Source: Geoalkalibacter sp. (GTDB lineage: Bacteria; Desulfobacterota; Desulfuromonadia; Desulfuromonadales; Geoalkalibacteraceae). Taken from it: DNA of 47,730 bases. Every line of letters starts with the position of its first letter. Within the stretch, counting starts at the first letter, position 1. The translations under genes were made by a program, and so were the position numbers. The notes below the pieces were generated by a model, which was not told the DNA's origin, ran no database searches, and was given only the letters and a program-made list of their open reading frames with translations. Location of the stretch: assembly GCF_030605225.1 (NCBI RefSeq), contig NZ_JAUWAV010000034.1, positions 1 to 47,730 on the forward strand, in the 5' to 3' direction. Shown in pieces: positions 1 through 47,730 of this stretch.

Positions 1-1
1 C

Positions 2-679
2 ATCATCCTCCCCGAAAAGGAGGAGACCGAGGCGATGTTCTCCGGAGATCGCAGCTTCCTGCAAGGGCTGGATCCCGGCACCCTGCTGGTGGACATGGGC
101 ACCCACAGCCTGGAAGTGACGATGGAACTGGCCAAGGCGGCGACGGCCCGGCGCGCCATGTTCCTCGAGGCCCCGGTCTGGGGCACCAAGGAGCATGCCG
201 CCAACGGCCTGCTGACGATTCTCGTCGGCGGTGATCCGACCCTGCTCAGCCGCTGTCGCGAGGCCTTTTCCTTCTTCGGTCTCAACATCATCCATGTCGG
301 GGAGGTGGGAGCCGCCACGCGCATGAAGTTCGTGGTGAATCTGGTGCAGGCGGAACTCATGCAGGCGTTGGCCGAGGGCCTGACCCTGGGCGAAAAGCTC
401 GGCTTCAGCGCCGACAAGATCATCGAGGTGCTCGATTCCGGCGGGGTGGCCTCGCCTCTTTTCAACGCCAAGGGTCGCTCCATCGCCCGCGGCGACTTTT
501 CCCGCAACCTGGCCCTGAAATATGTCTACGAAGGGTTGCAACTGGCCCAGGACGCGGGGCGCAAGGCCGGTCTCGATCTGCCCGCCGCCGAGGCGGTGAG
601 CCAGGTCTACCGTCAGGCGATCGCGGATGGACGGGGCGAGGAGGATTTCTCCGCCGTGGTCAAGGTGCTGTGGAAGTAG
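2..679 (+). CDS. NAD(P)-dependent beta-hydroxyacid dehydrogenase, 5' end missing
   Basis: The frame is open from the first bases, so the N-terminal part with the dinucleotide-binding motif lies outside the window; about 225 residues are visible. The remainder fits the 3-hydroxyisobutyrate dehydrogenase / glyoxylate-succinic semialdehyde reductase family: a VDMGTHS stretch in the usual V-D-x-S/G-T position, a substrate loop 'EAPVWGTKEHA' matching the family's D-A-P-V-x-G, and 'MKFVVN' where the catalytic lysine and asparagine (K-x-x-N-N in relatives) sit, followed by an all-helical C-terminal domain. Such enzymes reduce small aldehydes or semialdehydes with NADPH in the cytoplasm. The exact substrate cannot be read from this fragment. 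A strong intrinsic terminator follows 32 bases after the stop, so this is the last gene of its transcript. Confidence 0.88.
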   Translation: MILPEKEETEAMFSGDRSFLQGLDPGTLLVDMGTHSLEVTMELAKAATARRAMFLEAPVWGTKEHAANGLLTILVGGDPTLLSRCREAFSFFGLNIIHVGEVGAATRMKFVVNLVQAELMQALAEGLTLGEKLGFSADKIIEVLDSGGVASPLFNAKGRSIARGDFSRNLALKYVYEGLQLAQDAGRKAGLDLPAAEAVSQVYRQAIADGRGEEDFSAVVKVLWK

Positions 680-710
680 CCTTGCATCAAGGATTCACAC
701 CGACTCGCAG

Positions 711-749
711 ACAGCGGGATGTCCCACGAAGGGGCATCCCGCTGTTTTT
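711..749 (+). terminator. Intrinsic terminator after the dehydrogenase gene
   Basis: Arms 711-725 and 731-745 form a 15-bp stem with one G-U pair and a 5-base loop, followed by a run of T (745-749). It separates the dehydrogenase gene from amrA and argues against any amrA start upstream of 750. Confidence 0.85.
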
Positions 750-842
750 ATGTGCAGGAAGCCCTTGAAAAAAGGCTTGAGTCTGATTATATTGGGCCCG
801 CTTTCAACGCCGCTCCAGCATTCCCCGGCACGGAGGATTCTC

Positions 843-1394
843 TTGGACAAGCCATTGACGGACCCGGAAAAAACCATCCTGCTTGAAGCGGCCCGCCGAG
901 CCATCACCGATTATGTGCGTCAAGGTTCCTTCGAGCCCGTTCCTCGCGAGGAAAAATCCCTCAACCGGCGCAACGGCTGTTTTGTCACCATCAAGAAAAA
1001 CGGCCAACTGCGGGGTTGTATCGGCAATTTCCAGTCCGAGCGCCCACTGTTCAAGGAAGTCGCGGAAATGGCGGTGGCCTCGGCCACCAAGGATCCACGT
1101 TTCTATCCCATGAAGGAGGAAGATCTCACCGATTTTTCCCTCGAAATTTCCGTTCTCTCCCCCCTGAAGAAAATTGACGCCATCGAGGAGATCGAGATCG
1201 GCAAACACGGCATCTATCTCGAAAAAGGTTACTATCGCGGCGTTCTTTTGCCGCAGGTCGCCACCGAGCATGGCTGGGACCGTCTGACCTTCCTCAAGCA
1301 GACCTGCATCAAGGCCGGTCTACCCACCAATGCCTGGCAGGACGACGACGCCGAGATCTACATTTTCAGCGCCCAGGTCTTCAGCGAAGATTAG
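843..1394 (+). CDS. amrA: AmmeMemoRadiSam system protein A (AMMECR1 domain)
   Basis: The 183-residue product is a single AMMECR1 domain with the diagnostic 'LRGCIGNF' motif and the 'DLTDFSLEISVLSPL' strand near the middle. In many bacteria and archaea this protein is encoded with a Memo-family protein and a radical SAM enzyme; the joint reaction is not settled. I place the start at TTG 843 because GGAGG lies six bases upstream, while the longer open frame runs through the preceding terminator. The gene is convergent with the DtxR-FeoA gene and the two overlap by four bases at their stops. The radical SAM partner (amrS) is in this window 32 kb away; no Memo gene is seen. The family call is secure and the biochemical role is not known. 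Confidence 0.88.
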   Translation: MDKPLTDPEKTILLEAARRAITDYVRQGSFEPVPREEKSLNRRNGCFVTIKKNGQLRGCIGNFQSERPLFKEVAEMAVASATKDPRFYPMKEEDLTDFSLEISVLSPLKKIDAIEEIEIGKHGIYLEKGYYRGVLLPQVATEHGWDRLTFLKQTCIKAGLPTNAWQDDDAEIYIFSAQVFSED

Positions 1395-2038
1395 TTCTTG
1401 CGCACGAAAATTTCCCGCGCCAACTCCTCATCCACGGCAAACTGTGAATTGCCGATCTGAAAGACAAAAGACGGAAAGGTCTGCCGCAACCGCAGGGACG
1501 TTCCCGGCAGCACTCCCATGCTCATGAGCTTTTGCATTTTCCGCGAATCCGCGGTGGTCAGATAGGCAATCTCGCCGCTTTCGCTCGCCTTGAGTTCGGT
1601 GAGAGCCACGACGCCGACCTCGCCCTTGCTGCGGGCATCCTCGCAGCAGCGCCCCGGTGGAATGGGCTTGCCGTGGGGACAGGTGGTGGGATGATTGAGC
1701 AGGGTGCAGATCTTGGTGTCGACGCCCTGATGCAGCAGGTGCTCGAGTTCGCAGGCCTTGGCGTTGCCCTCGCCTCCCTTGACGTCGAGAATGTCCATCA
1801 TCAGGCGCTCGGCCAGACGATGTCGGCGCACCGTCATGCGCGCCTCGGGGCGGCCTTCCTTGCGCAGATAAACCCGGTCGCCGCTGATTTCGATGTAAGC
1901 CAGCCTGTCGAGTTCGGCCAGGGCCTCGTCCTCGGGCCCGACGCCGAGGGTGCTCAGGTGAGCGGCATTCTCGCCCTCCTCTTCCGTGGCAATCCACAGC
2001 GCCTCCAGAATTTCCTCCGCCTTGGGCGAAACCTTCAT
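1391..2038 (-). CDS. DtxR/MntR-family metal-dependent regulator with C-terminal FeoA domain
   Basis: The 215-residue product has three parts: a short winged-helix DNA-binding segment (about 1-65), a DtxR dimerisation and metal-binding domain with 'RRHRLAERL', 'CELEHLL' and 'CPHGKPIPPG' (about 70-125), and an SH3-like FeoA domain (about 135-215, ending 'VDEELAREIFV'). Relatives repress iron or manganese uptake when the metal is bound. I choose the ATG at 2038, which has AAGGAG six bases upstream, over an upstream in-frame start. It overlaps the preceding cysteine-rich gene by four bases (ATGA) and is the last gene of the feoB operon. A fused FeoA domain is notable because no separate feoA is present here. 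The HTH is short and I cannot tell whether iron or manganese is sensed. Confidence 0.85.
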   Translation of the reverse strand: MKVSPKAEEILEALWIATEEEGENAAHLSTLGVGPEDEALAELDRLAYIEISGDRVYLRKEGRPEARMTVRRHRLAERLMMDILDVKGGEGNAKACELEHLLHQGVDTKICTLLNHPTTCPHGKPIPPGRCCEDARSKGEVGVVALTELKASESGEIAYLTTADSRKMQKLMSMGVLPGTSLRLRQTFPSFVFQIGNSQFAVDEELAREIFVRKN

Positions 2039-2217
2039 GACGACTCCTTGTCTTGGGGATCTTTTTTCTTCAGCCAACGCCTGAGCGCCGCGGGCGGCAG
2101 GGGGTTTTTATAGCCGCACCAGGGACAATGCACCTGGCGACAGCCGCCGAAACACTGACCGCAGGCAGCTTGCGGCTTTTCCTCGGGGATCTCGCGCCCA
2201 CAAAATCCGCAGATCAT
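2035..2217 (-). CDS. Small cysteine-rich zinc-ribbon-like protein in the feoB operon
   Basis: This 60-residue protein has seven cysteines (3, 6, 19, 22, 26, 31, 34) and a histidine (30) packed into the first 34 residues as CxxC, CxxC, C, HC and CxxC, followed by a basic tail rich in lysine and arginine. There is no signal peptide or membrane segment. It overlaps feoB upstream and the DtxR-FeoA gene downstream by four bases each, so it is almost certainly translated with them. The cysteine spacing suggests bound zinc or iron, perhaps an accessory or metal-handling factor for FeoB; that is inference from context. It differs from the known FeoC and from the FeoB-associated cysteine-rich membrane protein, which carries a transmembrane helix. 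Confidence 0.75.
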   Translation of the reverse strand: MICGFCGREIPEEKPQAACGQCFGGCRQVHCPWCGYKNPLPPAALRRWLKKKDPQDKESS

Positions 2218-4181
2218 GAGAGCAGGCTACTCCACAACAGCATCCGGTTGAGGCTCGCACCGGCGACAAAGGCCAGCACGGAAACAAATACCAGTATACC
2301 AAGGGAAACCTTCCAGCCGCGCTCCTTCTTCATCATCAGAAACTGGGCGATGCAGGGCACGAACAGCGTGAGCGTCACCGCCGCCACGGTCAGCTGCACC
2401 GGCGTCAGCAGCCCGCTGGTTTGCAGGTCATAGAGGCCCGCGGCACCGAAATCGCGCCGAAAAAAACCGAAGATGAAGGCGGCTGCGGCCTCGGCGGGCA
2501 GACCGAGAGCGCGCATCAAGGGCTCCATGGCCTTGACCAACTCATCGAGAAATCCCGTCATCTTGCCCGCCCACAGCAGCACCGAGGCAAGAATGAACAA
2601 CGGAAAGATTTCGAGAAAATAAGACTGCATGCGGGTCAGGGTCTTGACCAGCACGTTGCGTGCCTGGGGCAGACGCAAGGGAGGAATTTCCATGTAAAAC
2701 ATGGGCTGCTCGCCCGGCAGCACGCGCGCCGCGAGAAAGCCGATCACCAGAAAAATCCCCAGGATGCAAAAACTCCACACCGCCAAGGCACCGGGCACCC
2801 CGGACAGCAGGCCGAGAATGACCCCGAGCTGAGCGCTGCAGGGAATCGCCAAGGCCAGCAGGACCGTGGCGATGATCCGCTCGCGGTTGGTTTCGAGAGT
2901 GCGCGTAACCATGGTGGCCATGGTATCGCAGCCAAAACCCAGCACCATGGGGATGACGGCGCGGCCGTTGAGGCCGATGCGCTTGAAAATCCGATCGACC
3001 AGCAAAGCCAGGCGCGGAAAATAGCCGGTATCCTCGATCACCGAAAACACCAGGAAGAAGGTGCCGACAATCGGCAGCACCAGGGCCACGGCGTAGCGCA
3101 CGCCCAGAGTCAGCACGCCGTATTCGCCCACCAGCAGCTCGTAAAGCCATTCCCAGGGCAAATGCTCATCGCCCAAGCCCTCCAGCCAGGGGTTGATGGC
3201 CTCCTCGAACAGGGTTCCTTCGAGAAAGTCGACAAGGGTCCCGGCACCGAACCCGCCGACGATCTGATAAAGGCCGAAATAAAGCACGGCCAGCAGAATC
3301 GGCACGCCGGTCCAGGGATTCATGGTCCAGCCGGAAAGCCGCTCGGCAAGGCTCAGGCCGGTCATGGGACGCTGTCGCACCACCCCGTCGAGCAGGCCCT
3401 TGCAGATGCGTTTTCGCTCCAGGCTGATGCGCAGATGCAGATCGACGCGCCGTTCGAAGACAACCTCGTTGACCGCCTCGACGACCTTTGCGTAGCCCGG
3501 CCCTTCTTCTTTAGCCACCAGGCTGTCGATTTCGGCGTCGCGCTGCATGAGCAGCAGGGCCAGGGCTCGGCGCGACAGGCGGTAATCGCCGTGCAGATGG
3601 CCTGCGACCTTTCGCAAATCGCCCTCCAGATCGGCCGCGTAGGCGAAGACGGCACGGGGCGTCTCCTCGGCGGCGCCGATAAGATCGCGAATCTCCTGCA
3701 GGCCGCGCTTGCGGGCGGTGGCGGCGGCGATGACGGGGATGCCAAGCTTTTCCTGAAGCAGCGCCGTGTCGATGGTCATGCCGAGACGCTCGGCCTCATC
3801 CATGATGTTGACCACCAGCGCCACCGGCAAGCCCGCCTCGATGAGCTGCAAGGTCATGGGCAACATGCGCTCGATGTTGCGCGCATCCAGGACGTGCAGC
3901 ACCAAATGCGGGGCTTCCTCCAGAAGAATGGTGCGCGCCACGCGCTCTTCCTCGGTGATGGGCATCAGCGAATACATGCCGGGCGTATCGAGCACCTCGT
4001 AGCGCCGTCCCGTCAACTCGCAAAACCCGCGGGACACCTCCACCGAAGTGCCGGGGTAATTGGACACGGTCGTGTAGGCCCCGGTCAGTGCGTTGAACAG
4101 CACGCTTTTCCCGACATTGGGATTGCCGACCAGGATGATTTTCGGAACCGAGGGTGATGCGGACGCAGGCGATATTTTCAT
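2214..4181 (-). CDS. feoB: Ferrous iron transport protein B (FeoB)
   Basis: FeoB is a GTP-dependent inner-membrane Fe(II) importer. The 655-residue product has the N-terminal G domain with G1 'GNPNVGKS' (19-26), G3 'DTPG' (65-68) and a variant G4 'NIMD' (125-128), then the FeoB GDI region and a polytopic membrane domain. The membrane part holds the two gate-like repeats, with 'GFGCDTMATM' and 'FFRRDFGAAGL' motifs. It is shorter than the roughly 770 residues of E. coli FeoB. I start at ATG 4181; an in-frame TTG at 4193 is possible and neither has a strong ribosome-binding site. A Fur-box-like palindrome lies 20 bases upstream, and the upstream fur gene ends in its own terminator, so feoB probably has its own iron-controlled promoter. 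Two small genes follow with overlaps. Confidence 0.96.
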   Translation of the reverse strand: MKISPASASPSVPKIILVGNPNVGKSVLFNALTGAYTTVSNYPGTSVEVSRGFCELTGRRYEVLDTPGMYSLMPITEEERVARTILLEEAPHLVLHVLDARNIERMLPMTLQLIEAGLPVALVVNIMDEAERLGMTIDTALLQEKLGIPVIAAATARKRGLQEIRDLIGAAEETPRAVFAYAADLEGDLRKVAGHLHGDYRLSRRALALLLMQRDAEIDSLVAKEEGPGYAKVVEAVNEVVFERRVDLHLRISLERKRICKGLLDGVVRQRPMTGLSLAERLSGWTMNPWTGVPILLAVLYFGLYQIVGGFGAGTLVDFLEGTLFEEAINPWLEGLGDEHLPWEWLYELLVGEYGVLTLGVRYAVALVLPIVGTFFLVFSVIEDTGYFPRLALLVDRIFKRIGLNGRAVIPMVLGFGCDTMATMVTRTLETNRERIIATVLLALAIPCSAQLGVILGLLSGVPGALAVWSFCILGIFLVIGFLAARVLPGEQPMFYMEIPPLRLPQARNVLVKTLTRMQSYFLEIFPLFILASVLLWAGKMTGFLDELVKAMEPLMRALGLPAEAAAAFIFGFFRRDFGAAGLYDLQTSGLLTPVQLTVAAVTLTLFVPCIAQFLMMKKERGWKVSLGILVFVSVLAFVAGASLNRMLLWSSLLS

Positions 4182-4201
4182 GACGACAACCAAGACCCAA
4201 G

Positions 4202-4214
4202 ATTGATAATCAAT
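4202..4214 (-). promoter_or_regulatory. Candidate Fur operator upstream of feoB
   Basis: ATTGATAATCAAT is a perfect 6-1-6 inverted repeat that matches 11 of the 13 central positions of the E. coli Fur box (AATGATAATCATT). It sits in the 60-base gap between the fur stop and the feoB start, just after the fur terminator, where an operator controlling feoB would be expected. Binding by this Fur is inferred. Confidence 0.6.
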
Positions 4215-4228
4215 TTCACAGGGAACTC

Positions 4229-4253
4229 AAAAAAGTCGCGCCTAGGAGGCGCG
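4229..4253 (-). terminator. Intrinsic terminator of fur, overlapping its stop codon
   Basis: On the minus strand CGCGCCT - CCT - AGGCGCG forms a 7-bp GC-rich stem followed within two bases by six T residues. The fur stop codon TAG lies inside the hairpin, so the terminator is partly coding. It separates fur from feoB. Confidence 0.75.
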
Positions 4254-4673
4254 GCAATCGGCGCACAGGCCGTAGAGTTCCAGACGATGGTCGATGATTT
4301 TAAAATCGTGGCGGCGCGCGACCTCATCCTGTAGGGTTTCGATGCGCGGATCCTCGAATTCAATGATGCGCTTGCACTTGGTGCAAATCAGGTGATCGTG
4401 GTGCTCGCCCCCCGTCACCGATTCATACCGGGTCTGCCCATCGCCGAAATTGTGCTCGGAGGCGATGCCGCATTCGCTAAAAAGCTTCAGGGTGCGATAG
4501 ACCGTGGCGTAGCCGATGTGCGGATGTGTTTGACGAATGCGCAGATAGAGTTCTTCGGTGGAGAGGTGCGAGCCGGCCCGCAGAAACTCATCGAGAATGA
4601 TGTCGCGCTGCTGAGTCGATTTCAGCCCCTTCTCGCTCAGGTAGCGGCGAAAGGTTTCACGGATTTTGCCCAA
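4242..4673 (-). CDS. fur: Fur-family ferric uptake regulator
   Basis: The 143-residue product has the Fur layout: a winged-helix DNA-binding domain (about 1-85, with 'IGYATVYRTLKLF') and a dimerisation domain with the metal-binding HHDH (91-94) and zinc-binding cysteine pairs CTKC (97-100) and CADC (137-140). It most likely acts as an Fe(II)-dependent repressor; Zur or PerR function is less likely beside feoB but cannot be excluded by sequence alone. The start is TTG at 4673, with AGGAGG five bases upstream. The gene is 86 bases downstream of ccdA on the same strand and ends in a terminator, so it may be transcribed alone. Its position beside feoB and a Fur-box-like site fits control of iron uptake. 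Confidence 0.93.
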   Translation of the reverse strand: MGKIRETFRRYLSEKGLKSTQQRDIILDEFLRAGSHLSTEELYLRIRQTHPHIGYATVYRTLKLFSECGIASEHNFGDGQTRYESVTGGEHHDHLICTKCKRIIEFEDPRIETLQDEVARRHDFKIIDHRLELYGLCADCRAS

Positions 4674-4759
4674 GGCGACCTCCTTCTGAAAACGAAATTC
4701 ATAGACGAATTCCGGGGCAAAGTCAAGGCCGGATTCATCGACGAGCGCGACGGAACCGA

Positions 4760-5509
4760 TCAGCCGAGAACCGGCAGCCAGCGATAGAGATAGCCGGTCA
4801 GATGGGTGAAAAGATTGAAGAATAGCATGATGCCAACCAGCATCAGCAACACGCCCGTGACAATTTCCATGATGCGGATGTGTTTCTTGAAGCGGTTGAA
4901 GAAGGAGAGAAAGCCGTGAAAGAGCAATCCGGAAACAAGAAAGGGAATGCCCAGGCCCGCCGAATAGGCCGAAAGCAGATAGATGCCGTTGCCCACGCCG
5001 CCGGTTGTGCTCGCCGCCAAGGCGAGAATGGCGCCGAGAATCGGGCCGATGCAGGGCGTCCAGCCGGCGGCGAAGGCAATGCCGACCAGCAGCGTGCCAA
5101 GGAATCCGCTCGGCTTGCTTTGCAGTTGCACCCGCTTCTCACCCAGCAGGATGCCGAAATGAAAAAGGCCGGACATATGCACCCCAAACAGAAAGATCAG
5201 CACCCCGCCGACCTTCTGAATGATGCCCAGGCCCTCGCGCAGATGGCTCTGGAAATTGTGGGAAGCCCAACCCGCCAAGCCGCCCAGGGTCACGAACACC
5301 AGGGAAAACCCGGCGATGAAGACCAAGGAATGAAACACCACCGCCAGCCGCACCTTGGTGCTGGGGTGAGCATCCTTGAGTTGACCGAAGGAGATGCCGG
5401 TGATGTAGGTCAGATAGGAGGGAATGAGGGGCAGCACGCAGGGAGAAAAAAAGGACAGAATCCCCGCCGAAAAGGCGATCCAGAAAGTGATGTTGGCCCC
5501 ACTCTCCAT
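4760..5509 (-). CDS. ccdA: Cytochrome c biogenesis / thiol-electron transporter CcdA
   Basis: CcdA moves reducing equivalents from cytoplasmic thioredoxin across the inner membrane to periplasmic thioredoxin-like proteins, which keep apocytochrome CXXCH cysteines reduced. The 249-residue product has about six hydrophobic helices and the paired redox cysteines in 'FFSPCVLPLIPS' (Cys24) and 'GWTPCIGPIL' (near residue 155), both beside prolines as in DsbD and CcdA. It lies nine bases downstream of a TlpA-like thioredoxin gene, its likely redox partner. The pair suits an organism that makes many multihaem cytochromes, as the right end of the window indicates. Confidence 0.93.
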   Translation of the reverse strand: MESGANITFWIAFSAGILSFFSPCVLPLIPSYLTYITGISFGQLKDAHPSTKVRLAVVFHSLVFIAGFSLVFVTLGGLAGWASHNFQSHLREGLGIIQKVGGVLIFLFGVHMSGLFHFGILLGEKRVQLQSKPSGFLGTLLVGIAFAAGWTPCIGPILGAILALAASTTGGVGNGIYLLSAYSAGLGIPFLVSGLLFHGFLSFFNRFKKHIRIMEIVTGVLLMLVGIMLFFNLFTHLTGYLYRWLPVLG

Positions 5510-5518
5510 GAATCGTCC

Positions 5519-6055
5519 CTATTCTCCGAGCAGCTTGGCGATATAGGCCTGAGTTTTGGGATCGGACCAGTCCCGCGCGCCGATCACATGATCCACGACG
5601 ATGCCGTTGCGATCAATGATGAAGCTCTCGGGAAAACGGTAGACGTGGTAGAGGTTCTGCACCTGACCTTGGGCGTCGATGGGAATGGGAAAGGAATAGG
5701 GCGTTCTTTTCAGGTAGGACTCCAGTGCCTGACGGGCGTCCTCCTCGACGTTGACGGCCAGCAAAACGAAGTCACCGCGCTCGGCGAATTTTTGGTAGAG
5801 ATTTTCCATGGTGGGCTTTTCCGTGCGACAGGGCGGACACCAGGTCGCCCAGAAATTGATCAGCACGACCTTGCCGCGCAGATGGGACAGGGTGACGGAG
5901 CCGCCATCATAGGTCGGCAGGGTAAAATCGGGAGCGACCGTGCCCACGCGCACGCTGGAAACCGGCGGCGCATCGGGCCGGGGAGAACCGGCCAAGGCCT
6001 CAAGGGAGCCGGAAAGGATCGCCAGGGCAACGAGAACCGCAAGAAATCGACGCAT
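5519..6055 (-). CDS. TlpA/ResA-like periplasmic thioredoxin
   Basis: The 178-residue product has an N-terminal hydrophobic signal (residues 1-22, cleavage near 'ALAG') and a thioredoxin fold of the AhpC/TSA-Redoxin type with the active site WCPPC (Cys73 and Cys76) and a cis-proline segment 'RFPESFIID'. Proteins of this type reduce disulfides in the periplasm, commonly those of apocytochrome c, using electrons delivered by CcdA. The gene sits directly upstream of ccdA with a nine-base gap. I use the ATG at 6055, preceded by GAAAGGAC about seven bases upstream. Whether it is ResA-like or a general reductant cannot be settled here. Confidence 0.9.
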   Translation of the reverse strand: MRRFLAVLVALAILSGSLEALAGSPRPDAPPVSSVRVGTVAPDFTLPTYDGGSVTLSHLRGKVVLINFWATWCPPCRTEKPTMENLYQKFAERGDFVLLAVNVEEDARQALESYLKRTPYSFPIPIDAQGQVQNLYHVYRFPESFIIDRNGIVVDHVIGARDWSDPKTQAYIAKLLGE

Positions 6056-6118
6056 GAAAAAAGTCCTTTCGTCAAAATATTCCAGTTTTTATATATTTAC
6101 TTGCTCGACAGGGCAAAG

Positions 6119-6514
6119 TCAAGGACCGTCTGCCTTCTCCTCCCAGAGCTGTTCGATCAGGTCCATTTCTTCCTCGGAAAATCCGAAATAATGCGCCAGT
6201 TCATGCATCACCGTTTCCCGCAGCACCCGCGCCAGCGGCAGGCCGGTTTCATCGACGTAATTTTCCACCGCCCGCTGATAGATGAGGATGAGATCCGGGG
6301 GGCAACTGCCGTAATCGTTGGTGCGCTCGGGCAGTGGCCAGCCCATGTAGTAGCCGAGCAGATCGCGGGGATCTTCCAGTCCCACCGCTTCCAGGGTGTC
6401 GGCGTCGGCCCAGTCGTGCACCTGAAAGGAGAGGTTTTCCACGCGGTCGAGAAATTCTCGGGGAATGGCGGCGATGGCCCGTTCGACCTGCTCCTCGAAT
6501 TCGCGCCGCGTCAT
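6119..6514 (-). CDS. Small zinc metallopeptidase-family protein (DUF1025 type)
   Basis: The 131-residue cytoplasmic protein carries 'HELAHYFGFSEEEM' at 104-117: a zinc-binding HExxH (His104, Glu105, His108) followed by Gly111 and acidic residues, as in the compact zincins of the DUF1025/possible-Zn-metallopeptidase family. The N-terminal half, with 'AIPREFLDRVEN', is typical of the family. No signal peptide is visible. Its start overlaps the stop of the upstream thioesterase gene by four bases (ATGA), so the two are translationally coupled. The natural substrate is unknown for the family. It lies 63 bases upstream of the TlpA-like gene. Confidence 0.85.
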   Translation of the reverse strand: MTRREFEEQVERAIAAIPREFLDRVENLSFQVHDWADADTLEAVGLEDPRDLLGYYMGWPLPERTNDYGSCPPDLILIYQRAVENYVDETGLPLARVLRETVMHELAHYFGFSEEEMDLIEQLWEEKADGP

Positions 6515-6975
6515 GCGTCGAACCCCTGTCCCCGCGCCACGCGAAAGACCGATTGAAAACGCGCGACCTCGCGCCCCTGGTCATCGGTCAGCACCGCTTC
6601 GCCGAAAAAAGTGCGGCCCTGGGGGCCGTGCACCTCGGCGCGGGCCGTCACCATACCTTCACGCACCGGAGCGAGAAATTTCATGCTGAGCTCGGTGGTG
6701 GCGAATTGGGTACCGGGGGGCAACAGGCTTTTGATGGCCATGGCCACCGCCGTATCCGCCAGGGACGTCAGGGCGCCGCCATGCATCAGCCCGCCGCCCT
6801 GAGCCAGCTTGACGGTAAAAGGCAGGGTCAGAAGAGCGCGACCGTCCCGTGCCTCCGCGATGCGCAGCCCGATGAATTCCTCGAAGGGCGCCGTGTCGAT
6901 CCACCCCTCCATGACAAAGGGGCGCTCACCCTCGGCCCGCATGGGCTGATCGCCGTCCACCAGCAGTCGCGACAT
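6511..6975 (-). CDS. PaaI-family hotdog thioesterase
   Basis: The 154-residue product is a single hotdog domain: 'GGGLMHGGALTSLADTAVAMA' carries the usual HGG and the acidic residue of the long helix, followed by the strands 'TTELSMKFLAPVREG' and 'TARAEVHGPQGRTFFGEAVL'. Such proteins hydrolyse acyl-CoA or aryl-CoA esters in the cytoplasm; the acyl group is not predictable here. I start at ATG 6975, where AAAGGAG is eight bases upstream, rather than at the in-frame GTG at 6984 that abuts the ribosome-binding site. It lies 14 bases downstream of the sigma-54 regulator gene and overlaps the metallopeptidase gene. Confidence 0.88.
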   Translation of the reverse strand: MSRLLVDGDQPMRAEGERPFVMEGWIDTAPFEEFIGLRIAEARDGRALLTLPFTVKLAQGGGLMHGGALTSLADTAVAMAIKSLLPPGTQFATTELSMKFLAPVREGMVTARAEVHGPQGRTFFGEAVLTDDQGREVARFQSVFRVARGQGFDA

Positions 6976-6989
6976 CCTCGACACTCCTT

Positions 6990-8339
6990 TTACTTGCGAA
7001 TTCCGTATTTTTCCATGCGATAGATCAGGGTGTGGCGCGGAATGCGTAAAAAAGCCGCGGCGCGGGTCTGGTTGCCGCCGCTGCGCCGCAGGGCTTCGAG
7101 CACCGCTTCCTTTTCCAGATCCTCCAGGGCATAGCCCTCGTCGGGCAGGTCCAGAACACGCCGCTGAGACGAGCGGGAGAGCGGGCCGCCCATGGGGCGA
7201 AAATCAACCTCATCGAGGCTCTCGCCGCGCCGCAGAATCAGCATGCGCTCCACGCAGTTCTCCAGTTCGCGGACATTTCCGGGCCAGTGATGTTCGGCCA
7301 GTCGCCGCAACAAAGCATCGCTGACGCGTATGGTTTCGCCGCCGTGCTTTTTAACGAAATGCCGCACCAGCACCGGAATATCCTCCAGCCGCTCGCGCAG
7401 GGCGGGCAGATACACGGGAATCACCGCCAGGCGGTAATAGAGATCCTCGCGGAACTGCCCCGCCGCCACCGCCTCCTCGAGATTGCGGTTGGTCGCCGCG
7501 ACCACCCGCACGTCGACTTTTTGCGTGCTGCCGCCGACCGGCTCGATTTCGCGCTCTTGCAAGGCGCGCAGCAATTTGGGTTGGAGGTCGGCCGGCAGTT
7601 CGCCGACCTCATCGAGAAACAGGGTGCCGCCGTCGGCCTGGGCGAATTTGCCGGCCCGATCACGCACCGCGCCGGTGAAGGCACCGCGCACGTGGCCGAA
7701 GAGTTCGCTCTCCAGCAGTTCGCGCGGGATGGCGGCGCAATTGACCGGCACGAACGCTTCGCCGCCGCGCTCGCTGCCGTGATGGATGGCCCGCGCCACC
7801 AGCTCCTTGCCCGTACCGCTCTCGCCGAGCAGCAGTACCGTGGCTTCCGTGGCCGCCACGCGCCGCACCAGATCGAACACCTGCTGCATCTTTTCGGAAA
7901 TGCCCACCAGGGACGAGAAATCGATGCGCTCGCTCAAGCGCTCCTTGAGCCGGCTGTTTTCTTCCTGCAAACCGCGAAAGGCCAGGGCCTTGGCGACCAC
8001 CAGGCGCAATTCGTCCCGACCGAAGGGTTTGGTCAGATAATCGTAGGCGCCCAGCTTCATGGCCTCGACGGCCTTTTCCACCGACCCGAAAGCGGTGATC
8101 ACGATGACCAGCGCCTCCGGCCGCTCCTGCTTGATCGCCTTGAGCACCTCATAGCCGGACATCCCGGGCATGGCGATATCGGTGATCACCAGCGGCGGAT
8201 TCTCGCGGCGGAACAACTCCAGGCCGGCGCTGCCGTCGGCGGCGGTCAGAACGCGATAGCCGGATTCTTCCAGGGAAAATTCCAGAACACGGCGCAGGGA
8301 CACATCATCTTCGATAATCAGGACAGAAGCCTTGGCCAA
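6990..8339 (-). CDS. NtrC-family sigma-54-dependent response regulator
   Basis: The 449-residue product has a receiver domain (phosphoacceptor Asp54 in 'VITDIAMPG', Lys104), a AAA+ domain with Walker A 'GESGTGKE' and the sigma-54 contact loop GAFTGA, and a C-terminal Fis-type helix-turn-helix ending '[17 protein letters not shown]'. It would activate sigma-54 promoters after phosphorylation by the kinase encoded immediately upstream; the gap is three bases. The start is TTG 8339, with GGGAG six bases upstream overlapping the kinase stop. The target genes are not evident. The AtoC/ZraR-like layout with a membrane kinase suggests a response to an envelope or extracellular signal, which is inference. 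Confidence 0.95.
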
Positions 8340-8342
8340 GGG

Positions 8343-9455
8343 TCACTCCCGGGAAGAATCCGCCGCGTCGGCGCGCGGCAGGATCAGGGTAAAGGTGGTG
8401 CCTTCGCCCGGACGGCTGGCAACGCGAATTTCACCGCCGTTGCGCCGCACGATGCGCTGGGTGATGGCAAGCCCCAGACCGACGCCGTCAGGGCGGGTGG
8501 TATAAAAGGGCGAAAAAATCCGCTCCAGGTTGTCCGCGGCGATGCCCGGCCCGTCGTCGCTGAACGTCAGATGCAGATGCGGCCCTTCGCGCTGCGCGCC
8601 GACCCGCAGGGATCCGCCGCGCGGCATGGCCTGGATCGCGTTGAGCACCAGATTGAGAAAGGCCTGCTTGAGCTGATCGGCGTCGCCCGCCACCCGCACC
8701 GCCGTGCCCTCCAGCATCAGCCGGACCCCGGATTTCTGGGCCTGGCGCTCGACCAGGCGAAATACCTCGCCCAGCACCTCGAAGGGGTCGAAGGTTCCTT
8801 TTTCCGCGCGTCCGGGACGGGCGAACTGCAGAAAATTCTCGACCACTCCGTTCAGGCGGGCCACCTCCTTGAGCAGGATCTGGGCGAATTCATAGCGCCG
8901 ATCGGCGGGATCCATGCCGTCCTGCAGAATTTCGGCGGTGCCGCGAATGGAGCCCAGGGGGTTGCGGATCTCATGGGCGAGTTCGGCGGAGAGCTCGCCG
9001 AGGGCACTCAAGCGATCGGCGCGGCGCAACTGATCTTCGATTTCGAGAATCTGGTCGGCCTGCTCGCGCAGCTTGACATAGCTTTCCTCGAGCCGCTCGG
9101 CGGTCTGCTGATAGCGGGTTTTCTGCAATCGCTCGCGCTGTGTGAGAAACCCGGTGATGAAGCCTATGACGTTGTAGAGCAGGATTTCCAGATACTGCTC
9201 GGGTTCGCTGCCGGGATGATGGCCCCACTGAAAAAGCACATGGGGCGCGTAGATCATGGAGATCAGGATGGCCGTGGCCACCCCGCCGCGCAGCATGAAC
9301 CACAGCCCGCCCAGAACCACCGGCAGGTAGTAGAGGCGGCGATAGATGTCATGATAATGCACCTTGTCGATGGCCGTGAGGTAATGCAGGGCGGTGATCA
9401 CCGCGATCATCCCCACCAGAATCGCCAGGCGAATTTTATGGCCGTTGCTGGGCAT
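8343..9455 (-). CDS. Membrane-bound sensor histidine kinase
   Basis: The 370-residue product has an N-terminal membrane region of about four hydrophobic helices (residues 8-105) with little periplasmic sequence, a coiled-coil linker (about 106-148), a HisKA domain with His161 in 'AHEIRNPLGSI', and a complete HATPase domain (N box 'NLVLNAIQAM', G1 'DDGPGIA', F box 'IFSPFYTT', G2 'GVGLGLA'). This is the NtrB/ZraS-like class that pairs with sigma-54 response regulators, here encoded three bases downstream. The signal is unknown; the lack of a large periplasmic domain suggests sensing in or at the membrane. The gene is divergent from the AEC transporter gene, and the 116-base gap holds promoters for both directions. 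Confidence 0.94.
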   Translation of the reverse strand: MPSNGHKIRLAILVGMIAVITALHYLTAIDKVHYHDIYRRLYYLPVVLGGLWFMLRGGVATAILISMIYAPHVLFQWGHHPGSEPEQYLEILLYNVIGFITGFLTQRERLQKTRYQQTAERLEESYVKLREQADQILEIEDQLRRADRLSALGELSAELAHEIRNPLGSIRGTAEILQDGMDPADRRYEFAQILLKEVARLNGVVENFLQFARPGRAEKGTFDPFEVLGEVFRLVERQAQKSGVRLMLEGTAVRVAGDADQLKQAFLNLVLNAIQAMPRGGSLRVGAQREGPHLHLTFSDDGPGIAADNLERIFSPFYTTRPDGVGLGLAITQRIVRRNGGEIRVASRPGEGTTFTLILPRADAADSSRE

Positions 9456-9520
9456 AGTGATTTTTTACTCGGACACCCGGGCCGACCGCAACCCTTATTT
9501 TGCCCATTAGGGTTTAAATG

Positions 9521-9549
9521 TTGGACACTTGCAAAGGGGCTGCTGTATT
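9521..9549 (+). promoter_or_regulatory. Candidate sigma-70 promoter for the AEC transporter gene
   Basis: TTGGAC (9521-9526) and TGTATT (9544-9549) are separated by 17 bases and lie 23 bases before the start codon. The -35 is good and the -10 moderate. Assigned by eye. Confidence 0.35.
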
Positions 9550-9571
9550 CTTTGGCGGCCTGGAGGATTGG

Positions 9572-10516
9572 ATGACTTTGTTTTTCGACATTCTCACCAT
9601 CGTCATTCCGGTTTTTCTCATCATCGCCCTGGGATACGGCCTGCGCCGCGCCGCGCTCATCGACAACCATTTTCTTTTTCAGACCAACCGACTGGTCTAT
9701 TTCGTCGCCCTGCCCCTGCTGCTGTTCTACGAAATCGGCCGCGCCGATTTCGTCGCCAACTTCAACCCCGCCCTGGTGGCCGGCTCATCCCTCGCCATTG
9801 CCCTAGGATTTGCCCTGTCCTACGGCTACGCCGCCTTGCGCGGTTATCCTCCCGCCGCGCGGGGCGCCTTCAGCCAGGGGGCGTTTCGCGGCAATCTGGC
9901 CTACGTGGGGCTAGCCATCGTCTTCAATGCCTACGGTAGCGAAGGACTCACGCGTGCCGGCATTCTCATGGGCTTTCTCGTACCGGTCCTCAATTTCTTC
10001 GCCATCCTCGCACTGCTGCTGCCCCATCATGGCACGAGCGGCAATCAGGGTGCACGCTTCTGGCTGCGGCAATTGCTGCTCAACCCGCTGATCCTTGCCT
10101 CTTTCGCAGGCATCGCCTGGAGTTTCCTGCACCTGCCCATGCCACTCATTCTCGAGCGCACCCTGCGCATCGCCACGGGCATGAGCCTGCCCCTGGCCCT
10201 GCTCGCCATCGGCGGCTCCTTCGCCCTCGACAGGCTGCGCGGCGACCTGCTGCGGGCCTTTCTCGCCGCGGGCATCAAGCTGGTATGGCTGCCCCTGCTG
10301 GCCGGAGGCATCCTGCTGCTGTTCGGAGTTCGCGGAGAGGATCTGGCCATCGGCGTGCTCTTTGCCGCCACCCCGGCGGCAACCGCGACCTACATCATGG
10401 CCCATCAGATGAAAGGCGACGCGGAACTGGCCGGCGCCATCGTCATGCTCTCGACGCTGCTCTCCGCCCTCACCTATACGCTGACCCTGTATATCCTGCG
10501 GAGTTCGGGGCTATGA
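9572..10516 (+). CDS. AEC-family (auxin efflux carrier-like) transporter
   Basis: The 314-residue product is almost entirely hydrophobic with about ten predicted membrane helices in two repeats, beginning 'MTLFFDILTIVIPVFLIIAL' and ending with 'TPAATATYIMAHQMKGD', a conserved segment of the AEC family. Bacterial AEC proteins export or import small organic anions such as malate or malonate; no substrate can be assigned here. The start is the ATG at 9572 with GGAGG five bases upstream, not the upstream in-frame ATG at 9518. The stop overlaps the glycosyltransferase start by four bases (ATGA), so the two genes are translationally coupled. Confidence 0.9.
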   Translation: MTLFFDILTIVIPVFLIIALGYGLRRAALIDNHFLFQTNRLVYFVALPLLLFYEIGRADFVANFNPALVAGSSLAIALGFALSYGYAALRGYPPAARGAFSQGAFRGNLAYVGLAIVFNAYGSEGLTRAGILMGFLVPVLNFFAILALLLPHHGTSGNQGARFWLRQLLLNPLILASFAGIAWSFLHLPMPLILERTLRIATGMSLPLALLAIGGSFALDRLRGDLLRAFLAAGIKLVWLPLLAGGILLLFGVRGEDLAIGVLFAATPAATATYIMAHQMKGDAELAGAIVMLSTLLSALTYTLTLYILRSSGL

Positions 10517-11520
10517 GACGACCCGCAGTCTCCATCCTGCTCGCGGTGCGCAACGAGCAGCGCCACCTGCCGGCGGCTCTGGCCTCCCTGCAGGCCCAGA
10601 CCCTGCGCAACTGGGAGCTGATCGCGGTCAACGACGGCTCGCGCGACCGCACCGGCGCCATTTTGCGCCAAGCCGCCCGCAACGACCCACGCATCCGGGT
10701 TTTCGACCGACCTGGGCGAGGCCTGGTCGCCGCCCTCAATTTTGGCCTGAGACACTGTCGCGCTCCGCTGATTGCCCGCATGGACGGCGATGATCGCTGC
10801 CACCCTTGGCGCCTGGAACTGCAGGCGCGCTTCCTGCGCCTCCATCCCCGGATCGGTCTGGTCGCCACCGCGGTGAGGCATTTTCCCGCCTGGCGCATCA
10901 AGGAAGGCCTGCGCGCCTACCAGGAGTGGCAAAACGCCCTGCGCCGGCCCGAGGAGATCCGGCGGGATCTCTACGTCGAATCGCCCTTCGCCCACCCCAG
11001 CGTGATGCTGCGCCGCGATATTTTGCTGCGGGCGGGAGGCTACCAGGAGCGCCCCTGGGCCGAGGATTACGATCTGTGGCTGCGCCTGGCCCGCGCCGGG
11101 GTGCGCTTTGCGCGGCTACCGCAGGTCCTGCTTGATTGGCGCGACCGCCCGCAACGCCTGACCCGAACCGCGCCCACCTGCACGGCCGCGGCCTTTCGCG
11201 CCTGCAAGATCCATCACCTCCAGCAGGATTTTCTGCACCAGGTCGGCGAGGTCAGCCTGTGGGGCGCGGGCCTGGAAGGCAAGGCCTGGCGCAAGGCCCT
11301 CGCCGAGGCGGGCATCGCCGTCACGCGCTGGCTGGACGTCGATCCGCGAAAAATCGGCCAGCGCATTCACGGCGCGCCCGTGCACTCCATCGACACACTG
11401 CAACCGGATGGCCCGCCGGTTCTCGTCACCATCGGCGCCCGCGGCGCCCGGCCCCAGGTGCGTGCCTGGGCACGCCAAAGGAATCTGCGCGAGGGCCAAG
11501 ATTTTCTGATCGTCACCTGA
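10513..11520 (+). CDS. Family 2 glycosyltransferase with a C-terminal Rossmann-like domain
   Basis: The 335-residue product starts with a GT-A fold family 2 domain (about 1-235): 'VSILLAVRNEQ', nucleotide-binding 'VNDGSRDRTG', the DxD-type 'MDGDD', and the acceptor-side 'AEDYDLWLRLA'. Residues about 245-335 form a separate segment starting 'VSLWGAGLEGKAW', a GxGxxG-like nucleotide-binding turn, followed by 'LDVDPRKIGQRIHG' and 'VLVTIGARGAR'. That pattern resembles the small Rossmann-like domains seen at the ends of sugar C-methyltransferases and acyltransferases; the resemblance is by eye. No membrane helix is present. It overlaps the AEC transporter gene by four bases. The acceptor is unknown. 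Confidence 0.9.
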   Translation: MRRPAVSILLAVRNEQRHLPAALASLQAQTLRNWELIAVNDGSRDRTGAILRQAARNDPRIRVFDRPGRGLVAALNFGLRHCRAPLIARMDGDDRCHPWRLELQARFLRLHPRIGLVATAVRHFPAWRIKEGLRAYQEWQNALRRPEEIRRDLYVESPFAHPSVMLRRDILLRAGGYQERPWAEDYDLWLRLARAGVRFARLPQVLLDWRDRPQRLTRTAPTCTAAAFRACKIHHLQQDFLHQVGEVSLWGAGLEGKAWRKALAEAGIAVTRWLDVDPRKIGQRIHGAPVHSIDTLQPDGPPVLVTIGARGARPQVRAWARQRNLREGQDFLIVT

Positions 11521-11537
11521 ACCCAAGGAGGGAAATG

Positions 11538-12167
11538 ATGAGTGAAAATCCCCAATCACACAGCCCCGATCAGCATCTCTCCAGCTACCCTTCCTTCACC
11601 ATCGGCGAGCGTTTTCGCATTCTGGCTCCCGAGGATCAGGCGCCGCGCGACGAGCGCATCAATCTGATCCTCGCCAAGGGGGCCTTTGGTTCGGGGGAGC
11701 ACGAAACCAGCGCCAGCTGCCTGGAAATACTCGAAGAGCTGCCGCAGGTCCGCAACGCCCGGGTTCTCGACCTGGGCAGCGGCACCGGCATCCTCGCCCT
11801 TGCGGCGCTCAAGCTCGGGGCGGCAAGCGCGGTGTGCATCGACATCAATCCCGCCGCCGTGCGTACCTGTGAGCGCAATTGCGCCCTCAACGGGCTGAGC
11901 GGGCGCGTGCGCAACATCACCGGCAGCCTTGAGAGTCTTGGCGAAGGTGATTTCGACCTGGTGCTCGCCAACATCTACGGCGATCTGCTCATCGATTTTG
12001 CCCCCGGGCTGGTCGAGCGTACCCGGACGGGCGGATTGCTGCTGCTTTCGGGCATCCTTTGGGCCTACAACTACGATGTGCGCAGCGGCTACGAGCGGCT
12101 GGGCTGCAAGGTTCTTAAGAACCACATGCTGGAGGAATTCAGCACCGTCCTGCTGCAAAAAGGCTGA
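11538..12167 (+). CDS. Short PrmA-like SAM-dependent methyltransferase
   Basis: The 209-residue product matches the catalytic half of ribosomal protein L11 methyltransferase PrmA: 'GAFGSGEHETS' (48-58) in place of PrmA's G-x-F-G-T-G-x-H-x-T-T, SAM motif I 'VLDLGSGTGI' (76-85), 'CIDINPAAV', and 'LVLANIYGDLL', which mirrors the D-L-V-x-A-N-I motif. It lacks the roughly 90-residue N-terminal substrate-recognition domain of true PrmA, so L11 may not be its target. AGGAGG is six bases upstream of ATG 11538, the second of two adjacent ATGs. It follows the glycosyltransferase gene by 17 bases, and its stop lies within a terminator used by the convergent valS. Confidence 0.85.
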   Translation: MSENPQSHSPDQHLSSYPSFTIGERFRILAPEDQAPRDERINLILAKGAFGSGEHETSASCLEILEELPQVRNARVLDLGSGTGILALAALKLGAASAVCIDINPAAVRTCERNCALNGLSGRVRNITGSLESLGEGDFDLVLANIYGDLLIDFAPGLVERTRTGGLLLLSGILWAYNYDVRSGYERLGCKVLKNHMLEEFSTVLLQKG

Positions 12168-12197
12168 AAAACTAAGGGCGCCCCGCAGGACGCCCTT
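12167..12197 (-). terminator. Intrinsic terminator of valS
   Basis: On the minus strand AAGGGCG and CGCCCTT pair around a 10-base loop and are followed by AG and five T residues. It lies 30 bases past the valS stop and touches the stop codon of the convergent methyltransferase gene. Confidence 0.65.
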
Positions 12198-12226
12198 GCT
12201 TGTCGATGAGTTGGGTTTCGTATCGG

Positions 12227-14884
12227 CTATTTCCAGCTTTGGATGAGCGTGAGACTGCGCTCCAGGATGGCCAGCTTTTCTTGCGCCTCGGCCAGCTTGC
12301 CGCGATCTTTTTCGAGCACCTCGGCGGGGGCGTTGGCGACAAACTTCTCGTTGGAGAGCTTCTTGGCGAAAAAGTCCACGTCCTTTTGCACCTTGGCGAT
12401 TTCCTTGTGCAACCGTTTTTCTTCTTCGTCCACATCGATAAGCCCCGCCATGGGCAGCAGGACCTCGACCTCCCCCGCCACCTGGGTCGCCGCCTTGTCG
12501 GGGCGTGCGATGCCGACCCCGTAACAAAGTTCGCCAAGCCCCGCCAGGGTGCGGATGGCGGTCTCGCCCTCGGCGACCATGGCAGCCGCGGCCGCGCCCT
12601 TGCAGTCGAGCACCGCGCTGATTTTGCGCCCCGGCGCCACGTCCATTTCGCCGCGGATGTTGCGGATGGCGCGAACCACCTCCATGATCGCCTCCATGCG
12701 CGCGGCGCCCTCCGCATTTTCCGGCAGGCCCTCGCCGAGAGGATAGGCCGCCTCCATCAAAAAGCGGCTCGGCCGCTTGCCCGGCAGGGACTGCCAGATT
12801 TCCTCGGTGATGAAGGGCATGAGCGGATGCAGCAGACGCAGCAGCTGCTCAAGAACCGTGAAAAGGACCGTCTGCGCCCGGACCCGGCGCGCCGCATCAC
12901 CGCCGTAGAGATCGTCCTTGATCAACTCGATATACCAGTCGCAGAAACAGTTCCAGGTAAAGGCATAGAGCGTGTTGGCCGCCTCGTTGAAGCGATAACC
13001 GTTGAGCGCCTTGTTGGCGGCGCGCGCCGCTTCGGCCAGACGCACCAGAATCCACTGATCGGCCAGGGACAGCTCCTCGACCTTGAGGGAGCTTTGCGCG
13101 GGATCGAAATCTTCCAGATTCATCAAGGCAAAACGCGCCGCGTTCCACAGCTTGTTGGCAAAGGCCTTGTAGCCCGCGATGCGCTCCGTCGCCAGCTTGA
13201 TGTCACGACCCATGGCGGCAAAGGCGGCCAGGGTGAAGCGAAAGGCATCGGCGCCGTATTCGTCGATGACGCCCAGAGGATCAATGACGTTGCCTTTGCT
13301 CTTGCTCATTTTCTGCCCCTGGGCGTCGCGCACCAGGGCGTGGATGTAGACCTCGCGAAAGGGCACCTCGCCCATGAACTTGAGGCCCATCATCAGCATG
13401 CGCGCGACCCAGAAAAACAAAATGTCGAAGCCCGTCACCAGGCAGGAGGTCGGGTAGAACTTGCGCAGGGTTTCGGTGTCCTGGGGCCAGCCCATGGTGG
13501 AAAAAGGCCAGAGCGCCGAGGAAAACCAGGTGTCGAGGACATCGCTTTCCTGGCGGATCTGGGCGCTGCCGCAATGGGCGCAGGCGCTGAGATCCTCGCG
13601 GGACACGCTGATCTGATCGCAGGCGTCGCAGAACCAGGCGGGGATGCGATGGCCCCACCAGATCTGGCGGCTGATGCACCAGTCCTGAATGTTGAACATC
13701 CATTCGAAATAGGTTTTTTCCCACTGCGCGGGCACGATACGCGTGTCGCCCTGCTGCACCGCCTTGATGGCCTGCTCGGCCAAGGGCGCGACTTTCACAT
13801 ACCACTGCTTGCTCAGATAAGGCTCTATGATGGTTTTGCAGCGGTAGCACTCGCCCACCGCGAGTTTGTGGTCTTCGATGCGCGCGAGCAAACCCTGGGC
13901 TTCGAGATCCGCGACCACGGCCTTGCGTGCCGCGCTGCGGGCCTGACCCTGATAGGGTCCGCCATTTTCATTGACGTGCCCTGATTCATCGAAGATGTTG
14001 ATGAATTCAAGCTGATGGCGCTTGCCGATCTCGAAATCGTTGAAGTCGTGAGCGGGCGTGATTTTCACCGCGCCGCTGCCGAATTGGGGGTCGACGTATT
14101 CATCGGCGATGATGGGGATTTCGCGATGGATTAGGGGTAGCAGCACGCTTTTGCCGATCAGGTCGCGGTAGCGCTCGTCCTCGGGATGCACCGCCACGGC
14201 GGTGTCGCCGAGCATGGTTTCCGGACGGGTGGTGGCCACCACGATGTGGCGATCCAAACCCTTCACCGGATAGCGCATGTGCCAGAGATGGCTTTTCTTC
14301 TCGTCATGCTCCACCTCCAGGTCGGAAAGGGCGGTGTGACAGCGCGGGCACCAGTTGATGAGGCGGTTGTCGCGATAAATCAGGCCTTCCTCGTAGAGCC
14401 TTACGAACACTTCGCGCACGGCCTGGGAAAGCCCTTCGTCCATGGTGAAGCGCTCGCGCTGCCAGTCGCAGGAGGCGCCCAAGCGCTTGAGCTGATTGAT
14501 GATCTGCCCACCCGACTCCTCGCGCCATTGCCAAACCCGCGCGACGAATTCCTCGCGTCCCAGTTCGTGACGATCCTTGCCCTGGGCGGCCAGTTGCTTT
14601 TCCACCACGTTCTGCGTTGCGATGCCCGCATGATCGGTGCCGGGCATCCACAGCACCTCGTGGCCGGTCATGCGCTTCCAGCGCGCGAGGATGTCCTGAA
14701 GGGTGTTGTTGAGGGCGTGTCCCATATGCAGGACACCCGTGACGTTGGGGGGGGGAATGACGATGGAATAATGGGGCTTGGGCGAGTTTTCGTCGGCGTG
14801 AAAACAGCCGCTTGCCTCCCACCGGCGATACCATTTGTCTTCCACCTGGGCAGGCTCGTATCCTTTGGGCAGCTTGGGTTCCAT
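12227..14884 (-). CDS. valS: Valine-tRNA ligase
   Basis: ValRS charges tRNA-Val with valine in the cytoplasm. The 885-residue product has the class I signature HMGH (53-56), the KMSKS loop in 'QKMSKSKGNVIDP', the editing (CP1) domain with 'TTRPETMLGDTAVAVHP', the valyl-specific 'GTDHAGIATQ', a zinc-finger-like CxxC pair in the middle ('CDAC' and 'CAHC'), an anticodon-binding domain and the C-terminal coiled-coil arm. The length is normal for the bacterial enzyme. The gene stands alone: a terminator of the upstream response-regulator gene lies 76 bases before the start, and it has its own terminator. I saw no T-box-like leader. Confidence 0.98.
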   Translation of the reverse strand: MEPKLPKGYEPAQVEDKWYRRWEASGCFHADENSPKPHYSIVIPPPNVTGVLHMGHALNNTLQDILARWKRMTGHEVLWMPGTDHAGIATQNVVEKQLAAQGKDRHELGREEFVARVWQWREESGGQIINQLKRLGASCDWQRERFTMDEGLSQAVREVFVRLYEEGLIYRDNRLINWCPRCHTALSDLEVEHDEKKSHLWHMRYPVKGLDRHIVVATTRPETMLGDTAVAVHPEDERYRDLIGKSVLLPLIHREIPIIADEYVDPQFGSGAVKITPAHDFNDFEIGKRHQLEFINIFDESGHVNENGGPYQGQARSAARKAVVADLEAQGLLARIEDHKLAVGECYRCKTIIEPYLSKQWYVKVAPLAEQAIKAVQQGDTRIVPAQWEKTYFEWMFNIQDWCISRQIWWGHRIPAWFCDACDQISVSREDLSACAHCGSAQIRQESDVLDTWFSSALWPFSTMGWPQDTETLRKFYPTSCLVTGFDILFFWVARMLMMGLKFMGEVPFREVYIHALVRDAQGQKMSKSKGNVIDPLGVIDEYGADAFRFTLAAFAAMGRDIKLATERIAGYKAFANKLWNAARFALMNLEDFDPAQSSLKVEELSLADQWILVRLAEAARAANKALNGYRFNEAANTLYAFTWNCFCDWYIELIKDDLYGGDAARRVRAQTVLFTVLEQLLRLLHPLMPFITEEIWQSLPGKRPSRFLMEAAYPLGEGLPENAEGAARMEAIMEVVRAIRNIRGEMDVAPGRKISAVLDCKGAAAAAMVAEGETAIRTLAGLGELCYGVGIARPDKAATQVAGEVEVLLPMAGLIDVDEEEKRLHKEIAKVQKDVDFFAKKLSNEKFVANAPAEVLEKDRGKLAEAQEKLAILERSLTLIQSWK

Positions 14885-14952
14885 CGTCCATCTGATCCTT
14901 TGGCTGAATTCGGCATTTCATACATTCGGGGCAAAGCCCGAAAAATGCTGTC

Positions 14953-14988
14953 AAAAATGGAAACGGGGATTTTAGCAATCCCCGTTTC
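14953..14988 (-). terminator. Intrinsic terminator of the receiver-protein gene
   Basis: GAAACGGGGATT (14960-14971) and AATCCCCGTTTC (14977-14988) are a perfect 12-bp inverted repeat with a 5-base loop; on the minus strand the stem is followed by CATTTTTG. It lies 25 bases after the stop at 15014. Confidence 0.85.
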
Positions 14989-15013
14989 ATCCGTCAACCA
15001 TGTGATTTTTTGC

Positions 15014-16027
15014 TTACTTGAGGGCTTCCTTGATCTTGCGGATCTCATCCTTGATGAGGCTTTCCGCCAAATCGGGCACCACCTCCCAGGCGATCCGCTC
15101 GATAATGGTGCCGGCCAAACGGTCGACCACCTCCGCCGCGACCTTTTCGACCACCGCGGCCAGGGCTTCATCGCTCAACCGAGCCTCTGCGTTCGCGGAC
15201 CCCGCGACGGGAGCGGCAACCACGGCCTCCCTCGCCGCGACCGACGGGGGCACTGAGAATTCAAAGACGGGCGCGGCGGAGGAAATGGCGGCAGCCTGCG
15301 GCGGCGCGCCGCGTGGCGCTTCAGCGGCGGCGAATTCCTCGGGTTCCTCTAACTCCTCGTCACCCTCATCGACGAGGATATCGGCATCGTCGAGAACCAG
15401 GATCTCCTCGTCGTCCTCGACGACCTCATCCGCCCCCACGCCGGGGGCGAGGTCGGTCGAAGCCGGAGCCGGTGCCGCCTCATCGTTCATATCTGCTTCC
15501 TCCAGGGTGAAATCACCCCAGAATTCCTCATCCTCCTCGGCCAGATCGTGCGCGGCGGGGGCCAGACTCTCGACAAGGCGCGAAGGTTCAGGGGTTTTCT
15601 CCCGCCACATGTCGGCCTGGGGCACTGCCGTGGCGGCCGGTCGCGCCAGACGCTCCGGCGCGAGCGCCAGCAGGCTGTTCACCCGATCGATGAGAGACTG
15701 GGATTCAAAAGGCTTGGCGATCCAGCCGTCGGCGCCGGCGCCGCGCGCCTTGTCTTCGTCGAAGGGCTCGAAGGTGCCCGTCAGCAGCAAGACCGGCACG
15801 CCGCGCATGGACGGCTCGTTCTTGACGGCCTCGCAAAGTTCGTAGCCATTGAGGCCGGGCATCAGGACATCGGCGAGAATCAGATCCGGACGGTCGGCGC
15901 GGGCCATGGCCAAGGCGCTGTCGCCGTTGTCGGCGATGGCCAGGGTGACATCTTCGTTGGCAAACGTGATGCCGATGACTTTCTGGATGGTGATGCTGTC
16001 ATCGGCGAGCAGCAGTTTTTTGCTCAT
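15014..16027 (-). CDS. Single-receiver response regulator with acidic linker and helical tail
   Basis: The 337-residue product starts with a complete receiver domain (acidic pair Asp9-Asp10, phosphoacceptor Asp53 in 'LILADVLMPG', conserved 'WIAKPF'). A low-complexity linker (about 130-275), very rich in Glu, Asp, Ala and Pro, leads to a C-terminal helical segment (about 285-337: 'VVEKVAAEVVDRLA', 'IAWEVVPDLAESLIKDEIRKI'). The tail resembles the helical oligomerisation tails of delta-proteobacterial polarity and motility regulators and PopZ-like proteins; this likeness is by eye. No DNA-binding or enzymatic output domain is visible. AGGAGG lies five bases upstream of the ATG. The gene is monocistronic, ending in a strong terminator. 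Confidence 0.88.
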   Translation of the reverse strand: MSKKLLLADDSITIQKVIGITFANEDVTLAIADNGDSALAMARADRPDLILADVLMPGLNGYELCEAVKNEPSMRGVPVLLLTGTFEPFDEDKARGAGADGWIAKPFESQSLIDRVNSLLALAPERLARPAATAVPQADMWREKTPEPSRLVESLAPAAHDLAEEDEEFWGDFTLEEADMNDEAAPAPASTDLAPGVGADEVVEDDEEILVLDDADILVDEGDEELEEPEEFAAAEAPRGAPPQAAAISSAAPVFEFSVPPSVAAREAVVAAPVAGSANAEARLSDEALAAVVEKVAAEVVDRLAGTIIERIAWEVVPDLAESLIKDEIRKIKEALK

Positions 16028-16188
16028 GCATGCCTCCTTGGGGCACCCTGGGCAGGATCCGCCCGGATCCCGACGGGTCGAGGGACAAAATCAAGCAGGT
16101 CATCTGGTTATTTCACGACACCCGGATGGCTTCGCGCATACGTCGTCCGCCCGAACTGATCGACAAAGGAACCGCCAGGGACCAGACA

Positions 16189-16204
16189 TGCAAATCACTT
16201 GCCC
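16189..16204 (-). promoter_or_regulatory. Possible sigma-54 promoter for the receiver-protein gene
   Basis: Read on the minus strand, GGGCAAGTGATTTGCA has the GG and GC pairs 10 bases apart required of a -24/-12 element and differs from TGGCACG-N4-TTGCA at two positions. It would give a leader of about 150 bases. This is a match by eye only. Confidence 0.25.
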
Positions 16205-16325
16205 AAGCCGGCCGGCCAGGGTCCCGCCGGATCGAAACAGGGGCGCACGCAACGGACGTCAAGACGGCGATTAAAAGTCAATAAGTAATTTCAAATAGTG
16301 AAACTAACACAGCCCATCTCCCAGT

Positions 16326-16340
16326 GTCAATTTAATTGAC
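16326..16340. repeat. Perfect 15-base palindrome, candidate operator
   Basis: GTCAATTTAATTGAC is a 7-1-7 inverted repeat in an AT-rich patch 38 bases beyond the dGTPase stop and about 300 bases upstream of the receiver gene. It is too AT-rich to be a good terminator. The protein that would bind is unknown. Confidence 0.4.
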
Positions 16341-16377
16341 GGGGAAATTCAAGGGTTTAGAAGACTAGAGCCGCCAT

Positions 16378-17418
16378 CTATAAAATTTTCCAAGGTTGTG
16401 GCAGAAACAGCCTCTGGTAGAGATTCATGGCGAAGCGATCCGTCATGCCCGCCAGAAAATCGGCAACGCAAACCTCCATCGAATCGGTCGGATTGCGCCG
16501 GCCGCCAAAGCGAATCAACGCCGCCTCATCCTGGCGGAAAAATCCGTAAAGCTCGCGCAGGATGCGCGAGGCCTTGTCGAATTCGGCAGCGACGCGGGGC
16601 TCCTGGTACACATGGCTGTAAAGCCAGTCGCGCAAGGCCAAAATGGCCTCTTCGACCGCCGGCGACTGACAGATGCGCGTCCCGCCGACAGCCAGGGAAC
16701 AGCCGATCATATCTTTCACCATGGTGTCGATGCGCCTCCCATGGGTCGTGCCGAGGACTTCAAGGATCGCCGGCGGCACATCATCAAGGGCGATCACCCC
16801 GGCACGTTGCGCATCGTCAAGATCATGATTGACATAGGCGATCATATCGCAACGACGCACCAGATGGCCTTCGAGAGTGCCCGGCATGACTTCGGGGTCG
16901 TCGCTGTGGAGAGGACCGCCGCCCTTGGAGTGCTTGATGATGCCGTCACGCACCTCCCAGGTGAGATTGAGCCCCTCGCCGCCTTTTTCCAGGATGTCGA
17001 CCACCCGCAGGCTCTGCCGAACGTGATGGAAGCCCTCGGGCATCAGTTCGTTGAGCACCCGCTCGCCGGCATGGCCGAAAGGGGTGTGACCTAGATCATG
17101 TCCCAGGGCGATGGCTTCCGTCAGATCTTCATTGAGCGCCAGCGCGCGCGCCACCGTGCGGGCGATCTGGGAAACTTCCAGCGTATGGGTGAGACGAGTT
17201 CGATAATGATCGCCTTCGGGGGCAAGAAAAACCTGCGTTTTATGTTTCAGGCGCCGAAACGATTTGGAGTGCAGAATCTTATCGCGATCATGCTGAAAAA
17301 CCGTGCGGACCAAACACTCATCTTCCCGAACTTGGCGCCCTTTTGAACGAGCACTAAACGAGGCATAGGGGCCGAGATAAAGCGATTCGCGTTCTTCAAG
17401 AATTTTTCTGAGGTTCAT
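16378..17418 (-). CDS. dgt: Deoxyguanosinetriphosphate triphosphohydrolase-like HD protein
   Basis: The 346-residue product is an HD-domain nucleotide hydrolase of the dGTPase type, which splits dNTPs into deoxynucleoside and triphosphate. Visible motifs are '[10 protein letters not shown]' and '[14 protein letters not shown]' (first His), '[16 protein letters not shown]' (the HD pair), and '[12 protein letters not shown]' (last metal-binding Asp). The length matches the shorter dGTPase-like class, not the 505-residue E. coli Dgt, so its nucleotide preference may be broader. The gene stands apart from both neighbours and is divergent from the mucR-type gene. Confidence 0.92.
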
Positions 17419-17468
17419 CAGGTTCGATCCGTTTTTCTATCTGGAGAAATTTGTCGGTTGTTTTTCTC

Positions 17469-17496
17469 TTGATTTTAAAAAAAATTCTTGTATTAC
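17469..17496 (+). promoter_or_regulatory. Candidate sigma-70 promoter of the mucR-type gene
   Basis: TTGATT and TATTAC are spaced 16 bases apart in a very AT-rich stretch (17455-17550) that contrasts with the GC-rich surroundings. It lies about 60 bases before the start codon. Confidence 0.35.
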
Positions 17497-17504
17497 TTTT
17501 GTGC

Positions 17505-17523
17505 AATCATTTAAAAAATGATT
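17505..17523. repeat. AT-rich 8-3-8 inverted repeat upstream of the mucR-type gene
   Basis: AATCATTT and AAATGATT flank AAA between the candidate promoter and the ribosome-binding site. MucR/Ros proteins bind AT-rich DNA and often repress their own genes, so an autoregulatory operator is a reasonable inference. Confidence 0.45.
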
Positions 17524-17556
17524 CAAAAAAAGTCACTCTATCATTTGGAGGAAAAA

Positions 17557-17994
17557 ATGCCCAGCCTTCTCGAAATGGCGGCAGAAATCGTCGCCGCCCA
17601 CGCTTCCACCACCCCCATGTCCAAGGACGAATTGCTTTCGGAACTGGCTGAAATTTACAAAACGCTTGAGGCCATTGAAAAAGGTGAAACCGTCAGCGTT
17701 GAAACCGCGGAACCCGAAGCGGGCGCTCCTGCTATATCACGCAAGAAAGCATTCGGTCGTGACAAGGTCACCTGCATGATCTGCGGCAAAGAGATGAAAA
17801 CTCTTTCGCGCCACCTCAAAACGGCACACGCCATGAAACCCACGGAGTATCGCAAACAGTTCGACATTCCCCGCACTCAACCCCTGGCCGCGCGCGCCTA
17901 TTCGGAAAGTCGCCGCCAGATGGCCAAGGATCGCGGTCTGGGCGAAAACCTGGCCAAAGCGCGTGCGGCGCGCGGCAAAGGCAAGAAGCAGTAA
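17557..17994 (+). CDS. MucR/Ros-family zinc-finger transcriptional regulator
   Basis: The 145-residue product has an N-terminal helical segment (about 1-45) likely to mediate oligomerisation and a Ros/MucR zinc finger: Cys73, Cys76, His86 and His91 in 'CMICGKEMKTLSRHLKTAH', followed by 'MKPTEYRKQFDIP', which is strongly conserved in the family. A basic, lysine-rich C-terminus ends the protein. MucR proteins are global regulators that silence AT-rich promoters. GGAGG lies five bases upstream of ATG 17557; the frame is open further upstream but without a ribosome-binding site. An AT-rich upstream region with an inverted repeat and a perfect terminator bracket the gene, so it is probably transcribed alone. 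Confidence 0.9.
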   Translation: MPSLLEMAAEIVAAHASTTPMSKDELLSELAEIYKTLEAIEKGETVSVETAEPEAGAPAISRKKAFGRDKVTCMICGKEMKTLSRHLKTAHAMKPTEYRKQFDIPRTQPLAARAYSESRRQMAKDRGLGENLAKARAARGKGKKQ

Positions 17995-18014
17995 TCGAGC
18001 CGAAACCGGCATAT

Positions 18015-18059
18015 CGGCAACAAAAAAAGCGTCCCAAGGGGGCGCTTTTTTTGTTGCCG
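18015..18059. terminator. Bidirectional intrinsic terminator
   Basis: Arms 18015-18031 and 18043-18059 are a perfect 17-bp inverted repeat around an 11-base loop. The stem contains seven A on one side and seven T on the other, so it can end transcripts from both the mucR-type gene (plus) and the convergent DUF2914 gene (minus). Confidence 0.85.
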
Positions 18060-18077
18060 ACTTCTGCATGAGGAGTT

Positions 18078-18464
18078 TCAGAACAGGGAAAAGGCCAACT
18101 GCTTCAGCACCTCGCCCTGCTCGTTGCGAATCTCGACGCGCCAGTCGCCTCGATCCTCGGCGCCGATGGTTTTCGTCGACCAGGTTCGCCAGTTTGAGGA
18201 ACGCACCGGCAAGGTCATGCGGGCCACCTCGGCGTCCCCATGAAACCAGACATGAACCAGCGCCGTTTCCTCGGTCGCCCCCAGAACGCGGGTGAAACAA
18301 TGCAATTGCTCCACGGCGACGGAATAACTTTCCACCGCATCGGCGGGAACCCGATCGATGATATCCGTCGCGATCACCGCTTCGGCAATTTCGAGACGCT
18401 GCGCAAAGACCGCGCCCGCCACCAACACCAGCCCCAAGGCCAGCCACAACCCTTTCTTGAACAT
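18078..18464 (-). CDS. Exported DUF2914-domain protein
   Basis: The 128-residue product has a signal peptide (MFKKGLWLAL to 'AVFA', residues 1-21) and a DUF2914 domain recognisable by 'LHCFTRVLGATEETALVHVWFH' split over the core strands and 'NWRTWSTKTI' and 'GDWRVEIRNEQGEVL' towards the end. The function of the domain is not known; it looks like a small all-beta extracytoplasmic fold. I start at ATG 18464, with AGGAG seven bases upstream and a clean signal peptide; an in-frame ATG at 18482 is possible. It is divergent from the PilZ gene and convergent with the mucR-type gene, so it is a single-gene unit. Confidence 0.82.
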   Translation of the reverse strand: MFKKGLWLALGLVLVAGAVFAQRLEIAEAVIATDIIDRVPADAVESYSVAVEQLHCFTRVLGATEETALVHVWFHGDAEVARMTLPVRSSNWRTWSTKTIGAEDRGDWRVEIRNEQGEVLKQLAFSLF

Positions 18465-18612
18465 GCCCCTGCTCCTCGTCATGAAAATTCCCTTGGATCA
18501 TTCCAGAACCACCACACCACTGTATAGCATAGAAATGCCCCCTCAGCCAGTTACGCCGGACAAGGATCATCCGCACAAAAATTTCCCCTTGACCCTGGGC
18601 AAAAAAATAACT

Positions 18613-18629
18613 AAAGTTTAATAAACTTT
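18613..18629. repeat. Perfect 8-1-8 palindrome just upstream of the PilZ gene
   Basis: AAAGTTTA-A-TAAACTTT lies seven bases before the GAGGG ribosome-binding site and 16 bases before the GTG start. The position suits an operator, or an RNA hairpin next to the ribosome-binding site. The binding protein is unknown. Confidence 0.45.
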
Positions 18630-18645
18630 TTCAAAAGAGGGTCCC

Positions 18646-19419
18646 GTGAAGCGTGTCCTGATCGCCTCCTGCCAAAACAACCTCATGAGCAACCTGGACA
18701 TGATTCTCAAGCATTGGGGGTACCGACCCCTGAGTTCCTCGCACCGCGACGACATCTGTTGCCTGCTGGAAGCCACCGAGCCGCAGCTCGTCATATTCGA
18801 CGCGCCCTGGCTTCGCGCCCATGCCGCGGATCTGGAACCCCTGGTGCCGCAACTGGAGCAGCGCGCCACGCGCCTCGCGGTGCTCGACGATTGCCGCGAG
18901 CCCCTGCCGCTGCTCTCTGCCGCGCTGCCCTACCGCAAAATCCCCTCGGACATTTTCTCGCTGTACGGCCTTACCCAGGCCGTCCTCCAGAATCACCCCC
19001 GGCGGCGCCTGCGCACCGGCGTGCACCTGCCGGGCATGTTTCGCCGCGACGGACGGCAATGGGATCTGACCCAGATCCTGACCCTGGGCACGGGCGGCAT
19101 GTTCATCCGCTCGGGCTATCGCCTCAATCGCATGGAAAATCTGCGTCTCTGCGTCCCCCTGCTCGGCATGAAGGAGGAACTCGAGGCCATCGGGCGCGTC
19201 GTCTACGAAGTCCAGCCGACCCCGGAGAACAACTACCTGCAGGGCTACGGCATTGAGTTCACGAGCCTCTCTCCGGAAAGTCGACAAGCCCTGAGCCGCT
19301 TCGTCGCCGGGTGCTTCGTGCGGGAGTTGGAAAGCCCCATGCATCGCAACGTTCCAGCCCGACCGGTTTTTTTCAATGCGCACCACCAGGAATACAGCCT
19401 GGAGAGCATCGCCGTCTAA
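18646..19419 (+). CDS. Receiver-like/PilZ two-domain protein
   Basis: The 257-residue product has an N-terminal segment (1-115) with the order of a receiver domain ('LVIFDAPW' with Asp52, 'YRKIPSD' near the K-P position) but without the first acidic pair, so probably a pseudo-receiver. The C-terminal part (118-225) is PilZ-like: RRRLR (119-123) matches the RxxxR motif, but the second motif, D/N-x-S-x-x-G, is replaced by 'TLGTGG', so c-di-GMP binding is uncertain. It then continues 'GRVVYEV' and 'GYGIEFTSLSPESRQAL', typical PilZ strands. The start is GTG with GAGGG upstream. No enzyme domain is present; a role in motility or surface regulation is inference. Confidence 0.78.
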   Translation: MKRVLIASCQNNLMSNLDMILKHWGYRPLSSSHRDDICCLLEATEPQLVIFDAPWLRAHAADLEPLVPQLEQRATRLAVLDDCREPLPLLSAALPYRKIPSDIFSLYGLTQAVLQNHPRRRLRTGVHLPGMFRRDGRQWDLTQILTLGTGGMFIRSGYRLNRMENLRLCVPLLGMKEELEAIGRVVYEVQPTPENNYLQGYGIEFTSLSPESRQALSRFVAGCFVRELESPMHRNVPARPVFFNAHHQEYSLESIAV

Positions 19420-19438
19420 GCAAATCACTTGGCACGAT

Positions 19439-20650
19439 TCAGCTCCGACTCAACTGGGCAAGAAAGCTCTTGCCCATCCCCATCGGCACCCCGAACGCCT
19501 CCCCCAGGGTCGCGGCCACATCGGCAAAACTCTCGCGGCAGCCTAGCTCCGTTGCACTCACCAATGCCGGACTCCATACCAGCAAAGGTACGTATTCGCG
19601 GGTGTGGTCCGTACCCGGAGCGGTGGGATCACAGCCATGATCGGCCGTCACCACCAGCAAATCTGCCTCCCCCATCGCCTGCTGCATACGCGGCAGCCAA
19701 CTGTCAAATTCTTCCAGGGCGCGGGCAAAGCCTGCCGGATCGCGGCGATGCCCGTAGAGCATGTCGAAATCGACCAGATTGGCAAACACCAGGCCGCGCC
19801 ACACTTGGGCAAAACTCTCCAGAATAAGCTCCATCCCCTGGGCATTGTCGCGGCTCGGCAAGGAGCGGCTCAAACCGCGTCCGGCAAAAATGTCGCCGAT
19901 CTTGCCCACGCCGATTACCGTGAGATCCCGGCCATGCAAATGATCAAGCAGGGTGGGGGCAAAAGGCGCCAGGGAAAAATCGTGGCGGCGCGCGGTGCGC
20001 CGAAAATTGCCGGGTCCCTCGCCGACGAAGGGCCGCGCGATGACGCGCCCGATCCGGTAAGGATCGAGAATGCGCCGCGCGATGCGACAGAGCTCATAAA
20101 GGCGTTCGACGGGAAGGATGTCCTCGTGGGCGGCCAGCTGAAACACCGAATCGACACTGGTGTAGAGAATGGGACGCCCGCTGCGCAGGTGCTCCACGCC
20201 CAGGCGGTCAAGAACCTCGATCCCGTCGGCGGCGATGTTGCCGAGGGGCGCGAGACCTGTTTCCCGCGTGAACGCCGCTATGATGTCCGGGGGAAAACCC
20301 TGGGGGAAGGTCGGCAGGGGTTCGGTTTGGACAAGCCCGGCCAGCTCCCAGTGCCCGGTCGTGGTGTCCTTGCCGGGTGAACGCTCGGCCATTTTCCCGA
20401 AACAGGCCTGCGGTCTGGAAACGGGCGTAAGGCCCGCTGCGGGATGCAGGTTTCCCAGACCCAGGCGTGTCAGATGAGGCAGCCGCGAACGAAACGCCGG
20501 TTGGTCCGCCAACAGGTGCCCGAGGGTGTCGGCGCCGTCGTCGCCATAGGCGGCGGCGTCGGGCAGCGCGCCGACTCCCAGGCCGTCGAGGGTGATGAGC
20601 ACCACCCTGGTGATATTTGCCCTCAGCAAGGGTCGGCCGCCGCGCGCCAT
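19439..20650 (-). CDS. deoB: Phosphopentomutase
   Basis: DeoB interconverts (deoxy)ribose 1-phosphate and 5-phosphate in nucleoside breakdown. The 403-residue product has the alkaline-phosphatase-fold metal sites: 'LITLDGLGVGALPDA' near the start, 'SPGKDTTTGHWE' with the phospho-threonine, 'DFDMLYGHRRD', and 'TADHGCDPTAPGTDHTRE' with the C-terminal metal ligands. It overlaps deoC by 28 bases if the ATG at 20650 is used; that start lacks a clear ribosome-binding site and a TTG at 20629 would shorten the protein by seven residues. It is the last gene of a five-gene minus-strand run from secA. DeoC, the next step in the pathway, is encoded directly upstream. Confidence 0.95.
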   Translation of the reverse strand: MARGGRPLLRANITRVVLITLDGLGVGALPDAAAYGDDGADTLGHLLADQPAFRSRLPHLTRLGLGNLHPAAGLTPVSRPQACFGKMAERSPGKDTTTGHWELAGLVQTEPLPTFPQGFPPDIIAAFTRETGLAPLGNIAADGIEVLDRLGVEHLRSGRPILYTSVDSVFQLAAHEDILPVERLYELCRIARRILDPYRIGRVIARPFVGEGPGNFRRTARRHDFSLAPFAPTLLDHLHGRDLTVIGVGKIGDIFAGRGLSRSLPSRDNAQGMELILESFAQVWRGLVFANLVDFDMLYGHRRDPAGFARALEEFDSWLPRMQQAMGEADLLVVTADHGCDPTAPGTDHTREYVPLLVWSPALVSATELGCRESFADVAATLGEAFGVPMGMGKSFLAQLSRS

Positions 20651-21288
20651 TGATCGAGAATCGCCACGCCGCTGCTGGTCCCGATGCGGCTTGCTCCGAG
20701 TTGCAGAAAGCGCCGACAGCTGTCCCAGTCGCGGATGCCGCCCGCGGCCTTGACGCCGGCGCGACCGCGGCTGACCTCAAGCAAAAGCGCGACATCCTCC
20801 AGGGTTGCCCCCCCAGGTCCGAAGCCCGTCGAGGTTTTGAGCCAGGCGGCCCCGGCCGAGAGCACCGCCTCGGCCAGCTTGCGTTTCTCGGCGGGAGTGA
20901 AATAGCAGCATTCCAGAATCACCTTGACCTTGGCGCCGGCGGCCGCGCGAACCACTCCGGCGACATCCGCGCCGATCTGGCTGAAGAGTCCCTCGCGTGC
21001 CGCGCCAAGACCGATGACCATGTCGATTTCCCCGGCACCTTGCCGCACCGCCAGGGCCGCCTCATGGGCCTTGACCTCGGGCAGCTGGTAGCCTAGGGGA
21101 AAACCGATGACCGTCGCCACGGCCACCTCCGATCCATAGACCAGGTCGGCCGCCTGGCGTACATGAACCGGCGGGACGCAGACCGCGGCAAACTGATGCT
21201 CCACCGCCTCTTCGCACAGGGTGCGAATTTCAGCGGCGGTGGCATCAGGCTTAAGCAGGGTGTGATCGATGAAAGATGCGGGGTTCAT
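20623..21288 (-). CDS. deoC: Deoxyribose-phosphate aldolase
   Basis: DeoC splits 2-deoxyribose 5-phosphate into glyceraldehyde 3-phosphate and acetaldehyde. The 221-residue class I aldolase has the Schiff-base lysine Lys151 in 'LKTSTGFGPGG', the catalytic Asp89 in 'GEIDMVI', and the second active-site lysine in 'GVKAAGGIRD'. The family opening 'IDHTLLKPDAT' is present. ATG 21288 is preferred over an in-frame TTG two codons earlier. The gene follows argJ by 27 bases and overlaps deoB, so the two deoxynucleoside-catabolic genes are expressed together. No separate nucleoside phosphorylase gene is seen here. Confidence 0.95.
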   Translation of the reverse strand: MNPASFIDHTLLKPDATAAEIRTLCEEAVEHQFAAVCVPPVHVRQAADLVYGSEVAVATVIGFPLGYQLPEVKAHEAALAVRQGAGEIDMVIGLGAAREGLFSQIGADVAGVVRAAAGAKVKVILECCYFTPAEKRKLAEAVLSAGAAWLKTSTGFGPGGATLEDVALLLEVSRGRAGVKAAGGIRDWDSCRRFLQLGASRIGTSSGVAILDQWRAAADPC

Positions 21289-21315
21289 GGGCAAGGCTCA
21301 GCGTGCCGGGCGGGA

Positions 21316-22515
21316 TCAGGTGCGATAATCGGCATTGATCTTGATGTAGTCGTAGTTCAGATCGGAGGTATAGTACACTCCTTGCTCCTCACCCAGATGA
21401 AGGTCGATCAGCACCTGGAATTCGGGCTTCTTCAGGACGGCCGTGGCCTGTTCCTCAAGATCCTTGCCGGTGCCGATGCCGTTGCGCACCACGGGCACCT
21501 CGTCAAAGAAAATGTCGATGCGCGCCGGATCGATCTCGACCCCGGCGTAACCAACGGCAGCGATGATCCGACCCCAGTTGGCATCCTCGCCGAAAAAGGC
21601 GGTCTTGACCAGATTGGAGGTCGCCACGCTACGTGCCACCTGCGTGGCCCCGACTGCGTCGGCGGCGCCCCGCACGCGGATTTCCACCACCTTGGTCGCG
21701 CCCTCGCCGTCCCGCACGATCATTTTGGCCAGATCGACGAGGATTTGTGTCAGCAGAGCCGCAAAGGTTTCGCCGTCGGCGGTGTTGGCCTCGATCTGCG
21801 GAGTGCCCGCCTGACCGTTGCTCAACACCAGCACCATGTCGTTGGTCGAGGTATCGCCGTCGACGCTGATGGCATTGAAGGAACAAGCCACCGCCCGACG
21901 CAGCGCCGCATCGAGAAACGCCTGTTCCACCAGGGCATCGGTCACCACATAGGCAAGCATGGTGGCCATGTTGGGATGAATCATGCCCGCGCCCTTAGCC
22001 AGCCCGAGAATCTGATACGACTTGCCGCCGGCCTGGGCCTGGCGGAAGGAGATTTTTGGAAAAGCATCCGTGGTGCGGATGGCCTCGGCGACCTGCAACG
22101 CGCCACCGGCATCGAGCTGCTGGGGGAGCAGGGGAATATGCTGCTCGAACTTGGCCATGGGCAGAGGCGCGCCGATCACGCCCGTCGACGCCACCGCCAC
22201 TAGGTCTTCGGCGATGCCCAGCGCCTGAGCCGTGAGCTCGCCGCAGCGCAGGGCATCGCGCAGGCCCTGCTCGCCGGTGCAGGCGTTGGCGTTGCCGCTG
22301 TTGACCAGCACCGCCTGACAAAGTCCCTTGCGAACGCGCGGCATGCTCACCACCAAAGGCGCGGCCACCACCTTGTTGGTGGTGAACACGCCCGCGCAGC
22401 GCGCCGGCACCTCGGAATAGAGCAGGCCGAGATCCAGACGGCCGGATTTCTTGATGCCCGCGCTGCGGGCGGCGAACTTGAAGCCCCGGACACGGGGCAG
22501 ACTCTGGCTCGTCAT
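21316..22515 (-). CDS. argJ: Glutamate N-acetyltransferase / amino-acid acetyltransferase
   Basis: ArgJ transfers the acetyl group from N-acetylornithine to glutamate in the cyclic arginine pathway; some versions also use acetyl-CoA. The 399-residue precursor contains the autocleavage site 'KGAGMIHPNMATML', with Thr185 as the nucleophile that becomes the N-terminus of the beta chain, and the usual C-terminus 'DYIKINADYRT'. The alpha chain carries 'NSGNANACTG' and 'STGVIG'. I start at ATG 22515 ('MTSQSLPRVRGF'), with GGAG upstream; a much longer open frame runs back into the kinase gene and is not credible. It lies 47 bases downstream of the hybrid kinase. An ArgA-like acetyltransferase gene lies 5.7 kb away. 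Confidence 0.95.
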   Translation of the reverse strand: MTSQSLPRVRGFKFAARSAGIKKSGRLDLGLLYSEVPARCAGVFTTNKVVAAPLVVSMPRVRKGLCQAVLVNSGNANACTGEQGLRDALRCGELTAQALGIAEDLVAVASTGVIGAPLPMAKFEQHIPLLPQQLDAGGALQVAEAIRTTDAFPKISFRQAQAGGKSYQILGLAKGAGMIHPNMATMLAYVVTDALVEQAFLDAALRRAVACSFNAISVDGDTSTNDMVLVLSNGQAGTPQIEANTADGETFAALLTQILVDLAKMIVRDGEGATKVVEIRVRGAADAVGATQVARSVATSNLVKTAFFGEDANWGRIIAAVGYAGVEIDPARIDIFFDEVPVVRNGIGTGKDLEEQATAVLKKPEFQVLIDLHLGEEQGVYYTSDLNYDYIKINADYRT

Positions 22516-22562
22516 AGGCTCATAGCTCCAGGAGAGGAAATAAATAAAACGATGGCGAAGCC

Positions 22563-24242
22563 TCAGCCCCTGGGCAGCAGCACACCGAAAGTCGTGCCCT
22601 CGCCCTGGGTCGGCTCGAGAAAAATGCTGCCGCCCATGCGCCCGACGATGGCTTTGCAGATGGCCAGGCCGATTCCCACGCCGGTCGGCTTTTCCGTGTT
22701 GATATCCCCAAGCTGCGTGTACTCGTTGAAAATATCCTCTCCGGCCTCGGCGGGAACGGCAAGACCATCGTTGTGGATTTGCAGGTAAACGTGAGGCTTG
22801 CCGTCGTAGTCTCGATTTTCCAGACGAATCTGAATGCGACCGCCGTTGCGGTTGAACTTGACGGCGTTGTCGACCAGGGCGTTGATGAGAATCCCGGTTT
22901 TTTCGGGATCGCCGAACACATCGGCAAGATCCTCGGCGACATCGATCAAGGGCCGCAGATCCTTCTCGGCAATGTCGGCCCCACGCCGGGTCAGGGCTTC
23001 GCTCAGCAGACCCTCGATGGAAAAGGTGCGCCAATCCCAGCGCTCGCCGCCCGAATCGATGGAGAACAGACGCAGCATGCCGGAAATCAGTTTCTCCATG
23101 TGCAGGCTTTCGGCATGCACCTTGCCCAGATAATCGCGCAACTCGTCGCGATCGATATGGTCGAAGAAATTGATGATCAGGTCGACAAAGCCAAGAATCG
23201 AGGTGAGGGGCGTCTTGAGTTCATGAGAAAGGTTGCACACCAGTTGGGAGCGGGCTTTGTTGAATTTGACCAGATGACGGTTGGCCTCCTCCAACTCGCG
23301 GGCCTGCTGGCAGAGATTGGCCACTAGCTTGAAATTTTCGATGGCCAGGGCCACCTGGTGGGCAATCGTTGTGAGCAGGCTCTGGTCCTCGACGTTGAAG
23401 GTCATGCCGGTGCGCTTGTTGTTGACGTTGATGACGCCGAGAACCCGGTCCTTGATGCGAATGGGCACCGAGAGCAACGACTGGTTCTTGTAGCGCTCGG
23501 CGTCGCCCGCCGAATGAAAGCGCTGGTCGCGGGAGAGATCGGTGATGAGGACGGGCCGGCCGGTGGCCAGAACATGACCGGAAATACCCTCGCCCGGCGC
23601 CACCCGGGCGCGGGTCATGATATCCGAGGACAGCCCGCGCGCCGCGGCGATGGAGAGGTTGCCGGCGTCGTCGCGCAGCATGAGAGACACCATTTCCACG
23701 TCGGCGGAAAGAGTGATGGAATCAACGATCTTGTCGAAGAGAATCTGCAGATCGGCGCCGTTGCTGGCCGTTTCGCCGATTTGCTTGAGCAGGATCAGAT
23801 CGGAGAGACGCCGCTGGGCTTCGCGCTGCGCGGCATTTTGCCGCACCGAGGCCCGGTGCGCCTCCAGGGCGCGACGCACCGAACCGGAGAGTTCCTCGTT
23901 GCTGACCGGTTTCACCAGATAATCGATGGCGCCCAGGCGCAGCACCTGGCGGGCCGCCGCGAAATCTTCCCGCGCCGCGGTGATGATCACCGGCAGTTCG
24001 GGGCGCAGCTCCTTCACCATCCGCAAGACATCGGCCCCCCCGACGACGGGCAACTGCAGATCAGCCAGCACCGCGCAGATGTCGTCGGCGGCAAGCAGGC
24101 TGGGAACCTCGGCACCATTGTCCGTAACGACCACGCGGTAGCCGTTGCTTTCCAGAACCTCCCGTGCCGACTGGCGGAAGACCGGGGTATGGTCCACCAG
24201 CAGAATGCCCGGGGCGGCCTCACTTCGGTCAGACAGCTCCAT
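22563..24242 (-). CDS. Hybrid receiver-GAF-histidine kinase with altered ATP-binding box
   Basis: The 559-residue soluble protein has an N-terminal receiver (phosphoacceptor Asp61 in 'VLADLQLP', Lys111-Pro112; the first acidic pair is D-H), a GAF domain (about 160-305), a HisKA domain with His340 in 'NLSHELKTPLTSIL', and a HATPase domain. In the HATPase the N box 'LVDNAVKF' and G2 box 'GVGIGLAIC' are intact, but the G1 box (D-x-G-x-G) reads N-D-G-L-A at 491-495, so the adenine-contacting Asp is Asn and the second Gly is Ala. Kinase activity is therefore doubtful. AAGGGAG lies five bases before ATG 24242; the gene starts 34 bases after secA. The GAF ligand is unknown. Confidence 0.9.
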   Translation of the reverse strand: MELSDRSEAAPGILLVDHTPVFRQSAREVLESNGYRVVVTDNGAEVPSLLAADDICAVLADLQLPVVGGADVLRMVKELRPELPVIITAAREDFAAARQVLRLGAIDYLVKPVSNEELSGSVRRALEAHRASVRQNAAQREAQRRLSDLILLKQIGETASNGADLQILFDKIVDSITLSADVEMVSLMLRDDAGNLSIAAARGLSSDIMTRARVAPGEGISGHVLATGRPVLITDLSRDQRFHSAGDAERYKNQSLLSVPIRIKDRVLGVINVNNKRTGMTFNVEDQSLLTTIAHQVALAIENFKLVANLCQQARELEEANRHLVKFNKARSQLVCNLSHELKTPLTSILGFVDLIINFFDHIDRDELRDYLGKVHAESLHMEKLISGMLRLFSIDSGGERWDWRTFSIEGLLSEALTRRGADIAEKDLRPLIDVAEDLADVFGDPEKTGILINALVDNAVKFNRNGGRIQIRLENRDYDGKPHVYLQIHNDGLAVPAEAGEDIFNEYTQLGDINTEKPTGVGIGLAICKAIVGRMGGSIFLEPTQGEGTTFGVLLPRG

Positions 24243-24276
24243 GCCGACTCCCTTGAATGTCAAAACCGCACTCGAA

Positions 24277-26970
<2,694 letters not shown>

Positions 26971-27084
26971 CCGGAACGCTCCAGGCCTGACGGAACGGAC
27001 ACCTCAGGGATGCCGGGCCGCCTGCGGAAAATGTGAAAGGAAAAGGGTTTCTTGCCGGGAAAAACTTCGACTCCCGGGGCACGG

Positions 27085-27113
27085 ATTTTATCATAAGCCC
27101 GAACCACCCACAA
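27085..27113 (-). promoter_or_regulatory. Candidate sigma-70 promoter of secA
   Basis: On the minus strand TTGTGG and TAAAAT are separated by 17 bases; the -10 also has an overlapping TATGAT. It lies about 115 bases upstream of the secA ATG within the 242-base gap to the M23 peptidase gene. Nothing else was recognised in that gap. Confidence 0.4.
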
Positions 27114-27212
27114 GAACATAACCGAGAAAAATGACCGGGTTTTTTAATCAATAAGGCGTTCCGCGGGAGCCGGAAAATACGAGGGGAAACTGGCGGCGAG
27201 GAATCGGTGAAA

Positions 27213-28082
27213 TCAGAGAAATTTGCGGGGATTGAGCGGAACGTTGTTCAGCCGAACTTCATAGTGCACATGGGAACCCGTTGAGCTCCCGGTATTGCCG
27301 ACCTCGGCGATTTTCTGCCCGCGCCGGACGCGTTCGCCCACCCTGACGAGGTTTCGCGAATTGTGGGCGTAGAAGGTTCTGTAGCCGTAACCATGATCGA
27401 CCACCACCAGCTTGCCGTAACCGGGGGCTGTCTCCGAGCGGCTGACAATCCCGTCGGCGGTGGCGAAGACGGGCGCTCCGGTGCGCGCGGCGATATCGAG
27501 TCCCTCATGCAGCTTGCGCCGCCCGGAAAAGGGGGAATTGCGCATGCCGAAACTCGAGGTGACCCAACCCCTGGTCGGCCAACCCAGCGGCTTGGCGGCC
27601 GAGAGCGAGCGCTGGTCATTGAGAAAACCCTGAATTTCCTCCTGGCTGGAGCGGCGCAGGTCGATGGCGGCGCGCACCTGATCGATCTGCCGCTGAAGAT
27701 CGGTGATTTCATCCCAGGACACATCCTCCGGCGGCCCGCCCACACCGCCCAGGGAATCACTCCGAGGCTTGGCGAGCTTGGCCATGACCCGCACCTTGGC
27801 GTCATTCTGCGCCAGCACCACCAACTCCTGCCGCAGATCCTCAAGGCGCTGAGACAGCATCCGAAGTTCCTTGCTCTGGGCGAAGTTGGCCTGCCGCAGT
27901 CGCGACAATTCGGCGTAATCCACGCGGTTTGCGGCCAACTCCCAGCTCAGATAGCCCAGTCCACCCAACAGAACCACCCCCAGCACGGCCAAAAGGCGCA
28001 ACGTCCAGAGGCGCACCACCAGACGACGCACATGATGGGAGCCTTCGGGGATGACCAGAAGGGTAAATTTCCTGGAGGCCAA
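27213..28082 (-). CDS. Membrane-anchored M23 (LytM-type) peptidase
   Basis: The 289-residue product has a basic N-terminus, one transmembrane helix (about 29-48), a coiled-coil region (about 55-165), and a C-terminal M23 domain with 'HEGLDIAA' (first His and Asp ligands) and 'GSHVHYEVRLN' (the HxH pair), so the zinc site is complete. Such proteins cut peptidoglycan cross-links or, as EnvC/NlpD types, activate amidases; with intact ligands direct hydrolysis is likely. The start is TTG 28082 with AAGGAG upstream. The gene has its own TTGACA-type promoter. Transcription then runs towards secA. Confidence 0.92.
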   Translation of the reverse strand: MASRKFTLLVIPEGSHHVRRLVVRLWTLRLLAVLGVVLLGGLGYLSWELAANRVDYAELSRLRQANFAQSKELRMLSQRLEDLRQELVVLAQNDAKVRVMAKLAKPRSDSLGGVGGPPEDVSWDEITDLQRQIDQVRAAIDLRRSSQEEIQGFLNDQRSLSAAKPLGWPTRGWVTSSFGMRNSPFSGRRKLHEGLDIAARTGAPVFATADGIVSRSETAPGYGKLVVVDHGYGYRTFYAHNSRNLVRVGERVRRGQKIAEVGNTGSSTGSHVHYEVRLNNVPLNPRKFL

Positions 28083-28126
28083 ACCTGTCTCCTTAAAGAA
28101 TCCTTACGGCCCGAACGAACCTCTCT

Positions 28127-28156
28127 TTAGTAAGAGATCAGAGCTTCGCCTGTCAA
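28127..28156 (-). promoter_or_regulatory. Candidate sigma-70 promoter of the M23 peptidase gene
   Basis: On the minus strand a perfect TTGACA (28156-28151) is followed after 18 bases by TACTAA (28132-28127), about 45 bases before the TTG start. The -10 is weak. Confidence 0.4.
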
Positions 28157-28194
28157 GAACAAATCGCCCTTTTTTCAAAACAATGTTTGAAAAT

Positions 28195-28644
28195 CTACAG
28201 ATCGATACACACGGCGATCTCGTCGCAATCGGGAAATTTGGCGCACTTGAGGCAGTCGCTCCAGATTTTGTGGGGGAGCTGGCTTTTCTCAATTTCGTGA
28301 AAGCCCAGCCGCGCGAAAAAATCCTGCTTGTAGGTCAGGGCGAAAACTCGCCGCAGGCCGAATTGACGGGCCTCGGCAAGACAGGCTTCCACCAGGTGCC
28401 GACCGATGCCGCGGCCGATCTGGTTTTCGGCGACGGCCAGGGAGCGAACCTCGGCCAGGTCTTCCCAGCAGATGTTGAGACAAACCGTGCCGAGCACCTG
28501 CCCCTGCTCTTCGAAAACATAAAAATCCCTGATGTTTTCATAAATTTCCTGCAAGGAGCGAGGCAACATCTGGCCGTCCTTGGCATAGCCCATCAGCAGC
28601 TTATGAATGGGTTTGGCATCGGCGATCACTGCTTTACGAATCAT
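28195..28644 (-). CDS. GNAT N-acetyltransferase, ArgA-like
   Basis: The 149-residue product is a single GNAT domain: 'VRSLAVAENQIGRGIGRHLVE' carries the acetyl-CoA pyrophosphate loop (Q/R-x-x-G-x-G/A as 'QIGRGIG'), followed by 'VFALTYKQDFFARLGFHEI' as the last strands. The opening 'MIRKAVIADAKPIHKLL' and the tail 'CLKCAKFPDCDEIAV' resemble the short, stand-alone N-acetylglutamate synthases that open arginine synthesis. That substrate is inference; other small-molecule acetylation is possible. I use ATG 28644. It follows recN on the same strand after a probable terminator. ArgJ, also in this window, performs the same acetylation by recycling. Confidence 0.85.
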   Translation of the reverse strand: MIRKAVIADAKPIHKLLMGYAKDGQMLPRSLQEIYENIRDFYVFEEQGQVLGTVCLNICWEDLAEVRSLAVAENQIGRGIGRHLVEACLAEARQFGLRRVFALTYKQDFFARLGFHEIEKSQLPHKIWSDCLKCAKFPDCDEIAVCIDL

Positions 28645-28711
28645 GGCTTTCGGTTCCTTTCGCGCACGGTCCCGGCCTTGCGAAGAAATCGCCGGTCGCG
28701 CTCTATCGGCT

Positions 28712-28734
28712 AAAATCAGACCAGGGCGATCTGA
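28712..28734 (-). terminator. Probable intrinsic terminator of recN
   Basis: On the minus strand TCAGATC - GCCCT - GGTCTGA forms a 7-bp stem with one T-G pair followed by TTTT. It lies nine bases after the recN stop. It is a short stem and might only attenuate. Confidence 0.45.
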
Positions 28735-28742
28735 CGCCGCCC

Positions 28743-30431
28743 TTAGTTCTCGAAGGGGGCGGCAAGGCATTGGTGGATCAACTCCCGGGCATGCTCCAGG
28801 GTGCGTTCCGTGACCCGCGCGCCGCCTAGCATGCGCGCCATCTCCCGGATGCGCTCCTCGCCGTCCAGAAGCTCGATGGTGGTACGGGTGCGACCGTCGC
28901 TTTCGCACTTCGCGATGTGATATTGCCGATCGCCGAAAGCCGCCACCTGGGGCAGATGAGTGACGCAAAGAACCTGACGCTCACGGGCCAGAGCCCGCAA
29001 TTTCTCGCCGACTCGCGTCGCCGTCGCGCCGCCGATGCCCGCATCGACTTCATCGAAAATCAGGGTCGCCACGCCTTGCTGTTCCGGCGCGGCTCGCCGC
29101 AGGGCCAGCATGATGCGGGACAACTCGCCGCCCGAGGCGATTCGCGCCAGGGGCCGAGGTTCTTCTCCCGGATTGGGGGCGAGAAAAAATTCGACTTTTT
29201 CCCGGCCCCAGGGTCCCGGCTCCGCCAAGGGTTGCAGGTTGATGTGAAATCGCGCCCGCGCCATGGCCAGATCGGCGAGTTCCGCTTCGACCCGAGCCGC
29301 CAGATGCCGCGCGGCGTCGCGCCGCCGTGCGCTCAGGGCTTGAGCGGCCAGATCGAGTTGTTGTTCCAGTCGGGCTATTTCATCCCCGAGCTTTTTCCGG
29401 GTGCCGTCGAGATCGCCCAACTGCTCAAGTTCCTCGGAGATGCCGTCCCGATAGGCGAGAATCCCAGCGATATCGGCGCCGTATTTGCGCTTGAGGGTCG
29501 CCAGGGTCGCCAGGCGCGATTCAACCTCCTCCTGCCGGCCGGGATCGAAGCTGAGGCTCTCGGCATAGCCGCGCAACTGGCTTGCGACATCTTCGAGGCT
29601 GTAAAGGGCGCTGTTGAGTTCGCCGGCGAGGGAGCCGAGACGCGGATCGACGGCACCCAGGGCTTCCAGTTCGGCGGCGGTGCGAGCAAGCTGCTCGCAA
29701 ACGGCCCCTTCGCCACCGTACAGGCGCTCGAATCCGCCCGCCGTCGCCGCCAGGAGACGCTCGGCATGCTGCAGCAGGCGCCGCTCGGCCTCCAATTCCT
29801 CGTCCTCGCCGACGCGCGGTTGGGCGGCGGTGATTTCCCGGCACTGATGGGCGATGAGATCCAGGCGAACCTGCCGCTGGTGCTCATCGCGATCGAGGGC
29901 GCGCAACTGCTCGCGCTTTTGTCGCAGACACTCAAACAATTGACGATAGGCGCTCAGGTCCGCATCGCTGCCGGCATAGGCATCGAGGAGCGGCAGGTGG
30001 GTTTCGGCGCGCAGCAGACTCTGATGTTCATGCTGGCCGTAAATCGTCACCAGCTTTTCGGCGATGGGCTGCAACTGCGCCAGGGTGACCAGGGCCCCGT
30101 TGATGAAAATGCGGTTTTTCCCCGAGCGGCTGAGCAGGCGCCGGATGATGATTTCACCGCTCTCGCCCTCCAGCCCCGCCTCGGCAAGTAGCGCCTGAAC
30201 CTCGGCGGCGGCACTCCCGGACAGATCAAAAATCGCCTCGACGGCGGCCTCGTCCTCACCCGTGCGCACCACATCGGGGCGCGCCCGCTCTCCAAGCAGC
30301 AGACCGAGGGCGCCGAGCAGAATCGATTTACCCGCGCCGGTTTCGCCGGTCAGCACATTGAAGCCGGGGCCAAAATGCACATGCATGCGGTCGATGATGG
30401 CAAAATTGCGGATATTGAGATCAGTCAGCAT
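28743..30431 (-). CDS. recN: DNA repair protein RecN
   Basis: RecN is an SMC-like ATPase that helps hold and process DNA ends during double-strand-break repair. The 562-residue product has the N-terminal Walker A 'GETGAGKS' (29-36), long coiled-coil arms (about 150-380), the ABC signature region 'ASGGELSRIMLALR', and the Walker B and D-loop 'TLIFDEVDAGIGG'. The length is normal. It follows nadK by 51 bases on the same strand, a common neighbour pair in bacteria. No SOS-box-like site was evident to me in the short gap. Confidence 0.97.
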   Translation of the reverse strand: MLTDLNIRNFAIIDRMHVHFGPGFNVLTGETGAGKSILLGALGLLLGERARPDVVRTGEDEAAVEAIFDLSGSAAAEVQALLAEAGLEGESGEIIIRRLLSRSGKNRIFINGALVTLAQLQPIAEKLVTIYGQHEHQSLLRAETHLPLLDAYAGSDADLSAYRQLFECLRQKREQLRALDRDEHQRQVRLDLIAHQCREITAAQPRVGEDEELEAERRLLQHAERLLAATAGGFERLYGGEGAVCEQLARTAAELEALGAVDPRLGSLAGELNSALYSLEDVASQLRGYAESLSFDPGRQEEVESRLATLATLKRKYGADIAGILAYRDGISEELEQLGDLDGTRKKLGDEIARLEQQLDLAAQALSARRRDAARHLAARVEAELADLAMARARFHINLQPLAEPGPWGREKVEFFLAPNPGEEPRPLARIASGGELSRIMLALRRAAPEQQGVATLIFDEVDAGIGGATATRVGEKLRALARERQVLCVTHLPQVAAFGDRQYHIAKCESDGRTRTTIELLDGEERIREMARMLGGARVTERTLEHARELIHQCLAAPFEN

Positions 30432-30482
30432 GAGCGACAGTCTTTGGGGGTTGAGGTTGCGGAAACCGGGCAGGATCCAGAA

Positions 30483-31337
30483 TCAGCGCTCGCCCCAGCG
30501 CAGCTTGGCGCGCAGTACGCTGAAGTAGTCCTTGGTGGGACTTTTGATTAGCAGGGTGCGAACCTCCGAGCGCCGCAACTCGACGACATCGCCGCCCTTG
30601 AGGGGCATGCCTACCTGGCCGTCGGCGGTCAGCACCACGTGCTGATCCTCGAATTTGACCTCGATGCGGATCACCGCCCGGTCGGAGACGATCAATGGGC
30701 GATTGGTGAGCATGTGCGGACAGATGGGCGAAATCACCAGACAGTTGAGGCCGGGATAGATGATGGGGCCGCCCGCGGCGAGATTGTAGGCGGTGGAGCC
30801 GGTGGGCGTCGCCACGATCAGGCCGTCGGCCTTGAAGTTGGTCAGGTACACGCCGTCGACGGAGGTTTCCATGTCGATGATGCGCGCCAGCGCCCCCTTG
30901 TTGATCACCGCGTCGTTGAGCACCACGAAACGGGCGACCTCGCGGCCGCCGCGCAACACCACGGCGTCGAGCATCATGCGGCTTGAAACCGTGAAATCTC
31001 CGGCCAGCACCCGCTCCAGGGTGGCAAAGGTCTCGCTCTGGGTGATTTCGGTCAGAAACCCCAGGCTGCCGAGATTGACGCCGAGGATGGGCTTCATGCG
31101 CGCGCCCACATGTCGCGCCACGGAAATCAGCGTGCCGTCGCCGCCCAGAACGATGATCAGATCGGCCCGCTCGGGGATCTCGCTGTCGACATAATTGCGC
31201 ACCAGACCGAGGCTTTTGGCCAGGTCCTCTTCCAGAAACACCTCAAGGCCGCGCTCCTGAAGCCAGTTCATGACCTCGCGACCGAAACCGACCGCATCGG
31301 GATGATGTTTCTTGGCGTAAAGGCCCACCCTTTTCAT
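30483..31337 (-). CDS. nadK: NAD kinase
   Basis: NadK phosphorylates NAD to NADP. The 284-residue product has the catalytic GGDGT motif (65-69), 'VVLNDAVINKG' at the N-E/D position that binds the ribose, and the glycine-rich 'ADGLIVATPTGSTAYNLAAGGP' loop, with the C-terminal 'LTADGQVGMPL' strand. The length is normal for the bacterial enzyme. ATG 31337 has AAGGAG upstream; an in-frame start 13 codons earlier lacks one. The gene is divergent from rarA, and the 136-base gap must hold both promoters. RecN is encoded 51 bases downstream. Confidence 0.97.
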   Translation of the reverse strand: MKRVGLYAKKHHPDAVGFGREVMNWLQERGLEVFLEEDLAKSLGLVRNYVDSEIPERADLIIVLGGDGTLISVARHVGARMKPILGVNLGSLGFLTEITQSETFATLERVLAGDFTVSSRMMLDAVVLRGGREVARFVVLNDAVINKGALARIIDMETSVDGVYLTNFKADGLIVATPTGSTAYNLAAGGPIIYPGLNCLVISPICPHMLTNRPLIVSDRAVIRIEVKFEDQHVVLTADGQVGMPLKGGDVVELRRSEVRTLLIKSPTKDYFSVLRAKLRWGER

Positions 31338-31473
31338 GCTCGGCTCCTTGGCAAAGACTGCCGTGGAAATTAACACACCTGTCCCCCGGAGTCCATCCCC
31401 GCCGCGGCGCCGGTTGTTCGCCGCCGCGTCCCTGTGCTAGAGTCCGCTCATCGCCGCAGCGGAGAGATCCCTC

Positions 31474-32790
31474 ATGGACCTGTTTGAAAACGCCGCCCAA
31501 CACGCCCCCGACGCACCGCTCGCCGAGCGCCTGCGGCCGCGAAGCCTGGCCGAGGTCGTCGGCCAGCAGCACCTGCTCGGCGAGGGAAAGCTGCTGCGCC
31601 GCCTGATCGAGAGCGACCAGATCACCTCCATCATTTTCTGGGGGCCGCCCGGCACCGGCAAAACCACCCTCGCCCAGGTCATCGCCCACTCCACCCGCAG
31701 CCGCTTCGTCTCCTTCTCCGCGGTCCTGCAGGGCGTCAAGGAGGTGCGCGAAATCGTCGCCCAGGCGCGTCAGGATAAGGCCTACCACGGCCGCAAGACC
31801 CTGCTGTTCATCGACGAGATCCACCGCTTCAACAAAGCCCAGCAGGACGCCTTTCTGCCCCACGTGGAACACGGCGACATCATCCTCATCGGCGCCACCA
31901 CGGAAAACCCGTCCTTCGAGGTCAACGCCGCGCTCCTGTCGCGCTCACGGGTCTTTGTCCTCGAACCCCTGAAATCCGGGGAAATCCGTCGCCTCCTCGA
32001 GCGGGCCCTACAGGATCGGCGCGGCCTGGGGGGACGCGGCCTGGAGGCCGAGGCCGAAGCCCTGGATTTTCTAGCCGAAATGGCCGACGGCGATGCCCGC
32101 GTCGCGCTGAACGCTCTGGAAATGGCGGCGCTTTCCCTGGGACAGGGCACCCTCACTCGCGCCCTCATCGCGGAGAGTCTGCAAAAAAAACCTCTGCTCT
32201 ACGACAAGGGCGGCGAGGAGCACTACAACGTCATTTCCGCCTTCATCAAAAGCCTGCGCGGCTCCGACCCCGATGCCGCACTCTATTGGCTGGCGCGCAT
32301 GCTCGAAGCGGGCGAGGATCCCCTCTTCATCGCACGGCGCCTGGTGATCTTTGCGTCCGAGGATGTCGGCAACGCCGATCCGCGCGGCCTGCAGATCGCC
32401 CTCGCCGCCATGCAGGCGGTGCAATTCGTCGGCCTGCCCGAAGGTCGCATCAACCTGGCCCAGGCCGTCACCTATCTGGCCAGCGCCCCCAAGAGCAACG
32501 CCTCCTATGTGGGCATCGACGCGGCCCTGGCCGAGGTGCGCAAAAGCGGTGCGCTGCCGGTACCCCTGCACATTCGCAACGCCCCCACGCGTCTCATGAA
32601 GGACTTGGGCTACGGCCGCGGCTATCGCTATGCCCACGACGACCCGCGGGGCGTGGTCGCCCAGACCCATCTGCCCGAGGAACTCAACGGACGGCGGTTT
32701 TATCGCCCCACCGACCGCGGTTATGAAAAAACCATCGGCGAGCGTCTGCGCTATTGGGAGAGTTTGCGCCGATCCCCGGAAAAAGACTAG
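31474..32790 (+). CDS. rarA: Replication-associated recombination protein RarA (MgsA)
   Basis: RarA is a AAA+ ATPase related to clamp loaders that acts at stalled replication forks. The 438-residue product opens with 'PLAERLRPRSLAEVVGQQHLL', then Walker A 'GPPGTGKT' (57-64), Walker B 'LLFIDEIHRFNKAQQD', sensor 1 'LIGATTENPSFEVN', and a C-terminal tetramerisation domain with 'YDKGGEEHYNVISAFIKSLR' and 'ASEDVGNADP'. GGAGAG lies upstream of the ATG. It is a single plus-strand gene between nadK and amrS, convergent with the latter across 12 bases. Confidence 0.97.
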   Translation: MDLFENAAQHAPDAPLAERLRPRSLAEVVGQQHLLGEGKLLRRLIESDQITSIIFWGPPGTGKTTLAQVIAHSTRSRFVSFSAVLQGVKEVREIVAQARQDKAYHGRKTLLFIDEIHRFNKAQQDAFLPHVEHGDIILIGATTENPSFEVNAALLSRSRVFVLEPLKSGEIRRLLERALQDRRGLGGRGLEAEAEALDFLAEMADGDARVALNALEMAALSLGQGTLTRALIAESLQKKPLLYDKGGEEHYNVISAFIKSLRGSDPDAALYWLARMLEAGEDPLFIARRLVIFASEDVGNADPRGLQIALAAMQAVQFVGLPEGRINLAQAVTYLASAPKSNASYVGIDAALAEVRKSGALPVPLHIRNAPTRLMKDLGYGRGYRYAHDDPRGVVAQTHLPEELNGRRFYRPTDRGYEKTIGERLRYWESLRRSPEKD

Positions 32791-32802
32791 GCGCATCAGG
32801 CC

Positions 32803-33834
32803 TCAGCTGATTCGCTCCTCCATCCCGACCCCGGGAATCAAGGTGCCGCAACCTTTGCAGCGCCCCTGATCCAGATTCACCCTGCCCAGCCGAAAACCCC
32901 GTCGTTCGATGAGCACCGCGCCGCAATCCGGACACAGGGTGCTCTCACCCTGCTCGCCGGGGATATTGCCCGTGTAAACATAGCGCAAACCCGCCTCCAG
33001 GCCGATGCCGCGCGCCTTGCGCAAGGATTCCGCCGGCGTCGGCGGCACCTCTTTGAGCTTGTAAGTCGGATGAAAGGCCGTGACATGCCAGGGGGTATCG
33101 GCGCCGAGTTCATCGGCGATGAAGGCCGCCAGCTTGCGCAGTTCGCCCGCCCGATCGTTGCGCCCCGGAATGATGAGCGTCGTCACCTCGATCCAGATGC
33201 CCAGGCGCCGATACTCTCGCAAGGTATCGAGCACGCCCTGGAGGGTCGCGCCGACGACCTCGCGATAAAATTCCTCGGAAAACCCCTTGAGGTCGACATT
33301 GGCCGCATCCAGATAGGGCGCGATGGCCGCCAGGGCTTCCGCTGTGATGTAGCCGTTGGTGACGAAGACGTTTTTCAGCCCCGCTTCCTTGGCCAGCACC
33401 GCCGTATCGTAGGCGTACTCGAAAAAAACCGTCGGTTCGGTGTAGGTGTAGGCGATGCTGCGGCAACCGCTCGCGAGAGCGCGCCGCACGATCTCGGCGG
33501 GCTCCAGGGGATAACCGGCGATGGCTTGTTGATGGTCGCGCGGCAACTGGGAAATTTGATAATTTTGGCAATGCAGGCAGCGAAAATTGCAGCCGACGGT
33601 GGCCACCGAAAAACTCAGGGAGCCGGGGTGGAAGTGGAACAGGGGTTTTTTTTCGATGGGATCGACATTTTCGGCGACGCTGCGCCCGTAGACCAGGGTG
33701 TAGAGCACTCCTTCGCGGTTTTCCCGCACCCCGCAGATGCCGCGCCGTCCCTCGGCGATCAGACAGCGAAAACGGCAGAGCCCGCAGCGCACCCGCCGCT
33801 CATCGGCGACCTCCCAGAACATGGCTTGCTTCAT
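32803..33834 (-). CDS. amrS: AmmeMemoRadiSam system radical SAM enzyme
   Basis: The 343-residue product has the radical SAM cluster motif 'CNFRCLHC' (Cys82, Cys86, Cys89) and the family's extra cysteines: an N-terminal set ('CGLCRFRC' at 17-24 and Cys34) and C-terminal CPDC and CKGC pairs that probably hold zinc or another cluster. 'YTYTEPTVFFEY' and 'NVDLKGFSEEFYREV' are typical of this pyruvate-formate-lyase-activase-like family. GGGGGAGG lies upstream of ATG 33834. Its usual partners are AMMECR1 (amrA, at 843-1394 here) and Memo (not seen). The reaction is not known with certainty. Confidence 0.92.
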   Translation of the reverse strand: MKQAMFWEVADERRVRCGLCRFRCLIAEGRRGICGVRENREGVLYTLVYGRSVAENVDPIEKKPLFHFHPGSLSFSVATVGCNFRCLHCQNYQISQLPRDHQQAIAGYPLEPAEIVRRALASGCRSIAYTYTEPTVFFEYAYDTAVLAKEAGLKNVFVTNGYITAEALAAIAPYLDAANVDLKGFSEEFYREVVGATLQGVLDTLREYRRLGIWIEVTTLIIPGRNDRAGELRKLAAFIADELGADTPWHVTAFHPTYKLKEVPPTPAESLRKARGIGLEAGLRYVYTGNIPGEQGESTLCPDCGAVLIERRGFRLGRVNLDQGRCKGCGTLIPGVGMEERIS

Positions 33835-33961
33835 GGCGCGTCCTCCCCCGGCCGATAGATTTCGCACGAAAGTATAGCAGGAAGACGACTCGGAGAGGAT
33901 CGGCCGGAGCCGTTCCGGAAGGATTCGACGCCATCGGCCCGGCGCTGGCCGGTCGGGAAAT

Positions 33962-35059
33962 TCAGAACATGAAGCGGCGCATGCTGACGTTGAGCAGCAG
34001 GCCCGTGCCGATCATGGTGGTGACCATGCTGGTGCCGCCGTAGGAAAACAGCGGCAGCGGCACTCCCACCACGGGCAGAAGCCCGATGACCATGCCGAGA
34101 TTGACGGCGATGTGCCAGAAAAGCATGGCCGTCACGCCCACGGCGAGAAACATGCCGAAACGATCCGCCGCGCGCCGCGCCACATAGATGCCCCAGATGA
34201 TCAAGAACAGATAGAGCAGCAGCAGCACCAGGCAGCCGGAAAAACCCCACTCCTCGGCGAAAACGGAAAAAGCGAAATCGGTATGGCGCTCGGGCAGAAA
34301 GGACAGCTGCGACTGGGTCCCCTGCATGAAACCCTTGCCGAACATGCCGCCCGAGCCCACCGCGATTTTTGACTGAATGATGTGATAGCCGGCGCCCAGG
34401 GGGTCACGCTCGGGCTCGAGAAAGGTGCGGATGCGCTCCTTTTGGTAATCGTGCAGCAAGAACCATCCGCCGCCCGCCCCCGAGGCGCCCAGAAGCGCCA
34501 GAAGAACCAACACGCCGCGGCGAATGCCGGCAAAGAGCACCATGACCCCGGCGATGAAAAGAATCAGCAGCGAAGTGCCCAGATCGGGCTGCTTGAGCAC
34601 CAGAACGACGGGAAGCGCGAGCAGGACCAGGGGTAGAAACAACTCACGCAGGCGGTAACCATGAAAATGGCCGTACCGGCTGAAATAGCGGGCGAAGGCG
34701 ATGATGATCACCAGCTTCATGATTTCACTGGGCTGCAGGTTGAAAAATCCCAGATCGAGCCAGCGCGTTGCGCCCATGGTGGTCTTGCCGACGACCAAGA
34801 CCGCGGCCAGAAGCGCCAGGGTGATGATGTAGAAGTGAAATCCCAGATGTTCCAGGTGCCGATAATCGAAGCAGCAGATGAGCAAGGCCAGCATCAGGCC
34901 GATGCCGAACCAGGAAAGCTGCTTGAGGTAAAAACCCGCACCGCTGCCCTCCCAGCCGGCCGTGGCGCTATAGAGGTTGGCGATGCCGATAAACGCCAGC
35001 ACGCTCACGGTGATGAGCAGCGTCCAGTCGAAGTTGAGCAGCAATCTGCGATCAAACAA
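33962..35059 (-). CDS. rodA: Rod-shape-determining SEDS glycosyltransferase RodA
   Basis: RodA polymerises glycan strands during lateral wall growth, working with PBP2 and the MreBCD scaffold in the inner membrane. The 365-residue product has about ten hydrophobic helices and SEDS motifs 'NLQPSEIMKLVIIIAFARY', 'LKQPDLGTSLL' (catalytic Asp region), 'FLPERHTDFAFSVFAEEWGF' and 'LPLFSYGGTSM'. The likely start is TTG 35059, four bases after the mrdA stop, with GGAG about ten bases upstream. It is the last gene of the mreB-mreC-mreD-mrdA-rodA operon. I saw no convincing terminator in the 127 bases before amrS. Confidence 0.96.
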   Translation of the reverse strand: MFDRRLLLNFDWTLLITVSVLAFIGIANLYSATAGWEGSGAGFYLKQLSWFGIGLMLALLICCFDYRHLEHLGFHFYIITLALLAAVLVVGKTTMGATRWLDLGFFNLQPSEIMKLVIIIAFARYFSRYGHFHGYRLRELFLPLVLLALPVVLVLKQPDLGTSLLILFIAGVMVLFAGIRRGVLVLLALLGASGAGGGWFLLHDYQKERIRTFLEPERDPLGAGYHIIQSKIAVGSGGMFGKGFMQGTQSQLSFLPERHTDFAFSVFAEEWGFSGCLVLLLLYLFLIIWGIYVARRAADRFGMFLAVGVTAMLFWHIAVNLGMVIGLLPVVGVPLPLFSYGGTSMVTTMIGTGLLLNVSMRRFMF

Positions 35060-35063
35060 GGGC

Positions 35064-36917
35064 CTAGTCTCCGAAATGTCCGGCCGGGGCTTCCGGCGCG
35101 GAGACGTTCAAGCCGAAATAGGCTTCGAGCACGGCCCGCGCCACCGGCGCCGCCGTCCCGCCGCCCGACTGACCATGCTCCACCACCACCGCCACGGCGA
35201 TCTGCGGCGCATCGGCCGGGGCATAGGCGACAAACAGGGCATGGTCGCGATGCCGATAGGGCGTCACGCGACTGGCGCGGTCTCGGTCATCGTCGCGCAG
35301 CCGCACCACCTGCGCCGTGCCGGTTTTGCCCGCCACCTTGAATTCGTCCAGGCGGCTGGCGCGACCGGTCGCCTGAGGATCATTGACGGCGGCCTCCAGG
35401 CTGCGTTGCACGGCGGCGAGGTTCGACGCACCAAAATCAACGGTTTTGAGCACTTCCGGCCGGGCCTCGTGCAGCACCTGCCCATCCCAGCCCTCGATGC
35501 GCTTGACCACCTGCGGACGCAAAACCTGCCCGCCATTGGCGACGCTTGCCGTCATGACGGCAAGTTGCAAGGGCGTGCTCAGGACATAGCCCTGGCCAAT
35601 GGCGGCAATGACGGTTTCACCGTCATACCAAGGGGCGTTGAAGCGCTTGCGCTTCCAGGCCCGCGTCGGCATCAGCCCCTCTTTTTCGCCGGCCAGGGCA
35701 AACCCCAGGGCCTCGCCCATGCCCATTTCCCGCGCCATCTCGGCCAGGCGGTCGATGCCCAGATCAAGGCCGACTTTATAAAACCAGACGTCACAGCTTT
35801 CGCGCATGGCCTTGCGCAAGTCCGTCACGCCGTGCCCGGTGCGTTTCCAGCAGCGAAACTGCCGATTGCCTAGAGTGAAACTGCCGTAGCAGTCCACGCG
35901 GGTGTTGGGCGTGGCGACGCCGGCCCGCAAAGCCGCCAGGGCGGTGACGATCTTGAAAGTCGAGGCCGGCGGATACTGCCCCTTGATCGCCTTGTTCTGC
36001 AGGGGGTGCCGGGGGTTCTGCAACAATTCCAGCCATTCGGAGCCGCTGATGCCGCGCGCGAACAAAGCGGGATTGAAGGATGGACGGCTGGCCATGGCGA
36101 GAATTTCGCCGCTGCGCACATCCATCGCCACCACCGCGCCGGCGTGCTCGCCCAGAGCACGCTCGGCAGCCAACTGCACATCCTGACGCAGCGTCAGGTA
36201 AACCTTGTTGCCGGGAACGGGATCCTGAATCTTGAGCACCCGCAATTCCTTGCCCAGCACATCCACTTCCACCAGCCGCTGGCCTTCGATCCCGCGCAGA
36301 AAGGGTTCGAGAGTCTGCTCCAGGCCGCTTTTGCCGATGACATCCCCCGAGCGATAACCCTTGCCCGCGGGCTGGGCCAATTCGCGCTCCGTGATCTCGC
36401 CCAGATAGCCGAACAGATGGGCGGCGACGTCGGCGTGGGGATAGGAGCGCATGGGGTGCACATCGACCAGGACCCCCGGCAGATCCAGGGAATTTTCCTG
36501 CACGCGCTCAAGCAGATCGCGACTCACGTCGTCGGCCATGGGCACCGGCCGATAAAAGGGAAAGCGACGACCGGCCTTCAGCCGAGCTTCCAGGGTTTCC
36601 GAATCAACGTCTAGCAGCAGGGAGAGTTGCGCCAGCAACCGTTCGCGATCGTCGATGTCCTGCCGCATGACCGAAACGCCGAACGCCGGCCGGTTGTCGA
36701 CCAGCAACTGTCCGTCGCGATCAAAGATCGGCCCGCGCGGCGCGGCGATGGGCATATAGCGAATCCGGTTGCGCTCGGAGAGGATCTGGAAGCGCTCGGC
36801 CTGAATGACCTGCAAGTACCACAGCCGCAGCAGCAGCAGAAGAAAAATGACCACGGCCACCAGGGACAGCAGCAGGAAACGCCGGGTCAGATCGGGGACA
36901 TCGGTTTCATTTTTCAT
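35064..36917 (-). CDS. mrdA: Penicillin-binding protein 2 (elongasome transpeptidase)
   Basis: PBP2 cross-links peptidoglycan in the elongasome. The 617-residue product has one N-terminal membrane anchor (about 12-35), a dimerisation domain ('RGPIFDRDGQLLVDNRPAF'), and a transpeptidase domain with active-site Ser319 in STFK (319-322), SCD in place of SxN (374-376, the D variant being usual for PBP2) and KTG (531-533). ATG 36917 overlaps the end of mreD by 11 bases; a longer in-frame start inside mreD is unlikely because it adds no recognisable sequence. RodA, its glycosyltransferase partner, is encoded four bases downstream. Confidence 0.97.
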   Translation of the reverse strand: MKNETDVPDLTRRFLLLSLVAVVIFLLLLLRLWYLQVIQAERFQILSERNRIRYMPIAAPRGPIFDRDGQLLVDNRPAFGVSVMRQDIDDRERLLAQLSLLLDVDSETLEARLKAGRRFPFYRPVPMADDVSRDLLERVQENSLDLPGVLVDVHPMRSYPHADVAAHLFGYLGEITERELAQPAGKGYRSGDVIGKSGLEQTLEPFLRGIEGQRLVEVDVLGKELRVLKIQDPVPGNKVYLTLRQDVQLAAERALGEHAGAVVAMDVRSGEILAMASRPSFNPALFARGISGSEWLELLQNPRHPLQNKAIKGQYPPASTFKIVTALAALRAGVATPNTRVDCYGSFTLGNRQFRCWKRTGHGVTDLRKAMRESCDVWFYKVGLDLGIDRLAEMAREMGMGEALGFALAGEKEGLMPTRAWKRKRFNAPWYDGETVIAAIGQGYVLSTPLQLAVMTASVANGGQVLRPQVVKRIEGWDGQVLHEARPEVLKTVDFGASNLAAVQRSLEAAVNDPQATGRASRLDEFKVAGKTGTAQVVRLRDDDRDRASRVTPYRHRDHALFVAYAPADAPQIAVAVVVEHGQSGGGTAAPVARAVLEAYFGLNVSAPEAPAGHFGD

Positions 36918-37443
36918 AGCGAGTATCGAGGTAACGCAGGCCCGGCACCCCCTCCAGCATGCCGGTGCGCCGGCCCAACCAGCGCAACAGGAGCAACAGA
37001 GCGCAGGCAACCAGGGCGCTGGTGAGAGCCTGAATCGGCATTTGTCGCAGAATGATCCGCCAACTGCGCCCGGCTTCGTCGAGCATGAGCAGAGTGATCG
37101 CCGTCAACCCGCGCAACGTCAGGGTCCCCCCGAACACCAGCAGAACCAGCAACAGGGAACTTTCCGTATTCAGGCGACGTTCGGTGAGCTTGATGAGAAA
37201 AAACGTGACGAGAAAGACAAAACCGTGCAGCCCCAAGGTCTGGGCGGCAAAAACATCGACGAGCAAGCCCAGCAGCCAGGCGATCAGGCCGCCGCGCATC
37301 GCCGTCTGCCCGAGACTCAGCAAAACGATGAGCAGGACGAACAACTCCGGACGCGCCAGGGGAGGCAGAAAACGCGGGAAAACCGCTGTTTGCAGCAGCG
37401 CGCAGGCAAAACCGAGCAGCACGAAAATTAGAACCTGCTTCAA
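36907..37443 (-). CDS. mreD: Rod-shape-determining membrane protein MreD
   Basis: The 178-residue product is highly hydrophobic with about five or six membrane helices and the MreD pattern 'RPELFVLLIVLLSLGQTAMRGG' near residue 30 and 'GLLVDVFAAQTLGLHGF' around 60-75. MreD links MreC to the elongasome enzymes. It starts with TTG in a TTGA overlap with the mreC stop, with a strong GGAGGAGG just upstream, and overlaps mrdA by 11 bases. Sequence conservation in MreD is low; the call rests on the topology, motif pattern and place in the operon. Confidence 0.92.
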   Translation of the reverse strand: MKQVLIFVLLGFACALLQTAVFPRFLPPLARPELFVLLIVLLSLGQTAMRGGLIAWLLGLLVDVFAAQTLGLHGFVFLVTFFLIKLTERRLNTESSLLLVLLVFGGTLTLRGLTAITLLMLDEAGRSWRIILRQMPIQALTSALVACALLLLLRWLGRRTGMLEGVPGLRYLDTRYEK

Positions 37444-38258
37444 GGCGCCTCCTCCACCAGCACCAGAACCTCCTCCAGGCGGGTGAAGTCGGCCGCCGGA
37501 GCCACTTCAACCGTCTGAAAAAGGCCGAAATCCCCTCGTTCGACGCGGACCACCTCGCCGAGCAGCAACCCCTTGGGAAAGACACCGCCGGTGCCCGAAG
37601 TGACAACCCGATCGCCCACTTCGATATCTTCCTGCCGCAGGGCGAAGTCAAGCACCAGGAAATCACCGCGCCCGCGGCTCACCCCGCGGGTTCGAGTGCG
37701 CTGCACCAGGGAAGCGACCGCCGAGGCGGCATCGGTGATCAACAAGACGCGCGCTTCGCCCGGCGAAGCCTTGATGACGCGACCCACGACACCGGCCGGC
37801 GTCACCACGGGCAAACCCTCGCGCACCCCGGAACGCGTGCCCTTATCCAGCAGCACGGTTCGCGACCAGGTCGTGGCGTCCGCCGCGATGACGCGCGCGG
37901 GAACCGCCGTAAGAGCAAATTCTTCCTTGAATTCCAGCAATTCCCGCAGACGTTCATTGGTCAGGCGAATTTCCCTGAGATTCTCCAACTCCGCCTTCAG
38001 CAAGCGATTTTCTTCGCGCAGATGAGCATTTTCCTGTGCCGTATCGACCAGCCAGAGATAATCGCGCCACCCGGAAGACACCCGCTCCCAGGCCAAATCA
38101 AAGGTTTTCTGAAAAGGCGCCGCCAGGGTCAGAACCGCCTGCTCAAAAAAGCTCGTCTGGTCCTTTTTCCGCAAATTGGCACTATAGAGAAACAAAGCCG
38201 CCAGCACCAGGCAAATGCCCAGGATCAGCGGCCGAAATTTTCTCAGCAATTCGCGCAA
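37440..38258 (-). CDS. mreC: Rod-shape-determining protein MreC
   Basis: MreC is a periplasmic scaffold anchored in the inner membrane that activates PBP2-RodA. The 272-residue product has one N-terminal transmembrane helix (about 9-26), a coiled coil (about 70-110, 'ENAHLREENRLLKAELENLRE'), and the double beta-barrel domain with 'DKGTRSGVREGLPVV', 'GVVGRVIKASPGEARVLLITD' and 'VVTSGTGGVFPKGLLLGEV'. The start is TTG 38258, preceded by GAGGTG. A GC-rich hairpin lies in the 110-base gap after mreB. The gene overlaps mreD by four bases. Confidence 0.95.
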   Translation of the reverse strand: MRELLRKFRPLILGICLVLAALFLYSANLRKKDQTSFFEQAVLTLAAPFQKTFDLAWERVSSGWRDYLWLVDTAQENAHLREENRLLKAELENLREIRLTNERLRELLEFKEEFALTAVPARVIAADATTWSRTVLLDKGTRSGVREGLPVVTPAGVVGRVIKASPGEARVLLITDAASAVASLVQRTRTRGVSRGRGDFLVLDFALRQEDIEVGDRVVTSGTGGVFPKGLLLGEVVRVERGDFGLFQTVEVAPAADFTRLEEVLVLVEEAP

Positions 38259-38281
38259 CGCCCACCTCGAACAAACACGAA

Positions 38282-38299
38282 GAGGGCCGCGAGGCCCTC
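38282..38299 (-). terminator. Hairpin between mreB and mreC, possible attenuator
   Basis: GAGGGCC and GGCCCTC pair perfectly around a 4-base loop. On the minus strand the stem is followed by TTCGTGTTTG, a poor T-run, so partial termination or 3'-end stabilisation of mreB RNA is more likely than a full stop. Confidence 0.45.
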
Positions 38300-38368
38300 C
38301 AGATCACCATGAACCGACAAAAATCAGAAGCCTGCCCGCCAGGTTGGGCACGCCCGTGACGAAATGGA

Positions 38369-39439
<1,071 letters not shown>

Positions 39440-39533
39440 TCACTACGGACAGGAGGGGTCTCCCCCTGGCAAACCGGCGCTTACCCTACCAAAATCACCT
39501 CCCTTTAGCAAGATGCTTAAATTTAAAAAATTA

Positions 39534-39563
39534 TTGCCAGACAGCGTTTTCATGCCGTATCAT
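39534..39563 (+). promoter_or_regulatory. Candidate sigma-70 promoter of the PpiD/SurA-like gene
   Basis: TTGCCA and TATCAT are separated by 18 bases and lie about 45 bases upstream of the ATG at 39608, within the AT-rich part of the divergent mreB intergenic region. Confidence 0.4.
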
Positions 39564-39607
39564 TCACCCTTATTTTTTGAATCATCCGGCCAAGGAGACC
39601 CTGCCTC

Positions 39608-41545
39608 ATGCTTGATTTTATCCGCAAAAAACAGAAGACCCTGCTCGTCAAGCTGGTCTTCTGGACCATCATCGCCGCCTTTGTCGGCACCATCTTCCTG
39701 GTGTGGGGCAAGGGCAGCGACAGCGTTCAGGACCCGGCCGCCACCGCCTTGGTCATCAATGGGGAAAAGCTCTCCCTCGATGCGTTCCAACGGACTTACG
39801 GCAATCTCTACAATCTCTACCAGAGTCTCTACCGCGATCAGTTCACCCCCCAGATGGAGCGCAGCCTCGGCCTGCGCCAGATGGCCGCCGACCGCCTGAC
39901 CGAGCAAACCCTCCTCGCGCAGGAAGCCAAACGGCGCGGCATCAAGGTGACACGCGACGAACTGGTGGCCTCCATCGCCGAAATCACCGCCTTCCATGAA
40001 GACGGCGTGTTCAGCCGTCAGCGCTACCTGCAAGTACTGAATTACCAGCGCATCACGCCGGAGGAGTTCGAGGCCAGCCAGCAGCGCCAACTGCTCATCA
40101 ACAAGGTCATCGACGACATTCAGAAAAATGTCGCCGTCACCGACGAGGAAATCGAGACGGCGTTCCGCGACCGCAACGAGGAAGTCAATCTCTCCTTCGT
40201 CACCTTTGCCCCCGCGCTCTACGAGAACCGCGTGCAGGTCGACGACGCCCAACTGCGGGAATGGTTCGCCCAGCGCCAGGAGGATTTTCGCCAAGCCGAG
40301 GCGGTGGCGCTGCGCTATGTGGAATTCACGCCGTCCCGCTATCGCGACCAGGTCCGCTTTGACGATGCGGAAATCGAGCGCCATTACCGTCGCCACCTCG
40401 ACCAGTTCGAGGTCCGCGAGCAAATTCAAGCCTCCCATATCTTGATTCGGGTCGCCGAGGATGCCGACGAGCAAAGCCTTGCGCCACGCCTGGAGCGCGC
40501 GCAGAAAGTCCTTGCCGATCTGAAAGCCGGCAAGGACTTTGCCGAGCTCGCGCGCCTTTATTCCGACGACGAGGCCAGCGCCGTCAAGGGCGGCGATCTT
40601 GGGTACTTCCCCCGCGGCGTCATGGTGCCCGCTTTCGAGCAGACCGCTTTCGCCCTGCGGCCGGGTGAACTCAGCGAATTGGTCCGCACGCCGTTTGGCT
40701 TTCACATCATCAAGGTGACCGGCTACATCGAAGCCGGAATCCGCCCCATGGAAGATGTCATCGAGCAGGTCAAAAACGGCTTGCGCGACGACAAGGCCCG
40801 GCAACTCGCCACGGAAAAAGCCATGGATGCCTACAACCTCAACCGTCGCGACGGCGATCTCGACGCAGCGGCGCGCGCCAACGATCTCGGCATTAAGGAA
40901 ACGGGCTTCTTTACCCGTGGCGGCGCCATCGACGGCATCGGCGAATCCGCCGAAATCACCGATGCCGCCTTTGCCTTGAACCCCGGTGAGCTGGCCCGCC
41001 CCGTGGTCCTGCCCCAAGGGGTTTTTCTCTTCACCGTCAAGGAAAAGCGGCCAAGCCGCCTGCCTGATTTCGACGAGGTCCGTGCCGAGGCCGAAGCGGC
41101 TTATCGTCGGGAGGAGTCCGTCGAGCTGGCGCGGCAGGCGGCGGAAGAGTTCCTGGCTGCCCTGGGCGAAAACGGCTCCCTTGAGGCGCGCGCCCGCAAG
41201 GAGAATCTGAAAGTCGAGGAAACCGGCCTTTTCTCGCGCGCCTTCGACACCTTCATTCCCCGCCTCGGCAACGACGCGAACCTGTTCAACGCAGCCTTCG
41301 CCCTGGAAGCTCCCGGCGCCCGGGCTCACGAGGTTTACAGCGTCGCCGGCAAGTTTGTCCTTGTCGCCCTCAAGGAACGCAAGCAGGCGGATATGAGCAC
41401 CCTTGACGCGGCACGCCGCGAGGAAATCCGCACCAGCCTTCTGGCCACCAAGCAGCAGGAAGTGCTCGAAAAGGAAGTCGCGGCCCTGCGTCAGGCGGCC
41501 AAAGTCCAGATCACTCCGGCTCTTGCCAATTTCCTGGAAAGGTAA
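39608..41545 (+). CDS. PpiD/SurA-type membrane-anchored peptidyl-prolyl isomerase
   Basis: The 645-residue product has a short cytoplasmic N-terminus, one transmembrane helix (about 14-33), a SurA/PpiD-like N-terminal chaperone domain (about 45-190), a parvulin-type PPIase domain (about 270-370, '[13 protein letters not shown]', '[11 protein letters not shown]', '[10 protein letters not shown]', '[10 protein letters not shown]'), and a second, divergent parvulin-like region (about 420-590). This is the PpiD layout: a periplasmic foldase at the exit of the Sec translocon. AAGGAG lies upstream. The purC gene follows after eight bases, so the two share a transcript despite unrelated roles. Confidence 0.93.
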
Positions 41546-41553
41546 CCAACCCC

Positions 41554-42450
41554 ATGAGCAAGCTGGTTCTCAAAACCGATTTTCCCGATCTCAAGCTGGT
41601 CAATCGCGGCAAGGTCCGCGACATCTACGATCTGGGCGAGCATCTGCTGATCGTCACCTCCGACCGCATTTCGGCCTTCGACGTCATCATGAACGAAGCC
41701 ATTCCCTACAAAGGATTCGTTCTCACCCAGATTTCGCGCTTCTGGTTCGAGAAGATGACCGATATCATCCCCAACCACATCATCGCCATGGATGTCGATG
41801 AGTTTCCCGCGAGCACGCACAAGTACCGCGCCGAGCTCGAAGGGCGCAGCATGCTGGTGAAAAAAGCCAAACCCTTGCCTGTTGAATGCATCGTGCGCGG
41901 CTACGTCTCCGGTTCGGGCTGGAAGGATTACAAGAAAACCGGCGCGATCTGCGGCATCGCCCTTCCCTCCGGGTTGGTGGAAAGCCAACAGCTGCCCGAG
42001 CCGATTTTCACCCCCTCGACCAAGGCCGAGCTCGGCGAGCACGATGAAAACATCGATTTCGCGCAAACCGTGAAACTGGTCGGCGAAAAACTAGCCGCCC
42101 AGGTGCGCGACACCACCATCGCCATCTACGACCGTGCCCGTCAGGTGGCCGACGCCAAGGGCATCATCATTGCCGACACCAAATTTGAATTCGGTATCCG
42201 CGACGGCGAACTGATCTGGATCGACGAGGCGCTCACCCCTGATTCCTCGCGCTTCTGGCCCAAGGATCTTTATCGTCCCGGCGGTCCGCAGCCGAGCTTC
42301 GACAAACAATTCCTGCGCGACTACCTGGAAACCCTCGATTGGAACAAACAGGCGCCCGCGCCGGCGCTGCCCGAGGAAATCGTGCGCAAAACCGGTGAGA
42401 AATACCTCGAAGCGCTCAAGCGCCTGACGGGTATGGAACCACCACGCTAA
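41554..42450 (+). CDS. purC: Phosphoribosylaminoimidazole-succinocarboxamide synthase (SAICAR synthase)
   Basis: PurC joins CAIR and aspartate using ATP in purine synthesis. The 298-residue product has '[10 protein letters not shown]' (ATP loop), '[12 protein letters not shown]', '[21 protein letters not shown]' split around residue 110-130, and '[14 protein letters not shown]' followed by '[12 protein letters not shown]', all hallmark segments. The length corresponds to the longer, yeast-like PurC subtype rather than the roughly 237-residue E. coli type. It is preceded by the PpiD-like gene and ends in a strong intrinsic terminator. A purine permease gene lies 1.3 kb downstream. Confidence 0.97.
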
Positions 42451-42471
42451 TCATTCGAGCAAACCCCACCC

Positions 42472-42503
42472 GGCCGCGAGGATTATTCCTCGCGGCCTTT
42501 TTT
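42472..42503 (+). terminator. Intrinsic terminator after purC
   Basis: GGCCGCGAGGA and TCCTCGCGGCC form a perfect 11-bp stem with a TTAT loop and are followed directly by six T. It starts 21 bases after the purC stop. Confidence 0.92.
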
Positions 42504-42538
42504 ACGCTTTCCGGCAACGACCTTCCGCGGTGAATAGA

Positions 42539-43225
42539 ATGGCTGATTTTTTCATCCGCAGACATTTGCTCCCAGCGCTGGCGGCGCTTTCCCTGGCGTT
42601 GGCCGGCTGCGCGGCCTCTTTCGCGCCCAAGCCGACACGGCCCGCGATCGAACACGCCGAGGAGGGGGAAAATCTGGTCTTCCAGCGCAAGTTCGAAGAG
42701 GCCGAAAAAGAATTCCGCCTGGCCCTTCTCGCCGCGCCGGAGGAAACTTCTCACTACTTGCGACACGCCGATCTTCTGGAAATCCTCGGACGCGACCAGG
42801 AGGCCCGCGAGGTTCTGACGGCAGGACTGCGCTCCAGCAAGCCCGACAGGGATCAGACCCTGCATTTGACCCATCGGCTGATTCTGCTCAACGCCCTCAA
42901 GCTTGACGGTCTCAAGGAAGCTGTGCGCCTGCTGGAGACCTTGCCCCCCGACTCCTTTGCACGCACCGACGGCGCCGGCGTCATCGCCCTCTCCCAGGAT
43001 CAACCCCGTGCCGCGCTGCCGCTCTTCGACCGCGCCCAGCACCTGGCGCGCAACAACGACGAGCAGGCCCTCGCCTTGTACCATGCCGCCCTGGCCTACC
43101 TTCGCCTCGAGGATGAAAAAAGCACCTCGGCGGCGCTCTACTATGCCATCACCCTCGCGGAGAATCCCGTCCTCATCAAGGATATCGAAAGGCTCTGGGC
43201 CAAGATCAACATCAAGACGAATTGA
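42539..43225 (+). CDS. TPR-type lipoprotein of unknown function
   Basis: The 228-residue product has a lipoprotein signal ending in 'LALAGC' with the lipidated Cys24, then helical repeats typical of tetratricopeptide proteins: 'GENLVFQRKFEEAEKEFRLAL', 'HADLLEILGRDQEAREVL', and a later pair around 'AALPLFDRAQHLARNNDEQALALYHAALAYL'. It is likely anchored in the outer membrane facing the periplasm and acts in protein-protein contacts; no partner is suggested by the neighbours. An in-frame GTG at 42530 is an alternative start, and the ribosome-binding site is weak for both. The gene follows the purC terminator, so it has its own promoter. Confidence 0.82.
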   Translation: MADFFIRRHLLPALAALSLALAGCAASFAPKPTRPAIEHAEEGENLVFQRKFEEAEKEFRLALLAAPEETSHYLRHADLLEILGRDQEAREVLTAGLRSSKPDRDQTLHLTHRLILLNALKLDGLKEAVRLLETLPPDSFARTDGAGVIALSQDQPRAALPLFDRAQHLARNNDEQALALYHAALAYLRLEDEKSTSAALYYAITLAENPVLIKDIERLWAKINIKTN

Positions 43226-43296
43226 GCCAGGTCAAATCGCCGATCCCCTGCATCTGCTAAGCTCAAGGCATAAGATAACGGAAAGGAGAGCACCCC

Positions 43297-43659
43297 ATGG
43301 CAAGCGACAAGCATTCGGTCAAGATGGAAGGCGGCACCCCCTTGAATCTGGCAGGGATGGTGGATTATCAGGAAGGATCGGTGGTCAGCCGCACCCTGCT
43401 GCAGGACGAAACCGGCACCCTGACGGTCTTCAGCTTCGACGAGGGCCAGGCCCTTTCGGAACATACCGTCCCCTACCATGCCTTCGTTCAGGTCCTCGAC
43501 GGCGAGGCCGAAATCACCGTCGGCGGCACTCCCGCGCGGGTCAAGGCCGGGGAAATCATCCTCATGCCGGGGCATGTGTCCCACCGGGTCCGCGCCGTCA
43601 AGCGCTTCAAAATGCTCCTGACCCTGTTCAAGACGGCGAAAGCTCAAGAAAATTCCTGA
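43297..43659 (+). CDS. Small cupin-domain protein
   Basis: The 120-residue product is a single cupin barrel: 'FDEGQALSEHTVPYHAFVQVLDGEAEI' gives the first cupin motif with two histidines, and 'GEIILMPGHVSHRVRAV' the second with its proline-glycine and histidine, so a metal site is plausible. There is no signal peptide. AAGGAGAG lies upstream of the ATG. Small stand-alone cupins have varied roles (isomerases, dioxygenases, ligand sensors), and none can be chosen here. It lies 71 bases after the lipoprotein gene. Confidence 0.88.
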   Translation: MASDKHSVKMEGGTPLNLAGMVDYQEGSVVSRTLLQDETGTLTVFSFDEGQALSEHTVPYHAFVQVLDGEAEITVGGTPARVKAGEIILMPGHVSHRVRAVKRFKMLLTLFKTAKAQENS

Positions 43660-43690
43660 GTCGCGAAAATCCAGGCTTGTTTTCCGCGCA

Positions 43691-43719
43691 TTGTCCGATT
43701 CAAACGCCTATGCTATAAA
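43691..43719 (+). promoter_or_regulatory. Candidate sigma-70 promoter of the purine permease gene
   Basis: TTGTCC and TATAAA are separated by exactly 17 bases. The -10 overlaps the left arm of the inverted repeat at 43715-43756, so a start site would fall inside the repeat. Confidence 0.5.
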
Positions 43720-43756
43720 TCCCTCGGTCAAGCAAGACTCCGCCCGAGGGATTTAT
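43715..43756 (+). repeat. 13-bp inverted repeat covering the -10 and ribosome-binding site of the permease gene
   Basis: ATAAATCCCTCGG (43715-43727) and CCGAGGGATTTAT (43744-43756) are perfectly complementary around a 16-base spacer. The right arm contains the GAGGG ribosome-binding site and ends two bases before the ATG; the left arm overlaps the candidate -10. It could act as an operator in DNA or, if transcription starts further upstream, as an RNA hairpin that hides the ribosome-binding site. Confidence 0.7.
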
Positions 43757-43758
43757 TC

Positions 43759-45048
43759 ATGCTGGAGAGACTCTTTAAGGTTCATGCCCGCGGCAGCAAT
43801 CCGCGAACGGAAATCATCGCCGGCGGCACGACGTTTCTCACGGCGGCCTACATTATTTTCGTCAACCCCGCGATCCTCGCCCAGGCCGGCATGGATCAGG
43901 GGGCCTTGACGACCGTGACCTGCCTGGTTGCCGGACTGGCCACCCTGCTGATTGCCCTCTGGGCCAATGTCCCGCTTATGATGGCCCCCGGCATGGGCCT
44001 CAACGCCTTTTTCGCCTACACCCTGGTGATCGGTCAGGGTCTGCATTGGACCACCGCCCTCGGCGTCGTATTTCTCTCCGGCATTTTCTTTCTGTTCCTC
44101 ACCCTGATCGGCGTTCGCGAACGCTTGGTCAACGCCATCCCCGCATCCTTGCGCCTCGCCACCTCGGTCGGCATCGGCCTCTTTATTGCCTTTATCGGCA
44201 TGCAGAATCTCGGGCTGGTGGTCCGCAACGAAGCGGTGCTGGTGCAAATGGGTCCCCTGACCACCGAGGTCCTGCTCGGTCTCGCCGGTCTGTTGCTGGT
44301 CGCCATTCTGGAATTGCTGCGGGTGCGAGGCTCGATCCTGCTGGCCATTCTCGCCACGGCGGGAGCCGGGATGCTCCTCGGCCTCACGCCCTTGCCGTCG
44401 CAGGTGGTCGCCCCGCCCCCGTCCATCGCCCCCATCGCATTTTCTCTCGATATTGTCGGAGCGCTGAAGATTTCCCTCTGGGCGAGCATTTTTTCCTTCA
44501 TGTTCGTTGATCTCTTCGACAGCCTCGGCACCATGCTCGCGGTCTGCCGCGAGGCGGGCCTGACCGACCGGGAGGGCAAAATCCCCGGCCTGCCGCGCAT
44601 GCTCACCGCCGATGCCCTGGCGACCGTGGGTGGGTCGCTGCTCGGCACCAGCACCACCACCGCCTACATTGAATCGGCAAGCGGCGTGGCTGACGGAGGG
44701 CGCACCGGCCTGGCGTCCGTGGTGACCGCTATCCTGTTTTTGCTCGCCTCCTTTTTTACCCCCGTCATCGCGGCGGTGCCCGCCTATGCCACGGCGCCGG
44801 CCCTGATGACCGTCGGCATTTTCATGATGCGCGGCATCGGCCAGATCGATTTCTACAATTTCGAGGAAGGCCTGCCCGCCTTTCTGACCCTGATCCTGAT
44901 GCCTCTGACCTACTCCATTGCCACGGGACTGGCCTTCGGTTTTGCCTCTTTCGTGCTGCTCAAGCTTTTTCTCGGCAAAATCCGCCACTGCGACCCGTTT
45001 CTCATTGGCGCCGCCGTTCTATCCCTGATCAGCCTCATGGTTTCCTGA
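43759..45048 (+). CDS. AzgA-type (NCS2) purine permease
   Basis: The 429-residue product belongs to the adenine/guanine/hypoxanthine permease group of nucleobase transporters: 'TEIIAGGTTFLTAAYIIFVNP' near the start, 'MAPGMGLNAFFAYT', the substrate-binding 'FMFVDLFDSLGTMLAVCREAGL', and 'TSTTTAYIESASGVADGGRTGLASV' split over helices 8 to 10. About 12 to 14 membrane segments are visible. It imports purine bases by proton symport; the exact base cannot be told. A strong inverted repeat covers its ribosome-binding site, so its expression is probably controlled. The purine gene purC lies 1.3 kb upstream. Confidence 0.93.
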   Translation: MLERLFKVHARGSNPRTEIIAGGTTFLTAAYIIFVNPAILAQAGMDQGALTTVTCLVAGLATLLIALWANVPLMMAPGMGLNAFFAYTLVIGQGLHWTTALGVVFLSGIFFLFLTLIGVRERLVNAIPASLRLATSVGIGLFIAFIGMQNLGLVVRNEAVLVQMGPLTTEVLLGLAGLLLVAILELLRVRGSILLAILATAGAGMLLGLTPLPSQVVAPPPSIAPIAFSLDIVGALKISLWASIFSFMFVDLFDSLGTMLAVCREAGLTDREGKIPGLPRMLTADALATVGGSLLGTSTTTAYIESASGVADGGRTGLASVVTAILFLLASFFTPVIAAVPAYATAPALMTVGIFMMRGIGQIDFYNFEEGLPAFLTLILMPLTYSIATGLAFGFASFVLLKLFLGKIRHCDPFLIGAAVLSLISLMVS

Positions 45049-45144
45049 GACACAAAGTCCTGCCTGTTCCGCTTATTTATCAAAGAAAATTAGCCACTTC
45101 AAACCATTATCCCCTTTTTTCGATTCCGGCTCCTGTGGCATACT

Positions 45145-45199
45145 CAGACCGCTCTTTCCACTGCCGCGGAAAACTTTTTTATCGGTCTGGTTTTATTTT
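45145..45199 (+). promoter_or_regulatory. Nested inverted repeat with T-rich tail upstream of the barrel gene
   Basis: CAGACCG (45145-45151) pairs with CGGTCTG (45183-45189); inside it TTTCC (45155-45159) pairs with GGAAA (45168-45172). The outer stem is followed by GTTTTATTTT. This is compatible with a leader terminator or attenuator 15 bases upstream of the barrel gene start. It is not a c-di-GMP riboswitch by motif. Confidence 0.4.
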
Positions 45200-45213
45200 G
45201 CGAAGGGGGTTCC

Positions 45214-46488
45214 ATGATCGCCGTTCATGGGCGCGGGCTCTTGCTGGTTGTCCTTGCGCTTTCCCTGCTATTTTTCATAGCTTTCCCCGGCTCGGGCTTC
45301 AGCGCGGATCTGCGCCTGACGTCCGACACGATCCTCCAATCCTTCAAGCGCGACCTGCCGGGTGAACCTGACCGCAAGGTCGCCCCCGTTTACGAATATC
45401 TCCAGGTCGATTACGGCAAAAAGGAAGAAGCCGGCCTTTCCTTTCACGGTTACGGGTGGATGCGCATCAACCTCGGCGACGACTATTTCGACGATACCAC
45501 CGAGGCCGAACTCTTGTACGCCTATTTGGAATACGATACGCCCACCCAGGAGTTCCTGGTACGCGCCGGGCGCTTTTATGTCTTTGAGGGCGTTGCCAAC
45601 GAAGCGGTGGATGGCGTTTATGGACGCAAACACCTGCCCAACAACATCACCCTGAGCGCCTATGCCGGGCAACCCGCCGCCCTCGCGAACACCAACGGCC
45701 GCGCGGGCGACTACATTGTCGGCGGTCGCGTCTCCCATCACCACATCGGCCGCTACGAGTTCGGCGTCTCCTACAAAACCCTCGCCAACGACGGCGGCAA
45801 TGACGAGCAGTTCGCCGGCTTCGACGGCTATGTCTATCTTCCGGCCCGCATCTCCCTGCAGGGTACATCGGTTTATAATCTCAAGACCGACGGCTGGGCC
45901 GAACACTTCTACGAATTGCGCGTGCCCATGGGACCAGTCGAGGTGCGCCCCTTTTATCAGAAATACCGTTATGATGATTTCTTCGTGGATCAGGGCAGTT
46001 CCGCCTTTCCCTTCCGCTTTTTGGCCGGCACCGGCAACAGTTTGGAGGTCTTCGGCACCGAAGCCTACCTCTACCTGGATGAACGCTTCGAACTCGCGGG
46101 ACGCCTGAAACACTACGAATACGACCGGCGCGACGGCAGCGCCGATTACTACTCCCTGATTTCAACATGGAAAATTCAGATTCTCAGCCAGGTCGGCATC
46201 GAATTGGGCCGCATGGACGGCGATCAGGATCGCCATCGCTTTACCCTGGCGCGCGGCTTCTTTTACTGGGATGCCCGCCCCTGGTTCGTTTCGGGGGACG
46301 CCATGTTGGTCGACTACGACCGCCAGAAATTCGGCAAGGATCAGGCCTGGTTTGCCTCCCTGGGCTTCGGCCGGGGTTTTCTCGGGGAACGCCTGAAGCT
46401 GAAATTTTCCCTGGATTACAGCGACGACCCTTACCTGGATGATAACTTCCGCACAACGCTGGTTGCCCACTATCGCTACGGCCACTGA
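45214..46488 (+). CDS. Outer-membrane beta-barrel protein, putative porin of a cytochrome conduit
   Basis: The 424-residue product has a signal peptide (hydrophobic 8-28, cleavage near 'GFSA') and then mostly alternating polar/hydrophobic strands rich in Tyr, Phe, Gly and Asp, ending in aromatic strands 'TTLVAHYRYGH', as in outer-membrane barrels. No haem motif is present. Two c-type cytochrome lipoprotein genes follow at once. In Geobacter the Omb-Oma-Omc and Ext clusters combine such a barrel with periplasmic-side and surface cytochromes to pass electrons through the outer membrane; the same role is inferred here from order and composition. I do not recognise a specific named homologue. GGGGG lies six bases before the ATG. 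Confidence 0.78.
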   Translation: MIAVHGRGLLLVVLALSLLFFIAFPGSGFSADLRLTSDTILQSFKRDLPGEPDRKVAPVYEYLQVDYGKKEEAGLSFHGYGWMRINLGDDYFDDTTEAELLYAYLEYDTPTQEFLVRAGRFYVFEGVANEAVDGVYGRKHLPNNITLSAYAGQPAALANTNGRAGDYIVGGRVSHHHIGRYEFGVSYKTLANDGGNDEQFAGFDGYVYLPARISLQGTSVYNLKTDGWAEHFYELRVPMGPVEVRPFYQKYRYDDFFVDQGSSAFPFRFLAGTGNSLEVFGTEAYLYLDERFELAGRLKHYEYDRRDGSADYYSLISTWKIQILSQVGIELGRMDGDQDRHRFTLARGFFYWDARPWFVSGDAMLVDYDRQKFGKDQAWFASLGFGRGFLGERLKLKFSLDYSDDPYLDDNFRTTLVAHYRYGH

Positions 46489-46537
46489 GCGTTCAAGGCC
46501 CCGTTGACCCGGGCCGGTTTCTTCGGAGTATGATTGA

Positions 46538-47008
46538 ATGAATGCAAAAAAGTTTTTTTTGTTTGTGCTGTTGGGACTTTTTGCCGGCGTGCTGATTTCC
46601 TGTGTCGCGGGAAACGGCTATCGCCCCCCCAAAACACACCCACCCATCTATGAATTGGGCGAGCGCCGCGTCTACTGCGTACGCTGTCACGGGCATGAAA
46701 ACAAGGAAATGGTCTACGAGCGCTACAACCACACGCCCTTTTTCACCGACAACCATCGGCTCGTCACCTACCAGGACGAAGCCGTTTGCGCCATGTGCCA
46801 TGACCAGAGTTTTTGCAACAGTTGCCACGCCACCCGCGTCGAGCTCAAACCCTCGCTGCGCAACCAGACGGAAACCTTCCGCCGCACCCAGCATCGCGGC
46901 GACTATCTTTCGCGCCACCAAATCGACGGTCGCATCGACCCGACCTCGTGCTTTCGTTGTCACGGCAACCCGAAGGCATCGCAAACCTGCCGTCCCTGCC
47001 ACGGTTAA
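46538..47008 (+). CDS. Pentahaem c-type cytochrome lipoprotein
   Basis: The 156-residue product has a lipoprotein signal ending 'GVLISC' (lipidated Cys22) and five CXXCH haem-binding motifs: CVRCH (47-51), CAMCH (84-88), CNSCH (93-97), CFRCH (138-142) and CRPCH (151-155). Extra histidines (for example in 'NHTPFF', 'TQHRGDYLSRHQ') could be distal haem ligands. The density, five haems in about 135 mature residues, fits an electron-transfer protein rather than an enzyme. Lipid anchoring and the gene order after a barrel suggest the periplasmic-side partner of an outer-membrane conduit. GGAG lies nine bases before the ATG. The following cytochrome gene starts 18 bases after the stop. Confidence 0.9.
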   Translation: MNAKKFFLFVLLGLFAGVLISCVAGNGYRPPKTHPPIYELGERRVYCVRCHGHENKEMVYERYNHTPFFTDNHRLVTYQDEAVCAMCHDQSFCNSCHATRVELKPSLRNQTETFRRTQHRGDYLSRHQIDGRIDPTSCFRCHGNPKASQTCRPCHG

Positions 47009-47026
47009 CAGGGGGTGAGACCCATC

Positions 47027-47730
47027 ATGGATAAGAGGGGACTGAGATCACTGGCGGCGTTAAGCTTGGCTTTCTCGTTGCTCCTTTATGCCTGCGGCGG
47101 CGGCAGCGGCAACGAGGATGCGCCCACCGTGCGCAATGCCCATGAACCGGGCTGGCAGGTGGACCACAGTGCTACGGCCAGGGTCGCCCAGGCCAAGAAC
47201 GATTTCTCGGACTGCCAAGTCTGTCATCGCGCCGATCTCAACGGCGGCGGCGGGGTTCCGGGTTGTTTTGAGTGCCATACCGCCGGCGAACCTTTCTCCA
47301 ATTTCCATCGCAAGCAGCCCGGGTTCGAGCAGCTTGAGTGGGCCAATCCCCTCAACCACGGCTGGGCCGCCAAACAGAATCTACTTGCCTGCCAGGGTTG
47401 CCATGCCGAGCGTGGCGGTCCGGGCAGCAACCCCCGCTTCAATGTCACCTTGCGCAGCCTGGTCGGGGGGTGTGAAAGTGTGCTCTGTCATGGGGATAAA
47501 ACCAATATCTACACCGATCTGGTCGCAACGCCGCCTCGACAGCTAATTGACAACGTTGCCCACCCGACTTTTGCCGCCCACCCGGGTTCGAGCGCGCCGG
47601 ATAATTTCTGGTGGTTCGGGCAGCGCCTAGAATTTCCGGGCGGCATACAAGCCAAGCTCGGGCACTGGGATGTGCAGAACATGCAAGCCTGCACCCTCTG
47701 TCACGGAGTGCAAGGTTTGGGCGGTAGCGG
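47027..47730 (+). CDS. Multihaem c-type cytochrome lipoprotein with a CX4CH site, 3' end missing
   Basis: The frame opens at ATG 47027 and is still open at the window end, giving 234 visible residues. The signal ends 'LLLYAC' with the lipidated Cys23. Four standard haem motifs are visible, CQVCH (63-67), CFECH (80-84), CQGCH (122-126) and CTLCH (222-226), plus CESVLCH (149-155), a CX4CH site. The CX4CH-then-CXXCH arrangement matches the domain first noted in Geobacter sulfurreducens cytochromes. The unit CxxCH-x-GG-CxxCH at 63-84 seems to begin again at 222 ('CHGVQGLGGSG'), so more haems probably follow. It is likely the surface or outer-leaflet member of the conduit; that is inference. Confidence 0.88.
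   Translation, partial: MDKRGLRSLAALSLAFSLLLYACGGGSGNEDAPTVRNAHEPGWQVDHSATARVAQAKNDFSDCQVCHRADLNGGGGVPGCFECHTAGEPFSNFHRKQPGFEQLEWANPLNHGWAAKQNLLACQGCHAERGGPGSNPRFNVTLRSLVGGCESVLCHGDKTNIYTDLVATPPRQLIDNVAHPTFAAHPGSSAPDNFWWFGQRLEFPGGIQAKLGHWDVQNMQACTLCHGVQGLGGS

Follow-up and report, generated by a model that had tools for sequence, protein, structure and literature searches.

A probable ExtBC(D)-type porin-cytochrome conduit without a linked ExtA gene at a contig end of Geoalkalibacter

Introduction

The conduit ExtABCD is described as a 12-haem cytochrome (ExtA), a barrel (ExtB), a 5-haem lipoprotein (ExtC) and a 12-haem lipoprotein (ExtD) (PMC6148476), ExtA being given as a 32 kDa protein with 12 haems (PMC12977616). 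Geobacter sulfurreducens is reported to depend on extABCD with electrodes but to do without it on Fe(III) oxide (PMC5585712). Gmet0825-0828 of G. metallireducens is set out in similar terms, with a protein of 12 haems, a porin, a protein of 5 haems (Gmet0827) and one of 6 haems, and its deletion is reported to have abolished anode reduction and stable co-cultures and to have altered the expression of many genes (PMC11389400).

Departures from the four-gene arrangement are also in print. For Desulfuromonas soudanensis and for Geoalkalibacter ferrihydriticus, a 2018 survey lists extABC with a new cytochrome after it; the survey also refers in a footnote to extBCD loci without extA nearby, and describes replacement of ExtD by another cytochrome, Geoalkalibacter ferrihydriticus included (PMC6148476). 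In a 2021 comparison of five strains, none is credited with a complete extABCD cluster, and strain WTL is reported to have extC and is absent from the strains listed with extA (PMC8235581). The paper on D. soudanensis WTL speaks of only two conduit clusters (PMC4914508). The locus analysed here has the order barrel, 5-haem lipoprotein, multihaem lipoprotein in common with ExtABCD (G. sulfurreducens GSU2645-2642) and with Gmet0825-0828.

Results

A three-gene unit that reaches the end of its contig

The window, by which we mean the whole stretch of DNA analysed, is contig C34 in full (47,730 bases), one of 89 contigs in a genome of 3.7 Mb (G000). A sequence-only reading of this DNA had picked out a barrel gene followed by genes for a pentahaem lipoprotein and a larger multihaem lipoprotein, and all three open reading frames are as it described them:

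45214..46488, + strand: putative ExtB-type, predicted 22-strand beta-barrel of the outer membrane, with signal peptide (open reading frame, model, fold matches, hhalign)
46538..47008, + strand: putative ExtC-type pentahaem lipoprotein cytochrome c, 156 aa (five CXXCH, lipobox, 20-sequence alignment)
47027..47730, + strand: larger multihaem lipoprotein cytochrome at the ExtD position, N-terminal part only (open reading frame, lipobox, haem motifs)

The third gene had been said to leave the window, and position 47730 is indeed the end of contig C34. This gene probably starts at the ATG at 47027; it encodes the lipobox LLYAC and, up to the contig end, 4 CXXCH motifs and 1 CX4CH motif. Contig C132 of the same-genus genome G002 breaks at the identical base. 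The complete gene is present in another genome of the genus, G001, where it encodes 407 aa with 9 CXXCH and 1 CX4CH, and the two proteins are about 61% identical across the 207 residues that they share. When the 3′ remainder of the gene was sought in the window's own genome, just weak matches in other frames were obtained. The final 171 bases of the window are single-copy in G000, and we therefore found no repeat to explain the contig break.

On its 5′ side, the barrel gene is preceded by a same-strand Xan_ur_permease gene, which is present in G004 but went uncalled in G001 and G003. On the 3′ side of the module, G001 and G003 carry opposite-strand genes that we read as transport genes; the alternative raised earlier, that the cytochromes belong to some other enzyme complex encoded downstream, is thus not what these two genomes show. 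Because the downstream gene in G001 lies on the opposite strand and neither G001 nor G003 has a called permease, we delimit the unit to three genes, which we take to be a small operon-like unit. A promoter scan found none, against 1.0 expected. Terminator-like sites numbered six, compared with 3.5 expected.

The first gene is predicted to encode a 22-strand barrel

The barrel gene extends from the ATG at 45214 to the stop at 46488 and encodes 424 aa. The proposal of a conduit had been staked on a closed beta-barrel, and barrel prediction succeeded: the AlphaFold2 model, made from an alignment of 40 sequences (the window protein and 39 relatives), has a mean pLDDT of 90.2, an N-terminal helix at residues 6-27 and 22 long strands between residues 33 and 422. 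TonB-dependent receptors, which are 22-stranded, were the best fold matches among solved structures (Z 20.6, rmsd 4.0, 342 residues); the top two rows of the structural alignment have Z of about 20, with 342-363 residues aligned. MtrB was not among the fold-search matches listed. By sequence, the barrel matched neither Pfam (at 0.001) nor NCBIfam (at 1), nor any phage record searched, and its profile matched no solved structure. For the barrel of one relative, L057, an NCBIfam model of an Opr porin scores weakly (21 bits, with a cut-off of 100). Conservation is higher at lumen-facing than at lipid-facing positions (0.67 versus 0.58, p 0.0008), a contrast that is weak because the faces were assigned from hydrophobicity alone.

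Profile comparisons tied this family to barrels of known conduits. The comparison of the barrel family gave 100% both for five Geomonas-type barrels and for four barrels of the Geobacter-type cluster whose other genes are a 5-haem and a multihaem one. The HMM-HMM comparison with OmbB that the sequence-only reading had proposed was run with a profile of eight OmbB-like barrels and gave 99.5% over the N-terminal half; which families represent ExtE and OmbB proper was judged from gene content and not from named sequences. That reading had also counted ExtD among the barrels to be compared. ExtD is described as a cytochrome, and the barrel of its cluster is ExtB (PMC6148476). Against single sequences, the barrel profile scored 98.5 and 97.7% with OmbB-like proteins, and 0.1 and 0.4% with two unrelated porins.

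The second gene encodes a conserved pentahaem lipoprotein

In an alignment of 20 pentahaem sequences, the lipobox cysteine, Cys22, is invariant in 20/20. There are 35 invariant columns, including 14 of the 15 C, C and H positions of the five CXXCH motifs, and the fifteenth is nearly invariant. The search against solved structures returned one weak match, to a cytochrome c555 construct (E 0.0009), over a short haem stretch. The pentahaem protein of L057 has a below-cut-off NCBIfam match to ExtM. Among the modules described below, the lipobox pattern misses two of 48 pentahaems and eight of 46 third genes, most of which, by eye, have a looser lipobox. The small size of the pentahaem protein had been regarded as atypical of conduits, a view that does not hold: in the published descriptions of ExtABCD and Gmet0825-0828, a 5-haem protein is a regular member of the cluster (ExtC and Gmet0827, respectively).

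The barrel and the pentahaem gene occur together across Desulfuromonadia

The barrel was matched in 28 of 58 genomes, its own among them; six of these matches are weak, and the other 22 have E 1e-76 or better. The pentahaem profile led to 70 named loci and, in 277 genomes of the class, to 51 places at E up to 4e-61; weaker matches of this profile in the 277 genomes include other haem proteins. One of the named loci is without a pentahaem open reading frame, and eight are without a barrel-sized open reading frame upstream. Alignment A4 left out L085 (wrong frame) and four A3 rows from more distant families. By record title, some relatives belong to Desulfobulbaceae, Desulfobacterales, Desulfosarcinaceae and Deferrisomatales, outside Desulfuromonadia.

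We analysed 48 of the 51 places, from 45 Desulfuromonadia genomes, leaving out G049:C144, G086:C42 and G210, the last of which is cut by a contig end. These places were chosen by the pentahaem protein alone, and in every one (48/48) a barrel gene lies directly upstream of the pentahaem gene. Five CXXCH motifs are present in 46 of the 48 pentahaems, one of the other two having four and one being cut, and a multihaem gene follows downstream at 46 places, at four of which it is cut. Since the barrel recurs in 28 of 58 genomes and adjoins the pentahaem gene in 48 of 48 places, pairing of the two genes by chance is excluded.

Linked ExtA is confined to one clade of barrels

Neither the window nor the same-genus loci have a 12-haem ExtA gene beside the barrel. 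A 12-haem cytochrome gene directly upstream of the barrel, which gives the ExtABCD order (12-haem, barrel, 5-haem, multihaem), was found in 10 of the 48 modules. Eight of these ten are also among the named loci, so the two counts of ExtA linkage are not independent. The ExtA-like protein at those eight loci has 290-330 aa, with 11 CXXCH and 1 CXXXCH or, once, 12 CXXCH, and its gene ends 1-102 bases before the start of the barrel gene. In the remaining 38 modules, several of which lie near contig ends, no ExtA was seen over the 6 kb upstream, or over as much of it as the contig covers; the name ExtABCD therefore fits most of the module family poorly. G236 and G210 carry an ExtA-like gene on another contig, near its end, and we did not include them among the linked modules.

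In a maximum-likelihood tree of 53 barrels, the five barrels from the window's own family and all ten ExtA-linked barrels fall in one clade of 18 rows (94/100, a bootstrap value just below the starred level of 95), so that linked ExtA is confined in this tree to a single barrel clade. The three-gene core may be older than the linkage to ExtA, an ordering that we put forward tentatively because the root serves for drawing only and long branches meet (the outer rows and G035).

The third genes differ in haem number according to the presence of linked ExtA. They encode 4-9 CXXCH motifs in the ten modules with linked ExtA and 5-23 in the 32 complete modules elsewhere (Mann-Whitney p 0.0004), a comparison that left out third genes that are cut (four) or absent (two). 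Each of their open reading frames was read from its first start codon, which makes the lengths upper bounds. We considered a large third cytochrome as a substitute for ExtA and claim no causal relation, since the two haem-number groups are also different clades and are thus confounded by ancestry.

The genome carries an unlinked ExtA-like gene

An ExtA-like 12-haem gene is present elsewhere in the window's own genome (G000:C7:55449-56216; E 1e-113 with the ExtA profile). A second 12-haem gene adjoins it (E 3e-50), and no barrel was called beside the pair. In a tree of 49 ExtA-like proteins, the first of the two C7 proteins falls in a 27-row clade that contains linked ExtA (100/99), and the second falls outside it. 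Of the 12 proteins whose genes are linked or at a contig edge, 11 combine 11 CXXCH with 1 CXXXCH; unlinked ones have 12 CXXCH, and G033 and G206 have ExtA-like proteins of both motif kinds. Judged from these features, the first C7 protein may be a recruited paralogue and not an ExtA that has moved. It weakly resembles DmsE-family decahaems (33 bits, with a cut-off of 192), a resemblance compatible with, though no proof of, service as a periplasmic wire. More widely, ExtA-like proteins have below-cut-off NCBIfam matches to DmsE-family decahaems.

Discussion

Taken together, the data lead us to assign the genes at the end of the window, with a probability of roughly 0.77, to an ExtBC(D)-type porin-cytochrome conduit without a linked ExtA. 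We connect the locus with ExtABCD through gene order, the barrel tree and published descriptions. We file the genes as ExtBC(D)-type rather than as a full ExtABCD because an upstream ExtA and a 12-haem ExtD were both looked for, and the third protein of G001 has 9 CXXCH and 1 CX4CH, the window copy being incomplete, while no ExtA gene lies upstream. Four points support the porin-cytochrome conduit proposed by the sequence-only reading: the model of the barrel, the pair of lipoprotein cytochromes, the conservation of the trio and the kinship with published conduits. The further suggestion of that reading, a distinct conduit type, is not supported: the barrel shares its clade with every one of the ten ExtA-linked modules, and neither the lack of an adjoining ExtA nor a third cytochrome that varies is new to this family (PMC6148476, PMC8235581). 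We regard the locus as a real and conserved conduit, and not as a new type.

The genes, their motifs, the barrel model, the conservation and the clade are what the data show; complex formation, topology, the direction of electron flow and the acceptor we infer from them, and the path that we propose is that of the porin-cytochrome conduit model, which is established knowledge as set out in PMC4245776. The ExtB-type 22-strand barrel would span the outer membrane, and periplasmic cytochromes would deliver electrons to it. The lipid-anchored ExtC-type pentahaem protein would dock to or inside the barrel, and electrons would cross by way of this protein, with or without a 12-haem partner. On the outer face they would be received by the multihaem cytochrome in the ExtD position, itself lipid-anchored, and this cytochrome would reduce extracellular acceptors such as Fe(III)/Mn(IV) minerals, electrodes or partner cells. 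The role of the 12-haem ExtA could be supplied by the ExtA-like gene on C7 or be dispensed with.

Three other explanations have to be weighed. A conduit of the ExtEFG type (barrel, 5-haem lipoprotein and 12-haem cytochrome) would suit a locus without ExtA, since its published order is barrel, 5-haem, multihaem without that gene, and the module of G049 lies just downstream of genes that we read by eye as a hydrogenase, ExtEFG being tied to the Hox hydrogenase (PMC6148476). We consider this assignment unlikely, because all ten modules that have a 12-haem gene upstream fall in the clade of the window barrel, the third gene of G001 encodes 9 CXXCH, and D. soudanensis is named as a holder of extABC (PMC6148476). 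Moreover, the ExtEFG context is a YedY homologue and the Hox hydrogenase downstream, and G001 and G003 have opposite-strand genes at that position. The idea that ordinary porins happen to lie beside two cytochromes that act elsewhere can draw on a fold common to many outer-membrane receptors and porins and on the Opr porin match of the L057 barrel; it is very hard to reconcile with a barrel found next to the pentahaem gene in all 48 places chosen by the pentahaem alone, and with a barrel profile that matches OmbB-like barrels and not two unrelated porins, and we give it almost no weight.

A conduit type of its own, in which the pentahaem protein is an in-barrel wire and there is no ExtA partner at all, would account for the 38 of 48 modules without ExtA upstream, for the restriction of linked ExtA to one barrel clade, and for G018 and G051 (one contig each, at least 99% complete), which have no ExtA-like match at 1e-10. 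That explanation too seems improbable for the present locus: the clade of the window barrel is the ExtA-linked one, its own genome has an ExtA-like 12-haem gene, and extBCD loci without ExtA are already in print (PMC6148476). An ExtBC(D)-type conduit therefore remains our preferred reading. A more speculative scheme, to which we give rather low odds, is that barrel and lipidated pentahaem are the ancestral and sufficient trans-membrane unit for the entire conduit family. In such a unit the pentahaem protein (~134 residues after lipidation) would fill the 22-strand barrel as a wire, much as a plug fills a TonB receptor, and ExtA would have been added in one clade, its linkage being dropped again in Geoalkalibacter. 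If so, Omb, Ext and Geomonas-type barrels would share one origin. On the ExtBC(D)-type reading, a barrel without a Pfam or NCBIfam match is now placed, probably, in a family whose G. sulfurreducens member is required for growth on electrodes, and linkage to ExtA in just 10 of 48 modules raises the question of whether the pentahaem protein alone carries electrons or a 12-haem protein is recruited.

Comparison with described conduits

Compared with ExtABCD and Gmet0825-0828, close relatives of the window module have a 12-haem ExtA gene directly upstream, whereas the window barrel has no adjoining ExtA gene. The third cytochrome, with 9 CXXCH in G001, differs from both ExtD (12 haems) and Gmet0828 (6 haems).

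G018, which we take to be D. soudanensis WTL, has two modules and no ExtA match at 1e-10. Set beside the two conduit clusters published for WTL (PMC4914508) and its listing with extC but not among strains with extA (PMC8235581), this counts towards the ExtBC(D)-type reading. From their relative position, these modules would be DSOUD_0702-0705 and DSOUD_2909-2915. Their barrels are 45 and 47% and their pentahaems 54 and 55% identical to those of the window; like the window module they have no linked ExtA, and their third cytochromes are larger, with 13 and 19 CXXCH. Read literally, the survey's entry of extABC for D. soudanensis conflicts with the lack of an ExtA match in G018, which its footnote may explain. 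Its extABC for Geoalkalibacter ferrihydriticus stands against just an unlinked ExtA-like gene found here in Geoalkalibacter.

The ExtHIJKL context consists of a rhodanese lipoprotein, the ExtI barrel and a divergent LysR gene upstream; the window has the same-strand Xan_ur_permease upstream of its barrel instead. With OmbB-OmaB-OmcB the locus shares homology in the N-terminal half of the barrel (hhalign 99.5%) and the logic of a barrel combined with a lipoprotein cytochrome. It differs in having no 8-haem periplasmic cytochrome, the middle gene encoding 5 CXXCH and a lipobox. A separate cluster that looks like OmbB-OmaB-OmcB is present in the same genome, on contig C55. Relative to MtrCAB of Shewanella, the unit has no gene for the decahaem MtrA and its barrel no Pfam family at 0.001, and for MtrB/MtoB 28 strands are predicted (PMC4245776), compared with 22 here; in outline, the two conduits would work alike.

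Break in the third gene

The third gene of the module, encoding a larger multihaem lipoprotein cytochrome, is cut at an identical base in two Geoalkalibacter assemblies, where the contig ends (window position 47730; G002:C132:31772). Despite this common break, the last 171 bases before it are single-copy in G000, the genome to which the window belongs.

Other multihaem loci and neighbours of the module

G000 carries a second conduit on contig C55 (locus L192), which by its appearance is OmbB-OmaB-OmcB-like and has an additional 10-haem gene upstream, as well as a cytochrome pair on contig C7:

G000:C55 (L192; roughly 4600-12500 when read on the reversed stretch): OmbB-OmaB-OmcB-like cluster of a barrel, a protein with about 10 haems and a lipoprotein with 15
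G000:C7:55449-57125: a pair of 12-haem cytochromes in tandem, no barrel alongside

In L191 (G001) and L194 (G005) alike, the Omb-like cluster has downstream of it a Y1_Tnp transposase gene whose product carries a DnaA-type helix-turn-helix domain; the ORF at a comparable position in L192 had no Pfam match. The barrel-less 12-haem pair, in which the second cytochrome of the C7 copy has a lipobox-like signal, is also present in G001, G003 and G005.

Related clusters of a barrel, a 5-haem and a 17-19-haem cytochrome occur in Geobacter-group genomes (L178, L183, L185), preceded in L178 and L183 by what we read as a 2-isopropylmalate or citramalate synthase gene. A gene similar to this putative synthase adjoins an Omb-like cluster in G257 (L188).

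At L037, L042, L073 and L110-L117, the module is adjoined by a 10-haem lipoprotein-like protein which, judged by eye, recalls the OmcA/MtrC family.
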